A DNA stretch of 64,000 nt from Candidatus Terraquivivens ruidianensis (GTDB lineage Archaea; Thermoproteota; Nitrososphaeria_A; Caldarchaeales; Wolframiiraptoraceae). Each line of letters opens with the position of its first letter. Position 1 is the stretch's first letter. Location of the stretch: the NCBI GenBank assembly GCA_023267975.1, contig JALNLA010000004.1:1-64000 (forward strand). The letters run 5' to 3'. The notes under the pieces are model-generated. The model saw nothing but the letters and a program-made list of their open reading frames with translations. It ran no database searches and was not told where the DNA came from. Shown one piece after another: positions 1-64,000 of this stretch. Both the position numbers and the translations under genes were made by a program.

Positions 1-44
1 CGAACTGGGTTCATCTGTTTAAATATCGGAATTTACTATGCCTG

Positions 45-155
45 CCGCAAGTCGGCATCGGAAAACTGCGCCCCTGCTGCCAGGAGAGGCAAAAAAGGGC
101 GCACTGATCCTAGAAAGGGAACTGAGATTACACCTTTTACCCATACTTCAAAAAC
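45..155 (+). ncRNA. possible small structured RNA, unidentified
   Basis: The stretch is GC-rich between AT-rich flanks. A TATA-like TTTAAATA at 18-25 would place a transcript start near 45-50. Two stems are visible: TGCCG/CGGCA around 50-64 and GCGCCC/GGGCGC (near 69-104) enclosing TGCC/GGCA. A T-run follows near 155. It has no archaeal C-box, does not match 5S, SRP or RNase P consensus that I can recall, and has no open frame. It may be a guide RNA or simply leader sequence. Confidence 0.22.
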
Positions 156-193
156 TCTTATCTAAGACTTCTATAAGGTTAATTCGATAAACC

Positions 194-658
194 TTGACCT
201 CCTACAAAGGCGATACCGGGCACATCCCGATTACGCTTAAGATAAAGAGGAAAGGATTCGAGGTGATAGTCCAAGGCGACATACCAACGATAGCTAGACA
301 ACTCGATGCTTTATCTGAGTTTATAGAATCTTTGGATGAAAAGTTGCACGTGGAGACCGAAGAGGTCGAGGTGGAAAAACCTCCGTCGCTTCAAGAACTA
401 TCCTCGGTGCATACCTCTGATGTACCCCTCATAAAGCCGTCGAAGAGTACGACGGATAACATAATCAGCTTATTCCAGACATCTTGGGGAAGGCAACCGC
501 ACACGCTGGCGGAAGTCATCAGGGCCCTCGAGATGAATGCCGTACCGGATACCCCAGAGAAGACCTCAGTGTATTTGGCTAGACTTGTGAAGAAAGGCTT
601 CTTAAAGAGGATAGAGAAGGATGGCAAGTGGGCATATTTCCACGTGGCTAGCTCTTGA
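194..658 (+). CDS. winged-helix protein of unknown role
   Basis: This 154-residue protein has two parts. Residues about 10-50 form a beta-hairpin plus helix (KIKRKGFEVIVQGD then a helix), a small module common in archaeal hypothetical proteins. Residues about 85-150 look like a winged helix: a helical segment, then 'SVYLARLVKKGFLKRIEKDG', typical of a recognition helix and wing. A charged low-complexity linker (55-85) joins them. The TTG start at 194 is the first in-frame start; a TATA-like TCTATAAGG at 169-177 fits a leaderless transcript. It is probably a DNA-binding regulator, but no family was recognised and the target is unknown. Confidence 0.6.
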   Translation: MTSYKGDTGHIPITLKIKRKGFEVIVQGDIPTIARQLDALSEFIESLDEKLHVETEEVEVEKPPSLQELSSVHTSDVPLIKPSKSTTDNIISLFQTSWGRQPHTLAEVIRALEMNAVPDTPEKTSVYLARLVKKGFLKRIEKDGKWAYFHVASS

Positions 659-715
659 GAGAGCCGTATCCTTCCGTCCGTTAAGCTTAATACGTCTTGC
701 TTGAAGTGAAAAATC

Positions 716-973
716 ATGATTAGCACCGCGAGAATCGTTATATTTCTCTCCGCAGTAGCCTTTGGGGTCGTTAGCCTATTTACTGGTCTGGTTCTGTACT
801 TCTGGCCTCACGGCCCTAGGTCCGGCCAGCTGATAATCATGGGGCTGAACAAGGTCGGCTGGTCCGACCTCCACACGTATTCCTCCATGCTGGCCTTGGT
901 TGTAATAGCGGTTCATTTGGTTTTGAATTGGAAATCGATAAAGCTTTACGTGAAGTGTTTAAGAGAGATATGA
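716..973 (+). CDS. small membrane protein, DUF4405-like
   Basis: An 85-residue protein with two transmembrane helices (about 6-28 and 56-72). The second helix region contains the pattern WSDLHTYSSMLALVVIAVHL, with histidines about one and a half helical turns apart, as in DUF4405/cytochrome-b-like two-helix proteins that may bind heme. Heme binding is inference from the family. The ATG at 716 lies about 28 bases after a TATA-like GCTTAATACG (683-692), suggesting a leaderless mRNA. The gene stands alone; neighbours give no pathway. Confidence 0.6.
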   Translation: MISTARIVIFLSAVAFGVVSLFTGLVLYFWPHGPRSGQLIIMGLNKVGWSDLHTYSSMLALVVIAVHLVLNWKSIKLYVKCLREI

Positions 974-1080
974 AGGCCCTGACTTCAGAGAAAAACGCTC
1001 CTTATCTTTGGCGTCATAAATTCTATACCTTAACGCTTTGATGATGTCCGGACTAGACTCTGTCGATAAAATAGTAAAAC

Positions 1081-1422
1081 CTACAGCCCCAATCGCTTAG
1101 CCAGGTCGTAGATTATGGGAGGGGCCCAATAAACCTTGTTAAGCGAGTTCAGTATACCGAGTATCCAAACTACTAAGAGAAGCGCCCCGAACAACGCGCT
1201 AAGGATCAACCCGAGAAAACTCATGAAGGGCATGAGCGATACAACATAGGCCACAACGCTAGCGATTACCGCGACCACGAAGAAAGATATAGAAAGGTAT
1301 GCCCAGTGCTTTACATAATTATAGTTCGGCTTGAAGAGTAGAGCTAGTATCCCTCCGATGAGGGGAATTAACCAAGCAATAAACCCCCATGTTTTCTCTT
1401 CATCACTAAACGTCGAACTCAT
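1081..1422 (-). CDS. DUF4870/Tic20-like membrane protein
   Basis: A 113-residue protein with an N-terminal cytosolic segment (FSDEEKTWGFIAWLIPLIGG) followed by three or four hydrophobic helices and the family-like ending VYWAPPIIYDLAKRL. This layout matches DUF4870 (Tic20-like) small membrane proteins, whose function is not established. A longer frame opens at 1488, but the ATG at 1422 is preferred because it starts just before the conserved part and a TATA-like CTTTAAG sits about 25 bases upstream (1443-1453), giving a leaderless transcript. It is divergent from the DMT exporter and shares a 70-base promoter region with it. Confidence 0.65.
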   Translation of the reverse strand: MSSTFSDEEKTWGFIAWLIPLIGGILALLFKPNYNYVKHWAYLSISFFVVAVIASVVAYVVSLMPFMSFLGLILSALFGALLLVVWILGILNSLNKVYWAPPIIYDLAKRLGL

Positions 1423-1493
1423 GAAGCCTTGTCGTGTTAGAAGATACTTAAAGTTTTTGGAACATTTAATACCCAATCTTTTGCACAAAAACT

Positions 1494-2378
1494 ATGCTCG
1501 GAGAGATGCTGACACTCTTGGCAGCTTTCTGCTGGGCTGCCGGTGCCAACCTTTATAAGGTAGGCTTGAGGAGCATGAGCCCGATTAAGCTAAACCTCGT
1601 CAGGAGCTGTGCCGCAGCGGTTTTCCTTTTGGTATTCGTACTCGCTTTGGATAAGGGCGAGTACTTCCTTTTGCTGCTTACTCCCTCGGCTATTTACCTT
1701 ATCGCGGCATCCCTTGTAGGCTGGGCGCTCGGCGATACGCTCTACCTCGTTAGCCTAAAGCACATAGGCGTGTCCCGTGCAGTACCATTGACATATTCTT
1801 ATCCGCTCTTCTTGGTTCCGATGAGCATGTTCGTACTTCAGGAGCCGTTCACTCTGAACATCGCCGCAGGGACTGTCTTAATAGTGTTGGCAGTATGGTT
1901 GCTCAGTGGACAGAAAAAATTACAACTTGATGGGTCGGCTGAGCTCGGTTTCATAGCTGGAATCTTGACTGCCTTCTGCTGGGCTCTAGGAGTAGCGTTA
2001 TTCAAACTAATCGTGGCAGTATTCGATCCCATATTCACGGCATTTTTCAAGATCTTGATCGTCTTACCATTCCTTGCAGCGTATCTCAAAGTTTTAGGTT
2101 CTCAAGGTGCGCCATCTTCCGCCGCCGTGCCAAAGAGGTCAGAGGTCGTCTCAGCCATATTGGGCGGGCTCGTTTCTGTAGGGTTGGGCGACATGATTTA
2201 CTTAGTAGGTTTAAGCCTGACGCAGGCCAACATCGCTGTCCCACTTGGATCATCTACTCCTATATTCTCAGTGATGCTGGCTGCGGTTTTCATGAAGGAG
2301 AGGATAACAATAAGATCCACTTTGAGTTCGATATTGGTCGTGGTCGGAGCAATCCTCCTATTAAGCCCCGTTCGTTAA
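1494..2378 (+). CDS. DMT-superfamily (EamA) transporter
   Basis: A 294-residue polytopic protein with about ten hydrophobic segments arranged as two EamA repeats (about 1-137 and 150-292). Each repeat begins with an AFCWA motif ('LLAAFCWAAGANLYKVGL' and 'LTAFCWALGVALFKLIV'), the usual internal duplication of drug/metabolite exporters. Repeat ends carry the proline-containing P(L)TYSYPLF and PLGSSTPIFS helices. Substrate cannot be predicted; relatives export amino acids or metabolites. A TATA-like TTTAAT at 1465-1470 is 26 bases before the ATG, so the mRNA is likely leaderless. Confidence 0.85.
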   Translation: MLGEMLTLLAAFCWAAGANLYKVGLRSMSPIKLNLVRSCAAAVFLLVFVLALDKGEYFLLLLTPSAIYLIAASLVGWALGDTLYLVSLKHIGVSRAVPLTYSYPLFLVPMSMFVLQEPFTLNIAAGTVLIVLAVWLLSGQKKLQLDGSAELGFIAGILTAFCWALGVALFKLIVAVFDPIFTAFFKILIVLPFLAAYLKVLGSQGAPSSAAVPKRSEVVSAILGGLVSVGLGDMIYLVGLSLTQANIAVPLGSSTPIFSVMLAAVFMKERITIRSTLSSILVVVGAILLLSPVR

Positions 2379-2459
2379 GGGATGCTCTTAATGTAAGAAC
2401 CAGTAACGAGTTCTTGGGAGGATGTCAAATTTCTGTTTAGCGTTGTTCAGGCTTGGCTT

Positions 2460-2543
2460 TGCCGGGGCTGGGATTCGAACCCAGGATGGCCTACGCCAGT
2501 GGGTCTTGAGCCCACCCCCTTGACCAGGCTCGGGTACCCCGGC
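2460..2543 (-). tRNA. tRNA-Leu (anticodon CAA)
   Basis: Read on the minus strand, the gene folds as a class II tRNA: acceptor GCCGGGG/CCCCGGC with discriminator A, D arm CCC/GGG, anticodon stem GTGGG/CCCAC around loop CTCAAGA, a long variable arm (TGGCGTAGGCCATCC) and T arm TGGG-TTCGAAT-CCCA. The long variable arm plus CAA anticodon gives tRNA-Leu reading UUG. No intron and no encoded CCA. A TATA-like CTTATAATA lies upstream near 2570-2578. Confidence 0.95.
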
Positions 2544-2590
2544 ATCTATAGTAAAATAAAGCGGGCAATATTATAAGATTAGTCACGGCG

Positions 2591-3367
2591 CTATGCTTGC
2601 CGAGTATAAAGCTCGATGATCTTCACTCTTTCTATGCCTTGGATGCTTTCTTGAATTTCTTTAGCTATGAGTCTCTTGGCTACCTGCAAGGTCGGCAGAA
2701 GGTATGCCTCTTCTGGTATTATGATGGAAACCTCCGGTGGCGTAAACTCGACCGTAAATTTCTGAATGTCTACGTCAGGCAACCTGTTATGTATTATCTG
2801 CTGAATCTTCTCTTGGTCGTCAGTTATGAGTTCCCTTACTGTAACATCGCAGACAAGGGTCTTACCGGCAAGGTACGGATTGAAATCTACCTGAACCCTT
2901 CCAGAGCCTATGGAACGTATTATACCCTCTTTCCCGTCAATATTGACCCTAGCGCCGACGGCCAGCGGTGCCTCGATATCCTTAAACTTCCTGATCGGAT
3001 AAACCTTAACCTTTCCTGGATCCCTTTGTCCAAAGGCCTTCTCTGGTGAAATTTCGAACTTCTTGGACTCTCCAACTGACATCGTGACCAATTCGTCCTC
3101 GATTGCCTTGAGGAGCATACCCTTACCGATTATCGCTAACCTAGGCTCATAAAGCCTTGAGGCATCGTAAATGCCTGCTTCCTTCGCTTCCTCCTCCGAA
3201 GTTGTATCGACAAGTTCTCCGGTTTCCTTAATCCTTATTGTGTAGTCTACCAGAAGAAAGCTACCCGAGGGTAGAGTAGGTTTGGGGGCCTCCGGCACGG
3301 ATTCTGGTACTTGCTTTTCGCCAGCGCCTTCATTTTCCGTAGGAGATTCCAAATTGTCCGAGGACAT
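2591..3367 (-). CDS. FKBP-type peptidyl-prolyl isomerase, archaeal long form
   Basis: A 258-residue protein. After an acidic Pro-rich start (1-35), residues 36-190 form an FKBP fold with a SlyD-type insert-in-flap: FLLVDYTIRIKETGELVDTT at the first strand, GKGMLLKAIEDEL, and SPEKAFGQRDP leading into the IF domain (IDGKEGIIRSIGSGRVQVDFN-NPYLAGKTL). Residues 190-258 form the extra C-terminal domain found in long archaeal FKBPs. It would catalyse prolyl cis-trans isomerisation and act as a chaperone in the cytosol. No signal peptide. It is divergent from psmB, in keeping with a protein quality-control neighbourhood. Confidence 0.9.
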   Translation of the reverse strand: MSSDNLESPTENEGAGEKQVPESVPEAPKPTLPSGSFLLVDYTIRIKETGELVDTTSEEEAKEAGIYDASRLYEPRLAIIGKGMLLKAIEDELVTMSVGESKKFEISPEKAFGQRDPGKVKVYPIRKFKDIEAPLAVGARVNIDGKEGIIRSIGSGRVQVDFNPYLAGKTLVCDVTVRELITDDQEKIQQIIHNRLPDVDIQKFTVEFTPPEVSIIIPEEAYLLPTLQVAKRLIAKEIQESIQGIERVKIIELYTRQA

Positions 3368-3490
3368 TTCTCAAGTTTCTGCTTAATGGCTTTTATTAAA
3401 GTGTTAGGGTGTAAACATTTTTATTTTGGTAGAATTACAAATCATATGGCTTTTACAATAAAGCCTTGTCTTGAATAGGCTAACAGATAG

Positions 3491-4174
3491 GTGATTGGTG
3501 TCGAAGGGATGTTTGGACATAAAGCGGACAGGGACATAGTCCTAAAGACGGGGACTACAACAGTAGGTTTGGTTGTAAAGGACGCCGTGGTGTTTGCAAC
3601 AGACACCAGAGTTACGTCGGGTTATTTTATAGCCCACAGAAAAGGAAAGAAGGTCTTCCCGCTGGCCGACCATGCAGCGATAACGATTGCTGGCAGGGTT
3701 GCCGATGCGCAGAACATCATAGACGTGCTACGCGCCAACATCAACTATTACCAGATTCAATGGGCAAGGCGTATGGACATCATGTCAGTAGCTAGGCTTG
3801 CTTCAAACTTCTTGTTCAACTACAGGTACTTTCCGCTGATAGCACAACTAATAATAGGTGGCGTAGATGGTCAAGGGCCGCACCTTTACAACATAGACCC
3901 AACGGGTTCCATGACTGAAGAACTTCTGATTGCCACGGGCTCGGGCTCTCCCGTCGCGTATGGCGTCATCGAGTTGGGCTACAGGCCAGACTTGGGGCTT
4001 GAAGAGGGGATTAGGCTAGCCTTTAAGAGTGTCGCCTCGGCCATCAGGAGGGACATTGGCACAGGAGATAGCATCGACGTCGCATACATTACTACCACTA
4101 AGCCGTACACCGAGCTAACGCTGGAAGAGAAGGCGCCACTTTACGATGAGTTTCTGAAGATCGGCATTAAATGA
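3491..4174 (+). CDS. psmB: 20S proteasome beta subunit
   Basis: The catalytic subunit of the archaeal 20S proteasome. The autoprocessing site is KTG-TTTVG; counting the exposed threonine as T1 puts the aspartate of ATDTRV at position 17 and the lysine of RKGKK at position 33, the two other catalytic residues, and GDSIDVAYI supplies the conserved Asp-Ser pair. The propeptide is about 15-22 residues. A GTG at 3491 opens the frame; an ATG at 3509 (MFGHKADRD) is an equally good start. The stop overlaps the ATG of fttA (ATGA), so the two are co-translated. Only one beta gene is visible; the alpha subunit is not in the window. Confidence 0.93.
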   Translation: MIGVEGMFGHKADRDIVLKTGTTTVGLVVKDAVVFATDTRVTSGYFIAHRKGKKVFPLADHAAITIAGRVADAQNIIDVLRANINYYQIQWARRMDIMSVARLASNFLFNYRYFPLIAQLIIGGVDGQGPHLYNIDPTGSMTEELLIATGSGSPVAYGVIELGYRPDLGLEEGIRLAFKSVASAIRRDIGTGDSIDVAYITTTKPYTELTLEEKAPLYDEFLKIGIK

Positions 4175-6096
4175 ATAGCTTAGGGTGTAATAGGGTGAGT
4201 GCAGCAGATAAGCTTCGGACGGAGGTGCTGAAGTACTTTTCTGTAATTAGCCCCAGGGAGGCGGCTATCACAAAGATCGAGTACGAGGGTACGAGGCTTG
4301 CCATATACACAAAGAATCCGGAACTGTTTGCAGAAAGGGACCAGATCGCAAAAGACCTTGTCAACATACTCAAGAAGCGTGTGGTCATAAGGTCTGACCC
4401 AGCGATAAGACTGCCCCAAGAGGGGGCTGAAAAGATAATCAAAGCAATCTTTGGCGAGGACGTCACGGCGTTCTTTGACGAAACGTTGGGGGAAATTATT
4501 GTTGAAGTTAAAAACCTTAACGTTAACAAAAACGAAGAAATAATTAAGAATGTTTGTAAAGAGACTGGTTGGCATGTAAAGATAGCAAAGAAATTGATAA
4601 TGCCCTCAAAGACCATAGAAAAGATCAACCAGTACATTTACAAAGATTCGGGCAAGAGGCTTGGTATACTACGGACAATAGGTGAGAGAGTCTTCGGGAT
4701 GAAAACTTTTGAAACGAATGACGTAACGCTTACAATACTCGGCTCCGGAAGGCAGGTTGGAAGGTCCGCTATAATGCTTCAGACAAATGAGAGCAAGATA
4801 CTGTTGGATTGTGGCCTTGCAGTCGGGGCTGCGAGTAAACTTGACATGCTACCCAAGTTCGATGCTTATCCCTCGCTCTTCGATGAACTGGACGCTGTGA
4901 TTGCTACACATGCGCACCTTGACCATACTGGCGTTATACCTTATTTGTTCAAATACGGCTACAGGGGGCCGGTTTATTGCGTCGAGCCGACACTACCCCT
5001 TATGACGATGGAGCAGCTAGACTTTATCAATGTTGCGGAGAAGGAGGGTTCATTCCCGCTGTATAACGAAAACGACGTAAGAACAGCCGTCCAGCATACG
5101 ATAACTCTCAAATACGGTAGCGTCACAAGCATAACGCCTGACTTAAGGATAACGATGTATAACGCAGGCCACATTCTCGGCTCTTCAGTAGTTCACATAC
5201 ATGTAGGCGAGGGACTATACAACGTGGTTTATACTAGCGATTTCAAGTTCGAGAAGACTAGAACACTGGACGCATGTGCGTATAAATTCTTAAGGGCAGA
5301 GACCCTGATGATGGAGAGTACTTACGGTGCGACACCAATACCGTTTACGAGAGAAGAAAGCGAGGCTCTGTTCGCCAACTATGTAAAACAGACGATAGAA
5401 TCGGGCGGGAAAGTACTGATACCCGTGCCAGCGGTCGGCAGAGCCCAAGAGATAATGCTTGTCCTCAACGACCTTCTAACGGCAAAAAGCATACCGGAGG
5501 TGCCCATCTATTTAGATGGCCTCGTCATAGAGGCGACCGCAATATATACTGCATTTCCTGAATATCTTTCTCAGGAACTGCAGAATGTCATCGAGTCTCA
5601 AGGAAACGTGTTCATGTCGGATTACTTCACGCCAGTAAAGAATCACTCACAAAGGGATGAAGTCCTAAACTCCGATGGACCTGCCATAGTGATGGCCACA
5701 TCGGGAATGCTAGAAGGCGGACCAATACTGAATTACCTGAGGGAGTTTGCAAGCGATGAAAGGAACATGTTGATATTCGTCAGCTACCAAGTAGAGGGAA
5801 CGTTAGGCAGAAAGCTACTCAAAGGTATAAGGGAGGTGTCATTCATGAGTGACAGTGGCAAGGCAGAGATTTTGAATGTTAAGCTGCGGATAGAGAAGGT
5901 GGATGGGTTTTCGGGCCATTCTAGCAGGCAACAACTATTAAACTATTTAAAGAAATTCACGCCAAAACCGAAGAACATAATTCTCCTGCATGGTGAGCTC
6001 GAGGCCATCGAGAGCTTAGCAAACTCTGCATCAAAAATGGTTCCAGCAAACATCTATGCACCAAAAAATCTTGAAACCGTATCGCTTTTAGGTTAG
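4171..6096 (+). CDS. fttA: FttA/aCPSF1 transcription-termination ribonuclease
   Basis: A 641-residue archaeal CPSF73 homologue. Residues 1-150 hold the two KH-type RNA-binding domains; about 185-640 hold the metallo-beta-lactamase/beta-CASP nuclease. Visible metal-binding motifs are THAHLDH (HxHxDH), the His of NAGHILGSS, YTSDFK, and the C-terminal FSGHSSR and LLHGE motifs. In archaea this enzyme cleaves nascent RNA at U-rich sites and terminates RNA polymerase. It overlaps psmB by four bases. An ATG at 4171 is used; a GTG at 4196 is out of frame and GTG further in (coding VSAADKL) is a possible later start. Full length for the family. Confidence 0.94.
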   Translation: MNSLGCNRVSAADKLRTEVLKYFSVISPREAAITKIEYEGTRLAIYTKNPELFAERDQIAKDLVNILKKRVVIRSDPAIRLPQEGAEKIIKAIFGEDVTAFFDETLGEIIVEVKNLNVNKNEEIIKNVCKETGWHVKIAKKLIMPSKTIEKINQYIYKDSGKRLGILRTIGERVFGMKTFETNDVTLTILGSGRQVGRSAIMLQTNESKILLDCGLAVGAASKLDMLPKFDAYPSLFDELDAVIATHAHLDHTGVIPYLFKYGYRGPVYCVEPTLPLMTMEQLDFINVAEKEGSFPLYNENDVRTAVQHTITLKYGSVTSITPDLRITMYNAGHILGSSVVHIHVGEGLYNVVYTSDFKFEKTRTLDACAYKFLRAETLMMESTYGATPIPFTREESEALFANYVKQTIESGGKVLIPVPAVGRAQEIMLVLNDLLTAKSIPEVPIYLDGLVIEATAIYTAFPEYLSQELQNVIESQGNVFMSDYFTPVKNHSQRDEVLNSDGPAIVMATSGMLEGGPILNYLREFASDERNMLIFVSYQVEGTLGRKLLKGIREVSFMSDSGKAEILNVKLRIEKVDGFSGHSSRQQLLNYLKKFTPKPKNIILLHGELEAIESLANSASKMVPANIYAPKNLETVSLLG

Positions 6097-6167
6097 ATAA
6101 TTGTCCTTTGAACGATAGATTTAATTATCAAAAGAAAGCATCAAAGGAGCAAGGAGTTGCGTGATGC

Positions 6168-6401
6168 ATGTCCGGTGATGTGTCGCTAAAGGTCCTTTCC
6201 AAGAGCTTGGGTGAGAAGGTCCTCGTAAAGCTTAGGAATGGTAAGCTGATCAGGGGACTCCTTCAGGGCTATGATCAGCATCTAAACTTGGTTTTAGAAA
6301 ATGCTGAAGAAGTTTTAGACCAGAACAACAGCAACCAAATCGGAACCATAGTTGTGAGGGGAGACAATATAATAATGATAAGCCCAAGCGCCAAGGAGTA
6401 G
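6168..6401 (+). CDS. Sm-like (LSm) RNA-binding protein
   Basis: A 77-residue Sm-fold protein with the Sm1 motif (VLVKLRNGKLIRGLLQGYDQHLNLVLENA) and the Sm2 motif (IGTIVVRGDNIIMIS). It should assemble into a ring, probably a heptamer, that binds U-rich RNA. The ATG at 6168 follows two purine-rich SD-like stretches (AAAGGAGC and AAGGAG at 6145-6156) and a TATA-like ATTTAATTATC near 6118-6128. The eL37 gene follows after 47 bases, a pairing common in archaea, so both are likely on one transcript. Confidence 0.93.
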   Translation: MSGDVSLKVLSKSLGEKVLVKLRNGKLIRGLLQGYDQHLNLVLENAEEVLDQNNSNQIGTIVVRGDNIIMISPSAKE

Positions 6402-6448
6402 CGTGATAAGCTTATTAGAAGGGCTTCAGCAATCCGGTCGAGCGTAAC

Positions 6449-6625
6449 ATGGTCAAGGGCACGCCTTCCTTTGGGAAGCGAAACAAGCCGGTGCACATAC
6501 GTTGCAGGAGGTGCGGGCGCAGGTCGTTCCATGTCTCTAAGAAGCGGTGCGCTGCCTGCGGCTTCGGAGCCTCAAAGAAACTAAGGTCCTACAGGTGGCT
6601 AAAGCCCTTAAAGTTGAGGGCGTGA
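6449..6625 (+). CDS. rpl37e: 50S ribosomal protein eL37
   Basis: A 58-residue, very basic zinc protein. It begins [19 protein letters not shown] and carries two CxxC-type knuckles, CRRCGRR (from about residue 19) and CAACGFG (from about 34), followed by KKLRSYRW, the signature of eL37. Size and motif spacing match the family. The start is the only ATG before the conserved GTPSFGKR motif. It lies just downstream of the LSm gene and 41 bases before tRNA-Ala. Confidence 0.93.
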
Positions 6626-6666
6626 AGAAAAGCTTTAAACGCTACGAACAAGTTCATCTATAATCA

Positions 6667-6757
6667 GGGCCGGTAGATCAGCGGAAGATCGCGCGCCTGG
6701 CGACCTCGGTTTTGGCTGGATTGCGCGAGGTCCGGGGTTCAAATCCCCGCCGGTCCA
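6667..6757 (+). tRNA. tRNA-Ala (anticodon GGC) with 19-base intron
   Basis: Acceptor GGGCCGG/CCGGTCC contains the G3-U70 pair diagnostic of tRNA-Ala, with discriminator A. D arm GATC/GATC, anticodon stem CGCGC/GCGCG and T arm CGGGG-TTCAAAT-CCCCG are intact. The anticodon loop is too long (26 bases). Removing 6703-6721 gives loop CTGGCGT with anticodon GGC. The junctions fit a bulge-helix-bulge: CTGG at 6697-6700 pairs with CTGG at 6716-6719 (two G-U pairs), with CGA and ATT bulges. That is the canonical 37/38 position. A TATA-like CTTTAAAC lies near 6632. Confidence 0.93.
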
Positions 6758-6771
6758 CTAGAAATTGTTAT

Positions 6772-7746
6772 TTATACTTTCATAGAATTGTAGAGATGAC
6801 ATCTGACAAAATGGCCAGGGCTTATTTCCAACATACATGGGTCCACTTTATCACAAATCTCTAACCTCTCAGGGCATCTTGGATGGAAGCTACAGCCTGG
6901 AGGTACATTCAGAGCTCCTGGAATCTCGCCGGTTGAGATTACCTTCTTTGGTTTCATCGCCTCTTCCTCATCCGTTATTACGGGTATGGAGGAGAGGAGC
7001 ATCTTCGTGTATGGATGGAGTGGATTATAGAAGAATTCCTCGGTCGGCGCGAGCTCCGCAATTTTACCTAAGTACATTATGGCTACACGTGACGCAACGT
7101 TCCTCATCAAGCTCAGGTTGTGTGTTATGAACAAGTAAGATAAGTCGAACTCCTTCTGAAACCTCATAAGCATGTTTATGATTTTTGCTTGGATTGAAAC
7201 ATCGAGAGCCGACGTCGGCTCATCTAGAATTATGAATGATGGGTTTACAGCTAAAGCTCTGGCGATGGCCACCATCTGCCTTTCGCCACCACCCAGCTCT
7301 GTAGGATACCTGTCCATATACTCAACTGGAAGTTCAACCATTTGTAGCAGTTCAGCTACTTTTTGAGAGGCGTCTCCGTGGGATATGCCGTGAACTTTTA
7401 ATGGCAACTCTATGATCTGCTTTATAGTTCTCTTAGGGTTAAGTGAAGTCGCAGGGTCTTGGAAGACCATCTGAATTTTCTTCTTTAAGTTAAGGGGCCT
7501 TCTCTCAACTCCCATGGACATATCGATCCCTTCATAGAGGATCTTACCAGAAGTTGGTGCGTAAAGTCCGACTACGACGTGCCCCGTCGTGCTCTTTCCT
7601 GAACCCGATTCGCCTACGAGACCGAATGTTTCCCCATACTTAACAGTAAAGCTAATGTCATCGACGGCTTTGATGACGCCCTTACTGACCTTAAAATACT
7701 TCTTGAGGTTTATAACTTCTAATATGTTCTCGCTAGGCACACTCAC
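6772..7746 (-). CDS. oligopeptide ABC transporter ATP-binding protein (OppF-type)
   Basis: A 324-residue ATPase: Walker A GESGSGKST (about residue 45), signature LGGGERQMV (a variant of LSGGQ), Walker B FIILDEPTSALD and H-loop ITHNLSL. The C-terminal oligopeptide/dipeptide extension has the pattern PPGCSFHPRCP...C...C, the family's cysteine-bearing tail, which in relatives can hold an Fe-S cluster. It powers import at the cytosolic face together with the OppD-type partner. It is the last gene of the minus-strand operon (oppA-B-C-D-F); its start overlaps the oppD stop by four bases. Confidence 0.93.
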   Translation of the reverse strand: MSVPSENILEVINLKKYFKVSKGVIKAVDDISFTVKYGETFGLVGESGSGKSTTGHVVVGLYAPTSGKILYEGIDMSMGVERRPLNLKKKIQMVFQDPATSLNPKRTIKQIIELPLKVHGISHGDASQKVAELLQMVELPVEYMDRYPTELGGGERQMVAIARALAVNPSFIILDEPTSALDVSIQAKIINMLMRFQKEFDLSYLFITHNLSLMRNVASRVAIMYLGKIAELAPTEEFFYNPLHPYTKMLLSSIPVITDEEEAMKPKKVISTGEIPGALNVPPGCSFHPRCPERLEICDKVDPCMLEISPGHFVRCHLYNSMKV

Positions 7747-8723
7747 TCACCATAAAGGAAGCATGCTACTTCGTGGTTGTTTCCCGCGTTTATCATTCTT
7801 GGCTGCTTTCTTTCGCATATGGGCATCGCATACTCGCATCGCGTAACAAACCTACAGCCTATGGGCGGGTTCATGTAATCTGGAACTCTACCCTTAATTC
7901 CTTCAGGAACTCCTCCACCCGTCAGCTTAGGTACGGCGGCGAGAAGGCCCTTTGTGTATGGATGGAGTGGCTCACGGAACACGTCAGACGTGCTTGCAGA
8001 CTCAACGATGCATCCAGCGTACATGACGTAAACTCTGTCTACGAAACCTTTGACGGCACCAAGCGCATGGCTGATGAGTATTATCGAAGTACGTTTCTCT
8101 TCGACTATCTGCTTTAATAACCTTAAGATCTGATCCTCTATCGTTACGTCAAGCGATGTGCCAGGCTCGTCTGCTATTAACAAGTCATGTGCGGACGCAA
8201 GCGCCATGGCTATACATACTCTTTGTCTCATACCTCCGCTGAGCTGAAACGGATAGCTATCGAGTATTCTCTCAGGTTCTGGGAGCGCGGCCTCTCTCAA
8301 AAGCCTAACCGCCTCCTCTTCTGTTTCTTTTTTTGACAAGTTTTTTCCCACCTCAAGGTTTGTATACCTAACGATATCGAAAAGCTGATCTCTTATTTTG
8401 AATACTGGGTTCAGTGCCGCAGTAGGGTCTTGAAATATCATGGATATACTGCCTCTCCTGAGCTTTTTTAGCTCGCTGTCACTCATCTTCATGATATTCT
8501 TTCCTTTGAAGTATATCTTGGCTTTTGGTACTATAGCGTTCCAAGGGAGGATTCTCATTATAGCCCTCATCGTCGTGGTCTTACCACAACCCGATTCCCC
8601 TATCAGCCCTACCTTCTCTTTTTCATTCACCTTTAAGGCAACATCATTCAAAACTTTCAATATGCCTCCATAAACCTTGAAATGCACATGGAGTTCCTCA
8701 ACGTTTAGTAGAGTGTTGCTCAT
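7743..8723 (-). CDS. oligopeptide ABC transporter ATP-binding protein (OppD-type)
   Basis: A 326-residue ATPase partner: Walker A GESGCGKTT (about residue 41), signature LSGGMRQRV, Walker B LLIADEPGTSLD (GTSLD in place of the usual TTALD) and switch ISHALG (family usually SHDLG, so the Asp is replaced by Ala). The C-terminal tail PPIGCRFVTRCEYAMPICE has the family cysteines. It forms a heterodimer with the OppF-type protein. These two small departures in the catalytic loops suggest the composite ATP sites are not equivalent. The ATG is followed by the usual LLNVEELHVHF start. Confidence 0.92.
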   Translation of the reverse strand: MSNTLLNVEELHVHFKVYGGILKVLNDVALKVNEKEKVGLIGESGCGKTTTMRAIMRILPWNAIVPKAKIYFKGKNIMKMSDSELKKLRRGSISMIFQDPTAALNPVFKIRDQLFDIVRYTNLEVGKNLSKKETEEEAVRLLREAALPEPERILDSYPFQLSGGMRQRVCIAMALASAHDLLIADEPGTSLDVTIEDQILRLLKQIVEEKRTSIILISHALGAVKGFVDRVYVMYAGCIVESASTSDVFREPLHPYTKGLLAAVPKLTGGGVPEGIKGRVPDYMNPPIGCRFVTRCEYAMPICERKQPRMINAGNNHEVACFLYGE

Positions 8724-8764
8724 GTTTTAAATCCACCCTCACATTCATAGCTTAACTTTTATAT

Positions 8765-9673
8765 TTAATGAGCTTCGGCTGCGAATACGTCCCTGACACC
8801 ATCCCCCAGCAGGTTAAAGCCGAGTATTATCACCGCTATCGCCATTGCAGGGAATATCGTAATCCACCATACGGTCGGCATGTACTTGGCCCCATCCGAC
8901 AGCATCGTCCCAAGGTCAGGCGTCGGAGGTTGTGCTCCAAGGCCTACGAAGCTGAGGGCTGAACCAAGGATGATTACCCAGGCAGCATCGAGCGTAACCT
9001 TAGTTAATATAGCTCCAAGACAATTCGGCAAAATCTCTTTAAACATTATGTGGAACTTACTTGCACCGATTATCTCAGCAGCCTGAATAAACGGCTCCAT
9101 GCGTAACGAGGATGCCATGCCATACACGAGCCTAGTGTACCATGGCCACCACATGAGCGACACCGCCATCATAGCGTTAAAGAGGTTAGGCTCTAACACT
9201 GAGCATATAGCAAGGGCTAAAACGAGCGGAGGGACTGCAACGAATATGTCTGCTATTCTCATTATAACCATGTCTATCCACCTATCCCTGTAGTATCCAG
9301 CTATCAAGCCGAGTATCACACCGGGCGGTGTGACTATAACCAATATTGTGGCCGCCATTATAAGGGAGTACCTGAAACCGAAGATTACCCTTGTAAGCAC
9401 ATCTCTTCCAAACTGGTCAGTACCAAACAGGTGGGCTAAGCTGGGAGGTTGGTTTGCATTAGCGAAGTCCACGAAAAACTCAGCGTGATGGGGATACGGT
9501 GTTACGTACGGTGCCAAAATAGCAAGGATGACTACCACGATGACGATCACGAGACCGGCAACAGAAAACGGGTTTCTGGAAAATTTATACCATGCCTTTT
9601 TGTAGTCCTCCGTTTTTCTTGGTGATAACACGCCAAGGTCTTTCAATTTTTCTAATAAAAACATGATACACAT
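8765..9673 (-). CDS. oligopeptide ABC transporter permease (OppC/DppC-type)
   Basis: A 302-residue inner subunit with a soluble N-terminus (1-35), a first membrane helix (about 37-60), a periplasm-side loop containing HLFGTDQFGRDVLTRVIFG, the classic DppC/OppC signature, and five further helices. The coupling loop towards the ATPases is EIIGASKFHIMFKEILPN. The start at 9673 lies four bases after the oppB stop; an ATG three codons later is also possible. It pairs with the OppB-type subunit to form the channel. Confidence 0.92.
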   Translation of the reverse strand: MCIMFLLEKLKDLGVLSPRKTEDYKKAWYKFSRNPFSVAGLVIVIVVVILAILAPYVTPYPHHAEFFVDFANANQPPSLAHLFGTDQFGRDVLTRVIFGFRYSLIMAATILVIVTPPGVILGLIAGYYRDRWIDMVIMRIADIFVAVPPLVLALAICSVLEPNLFNAMMAVSLMWWPWYTRLVYGMASSLRMEPFIQAAEIIGASKFHIMFKEILPNCLGAILTKVTLDAAWVIILGSALSFVGLGAQPPTPDLGTMLSDGAKYMPTVWWITIFPAMAIAVIILGFNLLGDGVRDVFAAEAH

Positions 9674-9676
9674 TGG

Positions 9677-10702
9677 CTACTTCGCCCTCTCTATCATTCT
9701 TATCCTTGGATCTAACAGAGACACTATTACATCCACTATTATATTTGCTATAGCAAAGACTAATCCGGTAACCATGACCACGCCTACTATAGCGTTTAAA
9801 TCTTTCCTGAGCATCGCTATTATGCCGTATCTCGACATTCCGGGCCAATTAAAAATAGATTCTACGAGGAACGCCCAGCCCATAAGCGATGCAATGTCTA
9901 AACCCATTATGGATATGGTCGGTATCAGGGATGGTCTCATCAAATATTTTAAAATTATTCGTCTTTCAGGCAAGCCATGCGAAATGCTTGCAAGGATGTA
10001 ATCCTTGTTCAGATTTTCAACAACGCTGGAACGGGTTATTCTGGCCTCCTGCGCAATCGGCCCAAGCGCCAAGGCGAACGATGGTAGGATAAGATGGGAT
10101 ATAGCATCCACGAACGTCGAAAAGTTTCCTGTAATAAGTGAATCTATAGTAATCAGGCCTGTTATTTTTGGCGGCGACATCACGCCTGGACTAAGTCTTC
10201 CGACGGTGGGCGCAATTTGTAATACGTATCCAAAGACCAATAGAAATATTATTGCGAAGACAAACGCAGGGATTGTTACGCCTATATACGCAAAACCCCT
10301 TACAATATTATCAACCCAAGTGTTAGCCTTTCTACCAGCAAGCATGCCTATAGGTATGGCGAGAGCCACGTCGAATATGAGCGCAAAGAGTAATAACTCC
10401 AGCGTGGCAGGTAAGAATTCTGTTATGTCCGTTAAGACATCGCGTCTTGTTACTAGCGACTCGCCTAGGCTACCACTGAACGCGTCCCTTAACCAATAAA
10501 GGTACTGAATAGGTAAGGGCTCGTTAAGCCTGAGCTGTTCCCTAAGTCTTTCTATAGCCCATTCTGGAGCCCTAGGACTCAAAGCCATCCTGGCAGGGTC
10601 TCCTGGCAGGACCCTAGCTAGCGTAAATATCAATATCGAGAGTCCTATCAACACAAATACCGTGTAACCTATTCTTTTTGCAAGGTATGTAGTAAGTCGC
10701 AA
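9677..10702 (-). CDS. oligopeptide ABC transporter permease (OppB/DppB-type)
   Basis: A 341-residue permease starting with the usual short lead LAKRIGYTVFVLIGLSILIF (first helix) and the DppB motif RVLPGDPARMALSPRA. It has the large extracellular loop and five more membrane helices of the family. The coupling segment is reduced to ILASISHGLPERRIILKYLMRPSL, where the Gly of the EAA loop is retained. Together with OppC it forms the translocation path for peptides. It starts about 54 bases downstream of oppA in the same operon. Confidence 0.92.
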   Translation of the reverse strand: MRLTTYLAKRIGYTVFVLIGLSILIFTLARVLPGDPARMALSPRAPEWAIERLREQLRLNEPLPIQYLYWLRDAFSGSLGESLVTRRDVLTDITEFLPATLELLLFALIFDVALAIPIGMLAGRKANTWVDNIVRGFAYIGVTIPAFVFAIIFLLVFGYVLQIAPTVGRLSPGVMSPPKITGLITIDSLITGNFSTFVDAISHLILPSFALALGPIAQEARITRSSVVENLNKDYILASISHGLPERRIILKYLMRPSLIPTISIMGLDIASLMGWAFLVESIFNWPGMSRYGIIAMLRKDLNAIVGVVMVTGLVFAIANIIVDVIVSLLDPRIRMIERAK

Positions 10703-10756
10703 CTCTAATCTCGTCCAAAAATAAAAATTTGGGAGGGTAATATTTATTTCTCTCTT

Positions 10757-12469
10757 TTATCCGAATAGCTCCGCCTTCTTTTCGGGGAAGACCTCGATGA
10801 GTCTTAGGTCAAAGAAGTAGCCTAAAATCGGTATTCCCTCACCTTTGGCAGCATACCAGTCAACGTAGTAAGAATAGTAGGCCCTTCTTTCAACCATGTC
10901 GAATAGGAACAACGATGGGCAAAGCTCAACGATACGATTTTGCAGCTCGGCATACTTAGCAAACCTTTCCTTGATATCAACGGTTGCTATTGCATCCTCT
11001 ATAGCCGCATCCAACTCGGGGTCGAGCAACCACTCGTTTTGCTCCCATGTAGGTGCGGACTTCGAGTGGTACCTAGATTCTATTATCGAGCCAGCCTCCA
11101 AGTAATGCGGGGCGACGAATATCGACACTATGTTCGGGCTTGTCTCTTGCTTTGCCATCCCATCTATCACCGTTAACCACGGTACCTTCACGACTTTGAC
11201 CTTGATTCCGATCTCTGCCATATTCTGGGCGAAGAGCAGAGCAACCTTCTCCTCATCCGGAACTTCCGCTATCCACCAATATTCAACCTCGTATTTGTCG
11301 AGCTCGGGATAGTATTTCGACTTCTTGAGTTCATCCATGGCCTTATCTAGGTCCCTTGTGTACTGCATAACTGTCGGGTCATGCCCCGGAACTACCGCTG
11401 ATACCGGGCCCTTAGCGAGTGTTGTACCCACAAATATTTTTTCTACCACGGTGTTATAGTCAAAGGCGTATGCCATGGCTTTCCTGAAGTGAATGTCGTC
11501 GGTCGGTGCCTTCTTCGTATGTATCATTAGGTAAAACATACCGCCAGAGGGGATGTAAACGAGCTCTGCACCCTTACGTGCTGACATTTCGAGAAGGTTT
11601 TCATATGGCTGCCACTGATCCGTTATGTCCAGCTCACCCCTCGCAAACAACGTTCTTATGGTAACGGGCTCACTTGTACCGATGAACTTGACTTCGTCAG
11701 GCGCATTCGGTTTGACGTATCCCCAGTAATCTTTGAAGCGTTCAAAAATCACATACTCTTCAAGCTTTACCTCCTTTAGCTTATATGCCCCAGACCCTGC
11801 ATCGTTGGTCAGTAGCCAAGCTTTTCCGTAGTCTCCGAAATCTCCGTAAGGACCTGGAGTCTTAATGTTCTTCATAACGAGGTCTTTATTCAGTATGTAT
11901 AACCTTACGAGAGTTGTCAGGAATGGGCCGAACGTTGTCTTCAGTTTAAACTCAACAGTGTAATCATCTATCGCCTTAACCTCATCCAAGTAAGGCGAAA
12001 GTAGGTAGGAATACCCCTCACCTATTGTTACGAACCTTATGGTTGAGAAAACAACATCTTCGGCTGTAAGCTCAGTCCCATCATGGAATTTTACGCCTTT
12101 TCTTAAGTAAAATGTCCAAGTAAGTCCGTCCGGCGAGACCTCCCACCTTTCAGCCAGATGGGGTACTACCTCGCCAGTCTTTGTTGGATAGACAAGCGTG
12201 TCGTATAAGTTCACAAAGGCGCTTGAGCTGGCTTCATCTGAGCCTACTGCCGGGTCTAATGTCGGAACGTTTGCAAATGATATCGTTAAGGTTCGTGGTA
12301 ATCTGGGTGTAGGTGTTGGTGTTGGCGTGGGTGTTGGTGTAGGTGTTGGCGTAGGTGTTGGGGTTGGTGGCACTGCAGTAAGGTACCATGCTGCTACACC
12401 GACTATGGCTATGATGACTACGATTGCAACGACGGTTGCAATAACTGAGCGCTTTACCATGATTTTCAC
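10757..12469 (-). CDS. peptide-binding protein of the Opp-type ABC transporter
   Basis: A 570-residue SBP family 5 (DppA/OppA) protein. Residues 9-31 are one hydrophobic segment (signal/anchor without a lipobox Cys), residues about 35-56 a Thr-Pro repeat linker, and the rest the binding domain with the family signature ERWEVSPDGLTWTFYLRKGVKFHDGTELTAEDV. It is likely membrane-anchored outside the cell with a glycosylated Thr-Pro stalk, as in other archaeal binding proteins; glycosylation is inference. First gene of the operon. It is divergent from two M29/NicX-fold genes, which fits peptide uptake linked to breakdown. Confidence 0.92.
   Translation of the reverse strand: MKIMVKRSVIATVVAIVVIIAIVGVAAWYLTAVPPTPTPTPTPTPTPTPTPTPTPRLPRTLTISFANVPTLDPAVGSDEASSSAFVNLYDTLVYPTKTGEVVPHLAERWEVSPDGLTWTFYLRKGVKFHDGTELTAEDVVFSTIRFVTIGEGYSYLLSPYLDEVKAIDDYTVEFKLKTTFGPFLTTLVRLYILNKDLVMKNIKTPGPYGDFGDYGKAWLLTNDAGSGAYKLKEVKLEEYVIFERFKDYWGYVKPNAPDEVKFIGTSEPVTIRTLFARGELDITDQWQPYENLLEMSARKGAELVYIPSGGMFYLMIHTKKAPTDDIHFRKAMAYAFDYNTVVEKIFVGTTLAKGPVSAVVPGHDPTVMQYTRDLDKAMDELKKSKYYPELDKYEVEYWWIAEVPDEEKVALLFAQNMAEIGIKVKVVKVPWLTVIDGMAKQETSPNIVSIFVAPHYLEAGSIIESRYHSKSAPTWEQNEWLLDPELDAAIEDAIATVDIKERFAKYAELQNRIVELCPSLFLFDMVERRAYYSYYVDWYAAKGEGIPILGYFFDLRLIEVFPEKKAELFG
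12306..12365 (-). repeat. hexanucleotide tandem repeat encoding the Thr-Pro stalk
   Basis: Ten imperfect copies of a six-base unit (consensus GGTGTT on the + strand, third positions varying) lie inside the peptide-binding protein gene. On the coding strand they give alternating Thr and Pro codons. The unit is prone to slippage in steps of six, which keeps the frame, so stalk length could vary between strains. Confidence 0.9.
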
Positions 12470-12594
12470 CTAAATCTCGTAGTTTATTGTTTTTTTACGT
12501 TTATAAATCTTTTCATAAAATGCAGTAGATTAATGATTTTGTTTTTAACAAAAAATTTTAAATATAGTGCAAAATAGAAATTAGTTGAAGATAT

Positions 12595-13641
12595 ATGGTT
12601 GGAAGGTATGAATACGAGTTAGGGAAAGCTGCTGATATTCTCGTTCGAGAGCTTTTCAAACTGAAGCCCGATGAGACGTTCATCATAACTGCGGACACGG
12701 AGTCGGACCCAAGGGTTGTGGACGCAACGGCCAGGGCTGCGCACTCTGTTGGGGCTAAGCCAATGGTCATATGGTTGGCCTCGCCGCTAGGTGTCGGGAA
12801 AGCTGCTGACCCGATGCTACCCATAAAACCCTTGACGGCTGCACTGAAAGAGGCCGATGCGTGGGTCGAATTCAACAATCAGTGGTTGCTTTACTCTACG
12901 CCATGGGACATCGCCATGGAAGAGAACAAGAAGTTAAGGTATCTTTGCCTCGTCGGCATGGATGCAGACATGATGGTACGATGCATCGGCAGAGTTGACT
13001 TTCCTACACTGAAGGAATTCCAGACGAAGGTCGTGGAGCTGACTAGGAAAGCCAAAAGGATGAGGATAACCACGCCAGCTGGAACGGACATCTCTTTCGA
13101 GAACGACCCAAGTAGGCCGGTACTCTTAGAGGTCGGCTACGCTGATACACCGGGACCCCACTTCATGTCCGGTCAGATAGGATGGGCGCCAATATTCGAA
13201 ACCATTAACGGAATTATAGTGTTTGATGGATCGCTCTCGCCACCACTAGGTCTGCTAAGGGAGCCCGTTAAGCTTCATGTGAAAGAAAGCAAGATTGTAA
13301 AGATTGAGGGGGGCAAAGAAGCTGTAGAGTTTGAGGCATGGCTAAAGAGTTTTGAGGACCCGAACATGTTCTATATGGCGCACGTATGCTATGGCTTCCA
13401 TCCGAACGCAAAGCTAACAGGCGCGATCCTCGAGGACGAGAGGGTCTGGGGAGCTACCGAGTGGGGAATCGGTAACATAGGACCAATGCTAGCGCCACCA
13501 AAAGGGAGGCCAGCAAAATCCCATACAGACGGAATATGCCTTAACTCATCAGTATGGCTTGATAATGTCCAGTTGCTTGACAAAGGCAAAGTGATCCATC
13601 CGGAACTCGTAGGGCTAGCTAAGAAATTGGGCAAAGCGTAA
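12595..13641 (+). CDS. NicX-like/M29-fold metalloenzyme
   Basis: A 348-residue protein of the COG2309 fold (aminopeptidase T / 2,5-dihydroxypyridine dioxygenase). It lacks the M29 peptidase glutamate block (no ELGxGTNP). Instead it has GFHPNAKLTG (about 272-281) and SHTDG (about 314-318), matching the two His and one Asp that bind iron in NicX-type dioxygenases. It may therefore be a ring-cleaving oxygenase or a related hydrolase rather than a peptidase; substrate unknown. The ATG at 12595 follows a TATA-like TTTTAAATATAG at 12556-12567. It is divergent from the Opp operon and followed by an M29 paralogue after 35 bases. Confidence 0.75.
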   Translation: MVGRYEYELGKAADILVRELFKLKPDETFIITADTESDPRVVDATARAAHSVGAKPMVIWLASPLGVGKAADPMLPIKPLTAALKEADAWVEFNNQWLLYSTPWDIAMEENKKLRYLCLVGMDADMMVRCIGRVDFPTLKEFQTKVVELTRKAKRMRITTPAGTDISFENDPSRPVLLEVGYADTPGPHFMSGQIGWAPIFETINGIIVFDGSLSPPLGLLREPVKLHVKESKIVKIEGGKEAVEFEAWLKSFEDPNMFYMAHVCYGFHPNAKLTGAILEDERVWGATEWGIGNIGPMLAPPKGRPAKSHTDGICLNSSVWLDNVQLLDKGKVIHPELVGLAKKLGKA

Positions 13642-13676
13642 ACCATTTCTATATTTTTTGTTTGGGGGTAACATGT

Positions 13677-14717
13677 TTGATTGAACTTGAGAAGATTGAG
13701 CCGGGCGTTGTTAACATGTTTAAGGTTAACATGGGGGTCAAGTCAGGCGAGAAGATATTGGTCGTCACAGATTTTCCAACGGCAGAAGAGTGGAGAACAA
13801 AGTCGAGTGGGAAGCTTTTGGATGCGCTCAGGAGGTCGATCTTGGCTAAGATGGTAAGTGAGATTGCAACGAAGAATTTTCCTGAATGCACCGTCGAGTT
13901 TTTTACATACCCATCGGTTGGTAAGCATGGGACTTACCCAGGAATCGAAGTCGAGGAGAAGATGAAGGCCGCTGACGTCGTCATCGCAATAACTACATAC
14001 TCATTAACACATACAGATGCGCGAATAAATGCGTGCAAGGCTGGTGCGAGGGTTGCAAGCATGCCTATGTTTCTGCCTGAGATGTTCTATCCTGGTGGAC
14101 CAATGGCCGCAGACTATCAGAGGATAGCTGATGAGACAAAAAAGATTGCGAAGATGTTGAGCGAAGCGAATAGAGTTCATATCAAAACAGAAACCGGTAC
14201 GGACTTAATGTTTAGCCTAGAGGGTAGAGAGGGAAAGATAGATGCGGGCATATTTAGGGAGAGAGGTTCATGGGGCAACCTACCGTCAGGGGAGGCTTAC
14301 ATAGTCCCGTTAGAGGGAACAGCTAACGGTAAGGTCGTCGTCCAAGTAGGATGGTACCCAGACCTAAAAGAGAACATGATCTTCACTTTTAAGGATGGTT
14401 ACGTGGTGGAGATTTCTGGCGGCGGCGAAGTTGGCGATAGGTTCAGGGGTCTTCTGGCCTTAGAAAAGACTGGGCAACCCTACGTTTCAAGAAGAAATCT
14501 GGCCGAGCTTGGTGTAGGAACGAACCCTTACGCAAAGCGCCCGGACAACGTGCTGGAGGCAGAAAAAATAAAGGGCACGGTCCACATCGCAATTGGTGAT
14601 AACTCGCACATGGGCGGAAAGGTCGAATCTGATATACATGAAGACTTCATAATACCGCGCCCAACGTTAACGCTGGACGGCAAGATTGTGATGAAAAACG
14701 GAGAGCTATTAATTTAA
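13677..14717 (+). CDS. M29-family aminopeptidase-like metalloprotein
   Basis: About 346 residues, paralogous in fold to the preceding gene but with the M29 peptidase motifs: NLPSGEAYIVPLEG (metal Glu), AELGVGTNPYA (metal Glu), GTVHIAIGDN (His) and SDIHEDF (His-x-Asp). The typical catalytic tyrosine position is not obvious. M29 enzymes remove N-terminal residues from peptides using two metals. A TTG at 13677 is preferred, with GGGGGT six bases upstream as an SD; a TTG at 13662 opens the frame slightly earlier. Context with a peptide importer and amino-acid permease supports peptide catabolism. Confidence 0.8.
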   Translation: MIELEKIEPGVVNMFKVNMGVKSGEKILVVTDFPTAEEWRTKSSGKLLDALRRSILAKMVSEIATKNFPECTVEFFTYPSVGKHGTYPGIEVEEKMKAADVVIAITTYSLTHTDARINACKAGARVASMPMFLPEMFYPGGPMAADYQRIADETKKIAKMLSEANRVHIKTETGTDLMFSLEGREGKIDAGIFRERGSWGNLPSGEAYIVPLEGTANGKVVVQVGWYPDLKENMIFTFKDGYVVEISGGGEVGDRFRGLLALEKTGQPYVSRRNLAELGVGTNPYAKRPDNVLEAEKIKGTVHIAIGDNSHMGGKVESDIHEDFIIPRPTLTLDGKIVMKNGELLI

Positions 14718-14732
14718 GAGCCGAAAATATTT

Positions 14733-14999
14733 TTAAACCTCTAAAACCTCACCATTTCTTTTATGCGTGTGAAGAACGATAGATGACGTAATTGCTTTTA
14801 TGCCTTCTATTTTTAATAGGTTCGTCTTTAAAATTTCTCTAAACTTTGAGATCGATTCTGTTGTTATTACCGCTATAACGTCATACTCTCCAGTAACTTC
14901 AAATACATCGGACACATCGTGCATGTTGTTCAGTAGTTTACAAACGTTGTCAAGCTTATTGGACTCTACGTATATGTGAAGAATCACAGTGATTGTCAT
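14733..14999 (-). CDS. stand-alone Lrp/AsnC ligand-binding (RAM) domain protein
   Basis: An 88-residue protein made only of the alpha-beta RAM domain of Lrp/AsnC regulators: TITVILHIYVESNKLDNVCKLL, then the core VSDVFEVTGEYDVIAVITTES and EGIKAITSSIVLHTHKRN. There is no helix-turn-helix. Such proteins form oligomers that bind amino acids and may modulate full-length Lrp proteins (one is encoded at 39391-39861). It is convergent with the M29 gene and divergent from the amino-acid permease, which suggests amino-acid sensing. Confidence 0.88.
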   Translation of the reverse strand: MTITVILHIYVESNKLDNVCKLLNNMHDVSDVFEVTGEYDVIAVITTESISKFREILKTNLLKIEGIKAITSSIVLHTHKRNGEVLEV

Positions 15000-15116
15000 T
15001 TCTGATTAGAATCGTGTTGTAATCGGACGCTTATTAACATATTCTTTGCACCTTTAAAAGATTGCGGTTTAGCCTTATATCCATCTGATTTTTGTCAACC
15101 CTTAGACTATCTGGAA

Positions 15117-17009
15117 TTGTCGCAAAGAGATAGCAAAGTTATCACGTTAAAAAGGGACATCGGTTGGCTCGGGTCTTTTGCCATAGGCTACGGTGACGTG
15201 GGAGCGGATATATTCTTGGCTTTAGGTGTTGTATTTGTTTATGCAGCAGGAGCCGCACCCTTTGCCTTCATGATAGCTGCTGTTGTCTACTTGCTTATCG
15301 GACTGACGTATGCGGAGTTGAGCTCAGTCTATCCCTATGCAGGAGGGAGCCAAGTCTTTGCCCTCAGAGGGTTCAACAGCTTGCTCGGGTTTATAGCAGG
15401 CTGGGCGTTGATGCTGGATTATTTGATATGCGTATCATTGTTCTCTCTCGCGGCTGCTGGATATCTTAAGTTCCTCTTATATGAGTTCTATACGTTAAGC
15501 CTGAGCGGCCCATTCAATCTGAACATATCCCCATTAGGTTTGGTCGCAGCACTACTTGTGCTGTCCCTTTTATTTATCAACTACGTCGGCATAAAATATT
15601 CTGCCAACTTCGTAACCACATTAGTCGTGTTTGGTCTGATAGTTGAGGCGCTCATACTGTTTCTAGGTTTCGCATTGACATTCAATCTGGAAACCCTGTT
15701 GTATCAATTGAACATTTTCGGAAACCATAGAGTCTTATCAGATGTGGAGTATTTTTTCTCCGACTCGGTACAACTCAATAATTTCATTTACGGCATCACA
15801 GTGGCTATGGCTAGCTTTATCGGAATAGAATCCATATCGCAAGCGGCAGAGGAAACGAGAAAACCCTATAGGTGGATACCGAGAGCCACCAAACTTGCCA
15901 TATTGGCAGTTCTGCTATCTGTCCTTCTGTTCTCGTTTTTGGCAGCTGGTAGCATGGATTGGGAAACAATAGCAACATCTTATGAAAACGCCGTCGCCGT
16001 TTTAACTTCAAACTTTCCAATCGTAGGTGCACCCCTTTCATTAATAGTCGCCATAACCGCCTTCATTCTCTGCTATGCCTCCGCCAATACAGGTGTCATA
16101 GGCGTATCAAGACTTACGGCCAGCATGGGCAAATTTAGGCTCATACCTAGATGGTTCTATCACATACATCCAATATTTAGAACACCTAAGAGGACCCTAC
16201 TCATTTTTGGAAGCATAGGTATCCTAATAGCGTTGATAGGGGACATTCCCTTCGTAGTTAGCCTGTACAACTTTGGCGGACTTCTGAGTTATATGATTCT
16301 AATGGCCAGTTTTATCAGGCTTCGGATTACTGACCGCGATGTCTACCGTCCTTGGAAAACGCCCCTGAACATTAGCCTCAAATTTAGGAACAAGGTTATT
16401 GAGCTACCATTAATAGGACTGATAGGATTACCTGCCACACTTCTTTTGTGGACGCTCGTAATAATCTTACATCCGCATGGAAGATTATTTGGTTTTATCT
16501 GGATTGCGATAGGATTGGTGCTGTATACATGTTATCGCAAGCTTCACAAGCTTCCGCTGATAAGCGAAGAAGAAGGCTCGTGGGTAATGCCATCATCATA
16601 CATCATGGAAATAACGGTTTTAGTAGACCCGATGGAGGACTACGACGCGGTCAAAAGGGCAATACTGCATTCATACGACAAAAGGTACAAACTAAGGCTT
16701 GTAAGCATTATAAACCACATCGCGGAAAAAGAGCCCTATTTAAGAGAATTACAGACGTCTGTGTCAAGTGATCTTGATAAGTTGGCGAACGAGCTCAGAA
16801 GAGATGGGTACACCGTAACTTATGACGTCTTCTTGGGTGACGTCGAGGAGGTAATTAAGCAAGAGGTTTCTGTTTTTAATGTAGATTTCATAACATACGT
16901 AAAGCATTCTGTTAAAGAAACGTTGACTGGTAAACGTCGTGAAGAAGTTATAAACAGATTATCTCAAGAATATCCTGGACGGTTTATAATATTAAGAAAG
17001 GTAGAGTGA
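15117..17009 (+). CDS. APC-superfamily amino-acid permease with C-terminal soluble domain
   Basis: A 630-residue protein. Residues about 15-480 contain 12 membrane helices with the APC motif GYGDVGADIFLALGVVF in helix 1 and the helix-6 motif GIESISQAAEETRKPYRWIPRA. Residues about 495-630 form a soluble tail starting YIMEITVLVDPMEDYDAVKRA, resembling a universal-stress-protein-like alpha/beta fold, as seen in some archaeal cationic/neutral amino-acid permeases, where it may gate transport by nucleotide binding. TTG at 15117 is the first plausible start. TTATAT at 15075-15082 is a candidate promoter. Confidence 0.85.
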   Translation: MSQRDSKVITLKRDIGWLGSFAIGYGDVGADIFLALGVVFVYAAGAAPFAFMIAAVVYLLIGLTYAELSSVYPYAGGSQVFALRGFNSLLGFIAGWALMLDYLICVSLFSLAAAGYLKFLLYEFYTLSLSGPFNLNISPLGLVAALLVLSLLFINYVGIKYSANFVTTLVVFGLIVEALILFLGFALTFNLETLLYQLNIFGNHRVLSDVEYFFSDSVQLNNFIYGITVAMASFIGIESISQAAEETRKPYRWIPRATKLAILAVLLSVLLFSFLAAGSMDWETIATSYENAVAVLTSNFPIVGAPLSLIVAITAFILCYASANTGVIGVSRLTASMGKFRLIPRWFYHIHPIFRTPKRTLLIFGSIGILIALIGDIPFVVSLYNFGGLLSYMILMASFIRLRITDRDVYRPWKTPLNISLKFRNKVIELPLIGLIGLPATLLLWTLVIILHPHGRLFGFIWIAIGLVLYTCYRKLHKLPLISEEEGSWVMPSSYIMEITVLVDPMEDYDAVKRAILHSYDKRYKLRLVSIINHIAEKEPYLRELQTSVSSDLDKLANELRRDGYTVTYDVFLGDVEEVIKQEVSVFNVDFITYVKHSVKETLTGKRREEVINRLSQEYPGRFIILRKVE

Positions 17010-17017
17010 TCTTACAA

Positions 17018-17497
17018 TCAAACCCAAAGCGTAGGAACTTCCCTGATAACCCGAAGCAAAGCGGCAAAGAGTATTAACGATTTAGCAGTGAATGTAGGGT
17101 TGGAGTATATCTTTGCTAAGGGTTTTACCTTAACTAGTCTGCTCACGAATGCCGTTCCGGGACTCAGCTCCCCGGAAAAGATCTTCCTTGCGACATCGTA
17201 CGTGCTCTCCACGGTGTAGTCAGGATTGACATCGTCGGGTATGTCTTTAGTAACAGCAAACCGTTTGGTCATGCCTTTGTCTAGCTCTACGTAAATCGTC
17301 AGACTTTTGTCAAATGTCTCCTTCAACATATCCGGCAAATCCTTTATCACATACGCCACACTAAGGCTAAAGCCTGACGCTAAAGACATGATTTCTGGGT
17401 CAGTTGACTTTGCCTTCTCGATTGCTATGACGGCTTTACGAACCCAACCCTCTGATAAGAAGTACTCCGCCGCTGACATCATAAGTATAGATAACAA
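17018..17497 (-). CDS. SCP2 sterol-transfer-like domain protein
   Basis: A 159-residue protein that fits the SCP-2 fold: a helical start, the strand pair LTIYVELDKG / RFAVTKDIPDDVNPDYTVEST, then YDVARKIFSGELSPGTAFVSRLVKVKP and a final helix. The FSGELSPGTAFVSRL-KVKP segment is the usual 'x-G-x-D/S-x-x-A-x-x-x-G-x-h-K' region. It would bind hydrophobic ligands such as fatty acids or CoA esters; the true ligand is unknown. It is divergent from a hemerythrin gene across a 62-base region centred on a perfect palindrome. Confidence 0.7.
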   Translation of the reverse strand: MLSILMMSAAEYFLSEGWVRKAVIAIEKAKSTDPEIMSLASGFSLSVAYVIKDLPDMLKETFDKSLTIYVELDKGMTKRFAVTKDIPDDVNPDYTVESTYDVARKIFSGELSPGTAFVSRLVKVKPLAKIYSNPTFTAKSLILFAALLRVIREVPTLWV

Positions 17498-17508
17498 TTT
17501 TCTCTTTT

Positions 17509-17531
17509 TAAACGTAACGGCGTTACGTTTA
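17509..17531. promoter_or_regulatory. 23-base palindromic operator between divergent genes
   Basis: Two perfect 11-base arms, TAAACGTAACG (17509-17519) and CGTTACGTTTA (17521-17531), flank a single G. The right arm runs directly into TTTATATAT (17528-17536), the likely TATA box of the hemerythrin gene (ATG 17560), and the left arm abuts a T-rich TATA-like element for the SCP2 gene on the other strand. A dimeric regulator bound here would block both promoters. Confidence 0.75.
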
Positions 17532-17559
17532 TATATGTCTACTTAGTTAAGTTTTAGAC

Positions 17560-18057
17560 ATGAGCAAAGAATTGGACCCTATTAGAGAGTTAAGGGAGGA
17601 CCATAAAAAAGTCAAGGACTATCTATTGGAGCTAATTGATGCGCTTAACAAAAAAGACGCTCAAAGGTCTCTCGAAATTCTGGTACTGCTCGATAAGCTC
17701 GGAGGACCGCACTTCAGGTTCGAGGAGGAAACCCTGTACCCAACGTTAAAAAAGTTCTTCGGAGAAGAATACTACCAATACCTGCTGAAGGCTCACGATA
17801 GGGTTATCGCTGCAGCTAAAAAAATTGCCGAAATCTTAGGCAAGGGGGCTATTGCGGAAGATGAGGCAAAAATGCTAGTAAGCGTGATTAGGTCAGAGAT
17901 TTTGCCGCACCCCATAGAGTGCGAGGGCCTAACGTTGCTGACGGATAGGTTATCAAAAGAAGAACTTAGGATTATCGCGAAAAATATTGAACTAAGCAGG
18001 AACGAAAACGTCCCTCTACTTGAGTGGGCCGAGACAATTAGGGATAAAAAGGTATAA
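17560..18057 (+). CDS. hemerythrin-like (HHE) protein
   Basis: A 165-residue four-helix-bundle protein with the HHE ligand pattern: DHKKVKDYL (H15), GGPHFRFEEETLYP (His and Glu around 50-55), KAHDRV (about 85) and EILPHPIECEG (His about 123). These supply the histidines and carboxylates for a di-iron site. It may bind oxygen or nitric oxide, or store iron. A TATA box at 17528-17536 is about 28 bases before the ATG, so the transcript is leaderless and controlled by the adjacent palindrome. A DsrE gene follows after five bases in the same operon. Confidence 0.9.
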   Translation: MSKELDPIRELREDHKKVKDYLLELIDALNKKDAQRSLEILVLLDKLGGPHFRFEEETLYPTLKKFFGEEYYQYLLKAHDRVIAAAKKIAEILGKGAIAEDEAKMLVSVIRSEILPHPIECEGLTLLTDRLSKEELRIIAKNIELSRNENVPLLEWAETIRDKKV

Positions 18058-18062
18058 CTAAG

Positions 18063-18467
18063 ATGAAAAAGGTCGCACTGATAGTAAACACAGCGTCCTT
18101 CGAGAGAGTCGCATATGCGCTGTCTTTCGCAGTAGTAGCGGCTGCACGCGGTATCGAAGTGTTTGTGCTCTTTGCGTTTGAAGGTCTATATAGGTTGATT
18201 AAAGGAAATGTTGACGTACTAAGTGATGAGACGAATCCTTTCATAAGAAAAGAAATAGAGTCGGGTTTAAAAAAAGATAGCGTGATGCGAATATCTACAC
18301 TCATAAAGAACCTAAAGTACCTTGGAGGAAAGATATATGCTTGTCCCTCCGCCATGGCCTTACATAATGTGACGAAGGACGACCTTATAGATGATGTTGA
18401 CGGAGTGCTAGGTTTAGCCGCGTTTCTTGAGTCGATAGGTGACGCTTCAACGATTATTTACGTTTAA
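18063..18467 (+). CDS. DsrE-family protein
   Basis: A 134-residue alpha/beta protein with the DsrE/peroxiredoxin-like fold: KKVALIVNTASFERVAYALSFA at the start, a long helical insert with a variable region (55-80), then LKYLGGKIYACPSAMALHNV, where the cysteine lies in the position of the conserved sulfur-carrying Cys. Relatives carry sulfur or reduce disulfides. It follows the hemerythrin by five bases and overlaps the stop of the convergent HTH gene by four bases. It lies close to the sulfur-mobilisation cluster. Confidence 0.82.
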   Translation: MKKVALIVNTASFERVAYALSFAVVAAARGIEVFVLFAFEGLYRLIKGNVDVLSDETNPFIRKEIESGLKKDSVMRISTLIKNLKYLGGKIYACPSAMALHNVTKDDLIDDVDGVLGLAAFLESIGDASTIIYV

Positions 18468-18808
18468 CTTTCTTTTTTTATTTTTGGTGCCTCGCATTTA
18501 GACGATTCGAGTATTCTGCATATCTCGCAGACCATATCGTTTACGGATTCTTTTGAAGCCTCATTTTTAACAATAGCACTAGCCATACGGCTTATTAACT
18601 CACGAACGACAGGGTTCGTTCTCAACCGTCTTATCATTTTAAAGCCGCGCTTTGCAGATAAGTACTGGCTTATCGCTGGCCTCGTGGTCCCGATAATCCT
18701 TGCCACCTCTGTCTGGGATAGCGCATGTTTATCAATAAGCTCTTTAGCTATAAGCGCACGTACTGATGGCATTACGTCGAGGACAAATTTTTCACATGGT
18801 GACCTCAA
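18464..18808 (-). CDS. HTH regulator with cysteine cluster (COG2522-like)
   Basis: A 114-residue protein. Residues about 12-55 are a Cro/XRE-like helix-turn-helix (LSQTEVARIIGTTRPAISQYLSAKRG). Four cysteines are visible: C5 near the N-terminus and a C-terminal CEICRILESSKC, i.e. CxxC-x6-C. This arrangement is typical of COG2522 archaeal regulators that may bind a metal or Fe-S cluster. Its neighbours (hemerythrin, DsrE, E1/TusA/SufS) suggest redox or sulfur sensing. It is a candidate binder of the palindrome at 17509. That link is inference. Confidence 0.8.
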   Translation of the reverse strand: MRSPCEKFVLDVMPSVRALIAKELIDKHALSQTEVARIIGTTRPAISQYLSAKRGFKMIRRLRTNPVVRELISRMASAIVKNEASKESVNDMVCEICRILESSKCEAPKIKKES

Positions 18809-18853
18809 TTTAGAGCCTCAATACGAATAATGAATCATGGGTTAAATATAAAT

Positions 18854-19936
18854 TTACCCACTGACTGGGGGAACGGCAAATTTCTTGACCAATTCATCAT
18901 AAAGTTCCAAAACCGTCTCATCATCGTAAATTCCGGAGCTCGGCGCAACTTGGACCACAGTAACTCCGCCTTTCAAGAACGTTATTGTGACATCTTTTCT
19001 GTACTCGAATGTTATTCCTAGTCTTGTCCTTTTCTTTGGATGTATGCCGTGTTTGGCAAGAAGATGATCGGTAGAATCCAAATCAATCTCCGAGGCGGTT
19101 GTTACCATGAATACACCCCTACCATCCCTTCCACAGACTCCGCTCACGACTTTCTCCTCAAGCGGTCTTGAGACAACCTTGCCGCTTCCACATACGGGAC
19201 AATCAGGCACCCTAGCAATTTTGACAAAATCAAAAGACATCTTGTTAACGTCGATGTAGAGTAGACGATTCTTTAACAGTAGGTCCTTGTTCAGCAGAAC
19301 CCTTACTGCCTCTGACACTTGTACACCAGATACGATGTCTATCAGTGGAGGGAAGACACCGACGATAGCACACTTGGGTAGGTCCTCATCCTGAAGACCG
19401 GAATAAAAACATTCAAGGCAAGCCGTTTCATTAGGTAAGATTGTGGAAACTACTCCGATGGTTTCTATTGCAGCGGCGAATATGTATGGAATCTTAAGCT
19501 TCACGATTGCCCTATTTATTATGTACCTTGCCTCAACGCTGTCAAGACCATCGATTACTATGTCAACACCTTCCAACAACTTTTCAACGTTTTTTGAGGA
19601 GATGTTAGTTGCAACGGCGTCGATTTTCACGTTGGAATTCAAAGAATTTATTCTTTCCTCTAAGACTTCGACTTTCGGCACGCCCACGAAATTTTCCCCA
19701 TAGACCCTCTGCCTATGTAAATCTGACAAAGATACTACGTCCCTATCCACTATTCGAATGTAACCTACACCCATGGCCGCCAGCGTGATTGCAGCAGGCG
19801 AGCCCAGCCCTCCGGCTCCCATTATACAAACTCTGCTGGACTTCAGCTTAGTCTGACCAGCGTAACCGATATAATCGAGTACGAGTTGTCTCGAGTACCT
19901 CTCCAGCTCTTTATCGGTAAGCTCTTCCAATTTCAC
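18854..19936 (-). CDS. ThiF/MoeB-type E1-like adenylyltransferase
   Basis: An about 360-residue E1-like enzyme that adenylates the C-terminus of a ubiquitin-like or sulfur-carrier protein. It has the nucleotide loop GAGGLGS, DRDVVSLSDLHRQ (the D-x5-S-(N/D)-L-x-RQ motif), DGLDSVEAR, catalytic-Cys region LPKCAIVGVF, and zinc pairs CLEC and CPVC. A C-terminal domain of about 100 residues (CGRDGRGVF onward) matches the extension of archaeal E1-like proteins. No rhodanese domain. A GTG at 19936 is preferred because it lies about 30 bases after the TATA box; a TTG at 19951 is too close. It is divergent from tusA-sufS-iscU. No ThiS/MoaD/Urm1-like partner in the window. Confidence 0.88.
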   Translation of the reverse strand: MKLEELTDKELERYSRQLVLDYIGYAGQTKLKSSRVCIMGAGGLGSPAAITLAAMGVGYIRIVDRDVVSLSDLHRQRVYGENFVGVPKVEVLEERINSLNSNVKIDAVATNISSKNVEKLLEGVDIVIDGLDSVEARYIINRAIVKLKIPYIFAAAIETIGVVSTILPNETACLECFYSGLQDEDLPKCAIVGVFPPLIDIVSGVQVSEAVRVLLNKDLLLKNRLLYIDVNKMSFDFVKIARVPDCPVCGSGKVVSRPLEEKVVSGVCGRDGRGVFMVTTASEIDLDSTDHLLAKHGIHPKKRTRLGITFEYRKDVTITFLKGGVTVVQVAPSSGIYDDETVLELYDELVKKFAVPPVSG

Positions 19937-19959
19937 GGACGACGATAACAACGTTAACT

Positions 19960-19972
19960 ATATATAAAGGCA
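19960..19972. promoter_or_regulatory. shared bidirectional TATA box
   Basis: The core TATATATA at 19963-19970 is a palindrome and serves either strand. It lies about 22 bases before the TusA ATG (19987) and about 30 bases before the E1 GTG (19936). The two genes therefore appear to share a single promoter element and cannot both be transcribed from it at once. Confidence 0.6.
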
Positions 19973-19986
19973 TCGCTAATTTAACG

Positions 19987-20238
19987 ATGATGGCTTTAAA
20001 ACAGCATATAATTGTGGACGCTCGTTTCAAGTCTTGTCCCGGTCCCTTGATAAGTCTTATCGAAGCAGTCAAGAAAGCCGAACCGGGTCAAGTAATAAAA
20101 CTACTTGCAACTGATCCAGCGTCGCCTATGGACGTTAAAGAGTGGATTAAGAGTACAAAGCATAGGCTGTTAGAAGTGAAAGAAAAAGAGAATGCCTACG
20201 AGATATACGTAGAAGTGGTGGGTGGCGAGCTTGGCTAG
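19987..20238 (+). CDS. TusA/SirA-like sulfur carrier protein
   Basis: An 83-residue protein with the TusA signature at DARFKSCPGPLISLIEAV, where the cysteine of CPGP carries persulfide sulfur, and the strand/helix core VIKLLATDPASPMDVKEWI. It would receive sulfur from the cysteine desulfurase encoded immediately downstream (17-base overlap) and pass it on for thiolation or Fe-S work. Two ATGs in a row start the frame; 19987 is the first. The mRNA is leaderless from the shared TATA. Confidence 0.93.
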   Translation: MMALKQHIIVDARFKSCPGPLISLIEAVKKAEPGQVIKLLATDPASPMDVKEWIKSTKHRLLEVKEKENAYEIYVEVVGGELG

Positions 20239-21475
20239 CGATGTGCGCGTAGGTATAAGAGAGTTGTTAGAGACGCACGGGAAACCTACTAGAGAGGTAT
20301 ACTTAGACTCTGAGAATTCAGGCATGATTTTCCCTGAGGCCTTGAAGTCGATGGTTGATGCATATAAAGAGTCTTTTACTGGTCATCCATCCATCACCCA
20401 CAGGCGTGGCTGGGAATCGTATGAGGCGCTTTACAAAGCATCCTCAAACATAGCTAAATTTATAAACTGTAAACCTGATGAGTTAGCTTTCACGCATAAT
20501 GGTACCGAGGCAAACAACTTAGCAGTTCTTGGGCTAAACAAAGAGAGCGGAAGAAGAAATATAGTCGTTTCAGCGATAGAGCACCTAAGCGTGATCTTCC
20601 CTGCGGAGCAACTCCAGAAGTACGGTTACAAAGTAATAAAGGTACCAGTGGACCAGGAAGGCTTCGTGAATTTGGACTTTTTGATGAACAACGTAGACAA
20701 GGATACGCTATTAGTGAGCGTTGGGGCTGTAAACCACGAGATAGGAACCATACAGGATTTGAGGGCAATAGTGGAATCAGTTAAGGATAAGGATGAAAAC
20801 ATAATATTTCATACGGATGCTTGCGATGCTCTTGGAAGGATAGGCTTAGACGTCAAAAAGCTGAATGTTGACCTAGCATCGTTCAGCAGCCATAAGGTAT
20901 GCGGCCCTAAGGGTGCTGGGGTGCTCTACATAAGAGAGGGGGTTAAGGTGGAACCAATTATACATGGTCAGCTGAGCACGCAGAAATTATGGCCGGGGTT
21001 AGAAAACGTACCAGCCATAGCTGGTTTTGGGAAAGCTATCGAATTGTTTACTTCGAACTTTGATTCATACGTAAACCGTATGACTAAGCTTAGGGACTCA
21101 CTCATTCAAGGCATTTTGTCGAGTGTCGAGTATACGCTTCTAAATGGCCCCTCGGGAAATAAACGTTCACCCGACAACGCTAACGTAAGCGTGCTGTACT
21201 GCGAGGGTGAGGCATTGACCGTGGAGCTTAGCCTTAAGGGCATTTATGTATCCAGCGGAAGTGCATGCACCAGCCGCATTCTACAGCCAAGCCACGTGTT
21301 GCTCGCAATAAGAAGAGAGTTTCATGAGGCGCATGGAAGCATTCTGATGAAGGTAACCCCCCTCCATTCTTATGAGGATGTGCAGTATGTAATCGAGAAC
21401 ATCCCTAGCGTAGTACAGAGGTTAAGGTCTATAAGTCCTCTAAAACCTAAGGAAGGTGGTGAAGATGTCGGATAG
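20222..21475 (+). CDS. cysteine desulfurase (NifS/SufS-type)
   Basis: A 417-residue PLP enzyme converting cysteine to alanine and protein-bound persulfide. The PLP lysine is in SFSSHKVCGPKGAGVL, the substrate histidine in SAIEHLSV and the active cysteine in SSGSACTSR; the long flexible Cys loop with a SGSACTS sequence suggests the IscS/NifS-like class. It overlaps tusA by 17 bases and iscU by about 11, so the three form a translationally coupled operon. Confidence 0.94.
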   Translation: MASLASDVRVGIRELLETHGKPTREVYLDSENSGMIFPEALKSMVDAYKESFTGHPSITHRRGWESYEALYKASSNIAKFINCKPDELAFTHNGTEANNLAVLGLNKESGRRNIVVSAIEHLSVIFPAEQLQKYGYKVIKVPVDQEGFVNLDFLMNNVDKDTLLVSVGAVNHEIGTIQDLRAIVESVKDKDENIIFHTDACDALGRIGLDVKKLNVDLASFSSHKVCGPKGAGVLYIREGVKVEPIIHGQLSTQKLWPGLENVPAIAGFGKAIELFTSNFDSYVNRMTKLRDSLIQGILSSVEYTLLNGPSGNKRSPDNANVSVLYCEGEALTVELSLKGIYVSSGSACTSRILQPSHVLLAIRREFHEAHGSILMKVTPLHSYEDVQYVIENIPSVVQRLRSISPLKPKEGGEDVG

Positions 21476-21977
21476 AATACCCTTACCCTATACACCAAAA
21501 GTTCTTGAGCTCTTTAAAAACCCGAAAAATTTAGGGAAGATGGTGGATGCGAACGCTTCGGCGATGGCGGGGAGTCTTGCATGTGGGGACATGATCGCCA
21601 TATACCTTAAGATAGACGATGAAACGCAAACGATACTTAACGCCACTTTCGAGAGCTACGGATGCGCAGCCAACATAGCCGCATCGAGCATACTGACAGA
21701 GATGCTTAAGGGTAAAAAACTGGAGGATGCGTGGAAAATCTCATGGAAAGATGTATCGAGTGAGCTTGGAGGGTTACCAACCGTCAAGTACCACTGCGGT
21801 GTGATGGCCGTGGGTGCTTTCAGAAGAGCAGTCAGGGGATACTTCAAGAATAAGCAAAAACCGGAATGGATTCCAGAGGAGTTAACGGCGGAAGAAAGGC
21901 ACGTCGTTGAAGAGGAGAAGCTCGTCGAGATACTCTCTAAAAGGATGTCGTCTGGCTCATTGCCGCCAACTTGCTAA
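21465..21977 (+). CDS. IscU/NifU-type Fe-S scaffold protein
   Basis: About 170 residues with the three IscU cysteine motifs: GSLACGD, ESYGCAAN and VKYHCGVMA (the D of the first motif and the HC pair of the third are the usual ligands). A C-terminal tail of about 50 residues ends in a cysteine (LPPTC). ATG 21465 is preferred over GTG 21456 because GGAAGGTGGT sits directly upstream as an SD. It receives sulfur from the upstream desulfurase. The operon ends near tRNA-Asn, which lies on the other strand. Confidence 0.93.
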   Translation: MSDRIPLPYTPKVLELFKNPKNLGKMVDANASAMAGSLACGDMIAIYLKIDDETQTILNATFESYGCAANIAASSILTEMLKGKKLEDAWKISWKDVSSELGGLPTVKYHCGVMAVGAFRRAVRGYFKNKQKPEWIPEELTAEERHVVEEEKLVEILSKRMSSGSLPPTC

Positions 21978-22061
21978 ATCAGAAACTTGCATTAATACAT
22001 CAGACAGCGTTGAGTGGACTGCAACCCTTTCAAAAAAACTTAGTTATCTGATAAGTATTGA

Positions 22062-22156
22062 CGCCGCGGGTCGGATTCGAACCGACGACCAACGGGTTAA
22101 CAGCCTCAGCCCCCTTCTATGAGGCCCGCTGCTCTACCGAGCTGAGCTACCGCGGC
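22062..22156 (-). tRNA. tRNA-Asn (anticodon GTT) with 21-base non-canonical intron
   Basis: On the minus strand: acceptor GCCGCGG/CCGCGGC with discriminator G (an Asn trait), D arm GCTC/GAGC and T arm GTCGG-TTCGAAT-CCGAC. The anticodon arm is GCGGG-CTGTTAA-CCCGT once 21 bases are removed. The extra bases come before the anticodon, between positions 29 and 33 (the exact joint is ambiguous by up to three bases), so the intron is not at 37/38. The intron can pair internally (CCTCA/TGAGG). The mature tRNA is 74 bases. Confidence 0.9.
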
Positions 22157-22208
22157 TTATTCTCTAGATTGTAAAGCAGGACGTTTTAAATTTTTATTTA
22201 AATTGGTT

Positions 22209-23861
22209 TTAGCCCAAAGGCAACGAAACGTACCCTGATTTGTTATGAGTTTCGAGACTCCTCTTCCTCATCAGAGCGGCCCTTATAAATCCCAGATACG
22301 CCGGCTCGGGCTTTCCTGGTCTTGAGATAAACTCTGCATGGTACTGGGTTGCTATGAAGTAAGGATGACTTGGTAATTCAATGATCTCAACCCTGCGCCC
22401 ATCCTCGGACATGCCTGAGAAGACAATGCCCGCACGGTTTATCCTATCCCAGTATGCCGGATTAACTTCGTACCTATGACGATGTCTCTGGTACGTTACC
22501 TCAGAGTTGTAGAGTCTGTACGCGAGTGTTCCAGGCTTTATGATTACTTTGGATGCACCAAGTCTCATGGTACCGCCTAAGTTTTCAAGAGAGCGTTGTT
22601 CTGGTAAAAGGTCTACGACTGGATGCGGTGTATCTTCCGATATTTCCGTGCTATTTGCGCCATCAAGGCCGCAAACATTCCTCGCATACTCGACGACAGA
22701 AAGTTGCATACCGAAGCATATCCCAAGAAATGGTATCCCGTTCTCCCTAGAATACCTGATTGTATTTATCTTACCTTCGACGCCCCTATGACCGAATCCA
22801 CCCGGTACTAGTACTCCGTCATACCTATTAAGCAAGCTGACCCTTTCAGGATCTGCCTCAAACCCTTCCACATCCACCCAATCTATGAGAGCCCTAACCC
22901 TTGCATAGGCAGCGGCATGTATTAGCGCCTCCTTTACGCTAACGTAAGAATCTATAAGCTTAGTGTACTTACCACACACAGCAATCCTAACTTCTTCCTT
23001 AGCGTTCTTCATCGAAGAAACTATCTCGTTCCATTCCTTTAATTTTGGTTGTTTCCAACCCAAGTTAAGCCTGCTAGTTATAAAAACACCCATACCCTGC
23101 TCTTCCAATATCAGCGGTACTTCGTACACGTACTCCACATCGTAAGAACAGAAAACGGCGTTCTCTGGAAGCGTTCCGAATAGAGCTATCTTGCTTCTTG
23201 TTGCTTTATCTATTGGTTTCTCACACCTTGCTACTATAGCATCCGGTTGTATGCCTATCCTACGTAGCTCGTTTACGCTGTGCTGCAAGGCCTTGGTTTT
23301 GAATTCCTCGGTAGCCTTCAGTATAGGCACCAGAGCTACGTGGATGAAAAGCGTATTCTCAAACCCTTCTTCGAGACGCATTTGCCTTGCGGCTTCTAAG
23401 AAAGGTTGTCCTTCTATGTCGCCTGCTGTACCGCCTATCTCGACTATGGCTACGTCAATGTTGTCTTTCTCCGCGGCCAACCTTATTCTACGCTTAATCT
23501 CGTCCGTTATGTGAGGAACTATTTGGACGCATTTGCCTAAGTAATCTCCCCTTCTTTCTTTTGTGATGACCTCCAAGTAAACCTGCCCTGTCGTGATGTT
23601 GTTATTCCTCGAAAGCGTGGTATTCAGAAATCGCTCGTACCATCCTATGTCCAGGTCTGTTTCGCCACCGTCATCGGTAACGAAAACCTCACCGTGAGCG
23701 TATGGGTTCATCGTGCCGCTGTCAACGTTTAGGTACGGGTCTATCTTTATGGCTGTTACCCTGTAACCCCTTGCCTGTAAAACCCTGCCTACTGAGGATA
23801 CAACTATGCCCTTGCCTACTGACGAGACTACGCCGCCCGTTACGAAGATGTATTTCGGCAC
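22209..23861 (-). CDS. pyrG: CTP synthase
   Basis: A 550-residue enzyme making CTP from UTP with glutamine as nitrogen donor. The synthetase domain (1-270) starts [21 protein letters not shown] and has [17 protein letters not shown]. The class I glutaminase domain (about 290-545) has the oxyanion GGFGHRG, nucleophile GICFGMQ and the C-terminal His/Glu pair in [11 protein letters not shown]. Length and motif order are typical. It stands alone, with tRNA-Asn downstream. The metal-repressor operon starts divergently 118 bases upstream. Confidence 0.97.
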
Positions 23862-23955
23862 AAAAATGATGGCCTTGGGTCTAATATAAATATTTGCAAA
23901 AATTGTAGCTGCTTTGCTGTATTGTTAACCGAAATATTTGGTCAAAAGTTTAATA

Positions 23956-23972
23956 GTTAGGCACTACCTAAC
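23956..23972. promoter_or_regulatory. DtxR-type operator at the metal-transport operon
   Basis: A perfect inverted repeat GTTAGG (23956-23961), CACTA spacer, CCTAAC (23967-23972). It contains the TTAGG...CCTAA arms known from DtxR/MDR1 sites. It lies between a TATA-like AGTTTAATA (23948-23955) and the ATG (23979), i.e. across the expected transcription start. Binding would block initiation, giving autoregulation of the DtxR-like gene and co-transcribed transporter. Confidence 0.7.
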
Positions 23973-23978
23973 ATTATC

Positions 23979-24413
23979 ATGTTTAAGAACCTTAGCAAGA
24001 TCGAATCCCGTTATCTTAAGCGCATCTATACGTCGGTAGTTGAGGACAGAAGACAGATTACGAGTGGAGACCTTGCCAAGATATTTAACGTCAGGACACC
24101 CTCAGCGATAGACGTTTTGAACAAACTGGAGAAAAAGAGATACGTTAAAAAAGAAAAGTATGGATACGTCACGCTGACTCAAGCTGGCTACAACGTTGCC
24201 GTCGAGCTATTACATGCCCACAGGGTCTTTGAGGTCTTTCTCGTGAAGAACCTCGGTATGGGGTTTAGCGACGCATGCAAGGCAGCAAGCGACGTGGACC
24301 ACATATTCGATAAGGAAGTTATAGCTAGGCTTTGCGTTTACCTTAAGAAACCCGAGAAATGTTGCCACGATCGTGTTATAATCCATAAAGGCTGTGGGGT
24401 GAAGAATAGGTGA
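23979..24413 (+). CDS. DtxR/MntR-family metal-dependent repressor
   Basis: A 144-residue protein. Residues 1-65 are the winged helix (ITSGDLAKIFNVRTPSAIDVLNKLEKKRYVKKEKYGYVTLTQAG). Residues about 66-135 are the dimerisation/metal domain with HAHRVFEVFLVKNLG, CKAASDVDHIFDKEVIARLC and the C-terminal CCHDR. These supply His, Asp, Glu and Cys metal ligands. It would repress transcription when Fe, Mn or Zn is high. The downstream ABC transporter overlaps it by four bases (GTGA), and the operator across the promoter fits self-repression. Confidence 0.9.
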   Translation: MFKNLSKIESRYLKRIYTSVVEDRRQITSGDLAKIFNVRTPSAIDVLNKLEKKRYVKKEKYGYVTLTQAGYNVAVELLHAHRVFEVFLVKNLGMGFSDACKAASDVDHIFDKEVIARLCVYLKKPEKCCHDRVIIHKGCGVKNR

Positions 24414-25411
24414 ATTTGAGGTCCATGTTTTTAATACCTATCGTGCTAACCATGCTCCTCTTTTCAGCCCAACCTACTACTAATGCAACCACGAAGTTGA
24501 GCGTCGTGGTGTCTACACCAACGCTGATACCGTTGGTCAAGTCTGCTGCTGGAGAGTACGTCGAAGCCACAGCCGTAGTACCGTTTGGGACAGACCCTCA
24601 TGAGTATCAACTCGTTCCTAAGGATGTAGAAAAAATCTTCAACTCAGACCTGCTGATTGTTACAGGCCATTTCGATTGGGAGAATGAGCTTACCTTGCTT
24701 GCAAAGCCTGGCTCGACCCTAAACCTACATGAGGCGTTAAACGAAAAACTAAAGCTGCTTAATCTTCCAAATGGTGAGGTAAATTTGCACGAATGGTGGC
24801 TTTTACCTTACAATGCCAGGATTATCATAAACGAGATAGCATTTAGGCTGGCCGGGATAGATGAAGAGAACGCTGAAATTTATAGAGGCATGGCCGAAAA
24901 GTCTGCAAGAATTGTAGATAAAACTGTAGCTGAAGTGGAAAGGATGTTGAACGAAGCGGGCCTAGTCGGCAACGTTGCGGTCTGCTCAACCCCAATCGAT
25001 CAATATCTAATTGAGGGGTTAGGCATCCGCTGTGCGCTGATTTTAGCAGATGAAGAACTCGCTGGTATAAAACCCGCCGTTCTTGAAAATGCGAGGGCAA
25101 TGTTGGCAACGAACTCTCTTAAAATAGTTGTGTCAGTCGATATCGATGAAGGTACGGTAGGAGCGGATGCGGCAAAGAGGCTTGCTGAGGAGACTAATGC
25201 GCGCCTTCTAAGGCTTGTCGTAATGCCGAACGACGGCTGGAGTTATGAGGCGCTTTTGGCGTACAACGCTGGCTTGATTAGCGGTATAATTCATACACCC
25301 AAAGTTAGCACCGATACGGATGTGCTCATGCCATTCTTGGTTTTGACATTATCCATAGTTGTAGTGGCCGAGGCAACAATCATATTGAAGCTAAGGGTGA
25401 GGAGGCCATGA
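24410..25411 (+). CDS. metal-binding protein of a Zn/Mn ABC transporter
   Basis: A 333-residue cluster A-I (SBP family 9) protein. An N-terminal signal segment (about 4-22) is followed by the binding fold with metal histidines in PFGTDPHEYQL, TGHFDWEN and HEWWLLPYNA. The fourth ligand is expected in DEGTVGADAAKRL. The C-terminus ends with a membrane helix (VLMPFLVLTLSIVVVAEA) and a basic tail. It would thus sit anchored at both ends or be anchored C-terminally on the outer face of the membrane. GTG start overlaps the repressor stop. Zn or Mn is inferred from the family. Confidence 0.88.
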   Translation: MNLRSMFLIPIVLTMLLFSAQPTTNATTKLSVVVSTPTLIPLVKSAAGEYVEATAVVPFGTDPHEYQLVPKDVEKIFNSDLLIVTGHFDWENELTLLAKPGSTLNLHEALNEKLKLLNLPNGEVNLHEWWLLPYNARIIINEIAFRLAGIDEENAEIYRGMAEKSARIVDKTVAEVERMLNEAGLVGNVAVCSTPIDQYLIEGLGIRCALILADEELAGIKPAVLENARAMLATNSLKIVVSVDIDEGTVGADAAKRLAEETNARLLRLVVMPNDGWSYEALLAYNAGLISGIIHTPKVSTDTDVLMPFLVLTLSIVVVAEATIILKLRVRRP

Positions 25412-26184
25412 ACTCCGTTGAAGCTTCAGGATTAACCGTTAAGCTGAACGGCTTCGAGGTCCTGAACGACGTTAATCTATCTTTAGACCATCCAAGCTTT
25501 ACCGTACTCATAGGGCCGAACGGTGCTGGTAAAACCACGTTGCTTAAAACGATTCTTGGACTCTTAAAGCCGCAGAGCGGAAGCATCAAGGTGATGGGGT
25601 TAGACCCGACAAAGAAGTCGAAGAAGGTTAGGCTAATGGTTGGCTATGTTCCGCAGAGGGATAGAATTTCTTTCTTCGTGCCGATGAAGGTTAAAGATGT
25701 TGTCATGATGTCGAGGCTAGTGTGGAAAAGGCCACCAAGGTGGATAACAGAAAGCGACGAGGCGGCCGTAAAAAAAGTCCTAAACTTCGTCGGAGCCGAA
25801 GAGCTCGCAGATAGAAGGTTCGACGAACTCAGCGGCGGACAACAGCAGAAAGTTCTGATAGCGAGGGCCATAGTTTCAGAGCCTAGGTTGTTGCTACTTG
25901 ATGAGCCATTTAACGGCATTGACGTGAAGAGTCAATCTGAGATAATGAGTCTTCTCACGAATCTCAAAGAAAACGGTGTCTCCGTCATCATGGTAACACA
26001 TGACGTAAGCGATGTTATTCATCTCGTCGACAACATCGTCCTGTTATACAGAACCATCATAGCCGCAGGAAAACCAAAGGACGTTCTGAGGGAAGACGTG
26101 CTGAAAAGCGTATACGGCGATAGGATCAGGATTTATGCCCACGAGCCGTACCCAGTATTCGTGCCGAGAGATTCGCATGGTTGA
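25408..26184 (+). CDS. Zn/Mn-type ABC transporter ATP-binding protein
   Basis: A 258-residue ATPase: Walker A GPNGAGKTTLL (about residue 37), Q-loop VGYVPQR, signature ELSGGQQQKVLIARA, Walker B RLLLLDEPFNGID and switch MVTHDVSD. The C-terminus has KDVLREDVLKSVYGDRIRIY, as in ZnuC/MntB-type ATPases. The ATG overlaps the SBP stop (ATGA), and the stop overlaps the permease start by eight bases. Confidence 0.95.
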   Translation: MNSVEASGLTVKLNGFEVLNDVNLSLDHPSFTVLIGPNGAGKTTLLKTILGLLKPQSGSIKVMGLDPTKKSKKVRLMVGYVPQRDRISFFVPMKVKDVVMMSRLVWKRPPRWITESDEAAVKKVLNFVGAEELADRRFDELSGGQQQKVLIARAIVSEPRLLLLDEPFNGIDVKSQSEIMSLLTNLKENGVSVIMVTHDVSDVIHLVDNIVLLYRTIIAAGKPKDVLREDVLKSVYGDRIRIYAHEPYPVFVPRDSHG

Positions 26185-27004
26185 CTTACTGTCGCCTTTT
26201 TTGATAAAGGCCTACGTTGCAGTTCTACTCATGGCAGCCGTATCCATAATCGGCTCTGTCTCCGTGCTGAGGGGCGTTGCTTACATGCCTGCCGAGGCGG
26301 CGCATGCGGCGTTGGGCGGTGCAGCGCTAGGCATCTTAGTCGGCCACGTAACCAGCCTAACGGTGGACCCGTACATAGTCGCGGCCCTCTTTGCAAGCCT
26401 TACAACGATTTTTGCGGGTTATGTCGGAAGGAAAGGTGGCCCGGAGGTAGTCACGGCAGCGCTTGCGGGTGCGCTTACGCTCGGCGTTTCCGTTTACGCA
26501 TTCGTAAGATACATCCTACCTGCAAACCTCAGGGTCATTCTGGATGGCTATCTAGTGGGCGATATACTCCTCCTGAGAGATTCGGACATAGCGATGCTGT
26601 CGATTCTGACCATAGCATGCATGATGATTTTTACCTTGTTTTACAACGAGATGGTTTACGTGTGTTTTGACCCTGAAGGTGCAGAGGCCATGGGCATGAA
26701 CGTCTCATTTTACGACTTTATGATTTTCTTCTTGATAGGTCTGGCTGGTAGTGTGGCCACGAAGACTGTGGGTAGCCTTATCGTCTATGCCCTCGTGATA
26801 GCACCGGCCATAACGGCAAAGGAACTCTCAAGAAGCATTAAGGGTATGCTGGTCCTTACGGCAGCCGTCACTCTAGCAGCTGGTTATGGAGGCTTAGCAC
26901 TCTCTATCGTATTCGACATGCCGAGCGGCGGTTCCATCGCAATAGTTGCTAGCGCCATATACGTCGGTACCATGTTAGCCAAGAGGCTGGCTCCAAAGCA
27001 GTGA
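26177..27004 (+). CDS. Zn/Mn-type ABC transporter permease
   Basis: A 275-residue ABC-3 family membrane protein with about eight helices. It begins MVDLLSPFLIKAYVAVLLMAAVSIIGSVSVLRG and has AAHAALGGAALGILVG, the family helix-2 pattern with conserved His. The coupling loop is DPEGAEAMGMNVSFYDFMIF. The ATG at 26177 is chosen over an earlier in-frame ATG at 26135 because it starts just before the first helix. It ends the repressor-SBP-ATPase-permease operon, 51 bases before tRNA-Ala(CGC). Confidence 0.93.
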   Translation: MVDLLSPFLIKAYVAVLLMAAVSIIGSVSVLRGVAYMPAEAAHAALGGAALGILVGHVTSLTVDPYIVAALFASLTTIFAGYVGRKGGPEVVTAALAGALTLGVSVYAFVRYILPANLRVILDGYLVGDILLLRDSDIAMLSILTIACMMIFTLFYNEMVYVCFDPEGAEAMGMNVSFYDFMIFFLIGLAGSVATKTVGSLIVYALVIAPAITAKELSRSIKGMLVLTAAVTLAAGYGGLALSIVFDMPSGGSIAIVASAIYVGTMLAKRLAPKQ

Positions 27005-27055
27005 AGATATAATTACGGCTTCGTTCTACGGAGGGATGAGGGATAAGGGAGAAAT

Positions 27056-27127
27056 GGGCCGGTAGCGTAGCGGAAGCGCGCCCGCCTCGCACGCGGGAGG
27101 TCGCGGGTTCGAATCCCGCCCGGTCCA
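27056..27127 (+). tRNA. tRNA-Ala (anticodon CGC)
   Basis: Acceptor GGGCCGG/CCGGTCC with the G3-U70 Ala identity pair and discriminator A. D arm GCG/CGC, anticodon stem CCCGC/GCGGG around CTCGCAC, and T arm GCGGG-TTCGAAT-CCCGC. 72 bases with no intron. The acceptor stem is the same as in the GGC and TGC tRNA-Ala genes of this window. Confidence 0.96.
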
Positions 27128-27131
27128 TGGA

Positions 27132-27151
27132 CGGAGGCATCAAAGCCTCCG
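27132..27151 (+). terminator. hairpin just downstream of tRNA-Ala(CGC)
   Basis: A perfect 7-base stem CGGAGGC/GCCTCCG with loop ATCAAA begins five bases after the tRNA 3' end. No T-run follows, so archaeal termination is not clear. It may help 3' processing or be chance. Confidence 0.3.
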
Positions 27152-27266
27152 GTCACCCTCCTTAGCTCTCTGTCTAACATATAAGGCCCATTGTTCCATA
27201 AATCAATGTAAGAAGTCTCATTTTAAGAATTTTTATTAAGTTCTTAGTCTCTAAAGATAGAATATA

Positions 27267-27953
27267 ATGGAGAACAAAGAAAGCATTAAAAAGGCAGAAG
27301 AATCAGCTCATGCATTCAAGCAATTTAGCGTTCAGTTAAAAGAAATCCATACCAATGTACCTCCAGATTATTATGACAACACTCGACTCATAATCCAACG
27401 ATATTGGCATCAAAAGAGGTTTGAAGTAATAAAATCTATGCTAAAAAATTCTACAGGTCTGATCCTAGATATTGGATGTAATGGAGGCACGTTCACTAAC
27501 ATCATTAAGAAAGCAACGAGCAACTCCACCATAATTGGAATTGACATACATAAAGAGGCCGTGAAATACGCCGCAAAAAAATATGATGATATTTCTTTCT
27601 TAGTTGGCGATGGACAGAGCCTCCCCTTCAGAAATGATTTATTTGATCTAATTACTTGTCTTGAAGTATTAGAGCATATGCCGCAGCCGGATAGAAGTCT
27701 AAAGGAGATCAATCGTTGCCTCAAAGTAGGACGAAACGCAATTTTATTAATACCAGATGTTAAGAACTTCCTCTTTAAGATAATCTGGTATTTATGGTTA
27801 AAAACTTTGGGGAAAATTTGGAGAGGGGCTCATATACAAGAATTGGATGAAAAACAAATAGAGGCTTTAATAAATAATGCCCAACTTAGATTGGTTAAGA
27901 AAAGAAAATCACATCTAGGAATGTTAACGATTATGAAAATCAGCAAACCCTGA
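27267..27953 (+). CDS. SAM-dependent methyltransferase
   Basis: A 228-residue class I (Methyltransf_11-like) enzyme: motif I LILDIGCNGGTFTNI (about 68-82), motif II GIDIHKEAVKYA and post-II LFDLITCLEVLEHMPQPDRSL. The charged N-terminal 50 residues include YDNTRLIIQRYWHQKRFEVI, typical for sugar/glycan-linked methyltransferases. It opens an AT-richer island with two membrane GT-C-like genes. It probably methylates a surface sugar or lipid; substrate is unknown. ATG at 27267. Confidence 0.82.
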   Translation: MENKESIKKAEESAHAFKQFSVQLKEIHTNVPPDYYDNTRLIIQRYWHQKRFEVIKSMLKNSTGLILDIGCNGGTFTNIIKKATSNSTIIGIDIHKEAVKYAAKKYDDISFLVGDGQSLPFRNDLFDLITCLEVLEHMPQPDRSLKEINRCLKVGRNAILLIPDVKNFLFKIIWYLWLKTLGKIWRGAHIQELDEKQIEALINNAQLRLVKKRKSHLGMLTIMKISKP

Positions 27954-27963
27954 GGGAAATAGT

Positions 27964-29394
27964 ATGGCAAAAATCTACACACCACTCCTGATAGCAGCCT
28001 TGTCGCTATGTATCCGATTGATCGCATTATTCTTCATTAGTCCGTTAGATTTTCGCTGGGAATCCTACCATTATTGGCAAATAGCGTTTTATACATTAAA
28101 TGTAGGTATCCATCATGGCAAAATGTGGGATTTGGGTGGAATGGAATACTTTTGGGGTCCCCTTCCAATACTTACTCAGTCATTGCTATTATGGATATTC
28201 AATACTACTTCACTTTTACCCTTTCGAATTCTGAACTCAATATTAGGAAGCATAACCGTTTATCTATCATATAAAATAGGTAAACGCTTCTTTAACAGAA
28301 GGGTGGGAATATTGTCTGCCCTTCTACTTACGTTTAACCCCATAATGATATTCAACAATGTCGTAGGTATGGAAGAAACTATGGGAATATTCTTCGTTCT
28401 ATTGGCATTAAATTTCTATCATAAAAACGATTATATAATGGGTGTTTTTCTCGGGCTAAGCTCATTATGTAGAATAGAATTCTGGCTCTTATCTCTTGGT
28501 ATAGCATTTCTCATAGTATTATATGAACGGGACGCATCCTCGTTCATTATCTCAATTGTTGGATGGTTAACAGTGATGGTTCCATATTTTCTTCATGTCA
28601 GAGAAGTTACAGGCAGTCCATTTTACGCATTTTACTGGAACTTTATAGGTAATATAGCCGGAATATGGACCCCATGGTACGTCAGCCCTACTTTTAGAAT
28701 CCTTTTCGGCGTCATTTTAGCCTGCTCGGTGATAGGTCTCATCATACTTTTTAGGTATAGGGAAAAGCTGAAGAAAACTTACATACTTTACGGTGTTTTC
28801 CTCGGATTTGCAACTTATCATGGCCTGGTATATGTGATTGGCGGAACTGCTCCATTATTTGACAGGTTCTTCATGTTAGATGTGGCGGTAGGCTCCATTC
28901 TTCTAAGCTCCATTAGCCAGAAAACACCATGGCCAAGACTTTCCACTGCAGCTCTATTTATTCTCACAGGATTCTTACTTTACTCTCTCACCCCGTATTA
29001 TACTGACCTTCAATCTGATATAGTTGGTCTCTACAAAGTTACCGATGAACTCGGAAAGCGTTATGATGGTGGAACTGTATTATCTAATATGCCGATGATG
29101 ACTTATAGGCTTGTAAACTTATGGGGTCTTTCTCATAATGAAATCTTAGGAACTTTGTACATTCCGCTTAATAACATCACTCAAGCATTAACCTGGTTAG
29201 ACTACTACAATGCCTCATGGCTTATAGTGGCTGAGCCAAAGTCCCAAAATATGTTATCTGTCTTTAAACAACATTTTCCATTGATATGGAGTAAGTTATT
29301 TATAAAAGAGTTTGAGTTCAGCGGCGCAGCGATTTACAGAATAAATCAAAGTCTTACGCGCGAGCTAATATATGGAGGAGGAAAATATGAATGA
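27964..29394 (+). CDS. GT-C-like membrane glycosyltransferase (PMT/GT39-type)
   Basis: A 476-residue protein with about 9-10 membrane helices. The first outer loop contains a D/E-rich motif (SPLDFRWESYHYWQIAF) and HHGKMWDLGGMEYFWGPLP, like the sugar-donor site of GT-C enzymes. The rest follows the GT39 pattern FNRRVGILSALLLTFNPIMIF and a short soluble C-terminal domain (about 385-476). It would transfer a sugar from a lipid-linked donor at the outer membrane face. It starts 10 bases after the methyltransferase, so it is co-transcribed. Confidence 0.72.
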   Translation: MAKIYTPLLIAALSLCIRLIALFFISPLDFRWESYHYWQIAFYTLNVGIHHGKMWDLGGMEYFWGPLPILTQSLLLWIFNTTSLLPFRILNSILGSITVYLSYKIGKRFFNRRVGILSALLLTFNPIMIFNNVVGMEETMGIFFVLLALNFYHKNDYIMGVFLGLSSLCRIEFWLLSLGIAFLIVLYERDASSFIISIVGWLTVMVPYFLHVREVTGSPFYAFYWNFIGNIAGIWTPWYVSPTFRILFGVILACSVIGLIILFRYREKLKKTYILYGVFLGFATYHGLVYVIGGTAPLFDRFFMLDVAVGSILLSSISQKTPWPRLSTAALFILTGFLLYSLTPYYTDLQSDIVGLYKVTDELGKRYDGGTVLSNMPMMTYRLVNLWGLSHNEILGTLYIPLNNITQALTWLDYYNASWLIVAEPKSQNMLSVFKQHFPLIWSKLFIKEFEFSGAAIYRINQSLTRELIYGGGKYE

Positions 29395-31984
29395 TAAACT
29401 TAGGGTGGTGTTAGATGCCACCATTCTAGCAGTTGTCACAGCGTTGCTCAGCACATATCTTGGGATATGGAATGAGCTTTACACTCGGGGTGATACGGCG
29501 GCCCACATGACAAAAGTGAAGCACATACTAGATTATTGGCCACATATAAGGTGGAGTCATCAATGGGCATTTGGGTTGCCATTATTTCTTTGGTACGCTC
29601 CTTTACCATATATTATACTAGCTATGATTTCCCTCCTCACCGGTTCAATAGAAACTGCATTTTCCTTATCGGCGACGTCCTCATTATATATAATCGCCCT
29701 GAGCCTATACTTTATCATTCTACGACAAACGGAAGATAATTCCGCCTCTCTTGTTTCAGCCCTATTGTTCTTGTTCAGTCCAGCGTCTTGGGTATATACA
29801 TTAAAGGACGGACTATATCCAAGGCTAATCGCTATGGTATTCTTACCATTGTCCATATATTTTTATCTAAAGTTTAAAGAGCATCCAAATAGAAAAAACT
29901 ATGTAGCCTTTATCTTTATCCTAGCCCTTGGACTTCAAGCACATCTTCTCATAGGGCTTATTACCGGATTAACGATACTCTTCTTCATATTTTTTACAGT
30001 CAATGGAGTACGGAAGAAACTTACAACGACTGCGAAAATTTTTCTCCCAGCTATAGCGCTCTCTTCCTACTTTTACCTGCCGTTCTTTCTTACTCAACCT
30101 GCTAGACGCTTTTTAGGAATAGCGGTCTCGTCTCCTCCACTTCCATTCCAACATATGGTGTTTGACACAGATTTACCTCCTTATGATGGAGAAGTGCTCT
30201 TTCCAGTAATCGCTCCCACCCTCATCGTTCTTCTAATACTCCTTTACCTCAGAAATTTCAAGGTAACCAGTAATGTTAGAGGGGTATCTAAGGCGGTTTT
30301 TTCGATGACCCTTTTATTCATACTCTTTGCATTCATAGGTCATTTCGGATGGCCATCAACTTGGTATATTAACGGATTTCCACCAGGTGAAGCCACAATC
30401 TTTCTCTCCCTACTTATGCCCTTTATAATAGGAATACTATTGGGCTCCCTATTCTCTGCTACCTCTCAAAGACGCAGAAAAACGTTATCAGCATTTATGG
30501 TCTGTGGAATACTGATAGCTGCGGTTTTGGTCTATTTACCCATAAGTACTAATGAACTTAGCTGGATTTCCCGCGCTGACAATCCAGTAATAAAAATAAC
30601 TATGAAAAACATAACAGCTGACCCGAGTGAGTTTAATTACAGATTCGGAACCGATTGGGATAGAATAGGTATGTGGTTTAATTATAAATATTCCATTCCC
30701 CAGACACGAGAGTACTATGGGCAAGGTATATTGGTAGAGGATTGGAAATTCTGGTTCGAGAAGACTGTATGGGTAGATTTGGATAACTATAATGAAACTA
30801 ACTATGCTTTAAACTGGTTTGCCGTCAAATGGATAAGCATTTCTTACCCCCATTATCATTATAATAAATTCTTGTCTAAACCAGAATTTTATAAGAAAAT
30901 CGTTGAGGTTTATGAGCCATTAGTGGAATCCCTCCACGAATTCGTTTATGTTAATGCCTCTCCTATAATATCAGCTCGAAATACTCCCACCCTACTTATT
31001 ATTGGGGACGAGTCTGGCTACGGCAATATATTTCAAGCCCTATCCTCCCTCAATTATAATAGTGAGTATATTATTCCGGTACAAGGAGGCAAGTTTATCG
31101 AGGATTACACGCTTAATGAACTGAAACTCTTTGATGCCGTGTTCTTATATGGATATCAGTTTAGAGATAGGGACAGGGCTTATAGTCTTTTACGTGAATA
31201 TGTGGAAGCGGGTGGAGGATTAATAATCGATACGGGTTATTCTCCAGAAGCATCCTCCAAGAATTTTCCTGACCCATTTCCCGCATCTGAGACCATGGCG
31301 ACAGATTTCGGAAGAATTTGGAGTTTCACGAGCATAGATAGCCCTGTGACTACGGGAATAAAATTCGAGCGATTCTCTCCTGCGATATACGGCGTATCTG
31401 CTCCTTGGGGAATGTCTGTCTCAGCCAACGAAACTATCAAAAAGTGGGCCACTCCTGTACTTTGGAATCACGGCCACCCTGTCATAATACTGGGAGAGTT
31501 TAAAAAAGGCCGCGTACTCTGGTCAGGAATAAACTTGCCCTATCACATAGCAAACTACATGAACCCAGAAGAGACTAAGCTTCTTATTAAGATGATTGAG
31601 TGGGCTCTAGGAAAAAGAGAACCATCAAACGAAAATGTAAGACATGTTGTTGAGAGAAAGAATCCTGAGATTGTCAGAATAACAATACACGATTATAGCA
31701 GAGGCATCCTATTCAAAGAGAGCTATATCAAAAACTGGAAAGCATATCTGACGGATAAGGATGGTAAAAGGCATAGTCTGAATATTTACGAGGCTGGCCC
31801 ATCGTTTATGTATATTCCAATAGGGATGAAGCATAACTATCCTATCGAAATATTGCTCGTGTATGATTTGAGTTTAGAGGAGTGGATGGGGGCTCTGTTG
31901 AGCATATTGACTTTAGCATCCCTTATAATCTATGGATTCAGCCCATCTTCACGTTACCGAAAACCCTCTATACAAAATGCCTAA
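29387..31984 (+). CDS. large membrane protein, GT-C-like with C-terminal GATase-like domain
   Basis: About 865 residues. Residues 1-380 contain 10-11 helices, with RGDTAAHMTKVKHILDYWPH in the first outer loop, as in PTPS-related/GT-C membrane proteins. Residues about 400-790 are soluble, with a Rossmann-like/class I glutaminase-like part (PTLLIIGDESGYGNIFQALSSL, YVEAGGGLIIDTGYS), and the protein ends in a final helix (about 840-860). ATG 29387 has GGAGGAGG five bases upstream, and is preferred to the ATG at 29372. It overlaps the previous gene by eight bases. It is likely involved in surface-glycan or S-layer glycosylation. No nucleophile Cys is visible in the GATase-like part. Confidence 0.65.
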   Translation: MNDKLRVVLDATILAVVTALLSTYLGIWNELYTRGDTAAHMTKVKHILDYWPHIRWSHQWAFGLPLFLWYAPLPYIILAMISLLTGSIETAFSLSATSSLYIIALSLYFIILRQTEDNSASLVSALLFLFSPASWVYTLKDGLYPRLIAMVFLPLSIYFYLKFKEHPNRKNYVAFIFILALGLQAHLLIGLITGLTILFFIFFTVNGVRKKLTTTAKIFLPAIALSSYFYLPFFLTQPARRFLGIAVSSPPLPFQHMVFDTDLPPYDGEVLFPVIAPTLIVLLILLYLRNFKVTSNVRGVSKAVFSMTLLFILFAFIGHFGWPSTWYINGFPPGEATIFLSLLMPFIIGILLGSLFSATSQRRRKTLSAFMVCGILIAAVLVYLPISTNELSWISRADNPVIKITMKNITADPSEFNYRFGTDWDRIGMWFNYKYSIPQTREYYGQGILVEDWKFWFEKTVWVDLDNYNETNYALNWFAVKWISISYPHYHYNKFLSKPEFYKKIVEVYEPLVESLHEFVYVNASPIISARNTPTLLIIGDESGYGNIFQALSSLNYNSEYIIPVQGGKFIEDYTLNELKLFDAVFLYGYQFRDRDRAYSLLREYVEAGGGLIIDTGYSPEASSKNFPDPFPASETMATDFGRIWSFTSIDSPVTTGIKFERFSPAIYGVSAPWGMSVSANETIKKWATPVLWNHGHPVIILGEFKKGRVLWSGINLPYHIANYMNPEETKLLIKMIEWALGKREPSNENVRHVVERKNPEIVRITIHDYSRGILFKESYIKNWKAYLTDKDGKRHSLNIYEAGPSFMYIPIGMKHNYPIEILLVYDLSLEEWMGALLSILTLASLIIYGFSPSSRYRKPSIQNA

Positions 31985-32157
31985 TTTTTACCGGAAAGTT
32001 CTCGCGCAAGAACCTTGACTGGATTATGTAGGCGTCCTCTATCAACGATAGGGTTCCACGTATATTCTCCGAAGAGTAGGGAGTGAACTTGGGGTGCAGC
32101 GAGAATCGCTATTAAGACCATAAGGGGGATTGGAGCGTATCGTTTCCAATCAGACAC
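31981..32157 (-). CDS. possible small membrane protein
   Basis: An unlisted 58-codon frame on the minus strand, GTG start at 32157, stop at 31981-31983. It begins SDWKRYAPIPLMVLIAILAA, giving one hydrophobic helix, then FGEYTWNPIVDRG and a basic tail. The frame stays open further upstream without stops into the neighbouring gene. It overlaps the stop of the large membrane gene by three bases, convergently. It may be a real small gene or a fragment of a decayed glycan gene. No family was recognised. Confidence 0.35.
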   Translation of the reverse strand: MSDWKRYAPIPLMVLIAILAAPQVHSLLFGEYTWNPIVDRGRLHNPVKVLARELSGKN

Positions 32158-32209
32158 GTTAAAAATGCACTGGATACTTGACCAAAAAGTTTTCTGGTAA
32201 AGGAGGGGC

Positions 32210-32944
32210 TTAGCGGTACAAATTGCGTAAAGAGCTTATGAGCGACGGCACGTCTTGCTTGAGCGATAGGACAAACGGCATCCCCTCATGTTCTGCCAGC
32301 ATGATGGCTAGCTCGTCCACATCTTCAGGTTTCGTAGGCCCGTGGATTACGACCATCCTCGGCTTTATCGGATATATCTTCACAGCGATTAGCGGTGAAC
32401 GACCTCTGCTGACGCCGACGAAGACTAGAGCCCTCATAGAGTTCGCGCCGAACAACCTCAAGAAGTCGCTTGCATCCATGACCTTTATGGCGTTTAAGCT
32501 GTCTACGACGGTATATCCGTATATCGGCTGATCTTGGCTCTCCCTGCCGGCCAAGATTATGCCCTCCACCGCTTCTACCACTTCTCTGACAGACTTTGCC
32601 TTGAGGAACTCTGCTATATCCAGGATGGTGCTGCTGAGGTCTTTTGCCGCCGCCGCGAACTTCCTTATGTGCACCCCACCCCTTTTGGAGTCGATTTCTA
32701 TTAACGCCGTGACGAATTTCCTGATGAATATTGTTCCGGGCGACTTTCGTCGGTTCTTTTCGTAGTCATTTAAAACCGAGGGCGCTATGCCCATGTATCT
32801 AGCCAGCTCGCTCTGACCTAGCTCGAACAGGAGTCTCCACTTTTTCATGATGTCACCGGGAGCTTTGGAAAGTATTATCTCGCCCGCTATCCTATTCATC
32901 AGAGACTCTTCCATCGGTCCGTATGTGTCGACAGAACTGTCCAT
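32210..32944 (-). CDS. XRE/Cro-type transcription regulator (COG1709-like)
   Basis: A 244-residue regulator. Residues about 30-75 are a helix-turn-helix (GDIMKKWRLLFELGQSELARYMGIAPSVLNDYEKNRRKSPG). Residues 75-130 form a helical linker, and 140-244 an alpha/beta ligand-like domain (ALVFVGVSRGRSPLIAVKIYPIKPRMVVIHGP). This layout fits the archaeal COG1709 regulators. It is divergent from the orphan duplicated protein at 33011 across a 66-base AT-rich promoter region, and may control it. Ligand unknown. Confidence 0.85.
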   Translation of the reverse strand: MDSSVDTYGPMEESLMNRIAGEIILSKAPGDIMKKWRLLFELGQSELARYMGIAPSVLNDYEKNRRKSPGTIFIRKFVTALIEIDSKRGGVHIRKFAAAAKDLSSTILDIAEFLKAKSVREVVEAVEGIILAGRESQDQPIYGYTVVDSLNAIKVMDASDFLRLFGANSMRALVFVGVSRGRSPLIAVKIYPIKPRMVVIHGPTKPEDVDELAIMLAEHEGMPFVLSLKQDVPSLISSLRNLYR

Positions 32945-33010
32945 TCCTAAATATAGGAGTTTAAAAGACTAAATATATTAATATTCTAGCGCTCAGAAAA
33001 GCAGTATAGG

Positions 33011-33745
33011 ATGAGAAAGAAAAGCACTCGTATGAAGAAAGTTAAACCACCTATCGCGATAGAGGTCTCAGATATTTTAAACTTGGCAAGGTTAGCGATG
33101 AGTAGGGTTGATATCCAGCCGTTATTTTGGTACTTTAACTGGAAAAAACAGCCAATCCTTGGTCATCTTTCGTCTATACCTTACTGGTACGGAAACTTGC
33201 CAATCTTTGCGTATACAAGGCTTAACTGTCCCTTAAAAGGTTACATAGCCTATATGAGCGTCGAGAAAGAGGAAGTCGTACTGACGGACAGCAACGATGA
33301 CAATCGGTACGTGTACGGTGCTGTTATCGAGACCGAGGACGAGCCTCCGTTTATAATGGAGGCCCTTTCTGGACGTAACAAATTGAAGGATAATCCAGTG
33401 CTCATCAAGGCAGGGAGCTTAAATTCTCTAATTAGGATGCTGATGATTTTGTCGGACACAAATTCCTCACCACCTTTATGGTACTTCGAGTTTAAAGGTA
33501 AGCACCTGTTAGGTCTTATAGCTCCGTTCTTTGACTATTATGATGCTAACGCATTACCCGTCTTCTTCTACGTAGAAAGCGATACAAAGCCTCCAGCGTC
33601 ATTCGTAAGATACATCTCGCTTAAAACTGGAGAGGAAATTTCTTACGTGCCCTACATAAGCGACATGAAGTACTTCTATGGTAGGATAGTAAACGTTAAG
33701 TCGATGCCCTTCTTTACTAGCCCGAGCCTAGGAAGTCAGAAGTAA
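33011..33745 (+). CDS. orphan protein with tandem internal duplication
   Basis: A 244-residue protein of no family I recognise. It contains two repeats of about 100 residues: first half LNLARLAMSRVDIQPLFWYF...HLSSIPYWYGNLPIFAYT...YIAYMSVEKEEV...YVYGAVI; second half NSLIRMLMILSDTNSSPPLWYF...LIAPFFDYYDANALPVFFYV...FVRYISLKTGEE...YFYGRIV. Aromatic residues at matching places (LWYF, YW/YD, YFYG) suggest a shared binding fold. It has no membrane helix. It is divergent from a COG1709 regulator. Confidence 0.7.
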   Translation: MRKKSTRMKKVKPPIAIEVSDILNLARLAMSRVDIQPLFWYFNWKKQPILGHLSSIPYWYGNLPIFAYTRLNCPLKGYIAYMSVEKEEVVLTDSNDDNRYVYGAVIETEDEPPFIMEALSGRNKLKDNPVLIKAGSLNSLIRMLMILSDTNSSPPLWYFEFKGKHLLGLIAPFFDYYDANALPVFFYVESDTKPPASFVRYISLKTGEEISYVPYISDMKYFYGRIVNVKSMPFFTSPSLGSQK

Positions 33746-33930
33746 AATCTCCGAACCCTTCCAAAGTTCTCTCTTTCGTTAATAGAGGCTTTCGTGTGTT
33801 TGCTACGCATTTTTGTTGTTAAAAAGTAGATTTGAACGAATAGCCCTGAAATATTGGAATTTTAGCCTTAATAACGTTAAAATTTATTAGATGGCTGAGT
33901 TAGCCGTTCTTTCTAGAGCGTGAGAATTGT

Positions 33931-35592
33931 ATGGCTGCAGCTGAACCAGGTGTAGCACAACCAGTCATAATTCTGAAAGAGGGAGCTCAGAGGTCTAGGG
34001 GTAAAGAGGCACAGTCCTCAAACATCATGGTTGCAAAAATTATAGCAGAGAGCATGAGGTCGTCGCTTGGACCAAGAGGAATGGACAAGATGTTGGTCGA
34101 CAGCTTCGGAGACGTCGTCATAACTAACGACGGTGCCACGATACTCAAGGAGATGGATGTGGAGCATCCTGTGGCCAAGATGCTAGTCGAGGTGGCCAAG
34201 GCACAGGATTCGGAGGTAGGCGACGGGACAACCACGGCCGTTGTCTTAGCGGGAGAACTTCTTGCTAAAGCTGAAGAATTAATCGAGAAAGAAGTCCATC
34301 CGACGATAATAATCGAAGGGTACCGTAAGGCAGCCGTGAAGGCCCTCGAAATACTCGATGAGATAGCTCATCCAGTAAGCCCGAATGATAAGGAAATGCT
34401 GACTAAGGTCGCCAAGACCTCGATAGCAAGCAAGCTCGTATCAGAGGAGGCAGACTATCTATCAAACATGGCCGTAGAAGCGGTGCTAAGGATTGCCGAG
34501 AAGGTTGATGGAAAATGGAAGGTTGACTTGGATGACGTTTTACTCGTCAAGAAAAGCGGCCAATCGATACGCGATACAAAACTCGTCGAAGGAATCGTCC
34601 TAGACAAAGAGGTAGTCCACCCAGACATGCCGAAAATCGTTAGAAACGCAAAGATAGCTATACTCGATGCGCCCCTTGAGATCGAGAAGACGGAATTCGA
34701 CGCAAAGCTCCATATCGAAACCCCAGAGCAGATGAAGGCATTCATGAGACAAGAAGAAGATATGCTAAAGGAGATGGTCAACAAAGTCCTATCGGTTGGC
34801 GCAAACGTCGTCATATGCCAAAAAGGCATCGACGACCTAGCTCAGTACTTCCTCGCAAAAGCAGGCGTTCTGGCGGTACGCAGGGTTAAGAAGTCCGACA
34901 TGGATAAGGTCGCTAAGGCCACTAAGGGAAGGGTTATTTCAAGAATCGACGACCTAACTCCGGAGGACTTAGGAAGGGCAGCCCTAGTCGAGGAGAGGCG
35001 TGTAGGCGAGGATAAGATGGTCTTCATTGAGGGTTGCGAGAATCCCAAGTCAATAAGCATACTCATCAGGGGAGGTACTCAAAGAATAGTTGACGAGGCC
35101 GAGCGCTCGCTGAAGGACGCGATAAACGTCGTCAAGGATGTTATAGTTGAAGGCAAGGTGGTAGCGGGCGGTGGTGCTCCCGAGATAGAGCTGGCCATGA
35201 GGCTCCGCGACTACGCGAATACTCTGGCCGGTAAGGAGCAGCTGGCCGTGAACAAGTTTGCCGATGTGTTGGAGATCGTCCCCTCCCAGCTCTCGGAGAA
35301 TGCGGGCATGGACCCAATAGAGACAGTAGTTAACCTTACGGCGGAGCATAAGAAGGGCAACAAGTGGGCGGGCGTTGACGTGTTCAACGCCAAGATAGCG
35401 GATATGTTCAAGCGCGACGTCCTTGACCCGTTGCTGGTAAAGAAGCAGACGATAAAGTCAGCAATCGAGGCAGCCTCAATGATACTCAAGATAGACGATA
35501 TAATTGCCGCATCAAAGTTAGAAGAAAAGGCTCCAAAGACTGGAAAGGAAGAAGGAAAAATTGGAGAAGGAGAGGAAGGGTCCTACGATTGA
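33931..35592 (+). CDS. thermosome (group II chaperonin) subunit
   Basis: A 553-residue chaperonin subunit with [46 protein letters not shown] and the ATP-pocket [12 protein letters not shown]. It forms double-ring cages that fold proteins. The C-terminus is short and Gly/Glu-rich ([16 protein letters not shown]). A TATA-like AAAATTTATTAG lies near 33878-33890, giving a leader of about 20-25 bases. The end overlaps rpoK by 32 bases. Only one subunit type is in this window. Confidence 0.97.
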
Positions 35593-35824
35593 CTACCCAA
35601 GTCTGACGAGGTACGAAAAAGCAAGGATAATTGGCGGGAGGGCGCTCCAGCTTTCGTTCGGCGCTTTTCCGCTCGTGGAGACGAAGCCTGGTGACACTGT
35701 GATAGACATCGCCAAGCGAGAGTTTGAGGCAGGAGTATTGCCGATTATAATAAGACGGAAGAGGCCTGACGGTTCGTACGTTGACATTCCCCTTCAAGAG
35801 CTACTTGAAAAACAAACAGCTTAA
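35561..35824 (+). CDS. rpoK: RNA polymerase subunit Rpo6/RpoK
   Basis: An 87-residue RPB6/omega homologue with the core [26 protein letters not shown] and the C-terminal [18 protein letters not shown]. It helps assemble and stabilise RNA polymerase. The TTG start at 35561 lies inside the thermosome gene in another frame (32-base overlap), preceded by GAAGGAAAAA. No later start would keep the conserved TRYEKAR region in frame, so the overlap is real. It ends before a T7 tract. Confidence 0.9.
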
Positions 35825-35831
35825 TTTTTTT
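35825..35831 (+). terminator. T-tract after rpoK
   Basis: Seven T residues directly after the rpoK stop, followed by TATTCTAA. Archaeal RNA polymerase and FttA terminate at such U-rich tracts. No hairpin is needed. Candidate end of the thermosome-rpoK transcript. Confidence 0.4.
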
Positions 35832-35945
35832 ATATTCTAAAAATCTCGGAATACATTGCTCGAATGTTTTTGACATCAACCCTTATAAGAGAATAATCGC
35901 TTCCCAGATTAACTACGCAGATAATATCTTGGCGGTGCTGGGGAG

Positions 35946-37049
35946 TTGTATCGAGCAGGGATAAAGGAGCTTGAGGCATCGTACAAAAAACTCTCATCTT
36001 GGTACTACAACGTCGCAAGGTCTCTTATCTTAAACATCGTGAGGACCTTCATAGATATGTATAGCCCCTCCAGATTCGTTCGACTTTTATCCAGTCCTTT
36101 ATGCTTTGATTTTTTGGCAGTCGCTACCGAGTTAGATGAACTGGATAGCGGTTCAACGACGGTCATGGGCGCCATACTAAAAGACGTACTAACACCAGCC
36201 GAAGGCATAGCGATATTAGGCGGAAAGAACTTCGCCAGATTTAACGTTCCGAACGAGCTCGACGCAGTTGCCGCCGAGCTTGGCCTTATGGATAATGAAG
36301 TTGAGTACCTAAAGTATTGCAGCCGAATGGTGGCAAAGGTGGACGAGGCAGCTATACAAGATGGTTTCCATTTATACCATCATATGATGGTCGTATCGTA
36401 CGATGGTCTTTGGGCCGTTGTTCAGCAGGGAATCAACCCCATAACCAACAAGGTTAGAAGGTATCATTGGTTCTCTGGCAAGATCAAAAGCTTTGTAGAG
36501 AAGCCGCATGAGGGCATAATCAGTCAAGAGAGGTCAAAATTTGTCTTGGATATGACGGCCAAGGAGAGCGGCGAGGTGAGACGTGCCTCAATCGAGCTTA
36601 TTGTATATGATTTTAAAAAATTAAGGCATGTGTACAACGTTGCCAAGCAAAGAACGCAGACAAACCTTTCCCTATGGTTTGACTCTCCCAAAGTTGAGAG
36701 CTGTATCGAGCTACCGCTCAGGATAAATTGGAGGCAAATTAAGAACATCAGCTTAAACCCACCATCAAACTACGAGGGATTGTTGGCGATAAGGGGCGTA
36801 GGGCCGGAGACCGTAAGGTTCCTCACTTTTGGGTGTAGGTGGTTGTACGGTATTGTACCGAGCATGGACGACCCTGCTGTTGTTCTGGATGAATATGCTG
36901 CCTACATACCCAGTAAAGAGGAGGAGAGAATCCTGCTCGATATAGTTTCTGCAATAGAGCTATCTAACCTTCCGATTGAGCTGAAAAATAGAACGCTCCA
37001 TAAGGTAAACACGTGGTTAAATCAGAAGGGTAACGAATTCAACGCATAG
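35946..37049 (+). CDS. DUF763 protein
   Basis: A 367-residue protein of the DUF763 family, present in many archaea and some bacteria; function not established. The N-terminus (YRAGIKELEASYKKLSSWYYN) corresponds to the family start. Motifs seen are GAILKDVLTPAEGIAILGGK, QDGFHLYHHMMVV (histidine-rich), QQGINPITNKVRRYHW and a helix-hairpin-helix-like segment LAIRGVGPETVRFL near 283-296, suggesting nucleic-acid binding. TTG 35946 follows GGGGAG. The next gene, INO1, is convergent. Confidence 0.85.
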   Translation: MYRAGIKELEASYKKLSSWYYNVARSLILNIVRTFIDMYSPSRFVRLLSSPLCFDFLAVATELDELDSGSTTVMGAILKDVLTPAEGIAILGGKNFARFNVPNELDAVAAELGLMDNEVEYLKYCSRMVAKVDEAAIQDGFHLYHHMMVVSYDGLWAVVQQGINPITNKVRRYHWFSGKIKSFVEKPHEGIISQERSKFVLDMTAKESGEVRRASIELIVYDFKKLRHVYNVAKQRTQTNLSLWFDSPKVESCIELPLRINWRQIKNISLNPPSNYEGLLAIRGVGPETVRFLTFGCRWLYGIVPSMDDPAVVLDEYAAYIPSKEEERILLDIVSAIELSNLPIELKNRTLHKVNTWLNQKGNEFNA

Positions 37050-37055
37050 CGTCGC

Positions 37056-38126
37056 TTATGCGCCCTTTATGAATTCCTCGACCATCCTCCTCGCGACATC
37101 ATCCGGATACTGAATCGGTGGGGATTTCATGAAATACGCCGAGGGGCCTATTAATACGCCAGCCATTCCCCTGTCCATCCCGATCTTCGTGCATCTTATA
37201 GCATCTATGACGACACCCGCCGAGTTAGGCGAATCCCATACCTCAAGCTTCAGCTCTATGTTGAGGGGCGCGTTACCGAACGCCCTCCCTTCTATCCTAA
37301 TGTAGGCCCACTTCCTGTCCAAAAGCCATGGAACGTAATCGCTGGGTCCGATGTGAACGTTTTGCTCACCTATGTCGTAGGGTATGAGCGACGTGACGGC
37401 TTGCGTCTTGGATATCTTCTTGGATTTCAGCCTATCCCTCTCGAGCATGTTCAGGAAGTCTGTGTTGCCGCCCACGTTCAGCTGCATTACCCTCTCAACC
37501 TTCACGCCCCTGTCAACAAACAATTTCGTCAGGACTCTGTTAACTATCGTGGCACCCACTTGAGACTTCACGTCATCTCCTATGAGAGGCACACCCCTCT
37601 TCTCGAATATCTTCTGCCAGCGAGGTTCTCTAGCTATGAAAACGGGTATGCCGTTGACGAGGCCGCAACCCGCCGCGAGGACTTGCTCGACGTACCACTT
37701 CGTAGCGAACTCGCTTCCCACGGGTAGGAAATTAACGATAACGTCAACCTTATTGCTCTTTAAGACATCGGCAACGTCAACCGTGGGCGATGGGTGTCTC
37801 TCGATTATCTCGGACAGGTACTTTCCTAGGCCGTCATGCGTCATGCCCCTCATGACCTCGACGCCGAGCTTCGGTACGTCTGCAAACTTTAGGGTGTTGT
37901 TTGGTGGGGTGAATATTGCTTCCGATAGGTCCTTTCCCACTTTGTTTTTGTCTATGTCGAAAGCTGCCGCGAACTCTATGTCAGAGACATGATAGTCCCC
38001 GAGCCTCACGTGCATAAGTCCGGGTACAAACTCATCATCGTCCGCATTTTTGTAAAACTCCACACCCTGCACGAGGGCAGATGCACAGTTGCCGACCCCG
38101 ATTATACCTACCCTGACCTTGCCCAC
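37056..38126 (-). CDS. ino1: myo-inositol-1-phosphate synthase
   Basis: A 356-residue NAD-dependent enzyme converting glucose-6-phosphate to inositol-3-phosphate. The NAD loop is [16 protein letters not shown], and catalytic/metal motifs are [37 protein letters not shown] and [13 protein letters not shown]. The product feeds archaeal inositol phospholipids or di-inositol phosphate, a thermoprotectant. GTG start at 38126. It is downstream of a PadR gene on the same strand after 38 bases. A TATA-like TAAAATTC lies about 20 bases before the start. Confidence 0.95.
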
Positions 38127-38164
38127 ATCCGCTCACTAGAATTTTATCATCATAAACTAGCGTA

Positions 38165-38497
38165 TTAATCTTTTTTATCGGTGAAGAGTTGGGCACGGAG
38201 ATTATCTAAGAACTCCTTGGCCTTCTCGAGGAGTTCCTCGCCCTTTTTAGTTATCCTGTAATACCTCCTCGGCGGTCCCACATCGCTCGGAAGCTTTTGA
38301 GATATTGCTATGAACCCCTCCTTTCGTAGCATGTAGAGCACGACGTAGCACGTAACCTTTCCTGGCTTAAACCCGAACCTATTCTTTATCGTCCTTTCAA
38401 CCTCGTAGCCGTACAACGGCCCATCCCTCAGCAGGCTGAGTATGTAAATCCAGAGATTCTCCCTAGTCAGTTTTCGGACGAAGCGTTGGAATGCCAT
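38165..38497 (-). CDS. PadR-family transcription regulator
   Basis: A 110-residue winged-helix protein with LSLLRDGPLYGYEVERTIKNRFG (PadR motif), VLYMLRKEGFIAISQ and the wing GPPRRYYRITKKGEELLEKA plus a C-terminal helix. The frame opens at 38578, but ATG 38497 begins just before the conserved domain. It is divergent from the HAD phosphatase gene and upstream of ino1, so either could be its target. Effector unknown. Confidence 0.88.
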   Translation of the reverse strand: MAFQRFVRKLTRENLWIYILSLLRDGPLYGYEVERTIKNRFGFKPGKVTCYVVLYMLRKEGFIAISQKLPSDVGPPRRYYRITKKGEELLEKAKEFLDNLRAQLFTDKKD

Positions 38498-38622
38498 GGC
38501 TAAGCTGTATGACTTAGCAACTTTTTTGGATAAGAACGTTTTGCTTAACAAAATACATTTGAGCCCTAGTCTTAACATGTTAATATTAAGCCGTTCATTT
38601 GCTCAAATACGGTGCAGGATTG

Positions 38623-39402
38623 GTGGGGGTTAGCAATCTGAAAGCAGTGATCCTAGACTTAGACGGTTGCGTATACGTAGGCGAAAGGCCGGTTGAGGGT
38701 GCGGCCAGCACCATATCAGAACTAAGGCAGATGGGCTACCGCATACTGTTCTTGACCAACAATTCTACACTCTCGACCGCAGGCTATGTCGATAAGCTTA
38801 ACAAAATGGGTATATGGGCCGAAGAGAAGGAGATCCTGACGTCGGGCATGGCGACAGCGAAGTACATCTACGACGTTTACGGTCCATCCAAGATTCTTGC
38901 CGTGACGGAGGAAGGCTTTATCGAGGAAGCGAACTCGATGGGACACGTCGTGGTGCCTTTCGAGCGTTTCCATGAAGCGAGCGTAGTCGTCGTTGGACTA
39001 GACCGCGGGTTCAACTACCAAAAGTTAAGGGCTGCAGCTAGGGCTATAATGTCTGGTGCGAAGTTTATCGCTACAAATGAAGATAGAACGCTTCCAACGG
39101 AGACCGGCCCAGACCCGGGTGCTGGCTCAGTTGTAGCAGCAGTTAAGGTCGCTACGAGTGTCGAGCCTCTAATTATCGGAAAACCATCCAAGATTATAGT
39201 AAACATGGCGCTCGAAATATTAAATGTCAAGAACGATGAGGCGGCGCTCGTCGGCGATAAGGTGGAGACGGACGTCAGGGCGGCCGTATCCGCAGGCATG
39301 CTCAGCATTCTCGTATCCGGCACGGAACCCGTCGGACATCCGAGGCCGGACTTTGTACTCAAGAATATAACTTTATTACCAAAACTCCTCTCACGGAGGT
39401 AA
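38623..39402 (+). CDS. HAD-superfamily phosphatase (NagD-like)
   Basis: About 260 residues. HAD motifs are DLDGCVY (nucleophile Asp), FLTNNST, GKPSK (Lys) and VGDKVETDV (acidic pair), with a C2B cap domain between. This is the NagD/p-nitrophenylphosphatase-like subfamily (phosphoglycolate or sugar phosphatases); substrate unknown. A TATA-like TTAATATTAA at 38580-38589 predicts transcription from about 38610, so the TTG at 38599 would not be transcribed; the GTG at 38623 is taken. It runs to within the convergent Lrp gene (12-base overlap). Confidence 0.85.
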   Translation: MGVSNLKAVILDLDGCVYVGERPVEGAASTISELRQMGYRILFLTNNSTLSTAGYVDKLNKMGIWAEEKEILTSGMATAKYIYDVYGPSKILAVTEEGFIEEANSMGHVVVPFERFHEASVVVVGLDRGFNYQKLRAAARAIMSGAKFIATNEDRTLPTETGPDPGAGSVVAAVKVATSVEPLIIGKPSKIIVNMALEILNVKNDEAALVGDKVETDVRAAVSAGMLSILVSGTEPVGHPRPDFVLKNITLLPKLLSRR

Positions 39403-39861
39403 ACTGTTAAAGATATATACATTCGGGCTTTCTTTCAGCGTTCGCAAGACGACCCTAGTTTCCGTTGAGACCACACCTTCCATCTTGCCTATCTCGTCGA
39501 GTGTTTTTGCGAGCGACTCCTTATCCCTTACCCTAAGCTTAAGTAAGCAATAATAATCGCCCGTTACGTCGTGAACTTCCTGCACTTCAGGAAAAGAAAT
39601 CAAGGCCTCCAATATCTTGTTGTATAGATGTGGTTGGGCCTTTACTGCCACGAAAGCCGTCATGGCCTTTCCAACCTTGTTCTCATCGATTACCGCTTGG
39701 AACCTTTTAATGTAACCCTGCTTGATTAGCCTTTTTACTCTACTGTAGGCCGCAGCCTCGCTTATGCCCAACCTCTTGGCTATTTCAGAATAGGAGGCCC
39801 TGCCGTTTTCTTGGAGCACGTTAAGAATCATCACGTCCTTTTCGTCCAGTCCCGTTTTCAT
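39391..39861 (-). CDS. Lrp/AsnC-family transcription regulator
   Basis: A 156-residue regulator: HTH at about 5-50 (DVMILNVLQENGRASYSEIAKRLGISEAAAYSRVKRLIKQG) and RAM ligand domain (about 65-150) with VQEVHDVTGDYYCLLKLRV and VVSTETRVVLRTL. It probably responds to amino acids. It is divergent from the HDAC-like gene. The RAM-only protein at 14733 could pair with it. Confidence 0.92.
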   Translation of the reverse strand: MKTGLDEKDVMILNVLQENGRASYSEIAKRLGISEAAAYSRVKRLIKQGYIKRFQAVIDENKVGKAMTAFVAVKAQPHLYNKILEALISFPEVQEVHDVTGDYYCLLKLRVRDKESLAKTLDEIGKMEGVVSTETRVVLRTLKESPNVYIFNSLPP

Positions 39862-39940
39862 AACAATTCACAAGGAACATTTAGGAGATATTAAGATTAT
39901 GCTTATAAATAATCAGCCACGTCCAAAGAGGTTAGTGGTA

Positions 39941-40897
39941 ATGTTGACAAAGGTCGCCTTAGTTAAAGGTCCTGAGCTACTGAAATACAGCTTTCCAGCA
40001 CCTCATCCGATGAACTCCCGCAGAATCGAGAGCTTCTACAAAAGGATAGAGATGCTCTCTAGAGAGGTGCTGGATGCGTTAGAGATTGTCACGCCCAAAG
40101 CGGCGACGACAGAGGAGATAGCGCTCTTTCACGACCCCAGCTATATCGAGTTCGTAAAGAAAAAGTCGGCGGAAGGAAGGGGCTACCTAGACCTCGGCGA
40201 TACACCATCCTTTCCCGGAATCTTTGAGGCGGCCTGCTACGTGGTCGGCTCGACGCTCGAGCTATGCAGGACTATCCTTTCAAGGGGCATAAAGAGGGGG
40301 TTTAATCCTATGGGTGGGCTTCACCATGCAAGAAGGTCATCGGCATCGGGCTTTTGCGTCTTCAACGACGCCGCAGTAGCCATAGTGTATTTACTCAAGG
40401 TAGCAGGGCTCGAGACCGTTGCATACGTGGACATAGACGCTCACCACGGAGACGGTGTTTGCTACGAATTCTACGACGACAAGAGGGTGGTGTTTGCCGA
40501 TATACACCAAGATGGTAGGACGCTCTATCCCGGCACTGGCTTTAGACATGAAAGGGGAAGGGGCGAGGGTGAGGGGCTGAAGCTGAACATACCCTTGCCG
40601 CCCGGCTCGGGCGACGAGGAGTTTAGAGCCGCTATGCTTGAGATAAAGGGCTTTCTCATGGAGCACGACTTAGACTTTATACTCTTCCAATGCGGTGCTG
40701 ACGGTGTGGTGGGAGACCCTATTACTAACCTGAGCTACACGGCAGCCTCGCATAGGTTCGCGGCTGAGGTTCTATGCGATGTTGCAAACAAGAAATGCGG
40801 CGGCAGGATGCTCGCCATGGGTGGCGGCGGCTACAATCCAGAAAACACGGCGGAAGCTTGGACGAGCGTCGTGAAGGCCTTCATCGAAAAACCCTAG
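39941..40897 (+). CDS. histone-deacetylase-superfamily protein
   Basis: About 318 residues of the HDAC/AcuC/Hos-type zinc deacetylase fold. Motifs: FSAPHPMNSRRIESF at the start, GGLHHARRSSASGFCVFNDAAVA (two His and the CxFND motif), DIDAHHGDGV (Zn Asp and His), QCGADG and MGGGGYN. It may remove acetyl groups from proteins, polyamines or small molecules. A TATA-like TTATAAATA at 39903-39911 overlaps an earlier in-frame ATG (39899), so a start at 39941 (or GTG 39935) is preferred. It overlaps the stop of the DUF99 gene convergently. Confidence 0.9.
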   Translation: MLTKVALVKGPELLKYSFPAPHPMNSRRIESFYKRIEMLSREVLDALEIVTPKAATTEEIALFHDPSYIEFVKKKSAEGRGYLDLGDTPSFPGIFEAACYVVGSTLELCRTILSRGIKRGFNPMGGLHHARRSSASGFCVFNDAAVAIVYLLKVAGLETVAYVDIDAHHGDGVCYEFYDDKRVVFADIHQDGRTLYPGTGFRHERGRGEGEGLKLNIPLPPGSGDEEFRAAMLEIKGFLMEHDLDFILFQCGADGVVGDPITNLSYTAASHRFAAEVLCDVANKKCGGRMLAMGGGGYNPENTAEAWTSVVKAFIEKP

Positions 40898-41460
40898 GTT
40901 AATGCGAACCTCACGACCTGTCTAGCTATCAGCTTGGAGAGCCTTACCGGCTCGGGTACGCGGCCGTGCAACGTAAATTTGTCCAGCAACCTCCTGCCGA
41001 CTTCCAGCTCGACGCCCAAGCATCTGATGAACGCCGTGTATCCTGTCCAGAGCTTTATCGCATGCCTTACACCATTCCTCTCGTAAACCTCTACCCTAGC
41101 TTGCCAATCGTCAGGAAAGTTTTTTATAAAATATTCCCTTATGCCCTCGGACTCCTCGTAAGTTATGCAAACCAACGGCACACCCGTCGCCTCATGCACG
41201 GCAGCAAGGTCCACGACGTTGTACCAGCTTATCACGCAACCGCTCAACAAGATGGCGTTTATATCAGTCCTATCTAGCTTTTTGTACAAAGATACGACAG
41301 CCTCGGTAGCGTCCATACCTCCTACCGTGCACTTAGCTATGGTCAAGCCATCTACTATAAAGTCGCTCCTCATCACCACGCCTGCCAGCACCGAGTTTTT
41401 GTCGAGCGACCTGTCAAAACTCTCGGCTATTCCAAGGACGCGTATTGCGGGCTTGTCCAA
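40894..41460 (-). CDS. DUF99-family protein (UPF0215)
   Basis: A 188-residue protein with the DUF99 core: RVLGIAESF, LAGVVMRSDFIVDGLTIAKCTVGGMDATEAVVSL, INAILLSGCVISWYNVVDL and GVPLVCITYEES. DUF99 is an archaeal family with an endonuclease V-related fold; endonuclease activity on deaminated DNA has been proposed. Catalytic acids Asp/Glu lie in the expected places (E of AESF and D of DGLT). It follows the nucleotidyltransferase on the same strand after 16 bases, suggesting co-transcription. Confidence 0.87.
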   Translation of the reverse strand: MDKPAIRVLGIAESFDRSLDKNSVLAGVVMRSDFIVDGLTIAKCTVGGMDATEAVVSLYKKLDRTDINAILLSGCVISWYNVVDLAAVHEATGVPLVCITYEESEGIREYFIKNFPDDWQARVEVYERNGVRHAIKLWTGYTAFIRCLGVELEVGRRLLDKFTLHGRVPEPVRLSKLIARQVVRFALT

Positions 41461-41476
41461 CCTTAACCTCAGGTTG

Positions 41477-42649
41477 CTACCCCTCCTGCCAGTATACCTC
41501 GCCGGGCTCTAAGACCGCTCCAGCCGGAACCTTGCTATACGGCGAGATGACCGCACCGAATTCTTTCCTACCCGTATCAACGAGCTTGTCCGCAACCACC
41601 ATCTTGACAGTCTCGTGTCCGGGTGGCCTATACCGCGTGGTGCATCCAGCACCGAGCACAGCACCCTCGCCGACGACCGAGTGGAATAGTACGGACCTGT
41701 CGCCTATGGTGACGTTCTCCATGACGAGCGAGTTGCCCACTACTGCTCCCTCACCTATTGATGTGCCCCCTAAGACTACAGTGTACGGCAATATCGACGA
41801 GCCTTTGCCCAGATTTACGCCCTCGCCCAAAAAGCACGGGCCGAAGAGCCTGGCTCCATCCTCGGTTTCAACGTTCATGCCCGGCCGTAAGAGCCTGCCG
41901 CTTTTTGGCGAATAACCGTGCTTGGATGATACGCGTTCTAAGAATGCGATGTTAGCGTCCAAAAGGTCCCATGCCCTGCCTATATCGAACCATAGGCCAT
42001 CATCCATCTTTAGGACATGGATTTTGTACCCATCCTCGACGAGCAGGTTTAATATGTCCGTCAGCTCGTACTCGCCCCTCGCCGATAATTTGATTTTAGA
42101 AAAGTACTCGATGGATTCTGACGGGAGCATGTAAGCGCCGGCGTTTACATACGCCTCGGGTAACCTCTCCGTAGGCTTTTCTACTATACACTCCAGCATC
42201 CCATCCCTATCTCTCAAGATGCCAAAGCTGCCCACATCCTTAACCCTAGCAGCCATAATGACGCCATCGTAAGAACTCTTGACGAAGGACGAGGTCAGCT
42301 TCCTTACCGTCTCCTCCGTTATGGTTATGTCACCGTAGATGACGAGGAAGGTCTCCTCACCCTCGAGGAAGTCCTTGCACGCATAAAGCGCGTGGGCCGT
42401 TCCCAACAACTCTTTCTGCTGAACGTACGTTATATCCATCGGCAATCGTTCCTGTGCGATTGCATGCTTAATCGATTCATCCATGTAGGCGACAGTTACA
42501 CCGACATGCCTTATTCCGTTACTCAATAGGGCCTCGAGTACTCTAATAAGCACGGGCTTGTCAACGAGTGGTAGGAGGTGCTTGGGTCTGAAGCTTGTGA
42601 GGGGCCTTAATCTTTTGCCCAAGCCTGCAGCAAAAACTACGGCCTTCAA
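41477..42649 (-). CDS. bifunctional sugar-1-phosphate nucleotidylyltransferase
   Basis: A 390-residue protein. Residues 1-235 form the Rossmann-like pyrophosphorylase domain, with VFAAGLGKRLRPLTSFRPKHLLPLVDKP, GTAHAL, IYGDI and IVEKP. Residues about 245-390 are a left-handed beta-helix with hexapeptide repeats (LGEGVNLGKGSSILPYTVVLGG, IGEGAVVGNS). This resembles archaeal GlmU-like or ST0452-type enzymes making dTDP- or UDP-sugars, and possibly acetylating amino sugars. It would supply sugars for the glycan loci in the window. Start just after an AT-rich promoter shared with the divergent dphB. Confidence 0.92.
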   Translation of the reverse strand: MKAVVFAAGLGKRLRPLTSFRPKHLLPLVDKPVLIRVLEALLSNGIRHVGVTVAYMDESIKHAIAQERLPMDITYVQQKELLGTAHALYACKDFLEGEETFLVIYGDITITEETVRKLTSSFVKSSYDGVIMAARVKDVGSFGILRDRDGMLECIVEKPTERLPEAYVNAGAYMLPSESIEYFSKIKLSARGEYELTDILNLLVEDGYKIHVLKMDDGLWFDIGRAWDLLDANIAFLERVSSKHGYSPKSGRLLRPGMNVETEDGARLFGPCFLGEGVNLGKGSSILPYTVVLGGTSIGEGAVVGNSLVMENVTIGDRSVLFHSVVGEGAVLGAGCTTRYRPPGHETVKMVVADKLVDTGRKEFGAVISPYSKVPAGAVLEPGEVYWQEG

Positions 42650-42712
42650 CTGTTTTTACCCAACGTACGTCGCTTTAAAAAATATTAAGCTTTAGTCCAG
42701 ACCCTTACTGGC

Positions 42713-43750
42713 ATGGGCATAGCTTTCGTGGGCCTAGGTCTGGGCCCGAAACGGCACATCACAGAGGCAGCGCTCGATAGCATCAGAAGGGCTGACGTGG
42801 TGTTCCTCGATGTATACACCGGCATGCTTCCCAATGAGACGATGGAATTGCTACGCGCAATCAGCAGGCGCTTGGTTCTGGCTGACCGTCACGTATTGGA
42901 GGACGGGGTTGAGGCCGTGCTAACGGAGGCAGCTAGAAAAGACGTGGTCGTAGCGGTTCAGGGTGACCCCTTCGTAGCCACGACGCATGTTTCCATCATG
43001 CTCGAGGCGCGTAAACGTGGAATAAATTGTAGCGTAGTCAGCGGCATATCCTCGTACTCTGTCGCGGCGAGCCTATCCGGCCTTCAGGCTTACAAGTTCG
43101 GCAGGGCCGTTACGTTACCTGCAGAGGAGAAGGTTGAACACGTGAGGTCTGTCTATGAAAGTATCGTAGAGAACATGTCTAGAGGTTTGCATACGCTCGT
43201 CTTCCTTGACACTAAGGAAGGTGGATTAACGATACCCGTCGCCCTTAGCCGCTTAAGGGTACTCGAAGGCCTGCTTAAGAAGGGCGTGGCATCGGACGAC
43301 AGACTCGTCGTAGCGCTCGCAAGATTAGGGTACGAGGATGAGCTCGTAAAGGCCGGTAGGATTGCAGAGTTGATTGCGTCGGATTTCCCAGCCCCTCCCC
43401 ACATACTGATATTCCCCGGCAAGCTACATTTCTTAGAACGTGAAGCGCTCGTGAGGCTTCTCGGTGCGCCCCCTGAGTGCGTAGAGGCTTACGAGCCGAT
43501 AAATTACGGCGTGGACAGGGTGAGGCGCTATATAGACGTTTGTGAAAGGGTGTTATCTAAGGTGAGCACTTTAGCGAAAGAAGTGAAGGTTGGCGATGTG
43601 CTAAAAGTTGCCGAAAGCTATCTTGAGGATTCAAAATTTTTCCTGAACTCAGGAGACCTGTTTGACTCACTCTCTGCGATTTCATATTGTGAAGGTCTGC
43701 TCGACGCTCTGAGGATGATGGGCTACGTCGATTTTGACTGGAAGCCGTAG
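42713..43750 (+). CDS. dphB: diphthine synthase fused to DUF357
   Basis: A 345-residue fusion. Residues 1-255 are the DphB methyltransferase (IAFVGLGLGPKRHITEAALDSIRRADVVFLDVYTG, VQGDPFVATTH, VVSGISSYSVAASLSGLQAYKFGRAVTLP, FLDTKE), which methylates the modified histidine of elongation factor 2 on the way to diphthamide. Residues about 270-345 match DUF357 (GDVLKVAESYLEDSKFFLNSGDLFDSLSAISYCEGLLDALRMMG), a helical module usually encoded as a separate protein. ATG 42713 is about 28 bases after a TTTAAAAAATATT element. The end overlaps topA convergently by 28 bases. Confidence 0.9.
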   Translation: MGIAFVGLGLGPKRHITEAALDSIRRADVVFLDVYTGMLPNETMELLRAISRRLVLADRHVLEDGVEAVLTEAARKDVVVAVQGDPFVATTHVSIMLEARKRGINCSVVSGISSYSVAASLSGLQAYKFGRAVTLPAEEKVEHVRSVYESIVENMSRGLHTLVFLDTKEGGLTIPVALSRLRVLEGLLKKGVASDDRLVVALARLGYEDELVKAGRIAELIASDFPAPPHILIFPGKLHFLEREALVRLLGAPPECVEAYEPINYGVDRVRRYIDVCERVLSKVSTLAKEVKVGDVLKVAESYLEDSKFFLNSGDLFDSLSAISYCEGLLDALRMMGYVDFDWKP

Positions 43751-45516
43751 TTTGCTACCCTTCTGTAGTTCGTCGGCTTGAGTGCTCCAGCCAACGTTTC
43801 AGATATGCTCTTTATATTTACCTCGCATATTCTGTATAACTCCTCGTAAACCTTTAGAGCCTGCTCGAGGCATTCCTCGTAAGACTTGGTCCCTTTGCTG
43901 ACTATATCCATAAGCTCCTCAACAAATTTTCTTGTATCAGGCGTAACGAGCCTCTCATCCACACCAGACAAAGTCTCGATGAGCCTCATGCCTAGCTCCG
44001 TCGGGTAGAAGGTCCTGCCCTTCTTCACGGCATAGCCCCTTTCTATCACTATCCTAGGATACTCAGCGCGTGTGGCATCTGTTCCTATTCTGTTCTTTTC
44101 CATGAGCCCCAGCAGCATCGCCTCAGTGAGCCTCGAGGGAGGCTTGGTCTTGTCCTCCTTTAACTCCAACCCAATCACCTCCAAGCTATCGCCTGGCGAT
44201 AGCTTAGGCATGGGCGCATCTTTGGGCATGAAGTATTCGAATATCTCGAAGAATCCTTTCCGGGTAACAACGGCGCCCGATGCCTTGACCGCAGCCTCTC
44301 CTACCCTTATCTCCGCAGCGCTCTCCTTCAACTCAGCATCATCAAACAGTACGTTGGCGGCAAACCTCTTTGCTATGTATTCCCAGACCTTTCGCTTAAG
44401 CGAACCGTCTTCAGGGTATGGCTTTATAGGGTATATGGGAGGATGAGCACCGTCGTCCTTTTTTCCGTTAAACGGCTCGACCCTCCTTCTGCTTAGGTCT
44501 CCGAGCACCTCGGATAAATCGGACTCAGCCAGAGCCTTTAGGGGTTCTCTAAAGTCGAAGTCATACCTGAACCTGTTGGTCTCCGTTCTTGGATAAGAGC
44601 AGAAACCCTCAGCATAGAGCTCCTCTGCCACGGAGAGCAGCGTGGCCGCCGAGGTGCCCGTTATCTTTGTTAGGTCTTTCAGGAGCGCGTCCGTATCGAG
44701 GGGCAAGGGTCTGCGAATCGTCTTTTCCTTCTCATCATAGGACAGGACGTGCCCGGTCTTTTGTCCTTCGACACTTTTCCATACGGCCTTGGCTTTCTCG
44801 GCATCCCTCATGTTTTCGCTCTTGGCCTCAAACTCCTCGCCGTCCTTCGTCCTGAGCTTTACCCAAATGTACCAGAACGGCTCGGGCTTGAAAGACCTTA
44901 TTTCCTTCTCCCGCTTTACGATAAAGCCCAGAGTAGGAGATTGGCAGGAGCCCCACGATATGAGCCTGACGTTTTGGTGCTTCCTTGTTTCTTTTGTGAG
45001 AAGCCTCGTGAAGGCAGCGCCTGTCACGAGGTCGAAGTGCTGCCTGAGCATGGCCTTCATGACCCAGTTCATGTTCAAGGAATCTTCCAAGTTGTTCCAC
45101 GCCCTCCAGAGCTCACCCGGGTTCGTCGAGTTGAACCTCATCCGCTTGTATGGTGCTTGGTCGCCCTTACTGGCCCTATAGATTGAGAGTATCTCATAGC
45201 CAATCAGCTCTCCCTCCGAGTCGTTGTCCGTCGCTACGATGAGTAGCCCATCCTTTTCGAATGCCTTCTTCAGCTCCTTGTAAGATCTTTCATCGGAAAT
45301 AACGTTCCTAAATTCTCTGACCGAAAAGAGCTTTGATGGGTCGACGCTGTTCCACTCATAACCCTCGGGGAAGTCTGCGTTGAACACGTGTCCCCTAACT
45401 GAGGTAACGAGTGCGTTTACGCCCCTGCTCTTCAGCAGCCTCGCTATACTCCTTGCGACGCTCGGCTTTTCCGCCACGACTATGTAAGGATTTGCGCCGT
45501 CCTCGTCCACGTGCAT
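43723..45516 (-). CDS. type IA DNA topoisomerase
   Basis: A 597-residue topoisomerase III-like enzyme. TOPRIM residues are in YIVVAEKPSVARSIARLL and ATDNDSEGELIGYEI (Asp-x-Asp-x-Glu). The active tyrosine is in GFCSYPRTETNRF, with KDDGAHPPIYP and RLTEAMLLGLMEKNRIGTDATRAEYP further on. No C-terminal zinc fingers and no helicase domain, so it is not reverse gyrase. It relaxes negatively supercoiled DNA and resolves recombination or replication intermediates. The 3' end overlaps dphB convergently by 28 bases. Confidence 0.95.
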   Translation of the reverse strand: MHVDEDGANPYIVVAEKPSVARSIARLLKSRGVNALVTSVRGHVFNADFPEGYEWNSVDPSKLFSVREFRNVISDERSYKELKKAFEKDGLLIVATDNDSEGELIGYEILSIYRASKGDQAPYKRMRFNSTNPGELWRAWNNLEDSLNMNWVMKAMLRQHFDLVTGAAFTRLLTKETRKHQNVRLISWGSCQSPTLGFIVKREKEIRSFKPEPFWYIWVKLRTKDGEEFEAKSENMRDAEKAKAVWKSVEGQKTGHVLSYDEKEKTIRRPLPLDTDALLKDLTKITGTSAATLLSVAEELYAEGFCSYPRTETNRFRYDFDFREPLKALAESDLSEVLGDLSRRRVEPFNGKKDDGAHPPIYPIKPYPEDGSLKRKVWEYIAKRFAANVLFDDAELKESAAEIRVGEAAVKASGAVVTRKGFFEIFEYFMPKDAPMPKLSPGDSLEVIGLELKEDKTKPPSRLTEAMLLGLMEKNRIGTDATRAEYPRIVIERGYAVKKGRTFYPTELGMRLIETLSGVDERLVTPDTRKFVEELMDIVSKGTKSYEECLEQALKVYEELYRICEVNIKSISETLAGALKPTNYRRVANYGFQSKST

Positions 45517-45621
45517 CCGACCTTATCGGCATGGATGCGTAAAACTCCTTGCTTTATTACGTTTATGCGTAGTAAAACTATAAACAAGAAATAAATATGC
45601 GTGAAATCTATTATCTTATCT

Positions 45622-45987
45622 ATGAGTAGAAAGAGCGAGTCATATTATAGATGGGCGGACATACCAGAAGATAAGTTAAGACCCGACCTAAGCAGGAAAG
45701 TAATACACGGGGAAAACATGACCGTTAGCATGTTCTTCTTCAAGAAAGGAGCAAAAGTCGAGTTGCACAAGCACGTTAATGAACAGATAAGCTACGTCTT
45801 ATCGGGAGCTGTCAGGTTCTTTACGGCTGATGGAAAGGAATACGTAGTGTCGCAAGGCACGGTGATGCATTTTCCATCCAACGTCGAGCATGGTGCGTTA
45901 GCCTTAGAAGACTCAGTTGCCATAGAAATGTTCAGCCCGCCAAGGGAGGACTGGAAAAAGGGCACCGACCAATATTTAAGAAGATAA
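45622..45987 (+). CDS. cupin-domain protein
   Basis: A 121-residue single-domain cupin. Motif 1 is KGAKVELHKHVNEQISYVLSG (His, His, Glu/Gln) and motif 2 VMHFPSNVEHGA (His). These give a metal site in a beta-barrel. Function is unknown; such proteins are diverse. A GTG at 45601 opens the frame, but the TATA-like ATAAATATG at 45590-45599 overlaps it, so ATG 45622 (about 26 bases on) is chosen as a leaderless start. Confidence 0.85.
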   Translation: MSRKSESYYRWADIPEDKLRPDLSRKVIHGENMTVSMFFFKKGAKVELHKHVNEQISYVLSGAVRFFTADGKEYVVSQGTVMHFPSNVEHGALALEDSVAIEMFSPPREDWKKGTDQYLRR

Positions 45988-46033
45988 AACGTTTAAAAGA
46001 TTGACACCTCTCTTCTTTACAAAATAACGGGCG

Positions 46034-46516
46034 ATGTCGTTGAAGGTTGGCGCTACACAAAAGAAAACGATCTTAGCTTCTGGTGCCTTCGACATACTGC
46101 ATCCCGGTCACATAAAGTTCTTAGAAGAAGCGAAGCGGGTAGGCGGAAAGAATTCGAACCTCGTCGTGATTATTGCTAGGGATAAGACGGTCGAGGAAAA
46201 TAAGGGTAGGAAGACCGTCTTCGGCGAAAGGGCCAGGCTCGCTATGGTTCAGGCCTTAAAGCCCGTGGACAAGGCGGCCTTAGGATATAGGCCGTTCTCT
46301 TTCGAAAAAGTGGTCGAAAAATATAGGCCGAACGTCGTGGTCTTTGGCTACGACCAGCTGTGGCTCGTGGAACGATTCAAGGGGTTGTGTCGAAAGAAGA
46401 AATGGGATATCAAAGTTAAGGTACTCAGAAAGTATAACCTCGGGGGCCTCAACAGCAGCTCGGACGTAATAAAGAGGATTAAAAAGCTTCGAATACTCAA
46501 AAGAAGAGTAAGATGA
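46034..46516 (+). CDS. ribL: FAD synthase, archaeal RibL-type
   Basis: A 160-residue nucleotidyltransferase with GAFDILHPGHIKFLEEAKR (the HxGH motif), VVIIARDKTVEENKGR, and FGYDQ plus the C-terminal SSSDVIKRIKKLR (an ISSTxx-like signature). These match archaeal RibL, which adenylates FMN to FAD. The neighbouring cupin upstream is 46 bases away. The end overlaps the convergent small membrane gene by 20 bases. Glycerol-3-phosphate cytidylyltransferase is a less likely alternative. Confidence 0.85.
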   Translation: MSLKVGATQKKTILASGAFDILHPGHIKFLEEAKRVGGKNSNLVVIIARDKTVEENKGRKTVFGERARLAMVQALKPVDKAALGYRPFSFEKVVEKYRPNVVVFGYDQLWLVERFKGLCRKKKWDIKVKVLRKYNLGGLNSSSDVIKRIKKLRILKRRVR

Positions 46517-46685
46517 TGCCTGCAATAAGAAAGAGGCATACCATAAAAACTATTAAACCGCTTGCAATCGAAAGCACGAAACCAGGGGTTATGAGCCAGT
46601 AAAGGAACGTTGAGCCGAAAAAGACGATTACCGCTCCCAGAATTTTTGTCATTATCTTTCCAATGCGTTGCCTAAGGACGCTCAT
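46497..46685 (-). CDS. small membrane protein
   Basis: A 62-residue hydrophobic protein with a basic start (MSVLRQRIGKIMTK) and two membrane helices (about 14-33 and 40-61). No family recognised. It may start at the ATG of MTK instead. Its end overlaps the convergent ribL by 20 bases, and it has a TATA-like ATAAATATAA about 37 bases upstream. Proposed as real because the charge and hydrophobicity pattern is typical, but the evidence is modest. Confidence 0.5.
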   Translation of the reverse strand: MSVLRQRIGKIMTKILGAVIVFFGSTFLYWLITPGFVLSIASGLIVFMVCLFLIAGIILLFF

Positions 46686-46868
46686 GCTGCTTCACTTATT
46701 TTGACGAGAGCGAGGATTATATTTATGTTACGTAGATAACTGAATGTGAGAGTTTAAGGGATTATGGAGTTTGATAAACAGAGACTCCCAGAGTGATATT
46801 CTTCATCGAGACTCAAAGAAGGGCTAAATAGTTCGTTAAGGGGAATGACTTTTCAAAGGTAGATATGA

Positions 46869-47501
46869 ATGAAACTTCCAGGAATAATGAGAAAAAAGGA
46901 TGAGGAGGTAAGGGTAGTGGGGGTAACGGATATGGGCTTTGCCAGGGATAGGCTCATGGATGTCATCACACAGCTTAAGATTCAAGCGGAGAAACTGAAC
47001 AGGACATCCCAGAGGTTAACGGCAAGGGGCAAGGAGCTCTTCGAGATGTGCGTCAGGGCTGAGCAGGAGAGAGACAAGGGCAGGGCGACGATATACGCCA
47101 ACGAGATAGCCCAGCTTAGGAAGATATCCCGCACGATACTGAAGAGCCAGCTTTCCTTGGAGAAGGTAATCCTAAGGCTCGAGACGGTAAAAGAGTTCGG
47201 AGATGTCATGAATGTCCTCGGCCCAGCAACGAGCATAATAAGGCAGGTACAGTCGGAGATTTCCGGTTTAGTCCCAGAGGTCGCCTATAACCTGAGGCAG
47301 GTTGACGAAGTGCTCGAGAGCATAATCGTCGAGGCAGGAAGCGTAACGGGCGCATCGGTCCAAGTTATGGTGAGCGACAGCGAGGCGCAGAAGATACTCG
47401 AAGAGGCTGCTGAGATAGCGGCCCAGCGCATGAAGAGCACGTTCCCCGACTTACCAGAAGGTTACAAACACTTGGAGACGTCGACCGAGCCGAGGCAGTA
47501 G
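46869..47501 (+). CDS. ESCRT-III/Snf7-like protein (CdvB family)
   Basis: A 210-residue protein with an ESCRT-III-like helical core: a basic helix 1 (RDRLMDVITQLKIQAEKLNRTSQRLTARGKELFEMC, 28-62), helix 2 (RAEQERDKGRATIYANEIAQLRKISRTILKSQLSLEKVILRLETV) and helices 3-5 with a Gly/Pro-containing linker. It forms membrane-bending filaments used in division. The end (DLPEGYKHLETSTEPRQ) carries no winged helix, so it is a CdvB1/B2-like paralogue. CdvA and CdvC are not in the window. Upstream 183 bases hold only promoter sequence. Confidence 0.9.
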   Translation: MKLPGIMRKKDEEVRVVGVTDMGFARDRLMDVITQLKIQAEKLNRTSQRLTARGKELFEMCVRAEQERDKGRATIYANEIAQLRKISRTILKSQLSLEKVILRLETVKEFGDVMNVLGPATSIIRQVQSEISGLVPEVAYNLRQVDEVLESIIVEAGSVTGASVQVMVSDSEAQKILEEAAEIAAQRMKSTFPDLPEGYKHLETSTEPRQ

Positions 47502-47602
47502 TACGTCAATAGGTTCAGCGACGATGGCTTGGACATGACGTAGAGTGTGAAATGTGGCCTACCAAAAATAATAATGAGGTATGCTAATACTGGGGTGCTT
47601 GC

Positions 47603-49192
47603 TTAGCGTTGCGTTTTTGACGACCGACTTTCTAAGATTCCGAGCTTGTAAACATAGCCATCAACTATAGCGTTTAAGCTTGCCTCCAGTATATTTTTTG
47701 ATACATGCGTTGTTGTCCAGCTAGCGTCTTTAGACATGAACTCTACGAAGACTCTTACGGATGCTGCTGTACCGTCTTCGCTGTCTACAACGCTTACCTT
47801 GTAGTTAACAAGCCTCGTATCCTTCAACTCTGGGAACTTGCTTGATAAGGCCTCCCTAAGAGCCATGTCCAATGCATGAACTGGGCCAACACCTTCTCCC
47901 ATTGCTACAGCATTGCTCCCGCCTATGTCTACGGATACCACCGCCCTAGATACGAGCCCACCCTCAGATTTGAAAGTCTCGACCCACCAAAAAATTACTT
48001 TAAAGCATGTCGGGTCCATTCCTAGAGACTTTAGCATCAAGAGCTTTACAGTAGCGTCTGCAAGCTCAAGATGATACCCTTCAGCCTCCAGCCTCTTTAT
48101 TTCCTCTAAGCACCTTGTCGTATCCTGCTTCGATAATTCCAGTCCGAGCTCCTTTACTATATTCGCAAGCACGGACCTTCCTGAAAGCTCTGACACGGAT
48201 ATTATCCTGCTGTTCCCGACGAGCGTGGGGTCTACGTGCTCGTAGCTCCTTGGGTTCTTCAGCACAGCATCTACATGTACCCCGGCCTTATGTACAAACG
48301 CATTTCTTCCAGTGTAAGGTTGTCCCAAAATTTCTGGCATACCTGTAACTTCGTATACATACCTCGATACTTTCGTTAGCATCTTTAGACCATTTTCTCT
48401 CTTAAGAACATCATATCCCATTTTCAACTTTAAGTTTGGTATTATTTGACATAAGTCGGCGTTTCCGCATCTCTCCCCAAGCCCATTTATGGTTCCTTGC
48501 ACATGTCGAACACCAGATTCCACGGCAGCTAATGTGTTAGCAACAGCAAGGCCTGAATCGTTATGCATATGTGCTCCCAGCTGGCAACTAATAAGATTCT
48601 TAACGTAAGCCGTTATGCTTTTAACATCGCTAAATAACGAACCACCATTAGTATCACAAAGCACAACAGTTCTAGCCTTCGAAGCACATGCGGCCTTTAC
48701 AACTTCCATGGCATAATCTTTGTCTTCCTTAAACCCATCGTAGAAATGCTCCGCATCGAATATGACATCCAAGCCATGCTCCCTAAGGTAGTCCATAGTA
48801 TCAGTAATCAGCTGTATGTTCTCCTCTGGTGTACACTTAAGAACCTCTTTAACATGCAGAGTCCAACTTTTCCCGAATATAACGGCAACTTCTACATCCG
48901 ACTTCAGTATGGCATTCAAAGATTGGTCCTCGTTTACCCTTACATCCTTTCGTTTTGTGCTACCGAACGCGGCTATTTTGCTATTCTTTAAGGATATTTC
49001 TTTAACAACTTTGAAAAATTCCTCGTCCTTTGGGTTTGAGCCTGGCCATCCTGCTTCGATTATGTCTATGCCAAGCTCATCTAGCATATTTACTATGTTA
49101 AGCTTATCTCGGAGGGTAAAAGTGATACCTCTTGTCTGCGCCCCATCCCTGAGCGTCGTATCAAGAATTTCAACGTAATCGAAACCATTCAC
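47603..49192 (-). CDS. cimA: (R)-citramalate synthase
   Basis: A 529-residue enzyme: the HMGL-like barrel has the divalent-metal motif EILDTTLRDGAQTRGITFTLRDKL, GAHMHNDSGLAVANTLAAVESG and the His-x-His region; the C-terminal LeuA-like regulatory domain (about 390-520) is present. Length and motif set fit CimA of the long type, condensing acetyl-CoA and pyruvate to citramalate for isoleucine synthesis. Isopropylmalate synthase is an alternative. GTG start at 49192. The AT-rich 115 bases upstream hold its promoter. Confidence 0.85.
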   Translation of the reverse strand: MNGFDYVEILDTTLRDGAQTRGITFTLRDKLNIVNMLDELGIDIIEAGWPGSNPKDEEFFKVVKEISLKNSKIAAFGSTKRKDVRVNEDQSLNAILKSDVEVAVIFGKSWTLHVKEVLKCTPEENIQLITDTMDYLREHGLDVIFDAEHFYDGFKEDKDYAMEVVKAACASKARTVVLCDTNGGSLFSDVKSITAYVKNLISCQLGAHMHNDSGLAVANTLAAVESGVRHVQGTINGLGERCGNADLCQIIPNLKLKMGYDVLKRENGLKMLTKVSRYVYEVTGMPEILGQPYTGRNAFVHKAGVHVDAVLKNPRSYEHVDPTLVGNSRIISVSELSGRSVLANIVKELGLELSKQDTTRCLEEIKRLEAEGYHLELADATVKLLMLKSLGMDPTCFKVIFWWVETFKSEGGLVSRAVVSVDIGGSNAVAMGEGVGPVHALDMALREALSSKFPELKDTRLVNYKVSVVDSEDGTAASVRVFVEFMSKDASWTTTHVSKNILEASLNAIVDGYVYKLGILESRSSKTQR

Positions 49193-49308
49193 CTCAAACT
49201 TTTGGATATCGTAAATGGTGGACCCTCATAAATATTTTTTTGGGATTGTACAGCCCAGCATTTGATAGCGAAAGTTGTTGTAAGTAATGGTTAAAATTGT
49301 TAAGGGTA

Positions 49309-49713
49309 TTACTTTCTTTTCAGCTGAACAAGCTCGTACAGGACGCCATGAAGATGCTTTGGGTTCACGAATGCTATCAACATGTCCAGCACCTCGCTTA
49401 TTGGCTCTTCATCTGTGAAGGACATTCCAAGCTTCCTTAGCCTATCAACCTCCTCCTTTATGTTGCTAACTTCTACACCGATGTGATGTAAGCCTTCCCC
49501 CTTTTCCTCAAGCGATCTATAAATCTGAGAATCAGAAGACAGGGGCTGTAAAAGCTCGACTATTATGTTATCGAACTTTATCCACACGAGCTTCAGTTTC
49601 CCTTCATCGATTATATGTTCTCCAACCAACGAACCATTCAGCAACCTTAAGAAAGTTTCTTTCGCTCTATCAGCATCCTTTACAACTACACTAATATGGT
49701 GCAGCCTTACCAT
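49309..49713 (-). CDS. methylmalonyl-CoA epimerase-like protein
   Basis: A 134-residue vicinal-oxygen-chelate protein with paired half-domains: VRLHHISVVVKDADRAKETF and GEGLHHIGVEVSNIKEEVDRL. His ligands in each half, and FDNIIVELLQP and HGVLYELVQL for Glu ligands, match methylmalonyl-CoA epimerase (MceE) and related glyoxalase proteins. It would interconvert the two methylmalonyl-CoA isomers during propionyl-CoA or 3-hydroxypropionate metabolism. No mutase gene is nearby, so the assignment rests on the fold and motifs. Confidence 0.8.
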   Translation of the reverse strand: MVRLHHISVVVKDADRAKETFLRLLNGSLVGEHIIDEGKLKLVWIKFDNIIVELLQPLSSDSQIYRSLEEKGEGLHHIGVEVSNIKEEVDRLRKLGMSFTDEEPISEVLDMLIAFVNPKHLHGVLYELVQLKRK

Positions 49714-49779
49714 GCGGCATCATGACTGAATAGTCCGTATGCTTATTAAGTGTTGCGCCATAGATGTGTACAAAGGTTG

Positions 49780-50634
49780 CTAACGATGGCGAGAGAATAC
49801 CTTACTTAGCTCTTCGTAGTCCTCTGGGCTCATGAACCAACCTACAGAACCCGCATTCTCTTTAACGTGCTCGGTTTTCACGGCTTTCGGTATCGCTATC
49901 ACGCTCAACCTTCTTGTAACCCAATTTAGGGCTATCTGGGATGGTGTCTTTCCGTACTTATCCGCTAACTTTTGCAGTATATCCGCCTTGCGTCTCTCCA
50001 AGTGTCTCCTAGGTTCTGAGAGCTTACCACGTGCAAGCGGACTGTAAGCGATAACCGTTATTTTTTCTTTCTCGCAAAAGGGCAGTAAGTCATCCTCTAT
50101 GCCCCTATCTAGCAGACTGTACTCGACCTGGTTCGATACTATCTCCTCCCTAGCGAGTGATGCCATGGCCTCCTCCATCTCGCTTACCGAAAAGTTGCTG
50201 ACACCTATGAACCTCACAAGGCCATCCTTGACGAGCTTCTCCATGGCCCTCATCGTCTCCCTGATGGGTATTCTCGGGTTTGGCCAATGAATCTGGTAGA
50301 GGTCTATGGTCTTAATGTTAAGCCTGCTCAGGCTGGCCTTTGCCGACCTTATCACGGACTCGTAGGACAAGTGTTCCGGAGATACCTTCGTCGCCACGAA
50401 GACCTCGACCTTTGCATCTGCTATGGCCATGCCCACGACCTCTTCTGAGTGTCCTGCTCCGTACGCCTCGGCCGTGTCTATCAGCGTCATGCCCAATTCT
50501 ATTCCGAGCTTGAGGGCCGCTATGGCCTCGGCGTCCCTGCTATCGTCCCTGCCGTAAAACCCTCCTATACCCCAAGCCCCCTGACCTAAGGCTGGAACCT
50601 TCCAGCCAGTTCTACCTAGCTCCCTGTAGTCCAC
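49780..50634 (-). CDS. aldo-keto reductase
   Basis: A 284-residue (alpha/beta)8 NADPH-dependent reductase. It starts DYRELGRTGWKVPALGQGAWGIGG and has the catalytic set in MTLIDTAEAYG (Asp, Tyr), FVATKVSP (Lys), YQIHWPNP (His), and IAIPKAVKTEHVKENAG, the NADP-binding end. It reduces aldehydes or ketones; substrate unknown. Its upstream region (132 bases) holds the hairpin described below and ends at the uL10 gene. Confidence 0.93.
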   Translation of the reverse strand: MDYRELGRTGWKVPALGQGAWGIGGFYGRDDSRDAEAIAALKLGIELGMTLIDTAEAYGAGHSEEVVGMAIADAKVEVFVATKVSPEHLSYESVIRSAKASLSRLNIKTIDLYQIHWPNPRIPIRETMRAMEKLVKDGLVRFIGVSNFSVSEMEEAMASLAREEIVSNQVEYSLLDRGIEDDLLPFCEKEKITVIAYSPLARGKLSEPRRHLERRKADILQKLADKYGKTPSQIALNWVTRRLSVIAIPKAVKTEHVKENAGSVGWFMSPEDYEELSKVFSRHR

Positions 50635-50672
50635 GACGATAGCTTAGAGGGGGCAGGATTTTAGATTTCCGG

Positions 50673-50723
50673 ATTAGTTACGTTTCGCGCGGAAAAAAAA
50701 TTTTTCCTACGTTCGTAACTAAT
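50673..50723 (-). terminator. long hairpin with inner stem and T-run downstream of uL10
   Basis: The outer arms ATTAGTTACG (50673-50682) and CGTAACTAAT (50714-50723) pair over 10 bases. Inside, GGAAAAA (50691-50697) pairs with TTTTTCC (50701-50707). Read in the direction of the ribosomal operon (minus strand), the loop holds T8, the usual archaeal termination signal. It also lies 39 bases upstream of the aldo-keto reductase start, so it could affect that gene. Confidence 0.5.
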
Positions 50724-50766
50724 TCTTGGGCCCATAGAACCATGGTCCCATGGTCTTATCGTCCTT

Positions 50767-51630
50767 CTACTGAACCTTAGCGGCGGATTGTAGCGAAAGG
50801 GCCTCGGCGTGGGCCTTCCGGAGGAGGTGCTGGATCGTCTCCTTGGTTATGTACGAAGACTGTATGGCAACGGTGAGGGCTTTCATGTAGGCGAGCGCTA
50901 TGACCTGTGCTGAGGTTTCTTTGCTCATGTAACCCACGTTCACCGCAAAGTTGAAGGCACTCTTCACCGCCGACTTTATCTCTTGTCTCCATGCGTCCAA
51001 ATCTATGAACAACTCATCGCCGGAGTAAATCCTGCCACCATCGTAGGCCGCATCAACCTTTACTCCCTTTAGCACTGCCTTTATGTTTAGCTTCATGAGA
51101 AGACTCGCGAGGGCTGATGGTATCACGTCGCCCCTCTTCGCCACGAGTGTGTCTTTGGCTACCCAAATACTACCGCCGTCTATCCTTGTCGGTATCTTCA
51201 TTTTGCCCAGCTCGCTCAGGATAGGGCCGGGAGGTATGCCGGTGTTGCACTCTGGGATTACAACGTCCACGTCAGCCTTCTCGCCCGCTTTCGCATGCAT
51301 AAGTATCCTGTTCTTCTGTAGCACGAGTGCGAGTTTGAACGGCGACATTCTGGTGAAGATCAAACCGATGGGCTTAAGCCTGCCCTCTACGATATTCTTT
51401 AGTTCAGGAATGCCCGCCTTCTCAGCGGCCTTTACAAAAAGCGTTTTTTTAGTTACCTTAAACATGCTGTCTTGCCTAAGCTTCGCCCTTAGTTCATGCA
51501 AAACGTCTGCCCTCACGTTTGTAAGCTCGAACACAGCAATCGTCGGATACTTCTTTATGTATTCCATGAGCTCGGCTACCTCACGCTCCTTCCAAGCCCT
51601 GCCAACTTTTCTCTTCAGTGCCAACGCCAA
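50767..51630 (-). CDS. rpl10: 50S ribosomal protein uL10 (P0)
   Basis: A 287-residue archaeal uL10: N-terminal RNA-binding domain (1-110, KREVAELMEYIKKYPTIAVFELTNVRADVLHELR), insertion domain (about 110-185) and helical C-terminal bL12-binding part. It forms the stalk base. The protein ends KAHAEALSLQSAAKVQ with no acidic, GLGALF-type tail; the missing tail is typical of some TACK lineages or is a truncation. The L12/P1 gene, which often follows, is not next to it here. It lies 45 bases downstream of uL1. Confidence 0.93.
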   Translation of the reverse strand: MALALKRKVGRAWKEREVAELMEYIKKYPTIAVFELTNVRADVLHELRAKLRQDSMFKVTKKTLFVKAAEKAGIPELKNIVEGRLKPIGLIFTRMSPFKLALVLQKNRILMHAKAGEKADVDVVIPECNTGIPPGPILSELGKMKIPTRIDGGSIWVAKDTLVAKRGDVIPSALASLLMKLNIKAVLKGVKVDAAYDGGRIYSGDELFIDLDAWRQEIKSAVKSAFNFAVNVGYMSKETSAQVIALAYMKALTVAIQSSYITKETIQHLLRKAHAEALSLQSAAKVQ

Positions 51631-51675
51631 CTTATTTCACCAACCCCTGATGCCCTGAGCTTAATATACTCTCCA

Positions 51676-52350
51676 CTACTTCTCCTCGACTACCACCCTT
51701 ACTGGCTCCCCCATGGTTTTCTTGACGTATATGGATGCCACGTTCCTGAACCTTTTTTCCAACCTTTCCACAACCCTCGTGATCACCGTCTCCGCGTTCT
51801 CGGCTAACGCCTTGGATTCCATATCCTCCGTTCCAACCAGACAACCGAGCATCGGTCCCTTTCGTAACCTGATAGTTACGCTTCTCGAATACTTCTCGAC
51901 TAGCTTCTCAAGTTCCGTGCCCGGAGGTATGGGTACTGGTGCCTTCCCCCTAGCGCCCAGCGCGGCACCGAGCGCCTTCGCCGCTATGCCCATCATAGAT
52001 GGGTCGACGATAAAGTAGTCGTACTTTCCTGCAAGCTTCTTTGCTAACCTCTTGTTTCCTACTAAGGTCTCGATGTCCTCCTTTCCCATGACCTTGTCTA
52101 CGAGCTGCATCCTTTCTGCTTTAAGCGCCACATCGCCAGAGGCTATCACGCATATCTTCCTCCTCTTTTTTCCAAGACCGTTCGGAAGCTCAATAGTTTC
52201 CGTAAACCTGTTTTCAGGTTTTGTCAAGTCCACGTCTTTTACGTTCACTACGAGTTCGACCGACTGAACAAAGTTCCTACTGGATGAGTTCTTTGCTGCG
52301 TCTATAGCCTCTAGTAGCTTAGACGATAGGGTTCTTAACAAATTAACCAC
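51676..52350 (-). CDS. rpl1: 50S ribosomal protein uL1
   Basis: About 224 residues of ribosomal protein L1: FVQSVELVVNVKDVDLTKPENRF, IELPNGLGKKRRKICV, AKYDYFIVDPSMMGIAAKALG, LGARGKAPVPIPP and IRLRKGPMLGCLVG. It binds the 23S stalk and, in archaea, can repress its own mRNA. A GTG at 52350 is taken; it overlaps the uL11 stop (TAA at 52343-52345). Longer frames to 52377 lie within uL11. Confidence 0.92.
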   Translation of the reverse strand: MVNLLRTLSSKLLEAIDAAKNSSSRNFVQSVELVVNVKDVDLTKPENRFTETIELPNGLGKKRRKICVIASGDVALKAERMQLVDKVMGKEDIETLVGNKRLAKKLAGKYDYFIVDPSMMGIAAKALGAALGARGKAPVPIPPGTELEKLVEKYSRSVTIRLRKGPMLGCLVGTEDMESKALAENAETVITRVVERLEKRFRNVASIYVKKTMGEPVRVVVEEK

Positions 52351-52825
52351 CCAGCATGCTATCGTATCGACCCTCATCTATCTCTTTGAGTATCTGTTTA
52401 GGTTCTTTACCGTCAACCTTTATTCCCATGCTCACGCACGTGCCAACAACTTGTTTTGAGGCTGCTTTTAAGCTCTTGACGCGTAGGTCGGGCATTTTTA
52501 CCTTTGCTATCTTGACAACAGCATCCATGGAGATGCCACCCACATACTCTTTGCTAGGGTTGCCTGAGCCCTTCTCGACTGCCGCCTCCTTGACTATCAA
52601 GGCCGCAACAGATGGTGTTCCTACCTTAATCGAAAACTCTTTTGTATCAGTGTTAACCGTCACCTCAACCGGAACACGCATGCCCATGAATTCAGCCGTA
52701 GCTTCGTTTATCTTCTCCACGACCATCAGCACGTTTAATCCAAGGGGTCCTAAGGATGAACCTATTGGTGGCCCGGCCGTAGCTTTGCCCCCTTCTACGA
52801 TAAACCTGAATTGCTTCTCAGGCAT
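52343..52825 (-). CDS. rpl11: 50S ribosomal protein uL11
   Basis: A 160-residue L11 with QFRFIVEGGKATAGPPIGSSLGPLGLNVLMVVEKINEAT, the N-terminal cyclophilin-like face, and the C-terminal rRNA-binding helical domain (VGTCVSMGIKVDGKEPKQI). It sits in the GTPase-associated centre with uL10. Three bases separate it from NusG, so translation is coupled. Confidence 0.94.
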   Translation of the reverse strand: MPEKQFRFIVEGGKATAGPPIGSSLGPLGLNVLMVVEKINEATAEFMGMRVPVEVTVNTDTKEFSIKVGTPSVAALIVKEAAVEKGSGNPSKEYVGGISMDAVVKIAKVKMPDLRVKSLKAASKQVVGTCVSMGIKVDGKEPKQILKEIDEGRYDSMLGG

Positions 52826-52827
52826 CT

Positions 52828-53301
52828 TTAACTCGCACCCCTCTTTTGAGAAGAGAGAATCCTCACCTGGTCAGCCGATACCGATATCGGTAAAGGAAAA
52901 GCTGCCTCGGATAGCTCGACTGTAACTTCCTTTTTAGCCCTATCCACCCTAATTACTTTGCCCGTTATCCCTTTTAACGGACCGGCGGTTATCTCGACCA
53001 CGTTACCCTCTGAAAGCATGTCTATCATCGGTTTCTCGATTAGGTGGTTCGATACTTCTTTAATATCTATCGGCATCACGGGCCTACTCTTGATGTGTCT
53101 GATTCCTTGTATGAGGACGTTCACAATTTCTTTGTTCTTTGCCTCAACGAAGATGTACCCTTTGATATCTGGGAGCGTTAAAATGGAGGCTATGTCAGCA
53201 TTCTCGCTCCTTACCCTGCTCTCCAGCATCCTAGCTACATTTCTCTCCTGCCCTACGGTCGTCTTTACCGCAAACAGCCTGTATCTTTCCGTACTGCTCA
53301 A
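52828..53301 (-). CDS. nusG: transcription elongation factor NusG/Spt5
   Basis: A 157-residue NusG: NGN domain (1-95, YRLFAVKTTVGQERNVARMLESR...GYIFVEAKN) and KOW domain (about 105-140, MLSEGNVVEITAGPLKGITGKVIRVDRAKKEVTVEL). It binds RNA polymerase (with Rpo4/7 and Spt4) and couples transcription to translation. The TTG at 53301 starts SSTERYRLFAV. It lies in the standard secE-nusG-uL11-uL1-uL10 order. A gap of 105 bases separates it from secE and may hold a promoter. Confidence 0.94.
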   Translation of the reverse strand: MSSTERYRLFAVKTTVGQERNVARMLESRVRSENADIASILTLPDIKGYIFVEAKNKEIVNVLIQGIRHIKSRPVMPIDIKEVSNHLIEKPMIDMLSEGNVVEITAGPLKGITGKVIRVDRAKKEVTVELSEAAFPLPISVSADQVRILSSQKRGAS

Positions 53302-53406
53302 GCTTTAGCATCCCCGAGCTTCAGCGATTATGAGCCATTAGCTACCCATTTAACCAAATCGTCCCTAAATATCTACTTTTGCCCACACCCAATACTCATT
53401 TGAACG

Positions 53407-53604
53407 TTAAACCGTCTGGAGAGCGATGGCCACGAACCTTATTATGAAGGCAATCATGCCCAGCACAATTACTCCCAAAAACGTGATTTTTAGCGCTACC
53501 GTAAACTCAGCCTTGCTAGGCTTCTTCGCCACCTTCATGAGCATAGCCACGGATTTTAAGAACTCGATGAATCCCATGACCAGCCTTTCGCCAAATTTCT
53601 CCAT
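53407..53604 (-). CDS. secE: protein translocase SecE/Sec61-gamma subunit
   Basis: A 65-residue protein with an amphipathic helix (MGFIEFLKSVAMLMKVAKKPSKAEF) and a single membrane helix (about 36-62, LKITFLGVIVLGMIAFIIRFVAIAL), matching archaeal SecE. It clamps the SecY channel. Place in the nusG-ribosomal operon supports it. The start overlaps the methyltransferase gene out of frame by 89 bases; a later ATG (53577) would cut the overlap to 62. A TATA-like GATATATC lies just upstream. Confidence 0.9.
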   Translation of the reverse strand: MEKFGERLVMGFIEFLKSVAMLMKVAKKPSKAEFTVALKITFLGVIVLGMIAFIIRFVAIALQTV

Positions 53605-54145
53605 CCTGTATGATATATCTTTTTTGTCTACCTACGTTGTTAAAAGATTTGTCTGCGTCATAAAGGTAGACCTTGTGTAATTTTCCATCCTCCACAGAAA
53701 TTATGCTCTCGATGGCTATTGGCCGCCATCCTGGAATCGGGAAGTCATGGGCCACGAGTTTCGTCCTAGGTTTGATGTAAGATTCAAGCCTCGGTTTCAG
53801 GATTTTTAGGGCATCATGGGTCAAATACAGGGTTATGATGTCTGCTGAGCTAAAGTTAAACTCAAACAGGTCTCCCTTTACTATCTTAAAGTTTTTAATG
53901 CCCTTCTCCAGCAGCTTGTTATAAGCATAACTTGCCAGCCAAGGGTTGGATTCCACGCCGACAACAGAGCTGCCATAGTTGGTGGCCGCCTCTACCAACA
54001 CCCTTCCATCACCACAGCCCAAGTCGACAAGTACTTGTCCCTCTTTCGGCTCTGCAACGTTCAGCATCAACCTAACCACATCAATCGGCGACGGGTAAAA
54101 CGGTATAGCGGGATTCTTCTTTCTGGAAGCATACGGATAGGGCAT
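53516..54145 (-). CDS. lysine methyltransferase-like protein (aKMT family)
   Basis: A 209-residue Rossmann SAM enzyme: PFYPSPIDVVRLMLNVAEPKEGQVLVDLGCGDGRVLVEAA (motif I), SVVGVESNPWLASYA and NFKIVKGDLFEF, with ITLYLTHDALKILKPRLESYIKP. It resembles archaeal aKMT/Dot1-like lysine methyltransferases that methylate chromatin and ribosomal proteins. The family core ends near residue 165; this copy has a C-terminal tail of about 45 residues (RQKRYIIQDGEIWRKAGHG onward), the last 29 overlapping secE out of frame. The tail may be a read-through after loss of the normal stop. Confidence 0.75.
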   Translation of the reverse strand: MPYPYASRKKNPAIPFYPSPIDVVRLMLNVAEPKEGQVLVDLGCGDGRVLVEAATNYGSSVVGVESNPWLASYAYNKLLEKGIKNFKIVKGDLFEFNFSSADIITLYLTHDALKILKPRLESYIKPRTKLVAHDFPIPGWRPIAIESIISVEDGKLHKVYLYDADKSFNNVGRQKRYIIQDGEIWRKAGHGIHRVLKIRGYAHEGGEEA

Positions 54146-54176
54146 GGCCCACCACTTGGAGCAGAATCAGCTTGAA

Positions 54177-55109
54177 TTAAATTTTTCTTCTGTTTTGAAG
54201 TAGATGCAATAGTAAAGCGGCCTCGGTATGCAACCTGTTGGCAGCCTGTTGCCAGACCAAGGACTTTTTGCCGTCGATTACTGAAGCATCCACCTCTTCT
54301 CCTCTATGCGCAGGCAGGCAGTGCATGAATATCGCGTCCGGTCTTGCCATAGACATCAGCTTCTCCGTCACCTTGTATTCTGGATAGAAAACCTTCATCC
54401 TCCTTTCCCTCTCCTCCTCCTGACCCATGGAAATGAAAACGTCCGTGTAGACGACGTCAGCATCTCTTACTGCCTCCTCTGGTTTTTCCGTCAGCTCTAC
54501 GGAACCTCCAGACCTCTTTATCCACTCCTTCGCCTGTGTTATCACTTCTTCCGAAGGTCGATACTCTCGAGGGGAGGCTACGGAGATTCTAGCACCGAGT
54601 AACGAGCAGGCTTGGATAAGGGAATTGCAAACGTTGTTCCCGTCACCAACGTAAGCCACCTTTACTCCGTAGATGTTGCCTTTTACCTCTTTGATCGTCA
54701 TCATATCAGCAAGTGCCTGACAAGGATGGAACTTGTCGCTTAAGGCGTTAATTATTGGTACGGAGCTGTGCTTTGCCATCTCAAAAAGAGTTTCGTGTCT
54801 ATAGACCCTTGCGACGACAGCATCAACGTAAGCCGACAGGACACGAGCCGTATCGCTCAACGGTTCTCCTCTGCTCAGCTGCATCTCACCGATGCTAAGC
54901 GGTATGCTCTCGCCACCAAGCTTTGCTATAGCAACGTGGAAGGATACCTTGGTCCTCGTAGAGGGCTTTTCGAAAATCAAGGCTATAGACTTGCCAGAGA
55001 GCGGTTTGGTGTCGGGATATCCTTTTTTCTTAAAGGTTATGGCCATATCTATCATATGCAAGATTTCTTCTGAGGTGTATCCTCCGAAATCCAAGAAATG
55101 TCTGGTCAT
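54177..55109 (-). CDS. argF: ornithine carbamoyltransferase
   Basis: A 310-residue enzyme joining carbamoyl phosphate and ornithine to citrulline. Motifs: FEKPSTRTKVSFHVAIAKLGG (carbamoyl-phosphate site), DALSDKFHPCQALADMMTI (HPCQ) and FMHCLPAHRGEEVDASV (ornithine loop; HCLP). Standard length. A TATA-like ATTTAAATATC at 55135-55144 is about 28 bases upstream, so leaderless. An inverted repeat lies directly behind it. Confidence 0.96.
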   Translation of the reverse strand: MTRHFLDFGGYTSEEILHMIDMAITFKKKGYPDTKPLSGKSIALIFEKPSTRTKVSFHVAIAKLGGESIPLSIGEMQLSRGEPLSDTARVLSAYVDAVVARVYRHETLFEMAKHSSVPIINALSDKFHPCQALADMMTIKEVKGNIYGVKVAYVGDGNNVCNSLIQACSLLGARISVASPREYRPSEEVITQAKEWIKRSGGSVELTEKPEEAVRDADVVYTDVFISMGQEEERERRMKVFYPEYKVTEKLMSMARPDAIFMHCLPAHRGEEVDASVIDGKKSLVWQQAANRLHTEAALLLHLLQNRRKI

Positions 55110-55144
55110 ACCTAAGACCGTATCAAAATAATAGATATTTAAAT

Positions 55145-55161
55145 GTGCTAGCGCATAGCAC
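55145..55161. promoter_or_regulatory. inverted repeat beside argF promoter
   Basis: Perfect GTGCTA (55145-55150), spacer GCGCA, TAGCAC (55156-55161), directly upstream of the argF TATA box and about 90 bases from the HTH/ATP-cone gene. Its symmetry suggests a dimer operator. The binder is unknown; the divergent HTH protein or an arginine-responsive regulator are candidates. Confidence 0.45.
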
Positions 55162-55250
55162 TCGGTAACCTTTATCTTAGCTATCGCCTATAACAAAAAC
55201 ACAGTCCAGAGGGGGCGAGCCTCATATTCGTTAATAACGAAGAGAGGACA

Positions 55251-57059
55251 TTGGATATGGTACTAGAGGCTTTAGCATCAACTATAAGGATTGAGATGGT
55301 AAGGCAGCTCTCGAAGCATGATATGAACTACACGGAGTTGATACGCTCCGTAGGCATGAACCCTCAGAAGGACGCAGGAAAGTTTTCTTACCATCTAAAG
55401 AAGCTACTCAGCTCAAAGCTCATAAGAATTAACGAAAAGACAAAGCTTTACGAGCTCTCACATACTGGCAGAATGATGCTGGAGTTAATCGAGCAGGCAA
55501 GGAGGAAGTTAGCAGGCTCGGACCTGCTTATCGTTAGACGTAGCGAGTGTTCGATAGAGCCTTTCGATAAGAATAAGATAGTGAATGCTCTGGTTAAAGA
55601 GGCAGGTATGCCAGCAAAGCTTGCTCATAAGGTTGCATCCAGCGTGGAAGAAAAACTTCTAGACCTTAAAATAGAGTACCTCTCCGCACCCTTGATCAGG
55701 GAGCTTGTAAATTCTGTTTTGATAGACCAAGGGTTGGAGAAGTATAGGCACAAGCTGACAAGGGTTGGAATGCCGCTTTATGATGTAGCCCAGACGATCA
55801 AGAGCGCCTCAAAACAGGGCGGGGCCAACGTCGTTATGAAGATGGCGGCAAACTCTGTTTTGAAGGAGTACGTATTGCTTGATATATTGCCAAGAAATGT
55901 AGCCGATATGTACCTTTCTGGGACGGTAGATATCTACTCGCTGGAATCGTGGGCCACGTCGGTTTATGCTAAAGCATACGATGCCAATATGCTAAATAAA
56001 GCCGATGATACGGACATTTACGAGGCGTTAGTAACAAATTTCATAAAAGACGCATTTATGGTAGAAAAAGAGTTTCTTCTGTATAATCTCAACGATGTTG
56101 TAGCAGGCAAAAAACTATTGAAGCAATTCGCATCAGCACTCATGAAATTTTCTTCCATGAGCGTGCTTGAAGGGCATAAGTTTGTGCTTAACGTTGTTGA
56201 TAATTTAGAACACGTAGAAGATTTGGTGGAGGTTTTTGCTAAGTATCAGAAAGATAACATCCCCCTTGTGGTAAACAAAGATTTACTCGAGAAGGTACTT
56301 CCCCGTTATATTTCTGGGGATGGGAGCGAAGTAATATTCGCAACGACCTCCGACTCGGAAATTTTAGCGAGTAGCGGATACAAAGTCTCTATCAAGAGGT
56401 CGGAAAATGTTGAGAACTTTCTATGCGGTGTAGCTACGGTGAACATGCCAAGGTTGGCGCTGTACTCTGCAGGCAATGAGGAAGAGTTTATGGAGTCTGT
56501 AAGAAGAACGATGTTACTCCTAATAACGGCTTTCATCAAGAAGATGAACTTAACGAACGTGCTTTACGGGAACGTAAACATCAGGCATCAGTTCATCGTA
56601 TCACCATGTGGCATGTTCGAGGCCATAAAATGTTTAACGGGAAACTATCCGACCCCCAACTCTTCGGATATTTTGTTGAACGTGCTGAGGGATATGGTCA
56701 AGCTATCCTCAAAGGGCTCCAAAAAAGACCTTCAGATAAAAGTGGCCAACACCTGTCCACCACCATCCTCTTGGAGAATGGTAAAGTCTGACATCGAGAA
56801 GTTTGGCTTTAAAACAATATCAAGCCTATCCCTTTACCCCGGCACGTCTAGCATTACATACTCAAACACCATCGTACCTTACGATGCAAAAATACCACAG
56901 GAAGATAGGTTACAACTCGAGGCGAAAGTCGCCAATGTTTTGAATGGAGGCTACGCAGTATTATTGCCTAAACCTTCAAAGGACAGGGACGTCCAAGAAA
57001 TTGTTAGCCTCGCTAAGAGGTACCTGGAGCTTGGTGGAGATTCCTTAAAGTTTATTTAG
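55251..57059 (+). CDS. HTH + ATP-cone + degenerate NrdD-like protein
   Basis: A 602-residue three-part protein. Residues 1-90 are an ArsR-like winged helix (EALASTIRIEMVRQL, YHLKKLLSSKLIRINEKTK). Residues about 95-185 match an ATP-cone (VRRSECSIEPFDKNKIVNALV). Residues about 190-602 resemble the barrel of class III ribonucleotide reductase: LPRNVADMYLSGTVDIYSLE, GVATVNMPRLALYSAG, SPCGMFEAI and LTGNYPTP. No RVCGY-type glycyl-radical site is visible near the C-terminus (which ends LELGGDSLKFI). It cannot work as a normal NrdD and is more likely a nucleotide-sensing transcription regulator. TTG 55251 or ATG 55257 starts it. Confidence 0.72.
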   Translation: MDMVLEALASTIRIEMVRQLSKHDMNYTELIRSVGMNPQKDAGKFSYHLKKLLSSKLIRINEKTKLYELSHTGRMMLELIEQARRKLAGSDLLIVRRSECSIEPFDKNKIVNALVKEAGMPAKLAHKVASSVEEKLLDLKIEYLSAPLIRELVNSVLIDQGLEKYRHKLTRVGMPLYDVAQTIKSASKQGGANVVMKMAANSVLKEYVLLDILPRNVADMYLSGTVDIYSLESWATSVYAKAYDANMLNKADDTDIYEALVTNFIKDAFMVEKEFLLYNLNDVVAGKKLLKQFASALMKFSSMSVLEGHKFVLNVVDNLEHVEDLVEVFAKYQKDNIPLVVNKDLLEKVLPRYISGDGSEVIFATTSDSEILASSGYKVSIKRSENVENFLCGVATVNMPRLALYSAGNEEEFMESVRRTMLLLITAFIKKMNLTNVLYGNVNIRHQFIVSPCGMFEAIKCLTGNYPTPNSSDILLNVLRDMVKLSSKGSKKDLQIKVANTCPPPSSWRMVKSDIEKFGFKTISSLSLYPGTSSITYSNTIVPYDAKIPQEDRLQLEAKVANVLNGGYAVLLPKPSKDRDVQEIVSLAKRYLELGGDSLKFI

Positions 57060-57426
57060 ACTTTAGCAAAAGGATAGCCTTCGCCAAGTCCCCGCCGACT
57101 TCTAAAAGAGCCTTCTTCGCTTCCTCTTCCGATACACCTGCTTGAAGTGCCACCACGGCGATGTCTTCGGGTGAGGGTTCGTAAGCGGGTGGTTTGGTCT
57201 CGCTCACTACGGCCTTCTGCTCAGAAACTTCGCCGCCTATGATCTGATAGACCTTCTCGCCGCCAACCTGCAAAACCACGACGGTTGGGTCTTTTATCAC
57301 AACATCCTTATCGGGTAGACGGATTAGCACCTCCTTAGCCACGTTTTGCTCCGTTACGTCAAGGCCTAGGCTGCCGAGTAGCTTTGACTGCATTCTTCTA
57401 AGCTCACGCGAGCTTATCTTTTTCAT
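57052..57426 (-). CDS. nac: nascent polypeptide-associated complex protein (aNAC)
   Basis: A 124-residue homologue of NAC-alpha: NAC domain (1-70, SSRELRRMQSKLLGSLGLDVTEQNVAKEVLIRLPDKDVVIKDPTVVVLQVGGEKVYQIIG) and a UBA domain at the end (SPEDIAVVALQAGVSEEEAKKALLEVGGDLAKAILLLKS). It shields emerging chains at the ribosome as a homodimer. The start overlaps the PUA gene stop by four bases, and the 3' end overlaps the convergent HTH/ATP-cone gene by eight. Confidence 0.96.
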   Translation of the reverse strand: MKKISSRELRRMQSKLLGSLGLDVTEQNVAKEVLIRLPDKDVVIKDPTVVVLQVGGEKVYQIIGGEVSEQKAVVSETKPPAYEPSPEDIAVVALQAGVSEEEAKKALLEVGGDLAKAILLLKSK

Positions 57427-57884
57427 AGAACCCCGCCCCTAACCTTTCTAACCTTCACGGCCAGACCTCGCTTAAACTTACCCATCTCACAACCACTCAT
57501 TACGGCTTTACCCACGGCCAATAAATCACCTTTATTGTTTTCTATGAGAACCTCCTCTCCGGGTAAAATGCTTGGGTCAGCTTCTACTATGTGCTTAGAA
57601 AATAAGGATTTCCCCTCGGTAATGAATCTGGCAGCCTCGTCGGAAGCAACGACCCTAAACCTACCGGTCGGTAACAGTACCCTCAGCCTCATAGCGCCCT
57701 CAACCGTCAACGCTATCGAGCCGTCGTTGCCCCTTATCGTCGCCAAGACATTGCCGTTTAAATAGACCCTTTTCGGCTTGCCCGTACGTTTCGAGACCTC
57801 AACTACAGAGTCGTCTGGGAAAAGCCGCTCGCCCACGTCCATTCCGAATTGATAGTTGGAAATCGCCCTAACGATGTCTAACAA
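57423..57884 (-). CDS. PUA-domain RNA-binding protein, MCTS1/Tma20-like
   Basis: A 153-residue protein: an N-terminal pre-PUA (1-75) and a C-terminal PUA domain with RLRVLLPTGRFRVVASDEAARFITEGKSLFSKHIVEADPSILPGEEVLIENNKGDLLAVGKAVMSGCEM. This size and pair match the archaeal COG2016 proteins related to eukaryotic MCTS1, involved in translation restart. It precedes NAC with a four-base overlap, an association seen in many archaea. Two bases separate it from hflX upstream. Confidence 0.85.
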   Translation of the reverse strand: MLDIVRAISNYQFGMDVGERLFPDDSVVEVSKRTGKPKRVYLNGNVLATIRGNDGSIALTVEGAMRLRVLLPTGRFRVVASDEAARFITEGKSLFSKHIVEADPSILPGEEVLIENNKGDLLAVGKAVMSGCEMGKFKRGLAVKVRKVRGGVL

Positions 57885-57885
57885 C

Positions 57886-59139
57886 TCAGCTACCCTCTAC
57901 CTTAAACGATCTAACCAAGCCGAGCCTCTTCAGTTTTTCGGCTAAGTAATAGGGCGCCTCAATCCTCAACTCTATAAAGCCGTCGTTATATTTCAGCTCT
58001 AAGATATTTGACTTCTCACGAATCTCTGATAGAACTTTTGCGGAACCCTCATCGCTTCCATCTATCTCGGCCGTTGCAATCACGTAACCTCCCATCATCG
58101 AAGCTACCTGTTGTTCCAATAGGTCTAGGTTGGTGCGGTACAAGGCCGAGGTTGTTACATACGGTAGCGCCAGACCGAGCCTTTCAACCTTCTTTTCACC
58201 ATCGTTTACGAGGTCCATTTTGTTCAATACGACAAGCGTCGGTATGGAGTGAGCACCTATCAAGCCTAAGGTCTCCAACGAATATGCGAGCTTCTCCCTG
58301 ATTATCTCTACGGGCTCTGAGAAATCTGCGACTAAAAGTATAAGGTCTGAGAACAGTATCTCGCTCAGCGTGGAGTGGAATGCATCGATGAGCATCGGCG
58401 GTAAGTTCTTGATGAACCCTACGGTGTCGGATAGGAATGCGCTCCTGCCCCTTATCTTGACGAGCCTGATGGTTGTAGAAAGGGTTGTGAATAGCTTGTC
58501 GTCAACGGGCACGCTCTCGGATGCTAGCGCGTTGAAGAGCGTTGACTTGCCCGCGTTAGTATAACCAACGAGCGATATCGTCGGGATTCCGTACTTCTCC
58601 CTTCTGAGCCTGAATAACTCCCGCCTTTTCTTTATGCTGATCAGCTTCTTGGTTAGCGTGTGTATTCTTCTGTTGACCTCGTTGTAATAAACATCAGCCT
58701 CGTAAGCACCGAGCCCATGAAAGCCTGGCTGCTCGCCCATCTTAGCAAGCCGAACTTTCTCCCTAGCCCTTGAGAGCTCATATTTCAGCTCCGCTAGCTT
58801 GATTTGCAGCTTAGCTTCCTTCGAGGAGGCATGAAGGGAAAATATCTCCAGTATTAGCTGAGCTCTCGACATGACGGGAACACCGAGGGCCTTCGCCAAG
58901 TTATACTCCTGAACTGTCTTAACGTCGTTCTCGAAAATTACCTTCTCTATATTCAATCTCTTAACCGCATCCTTCAGCTCCGTCACCTTTCCGGGTCCGA
59001 TGTTGTATTTTGGATGCGGATAACGGCGTTGCACGAGCTCGTATGCCACCTCATAACCCGCAGTCAAACATAGCTCTCTAAGCTCATCTAAGTTCGGCCT
59101 CTCGTCGGGATGTAGGCGATGAACTATCGCTACCCTCAA
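57886..59139 (-). CDS. hflX: ribosome-associated GTPase HflX
   Basis: A 417-residue GTPase. The N-terminal HflX domain (1-180) contains VQRRYPHPKYNIGPGKVTEL and a coiled coil with LSRAREKVRLAKMGEQPGFHGLGAYEADVYYNEVNRRIHTL. The G domain (about 190-350) has GYTNAGKSTLFN (G1), DTVGF (G3) and NKMD (G4). It rescues stalled or heat-damaged ribosomes. It forms an operon with the PUA and NAC genes. Confidence 0.95.
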   Translation of the reverse strand: MRVAIVHRLHPDERPNLDELRELCLTAGYEVAYELVQRRYPHPKYNIGPGKVTELKDAVKRLNIEKVIFENDVKTVQEYNLAKALGVPVMSRAQLILEIFSLHASSKEAKLQIKLAELKYELSRAREKVRLAKMGEQPGFHGLGAYEADVYYNEVNRRIHTLTKKLISIKKRRELFRLRREKYGIPTISLVGYTNAGKSTLFNALASESVPVDDKLFTTLSTTIRLVKIRGRSAFLSDTVGFIKNLPPMLIDAFHSTLSEILFSDLILLVADFSEPVEIIREKLAYSLETLGLIGAHSIPTLVVLNKMDLVNDGEKKVERLGLALPYVTTSALYRTNLDLLEQQVASMMGGYVIATAEIDGSDEGSAKVLSEIREKSNILELKYNDGFIELRIEAPYYLAEKLKRLGLVRSFKVEGS

Positions 59140-59170
59140 GGACTGATATAAAATGCTTTGATGAGTTATA

Positions 59171-59551
59171 TCAACCTTCCTTTTCTTCCATTCTAAGCTT
59201 TTTCATAGCATCCCCCAGCGTATATCCGCTTGGCCGTGGTTTACTGAGAAACGGTTCGTACGAATAATCCTCTGTCGTCTCCTCTACTATCTGTATCTTC
59301 AAAAACTTTTCTATCTTCCTAGCAAGCTCGATGGGAGGCTTGACCTCCCCCTGTTCGATCTTTTTGATGAGCGTTACTTTCTCGTTTAGTTGCGCAGCAA
59401 GCTCCTCCTGCGACAGCCCCATGCGCTCCCTAGCATTCTTTATCCTTACATGGAAACCCTCCGCATAATCGATCTCTTCTATCGGCATGAAGATTTTCTT
59501 CGATGCCGTACCCTTCTTAAGTTCAGCTTTTTTCGGGTTATTAGAAGGCAT
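59171..59551 (-). CDS. MBF1-type coactivator without zinc ribbon
   Basis: A 126-residue protein with the MBF1 helix-turn-helix (GFHVRIKNARERMGLSQEELAAQLNEKVTLIKKIEQGEVKPPIELARKIEKFLKI, about 30-86) and the C-terminal end TLGDAMKKLRM. The archaeal MBF1 N-terminus usually has a CxxC zinc ribbon; here it is a short basic tail (PSNNPKKAELKKGTASKK) with no cysteines. The ATG at 59551 and a TATA-like ATTAAATATAT further upstream leave no room for a ribbon. It may link TBP to regulators or bind ribosomes. Confidence 0.88.
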   Translation of the reverse strand: MPSNNPKKAELKKGTASKKIFMPIEEIDYAEGFHVRIKNARERMGLSQEELAAQLNEKVTLIKKIEQGEVKPPIELARKIEKFLKIQIVEETTEDYSYEPFLSKPRPSGYTLGDAMKKLRMEEKEG

Positions 59552-59680
59552 GTTAGCCCATCTAAAATGTCTAGGAACGCCCTAATATATTTAATGTGAC
59601 TGGCCGCTACGTTCTGCGCCATACTGAATAATTTCATTATGGTTAAACATTTAATTCTGACGATGCGGCTGTAAGCTCGT

Positions 59681-60397
59681 ATGATTTTCGTAGATAGTAA
59701 GGAAGCATCAAAGAACAAGAAAATACTGGAAATGCTGACGAACGTGCTGGGTCAGCAGGTCGGCATTAAGAACCTAGACGTCGGGGACTATCTCCTTGAC
59801 GGTGCTGAGGGGGTGGCAATGATTGAGAGGAAGACGGTTACCGATCTGCTGAGCTCTCTGAAGCCCGACGAATCGGGCCGCGGGAGGATATGGTCCCAGC
59901 TTGATAAGCTCTCTGAGATGGATTCTTTTGAGAAGATATTGATAATAGAGGGGTGGCTGGGCGCGATAAGGAAGATGACGGGGTGGAATGAGGCCAGCGT
60001 CTACAGAGCAGTAGAGAGCATACAGAGGAGCTACGAGGTCGCCGTTATTCATACGCCAGACTGGAGGGGAACGGGAGCTTACATAATAACAAAATACAAG
60101 AGTCTTTCGGAGAAAACAGAGCCAAGGGACATAAGGCTTAGGGTAAGCTCAGCCTCGATGACGCCGGAGCAGCAAGCGCTCTATGTCGTAGAAGGGCTTC
60201 CGAGGGTTGGGCCGAGCCTGGCCAAAGCTCTCCTCAAGACCTACGGCTCCGTGAAGAATGTGTTTGATTCGCTGGCCTCAAAACCTGTTGATCTCCTGAG
60301 GGATGACGTGGCCAAATCTTTGGGCAGAAAACCCCCGGAGATTGTTATAAAGAATGCCAAAGAACTGATCGTAAAAGAGGTTAAATTTGAACAGTGA
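59681..60397 (+). CDS. xpf: XPF/ERCC4-family structure-specific nuclease
   Basis: A 238-residue short archaeal XPF: nuclease domain (1-150) with DVGDYLLDG and the catalytic MIERKTVTDLLSS (ERK-x3-D), and a C-terminal (HhH)2 domain (about 165-235, LPRVGPSLAKALLKTYGSVKNVFDSL). It cuts branched DNA, usually with PCNA as partner. It lacks the helicase of euryarchaeal Hef, as in other TACK archaea. No obvious PCNA box is visible at the end. ATG at 59681 is about 27 bases after ATTTAATTC, so leaderless. Confidence 0.94.
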   Translation: MIFVDSKEASKNKKILEMLTNVLGQQVGIKNLDVGDYLLDGAEGVAMIERKTVTDLLSSLKPDESGRGRIWSQLDKLSEMDSFEKILIIEGWLGAIRKMTGWNEASVYRAVESIQRSYEVAVIHTPDWRGTGAYIITKYKSLSEKTEPRDIRLRVSSASMTPEQQALYVVEGLPRVGPSLAKALLKTYGSVKNVFDSLASKPVDLLRDDVAKSLGRKPPEIVIKNAKELIVKEVKFEQ

Positions 60398-60448
60398 GTT
60401 CGTGAAGGTTTTAAAGAAACTCTGGAGATTAAAGAGGCGCTGTATGAA

Positions 60449-61288
60449 CTAAGCCACGTTACCTAGGAGCAGCGATGCGATGGTAGCGACCGTAACTATG
60501 AGCAAAGTTTCCAGTAGGATCTTCTTCCAACTCGTCCGAGACTTCTTGGAACGGTATCTAACAAGGAGCGCATTCACCGCGCCGACAATCCCCAGCGCCA
60601 TAATAAGATTTATGGGTCCCGGCAAAGCTATGTATGCGACTATAGGAATGCTCCCTGCCAGAAAAGTAGTTACGCTACATACAAAGGCAGCGTACAGGTT
60701 AGACCGCCTCACTTCTTTATGAAGAAGGATGAATAACTTCTTAACTAGCATCAGAGATTTGTTGCGTTCATCTTTGTCGGGAATGTCGCTCAGGCTGAAT
60801 CTTATTAGGGTTTGGAGGGACTTTATGTCCGCCAAATCTTCTGTTATTCCACCCAAAAGGAAGCTCGAAAAGTTCGTTATGGCTACGGCTATCAACGTTA
60901 AAAGAGCGGCGAATACGACGACCCTAATGAGTAGGCCGGATATGAATGCAGAAAGCACTACGACAAGCCCCGTTATGGAACCGTCAACGAGGCCAGCTAC
61001 GACCTCAAGTATAGGCTCCCTTTTCAGTAGAAGGTTCTTCCACTCCCCGCTCAGCCTCAGGCCTTGAGGTGTTAGTCGAACGTAGTTACCCTCCTCAATT
61101 ATTAGCCCCTCAGAGGCCATTTCTTTTAATGCCTCGTCCAAGTCACTCGTCTCGACGCAGACCTTGTCAGCACAAATCTTGTCGATGCGTTTTTTAAGGA
61201 GAGCTTTATGCATACTAGTCCTTCTTCTCAAGTTCAGCAGAATGAACACTTTTATAACGTCGGGTAACTCTTGAATCTCAAAGGACAC
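60449..61288 (-). CDS. VIT1/CCC1-like membrane protein with N-terminal winged helix
   Basis: A 279-residue fusion. Residues 1-85 form a winged-helix-like soluble domain (MHKALLKKRIDKICADKVCVETSDLDEALKEMASEGLIIEEGNYVRLTPQGLRLSG). Residues about 90-275 hold five helices of the VIT1/CCC1 family: ILEVVAGLVDGSITGLVVVLSAFISG (helix 1 with Asp), SSFLLGGITEDLADI, and KKLFILLHKEVRRSNLYAAFVCSVTTFLAGSIPIVAYI. VIT1-type proteins export Fe/Mn or sequester it. A DNA-binding or sensing domain fused to it is unusual. A GTG at 61288 starts it. Confidence 0.7.
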   Translation of the reverse strand: MSFEIQELPDVIKVFILLNLRRRTSMHKALLKKRIDKICADKVCVETSDLDEALKEMASEGLIIEEGNYVRLTPQGLRLSGEWKNLLLKREPILEVVAGLVDGSITGLVVVLSAFISGLLIRVVVFAALLTLIAVAITNFSSFLLGGITEDLADIKSLQTLIRFSLSDIPDKDERNKSLMLVKKLFILLHKEVRRSNLYAAFVCSVTTFLAGSIPIVAYIALPGPINLIMALGIVGAVNALLVRYRSKKSRTSWKKILLETLLIVTVATIASLLLGNVA

Positions 61289-61406
61289 TCAGCGTTTCAC
61301 CGCTCGCATTTTAGTGGATATCTCCATCGATTTAATAAACCCTTAAGCCTCATATATAAATCAGCGACTACTATACCAAAACTGCAACATAGCGCTTGCA
61401 TGAATG

Positions 61407-61480
61407 TGGACCGGCGGGGATTTGAACCCCGGACCTCTCGGGTGCAAACCGAGTGCTCTTCCAGACTGAGCTACCGGCCC
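61407..61480 (-). tRNA. tRNA-Ala (anticodon TGC)
   Basis: Minus-strand tRNA with acceptor GGGCCGG/CCGGTCC, the G3-U70 Ala pair and discriminator A. D arm GCTC/GAGC, anticodon stem CTCGG/CCGAG around TTTGCAC (anticodon TGC), T arm CGGGG-TTCAAAT-CCCCG. 74 bases, no intron. A TATA-like AATAAATAAG lies upstream. Confidence 0.96.
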
Positions 61481-61555
61481 CTTAGTAGCCTTAAGGGGTT
61501 ACTTATTTATTAGCTTACCATGCATATCGGTATACAAAGGCTGGGCTTCATTTTA

Positions 61556-62551
61556 TTATGTAGAAAACCTAGTTGACAGTCTTACTTGAAAGAACGTCAT
61601 AATAAGAAGCATACCAGATACGATAAGCGAGATATAGTATGTGGCAATACGCCAGTGCATGACCATGAGTGGTGAGTTTATGCTGAGAACGTCATGAAGA
61701 TAGAGGTATAAGCCTGTCTCGGTAAGTCCTGCGCCTCCTACCGTTATCGGAAGTGTTCCAAGGATGCTACCTGCGTGGAACCCAAGTAGTGTACCGAGAA
61801 TTCCAGCGTGATTCAACATAAGATATAGGATAAGTGCTGGAGTTATCATTATGACTATTGTTAGGAGAATTAGCTGCGTGAGCAGGGATAGGTTCGTTCT
61901 GGAGAAGGTAGCACATAATATCCTAGTCATCTCGTTTGAGCCCTCCGATAGCCTCCGACGGATTTCTAACGGTAACGGCATCTTATCCGAGCGCTTGGTT
62001 ATCCAAGCCTTTAGGGCGTTTCCACCTAAGCCCTTAGCCAAGCTGATGAAAACAACGGCCGCCAGCATCTGCGTCGTAGATATCACTAAAATCATGGTAG
62101 CAAGATAATATGCTCTGGCTACGAGTGCGTTCAGTCCGGCTGCAAAAGCTAATGTAGAGCCCACCAGCGTGTCTAGCATCAGCTCTACGATTGATATCCA
62201 GAAAGCCACAGTCGCACGCTCGCCACGCTCAGTCAACAACCATGTTCTGGCTGCCTCATCGGCCATGAACGGTATTATGGTGAGGGCGAAAAACTCGCTG
62301 GCACCTCTTAATGCGAACGAGTCTATGTAACCTATGTTCAGGCAGGAGAAACGTCTCAGGAGCATATGTAACCTCAGACCCTGAGCCATGAATCTGGCGA
62401 AGTTCAGGGCTAGAGCTAAGATGAGTACATGGGACTGTATGTCCAGGACGTCCTCCAACGATATATTGAAGACGTTGATGATTAGGATGGTGACACTAAG
62501 AGCGATTATGATGCCTACAATCGAGTATCTCAAGCACCTAGGGTTCATCAT
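61556..62551 (-). CDS. flippase-like (UPF0104/LPG synthase TM) membrane protein
   Basis: A 331-residue protein with about eight helices. The first part has FNFARFMAQGLRLHMLLRRF; the middle has DSFALRGASEFFALTIIPFMADEAARTWLLTERG and the third GFHAGSILGTLPITVGGAGLTETGLYLYLHDVL, typical of UPF0104/lysylphosphatidylglycerol synthetase TM region proteins. In archaea these genes lie in glycan clusters and may move lipid-linked sugars across the membrane. It is in an operon with the methyltransferase (14-base overlap) and the sugar epimerase. Confidence 0.82.
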   Translation of the reverse strand: MMNPRCLRYSIVGIIIALSVTILIINVFNISLEDVLDIQSHVLILALALNFARFMAQGLRLHMLLRRFSCLNIGYIDSFALRGASEFFALTIIPFMADEAARTWLLTERGERATVAFWISIVELMLDTLVGSTLAFAAGLNALVARAYYLATMILVISTTQMLAAVVFISLAKGLGGNALKAWITKRSDKMPLPLEIRRRLSEGSNEMTRILCATFSRTNLSLLTQLILLTIVIMITPALILYLMLNHAGILGTLLGFHAGSILGTLPITVGGAGLTETGLYLYLHDVLSINSPLMVMHWRIATYYISLIVSGMLLIMTFFQVRLSTRFST

Positions 62552-63104
62552 CTCTCACCGCAACAACGCATATTGACTGCTGAATGAAGCGAAGCTTCCT
62601 ATTCCTGATGAGTCTAAGGGGCCAGTATATATGTAAGGGGAGAGGTATCTGGGCTATCACATTTAGACCGCAACTGTGTAGCAGTTTCGTAAGACCCCGC
62701 CAGCTGAAGTGGTGCAGATGGGATGGGTCTGCAAAGCTATCATAGAATCCGAGTCCTAATGTGTTGGGTGTTAAGATTAGCAGTAGACCGTTATCGGCCA
62801 GTACCCTACGGCACTCCCAGATAGCATTCTTGATGTCAACTACATGCTCCAACACATCAAACATTATCACTCTGTCAAAGCATCCATCCACGAATGGCAG
62901 AGATGAAGCTGAGGCCAAGACATCGGGCCTCAGCCCAATATCCACGCATACGTACTGCTTACCCATACAGTAGGCCTCGTAGTGTCTGAGACCACAGCCA
63001 ACTTCTAAAACCCTTAAAGCTCCTGAGGTAAACGCTGCTACAAGCTCGGCCTTATATCCGCGGAATCTATGGGGCTCCAGAGGACTTTTGAGGAGACGAT
63101 TCAC
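62538..63104 (-). CDS. SAM-dependent methyltransferase
   Basis: A 188-residue class I methyltransferase (Methyltransf_11-like): motif I LRVLEVGCGLRHYEAY, YVCVDIGLRPDVLASASSLPFVDGCFDRVIMFDVLEHVVD and LILTPNTLGLGFYDSFADPSHLHHFSWRGL (C-terminal part). It likely methylates a sugar or lipid in the glycan pathway. The start overlaps the stop of the epimerase by four bases, and its end overlaps the flippase-like gene by 14, so the three are coupled. Confidence 0.85.
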   Translation of the reverse strand: MNRLLKSPLEPHRFRGYKAELVAAFTSGALRVLEVGCGLRHYEAYCMGKQYVCVDIGLRPDVLASASSLPFVDGCFDRVIMFDVLEHVVDIKNAIWECRRVLADNGLLLILTPNTLGLGFYDSFADPSHLHHFSWRGLTKLLHSCGLNVIAQIPLPLHIYWPLRLIRNRKLRFIQQSICVVAVRDDEP

Positions 63105-64000
63105 TTTGTGATGCCTACCCTCTTCTTTTCGTACTCTATTACCCTTTTTAACCCCTCCTCAAGACTTACCACGGGTCTGTAACCTATGCTCATAAGCTTC
63201 TCTATGCTTGGATAGCTACGCATGGGTTCAGACTCCATCTCAGTCCTAGGCGGAAGTAAGATAAGCTCTGAAGAAGAACCCGTTAGTGCCTTTATCTTCT
63301 CTGCCAGCTGCCTTATCGTGACCTCGTTGCCCGTTCCGACGTTAAAGACTTGACCGACGGCCTCTTCCCTTTCAAGGGATAGTTTAACTGCAAGACAATA
63401 GTTCTCTATGTATGTAGGGTCTGTCGAGTCCCTGCCAGCGTTGTAGAGGTATAGAGGTTGGTTGGTAAGGCAACTTCTCACGAACCTTACTATGGCAGAA
63501 GTGGGCACGTCGTCCTCGCCGAAAAGCTTCCAAGACCTAAGTATAACTGCTGGCAACCCTTTGTGATTTATGTAACTCTCAACGAACTTTTCGCCTATAA
63601 CTTTTGAGAAGTCGTAAGGTGCTCTAGGGCTTATCGGTGTGTCCTCTCTGACTGGTAGTTCTTTTGGTAGACCATACACATTCGCTGAGGATGCGTAAAT
63701 GAATCGTTTCAGGCCTATTCTTGCGGATGCCTCAAGGACGTTAAGTGTGCCAAAGCAGTTGACGCGGTAGCAGTTATATGGGTCCTCTATGGACTTCGGT
63801 ATGCTCACTATGGCGGCGAGATGTACGATAGCGTCTGGATTAAAATCCGTTACAGCACGAAATACGGCATCCTTGTCCACGACATCCACCGTATATTCTG
63901 AAGAGTCAGCTATATCAATACCCGCGACATCGTATCCGAGTGACTTAAAATAGCGTTTAAGATTCCTACCGATAAAACCTTCTGACCCTGTGATCAGTAC
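63101..64000 (-). CDS. NAD-dependent sugar-nucleotide epimerase/dehydratase (partial)
   Basis: A partial gene of at least 300 codons that runs off the right edge; its start lies beyond 64000. The frame continues unbroken to the edge with the NAD loop VLITGSEGFIGRNL (GxxGxxG). Further motifs are DAVFRAVTDFNPDAIVHLAA, SSANVYG (Ser) and YDFSKVIGEKF (YxxxK). This is an extended short-chain dehydrogenase, such as a UDP-glucose 4-epimerase or related enzyme. It supplies sugars for the glycan locus that presumably continues outside the window. Confidence 0.9.
   Translation of the reverse strand, partial: VLITGSEGFIGRNLKRYFKSLGYDVAGIDIADSSEYTVDVVDKDAVFRAVTDFNPDAIVHLAAIVSIPKSIEDPYNCYRVNCFGTLNVLEASARIGLKRFIYASSANVYGLPKELPVREDTPISPRAPYDFSKVIGEKFVESYINHKGLPAVILRSWKLFGEDDVPTSAIVRFVRSCLTNQPLYLYNAGRDSTDPTYIENYCLAVKLSLEREEAVGQVFNVGTGNEVTIRQLAEKIKALTGSSSELILLPPRTEMESEPMRSYPSIEKLMSIGYRPVVSLEEGLKRVIEYEKKRVGITK

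Follow-up and report, generated by a model that had tools for sequence, protein, structure and literature searches.

Archaea have few known transcription factors that sense redox state or sulfur. The bacterial Fe-S regulators IscR and SufR, of the Rrf2 and ArsR-like winged-helix families respectively, exert autoregulated control of desulfurase, IscU and SUF genes, with a few cysteines as probable ligands. ThiR, an archaeal thiamine regulator of the XRE-ThiN type, has a related HTH in a longer protein with an effector domain. As archaeal redox- and sulfur-sensing regulators, a paper from 2022 names MsvR and SurR, to which it adds OxsR (PMC9426492). MsvR and OxsR are presented there as redox regulators with thiol-based switching, from the ArsR and TrmB families (PMC9426492). 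SurR, from Thermococcales, is described as sulfur-responsive, switching through a CxxC and having a palindromic operator both at sulfur genes and at its own gene (PMC12162507, PMC9426492); it is an ArsR-type winged-helix protein with the CxxC in its DNA-binding domain, the motif GTTn3AAC(n5GTT) and hydrogenase targets (PMC12162507).

Here we describe a palindrome between two divergent archaeal genes which, from comparison of sequences, is real and conserved, and probably a control switch common to sulfur-handling, Fe-S and hemerythrin genes in many archaea. We propose, with a probability of about 0.75, that it is the operator of an archaeal regulon for sulfur trafficking and Fe-S homeostasis, most likely bound by a dimer of a nearby HTH protein that would repress both promoters. 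This proposal draws on direct observations of promoter anatomy, conservation, motif sharing and occurrence of the motif at the regulator's own promoters; binding, dimerisation, repression and signal are the proposed part. A literature search of titles and abstract openings, with most subscription journals outside its scope, returned no description of this operator or regulon. The features of the locus, within the 64-kb stretch of DNA analysed (the window), are as follows.

17018-17482, minus strand: SCP2-fold protein, from predicted structure; the longest ORF starts at 17497
17504-17512, minus strand: TATA box of the SCP2-like gene, TTTAAAAAG, from sequence, 30 nt upstream of the ATG at 17482; putative start site
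17509-17531, no strand: perfect 11-1-11 palindrome, comprising the putative operator core with the inner ends of a symmetric pair of TATA boxes; from sequence, conserved in G005 and G001
17515-17525, no strand: putative operator core TAACGGCGTTA (TAACNNNGTTA), the first-ranked 4-bp-arm palindrome across 11 hemerythrin promoters, present in 9 of them
17528-17535, plus strand: TATA box of the hemerythrin-DsrE operon, TTTATATA, from sequence, 32 nt before the ATG; putative start site
17560-18057, plus strand: hemerythrin-domain protein, 165 aa (PF01814, E 2.3e-9)
18063-18467, plus strand: DsrE-family protein, 134 aa (PF13686, E 5.9e-11; PF02635)
18464-18808, minus strand: HTH_3/XRE regulator, 114 aa, with Cys5 and C94-x-x-C97, proposed operator binder (PF01381, E 4.2e-5)
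18854-19951, minus strand: ThiF/E1-like protein (PF00899, E 6.9e-71)
19946-19956, no strand: putative second operator core TAACAACGTTA, within the promoter region that separates the divergent ThiF-HTH and TusA-desulfurase-NifU genes, conserved in G003, G005 and G001
19987-20238, plus strand: TusA-like sulfur carrier (PF01206, E 7.7e-21)
20222-21475, plus strand: class-V aminotransferase (PF00266, E 1.1e-61)
21456-21977, plus strand: NifU/IscU-type Fe-S scaffold (PF01592, E 2.3e-39)

The hemerythrin and DsrE labels of the initial annotation held in the Pfam searches. Its SCP2 label was borne out by the predicted structure of the protein (154 aa, pTM 0.77), which has no Pfam or NCBIfam match and whose fold matches sterol carrier protein 2 (Foldseek E-values of 1.4e-7 to 1wfr and 1.8e-7 to 2cx7). 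A similar SCP2-like gene adjoins hemerythrin/DsrE at four other loci (L011, L067, L068 and L069). The class-V aminotransferase is probably a cysteine desulfurase, judging from its neighbour genes, and the ThiF/E1-like gene is probably co-transcribed with the HTH gene, from which it is separated by 45 bp. No defence-system match was found for four genes of the locus. An imperfect palindrome, TGGGTTAAATATAAATTTACCCA, at approximately 18838-18860 (17838-18865 region), lies at the ThiF stop codon directly upstream of the HTH gene and may be an internal HTH promoter element.

The palindrome at 17509-17531 reads TAAACGTAACG-G-CGTTACGTTTA, exactly as first reported. It is two-layered, with a centre of TAAC-GGC-GTTA (17515-17525) and outer ends formed by two mirror-image TATA-like boxes. 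The initial annotation had described it as merging into the hemerythrin TATA box; its outer arm indeed overlaps TTTATATA, and there is a second, mirror box, TTTAAAAAG, on the SCP2 side; the outer arms are best taken as a pair of TATA boxes. Each box is 8 bp away from the dyad, with a start codon at a distance of 30-32 nt, and both transcripts are therefore probably leaderless. This layout also suggests a candidate repressor site that would cover the BRE of both promoters. The core ends within 2-3 bp of each TATA box, in the expected place of BRE/TFB.

Perfect 11-base arms are not extraordinary by themselves, and the original claim that the palindrome is far beyond chance stands on its conservation in relatives instead. 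Two perfect inverted repeats with arms of at least 11 and gaps of 0-3 occur in the window (17509-17531 and 44183-44205), and one of 15 Markov-resampled windows contained such a repeat. The palindrome is kept in 3/3 genomes of the genus that have the divergent SCP2/hemerythrin pair. It is raised above chance because, in both relatives with this gene pair (G005 and G001), TTTAAAYGTAACGSCGTTACGTTTA is found at the orthologous position while the spacer around it has diverged. The second perfect 11-1-11 palindrome of the window (AAGCTATCGCC/GGCGATAGCTT, 44183-44205) lies within a 597-aa ORF and is probably due to chance.

At other promoters of the same genome, where the initial annotation had suggested looking for the palindrome, the 11-13 bp core recurs but the full 23-bp form does not. 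A search of the 1.30 Mb genome for AAACGTAACNNNGTTACGTTT with up to three mismatches found no further site, ruling out the full palindrome as a genome-wide regulon motif; GTAACGNCGTTAC with one mismatch was also rejected as a regulon motif, its counts being equal to background. Absence upstream of orthologues had been named as grounds for refutation: the site is present at close orthologues but missing at five of 14 hemerythrin loci, which are more distant.

To rank palindromes at hemerythrin promoters, all those with 4-bp arms and gaps of 0-8 were scored in the 150-bp upstream regions of 11 hemerythrin genes. TAAC-N3-GTTA ranked first, being present in nine of them (0.1-1.1% per promoter in shuffles), and the next-best palindrome was present in five, mostly as other registers of the same sites. 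Of the nine positive genes, three are orthologous genes of a single genus. The remaining six, at ~49-63% identity, are the second G001 copy and those of G002, G018, G319, G297 and L013, a contig of the Desulfurococcales; L213 duplicates the L013 gene and was counted once. The core is absent upstream of the hemerythrin genes of L011 (Geothermarchaeota) and L012 (Chloroflexi), and was found near none of three out-of-sample distant hemerythrins (G442, G485 and G513; 56, 39 and 29% identity to the query). In total, it lies upstream of 9/14 hemerythrin genes examined and, in the window, between two symmetric TATA boxes. The first G001 hemerythrin copy (L009; G001:C1:93451-93903) has internal stops and an intact operator sequence; the second is intact, lies elsewhere in the genome and has its own.

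The core is also found in promoters of ThiF-like, TusA, DsrE, cysteine desulfurase, NifU/IscU, SufC, Mrp/NBP35, CDGSH, FTR1 and YedE genes in several archaeal lineages, and the second core of the window (19946-19956) is kept in 4/4 genomes checked. A 47-kb contig of G297 (C7) has eight RTAACNNNGTTAY sites against 0.34 expected, all of which precede sulfur, iron or hemerythrin genes: ThiF-like, Cys/Met lyase, PP-loop ATPase, FTR1, hemerythrin-DsrE, TusA, YedE and a NifU-(82 aa)-desulfurase-TusA-HTH operon. G398 has 32 WTAACNNNGTTAW sites against 7.9 expected. In 16 regions of G398 examined, where some sites are within ORFs, promoter sites precede a SufS-like desulfurase, SufC, YedE, a cysteine-synthase-like PLP enzyme and a weak TusA match (below the Pfam cut-off); further promoter sites precede CDGSH, Mrp/NBP35, a radical SAM protein, a VIT-family protein, UbiA and the HTH gene. 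Promoter sites were likewise found at desulfurase, sulfite reductase/PLP enzyme and FTR1 genes in G018, at DsrE in G001, and at TusA/JAMM and a YHS-domain P-type ATPase in G000. The G000 TusA/JAMM site (C1:124244) has no counterpart at the TusA orthologues of G005, G003, G001 and G018, which come after a DsrE gene instead.

Strict sites (ATAACN3GTTAT) fall at promoters in 9/15 cases in G398, 8/12 in G297, 5/7 in G018 and 4/6 in five other genomes of the genus pooled, against a promoter background of 8-10% for these and of 6-10% with G319 and G000 included; this comparison concerns position alone, in stretches picked because they bear sites. Promoter location was not significant in G319 (1/6) or, for the strict form, in G000 (1/2). 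Genome-wide raw counts over 61 relatives showed no excess (377 sites vs 400 for the reversed pattern) and were discarded as proof of a regulon. In the source genome, three of the eight RTAACNNNGTTAY sites are at promoters and the remainder are in ORFs. A third TAACNNNGTTA in the window (29189-29199) is within a 476-aa ORF, with 1.05 expected by chance per window.

The best candidate for the regulator is the 114-aa HTH protein encoded at 18464-18808, the one that the initial annotation had named as Cys-bearing. It has Cys5 at the N-terminus and C94-x-x-C97 at the C-terminus. It matches HTH_3 above the Pfam threshold (PF01381, 23.9 bits vs a cut-off of 23), its predicted structure is helix-only with moderate confidence (pTM 0.70), and it has no PDB match at E ≤0.001. 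Homologues are present in 57/61 relatives, often as two or three per genome with long forms included, and in 187 of 398 genomes in a phylum-wide sample (E ≤1e-12). In most short forms a PCE motif lies close to the N-terminus and a CxxC close to the C-terminus, with the three cysteines conserved; the pattern is not followed in G014, G018, G034 and G398, the last of which has an HTH protein without the N-terminal cysteine.

In a discovery set of 34 HTH loci, the core was the first-ranked palindrome both within 200 bp directly upstream of the gene (8/34) and upstream of the computed operon head (11/34, a count that leaves out the G005 and G060 sites because a start or chain was misplaced). Fifty fresh short-form loci were then chosen by similarity to the G026 protein. 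The core was found within 250 bp upstream in 14 of these, with 10 among the 20 closest and 4 among the 30 further homologues. Within a genus or family, loci are not independent of one another. The exact core was missing within this distance from the other 36 promoters. Eleven of the 14 cores lie at -10 to -45, mostly ~30 bp before the start, a position that fits repression of the HTH gene by its product. AT-rich palindromes rank above the core in the last 60 bp of the 50 fresh loci. Many of the remaining fresh loci, in several families (G190, G140, G339, G101, G239, G379, G229, G078 and G088), have a near-palindrome, TATAAGCRTGTTATA, that replaces the core ~30 bp before the HTH gene and is possibly a clade-specific operator variant; it was left out of the counts because such AT-rich palindromes are also common in long-form promoters.

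Among long forms of 310-340 aa, which may be ThiR-like, the core is upstream in one of 10, at -200. Three other long HTH proteins of 252-262 aa (L053, L055 and L056, from G011, G019 and G008) have no Cys sensor and carry an extension that Pfam does not recognise and that appears ferritin-like by eye only. In G011 and G008 a TAACNNNGTTA core lies 84-86 bp upstream of the long HTH gene, and G019 also has one just upstream of the gene.

G003 has the permease, HTH, ThiF, TusA, desulfurase and NifU genes in the same order as the window, but the 1454-bp SCP2/hemerythrin/DsrE stretch is replaced by 414 bp (L063); the HTH gene and the second operator sequence persist. The idea that the HTH gene is confined to hemerythrin genomes is thereby ruled out, and the hemerythrin module would therefore be an optional member of the sulfur regulon rather than what the regulator exists for. 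The module moves INDEPENDENTLY, and its absence from G003 (L063) represents gain or loss of a cassette.

In the mechanism that we propose, a dimer of the 18464-18808 protein, or of a paralogue, would bind a core of the type WATAAC-N3-GTTATW, present here in the GTAAC-N3-GTTAC form. Since this core lies between TATA boxes placed 8 bp either side of the dyad, one dimer would mask both promoters: bound at 17509-17531, it would cover the BRE/TATA of both genes and block TBP/TFB, so that a single site would silence both the SCP2-like gene and the hemerythrin-DsrE operon. The regulator would also control the adjoining ThiF, TusA, desulfurase and NifU genes as well as its own gene. Sulfur, redox or Fe-S status would probably be sensed through the N-terminal Cys and the C-terminal CxxC, and the DNA would be released when sulfur or Fe-S supply must change; oxygen status may also be the signal. 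The initial annotation had likewise proposed a single dimer site for both genes and a redox or sulfur switch, a view supported by the conservation of the site and by the recurrence of the core at sulfur and Fe-S promoters and ahead of the genes of HTH homologues.

A dimer at this site could instead be an activator that recruits TBP/TFB to both promoters. OxsR is described as activating or repressing depending on the position of its site relative to BRE/TATA (PMC9426492), and the core is here upstream of both TATA boxes; it ends, however, within 2-3 bp of them, in the expected place of BRE/TFB, and in most HTH promoters that carry the site it lies at ~-30, over or just past the TATA region. We therefore consider activation unlikely, if a serious contender. 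It is distinctly unlikely that the operator is real but bound by a different protein (e.g. an ArsR/SurR-like or Lrp-like one), with the HTH gene merely regulated. An upstream site does mark HTH genes as targets without showing that they bind, G003 has the HTH gene without the hemerythrin module, and the HTH genes of G319 and G400 lack the core in their own promoters. Yet a site at the HTH's own promoter in many families, tightly placed at ~-30, is the usual sign of autoregulation, the HTH gene of G003 is retained together with its second target site and so still has a target there, and the SurR-type operator GTTn3AAC is absent from 17485-17560.

The overlap of the outer arms with two TATA-like boxes would also be expected if there were no operator, and the palindrome consisted of the core promoter elements of two divergent genes, in mirror image and conserved to serve basal transcription alone. 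This is very improbable: TAAC-N3-GTTA, at the centre, belongs to no TATA box, and it also turns up in single promoters without a divergent partner. A chance palindrome, for which the second perfect 11-base-arm palindrome within an ORF of the same 64 kb might speak, is scarcely credible given that the orthologous site is kept in 3/3 genomes and also occurs in distant relatives.

If confirmed, the HTH protein would be a regulator not described before. A defined operator, a candidate regulator found in 187 of the 398 sampled genomes and a target list make control of sulfur carriers and Fe-S assembly in the phylum directly testable. The putative operator also places hemerythrin, DsrE and the SCP2-like protein in sulfur/Fe-S or oxidative physiology, and offers clues to the function of uncharacterised neighbour genes. 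More tentatively, at a little under even odds, this may be a global sulfur/Fe-S regulator in much of the Thermoproteota-type archaea, in which PCE...CxxC HTH_3/XRE proteins would act on a universal WATAAC-N3-GTTATW, alongside sister forms, on the same operator, in which the Cys sensor gives way to a long, perhaps ferritin-like C-terminal extension (252-267 aa). One operator grammar would then serve sulfur, Fe-S and iron signals.

Compared with ThiR, the window HTH protein is short, and the long forms have the core upstream in only the one case of 10. Thiol-based switching, here proposed, would be shared with MsvR and OxsR, while family, operators and targets differ. The Rrf2 domain of IscR is absent from the HTH protein (Pfam, NCBIfam), and no sequence relation to the bacterial IscR and SufR came to light. 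Sites precede SufC, SufS-like, NifU, Mrp and HTH genes, which would be regulated in a manner resembling the IscR and SufR systems, and the protein has a few cysteines as candidate ligands. With respect to SurR, the window protein is of the HTH_3/XRE family, with no ArsR-like winged-helix match above the Pfam/NCBIfam cut-offs (HTH_metalloreg, E 0.043, is below cut-off), and its CxxC is in a C-terminal helix. The putative operator is AACn3GTT, with half-sites in the opposite order, and the candidate targets are sulfur-carrier and Fe-S assembly genes, not hydrogenases. Like SurR, the protein combines a CxxC with a palindromic operator sequence at sulfur-gene promoters and at its own promoters, and a response to sulfur is proposed for it here.
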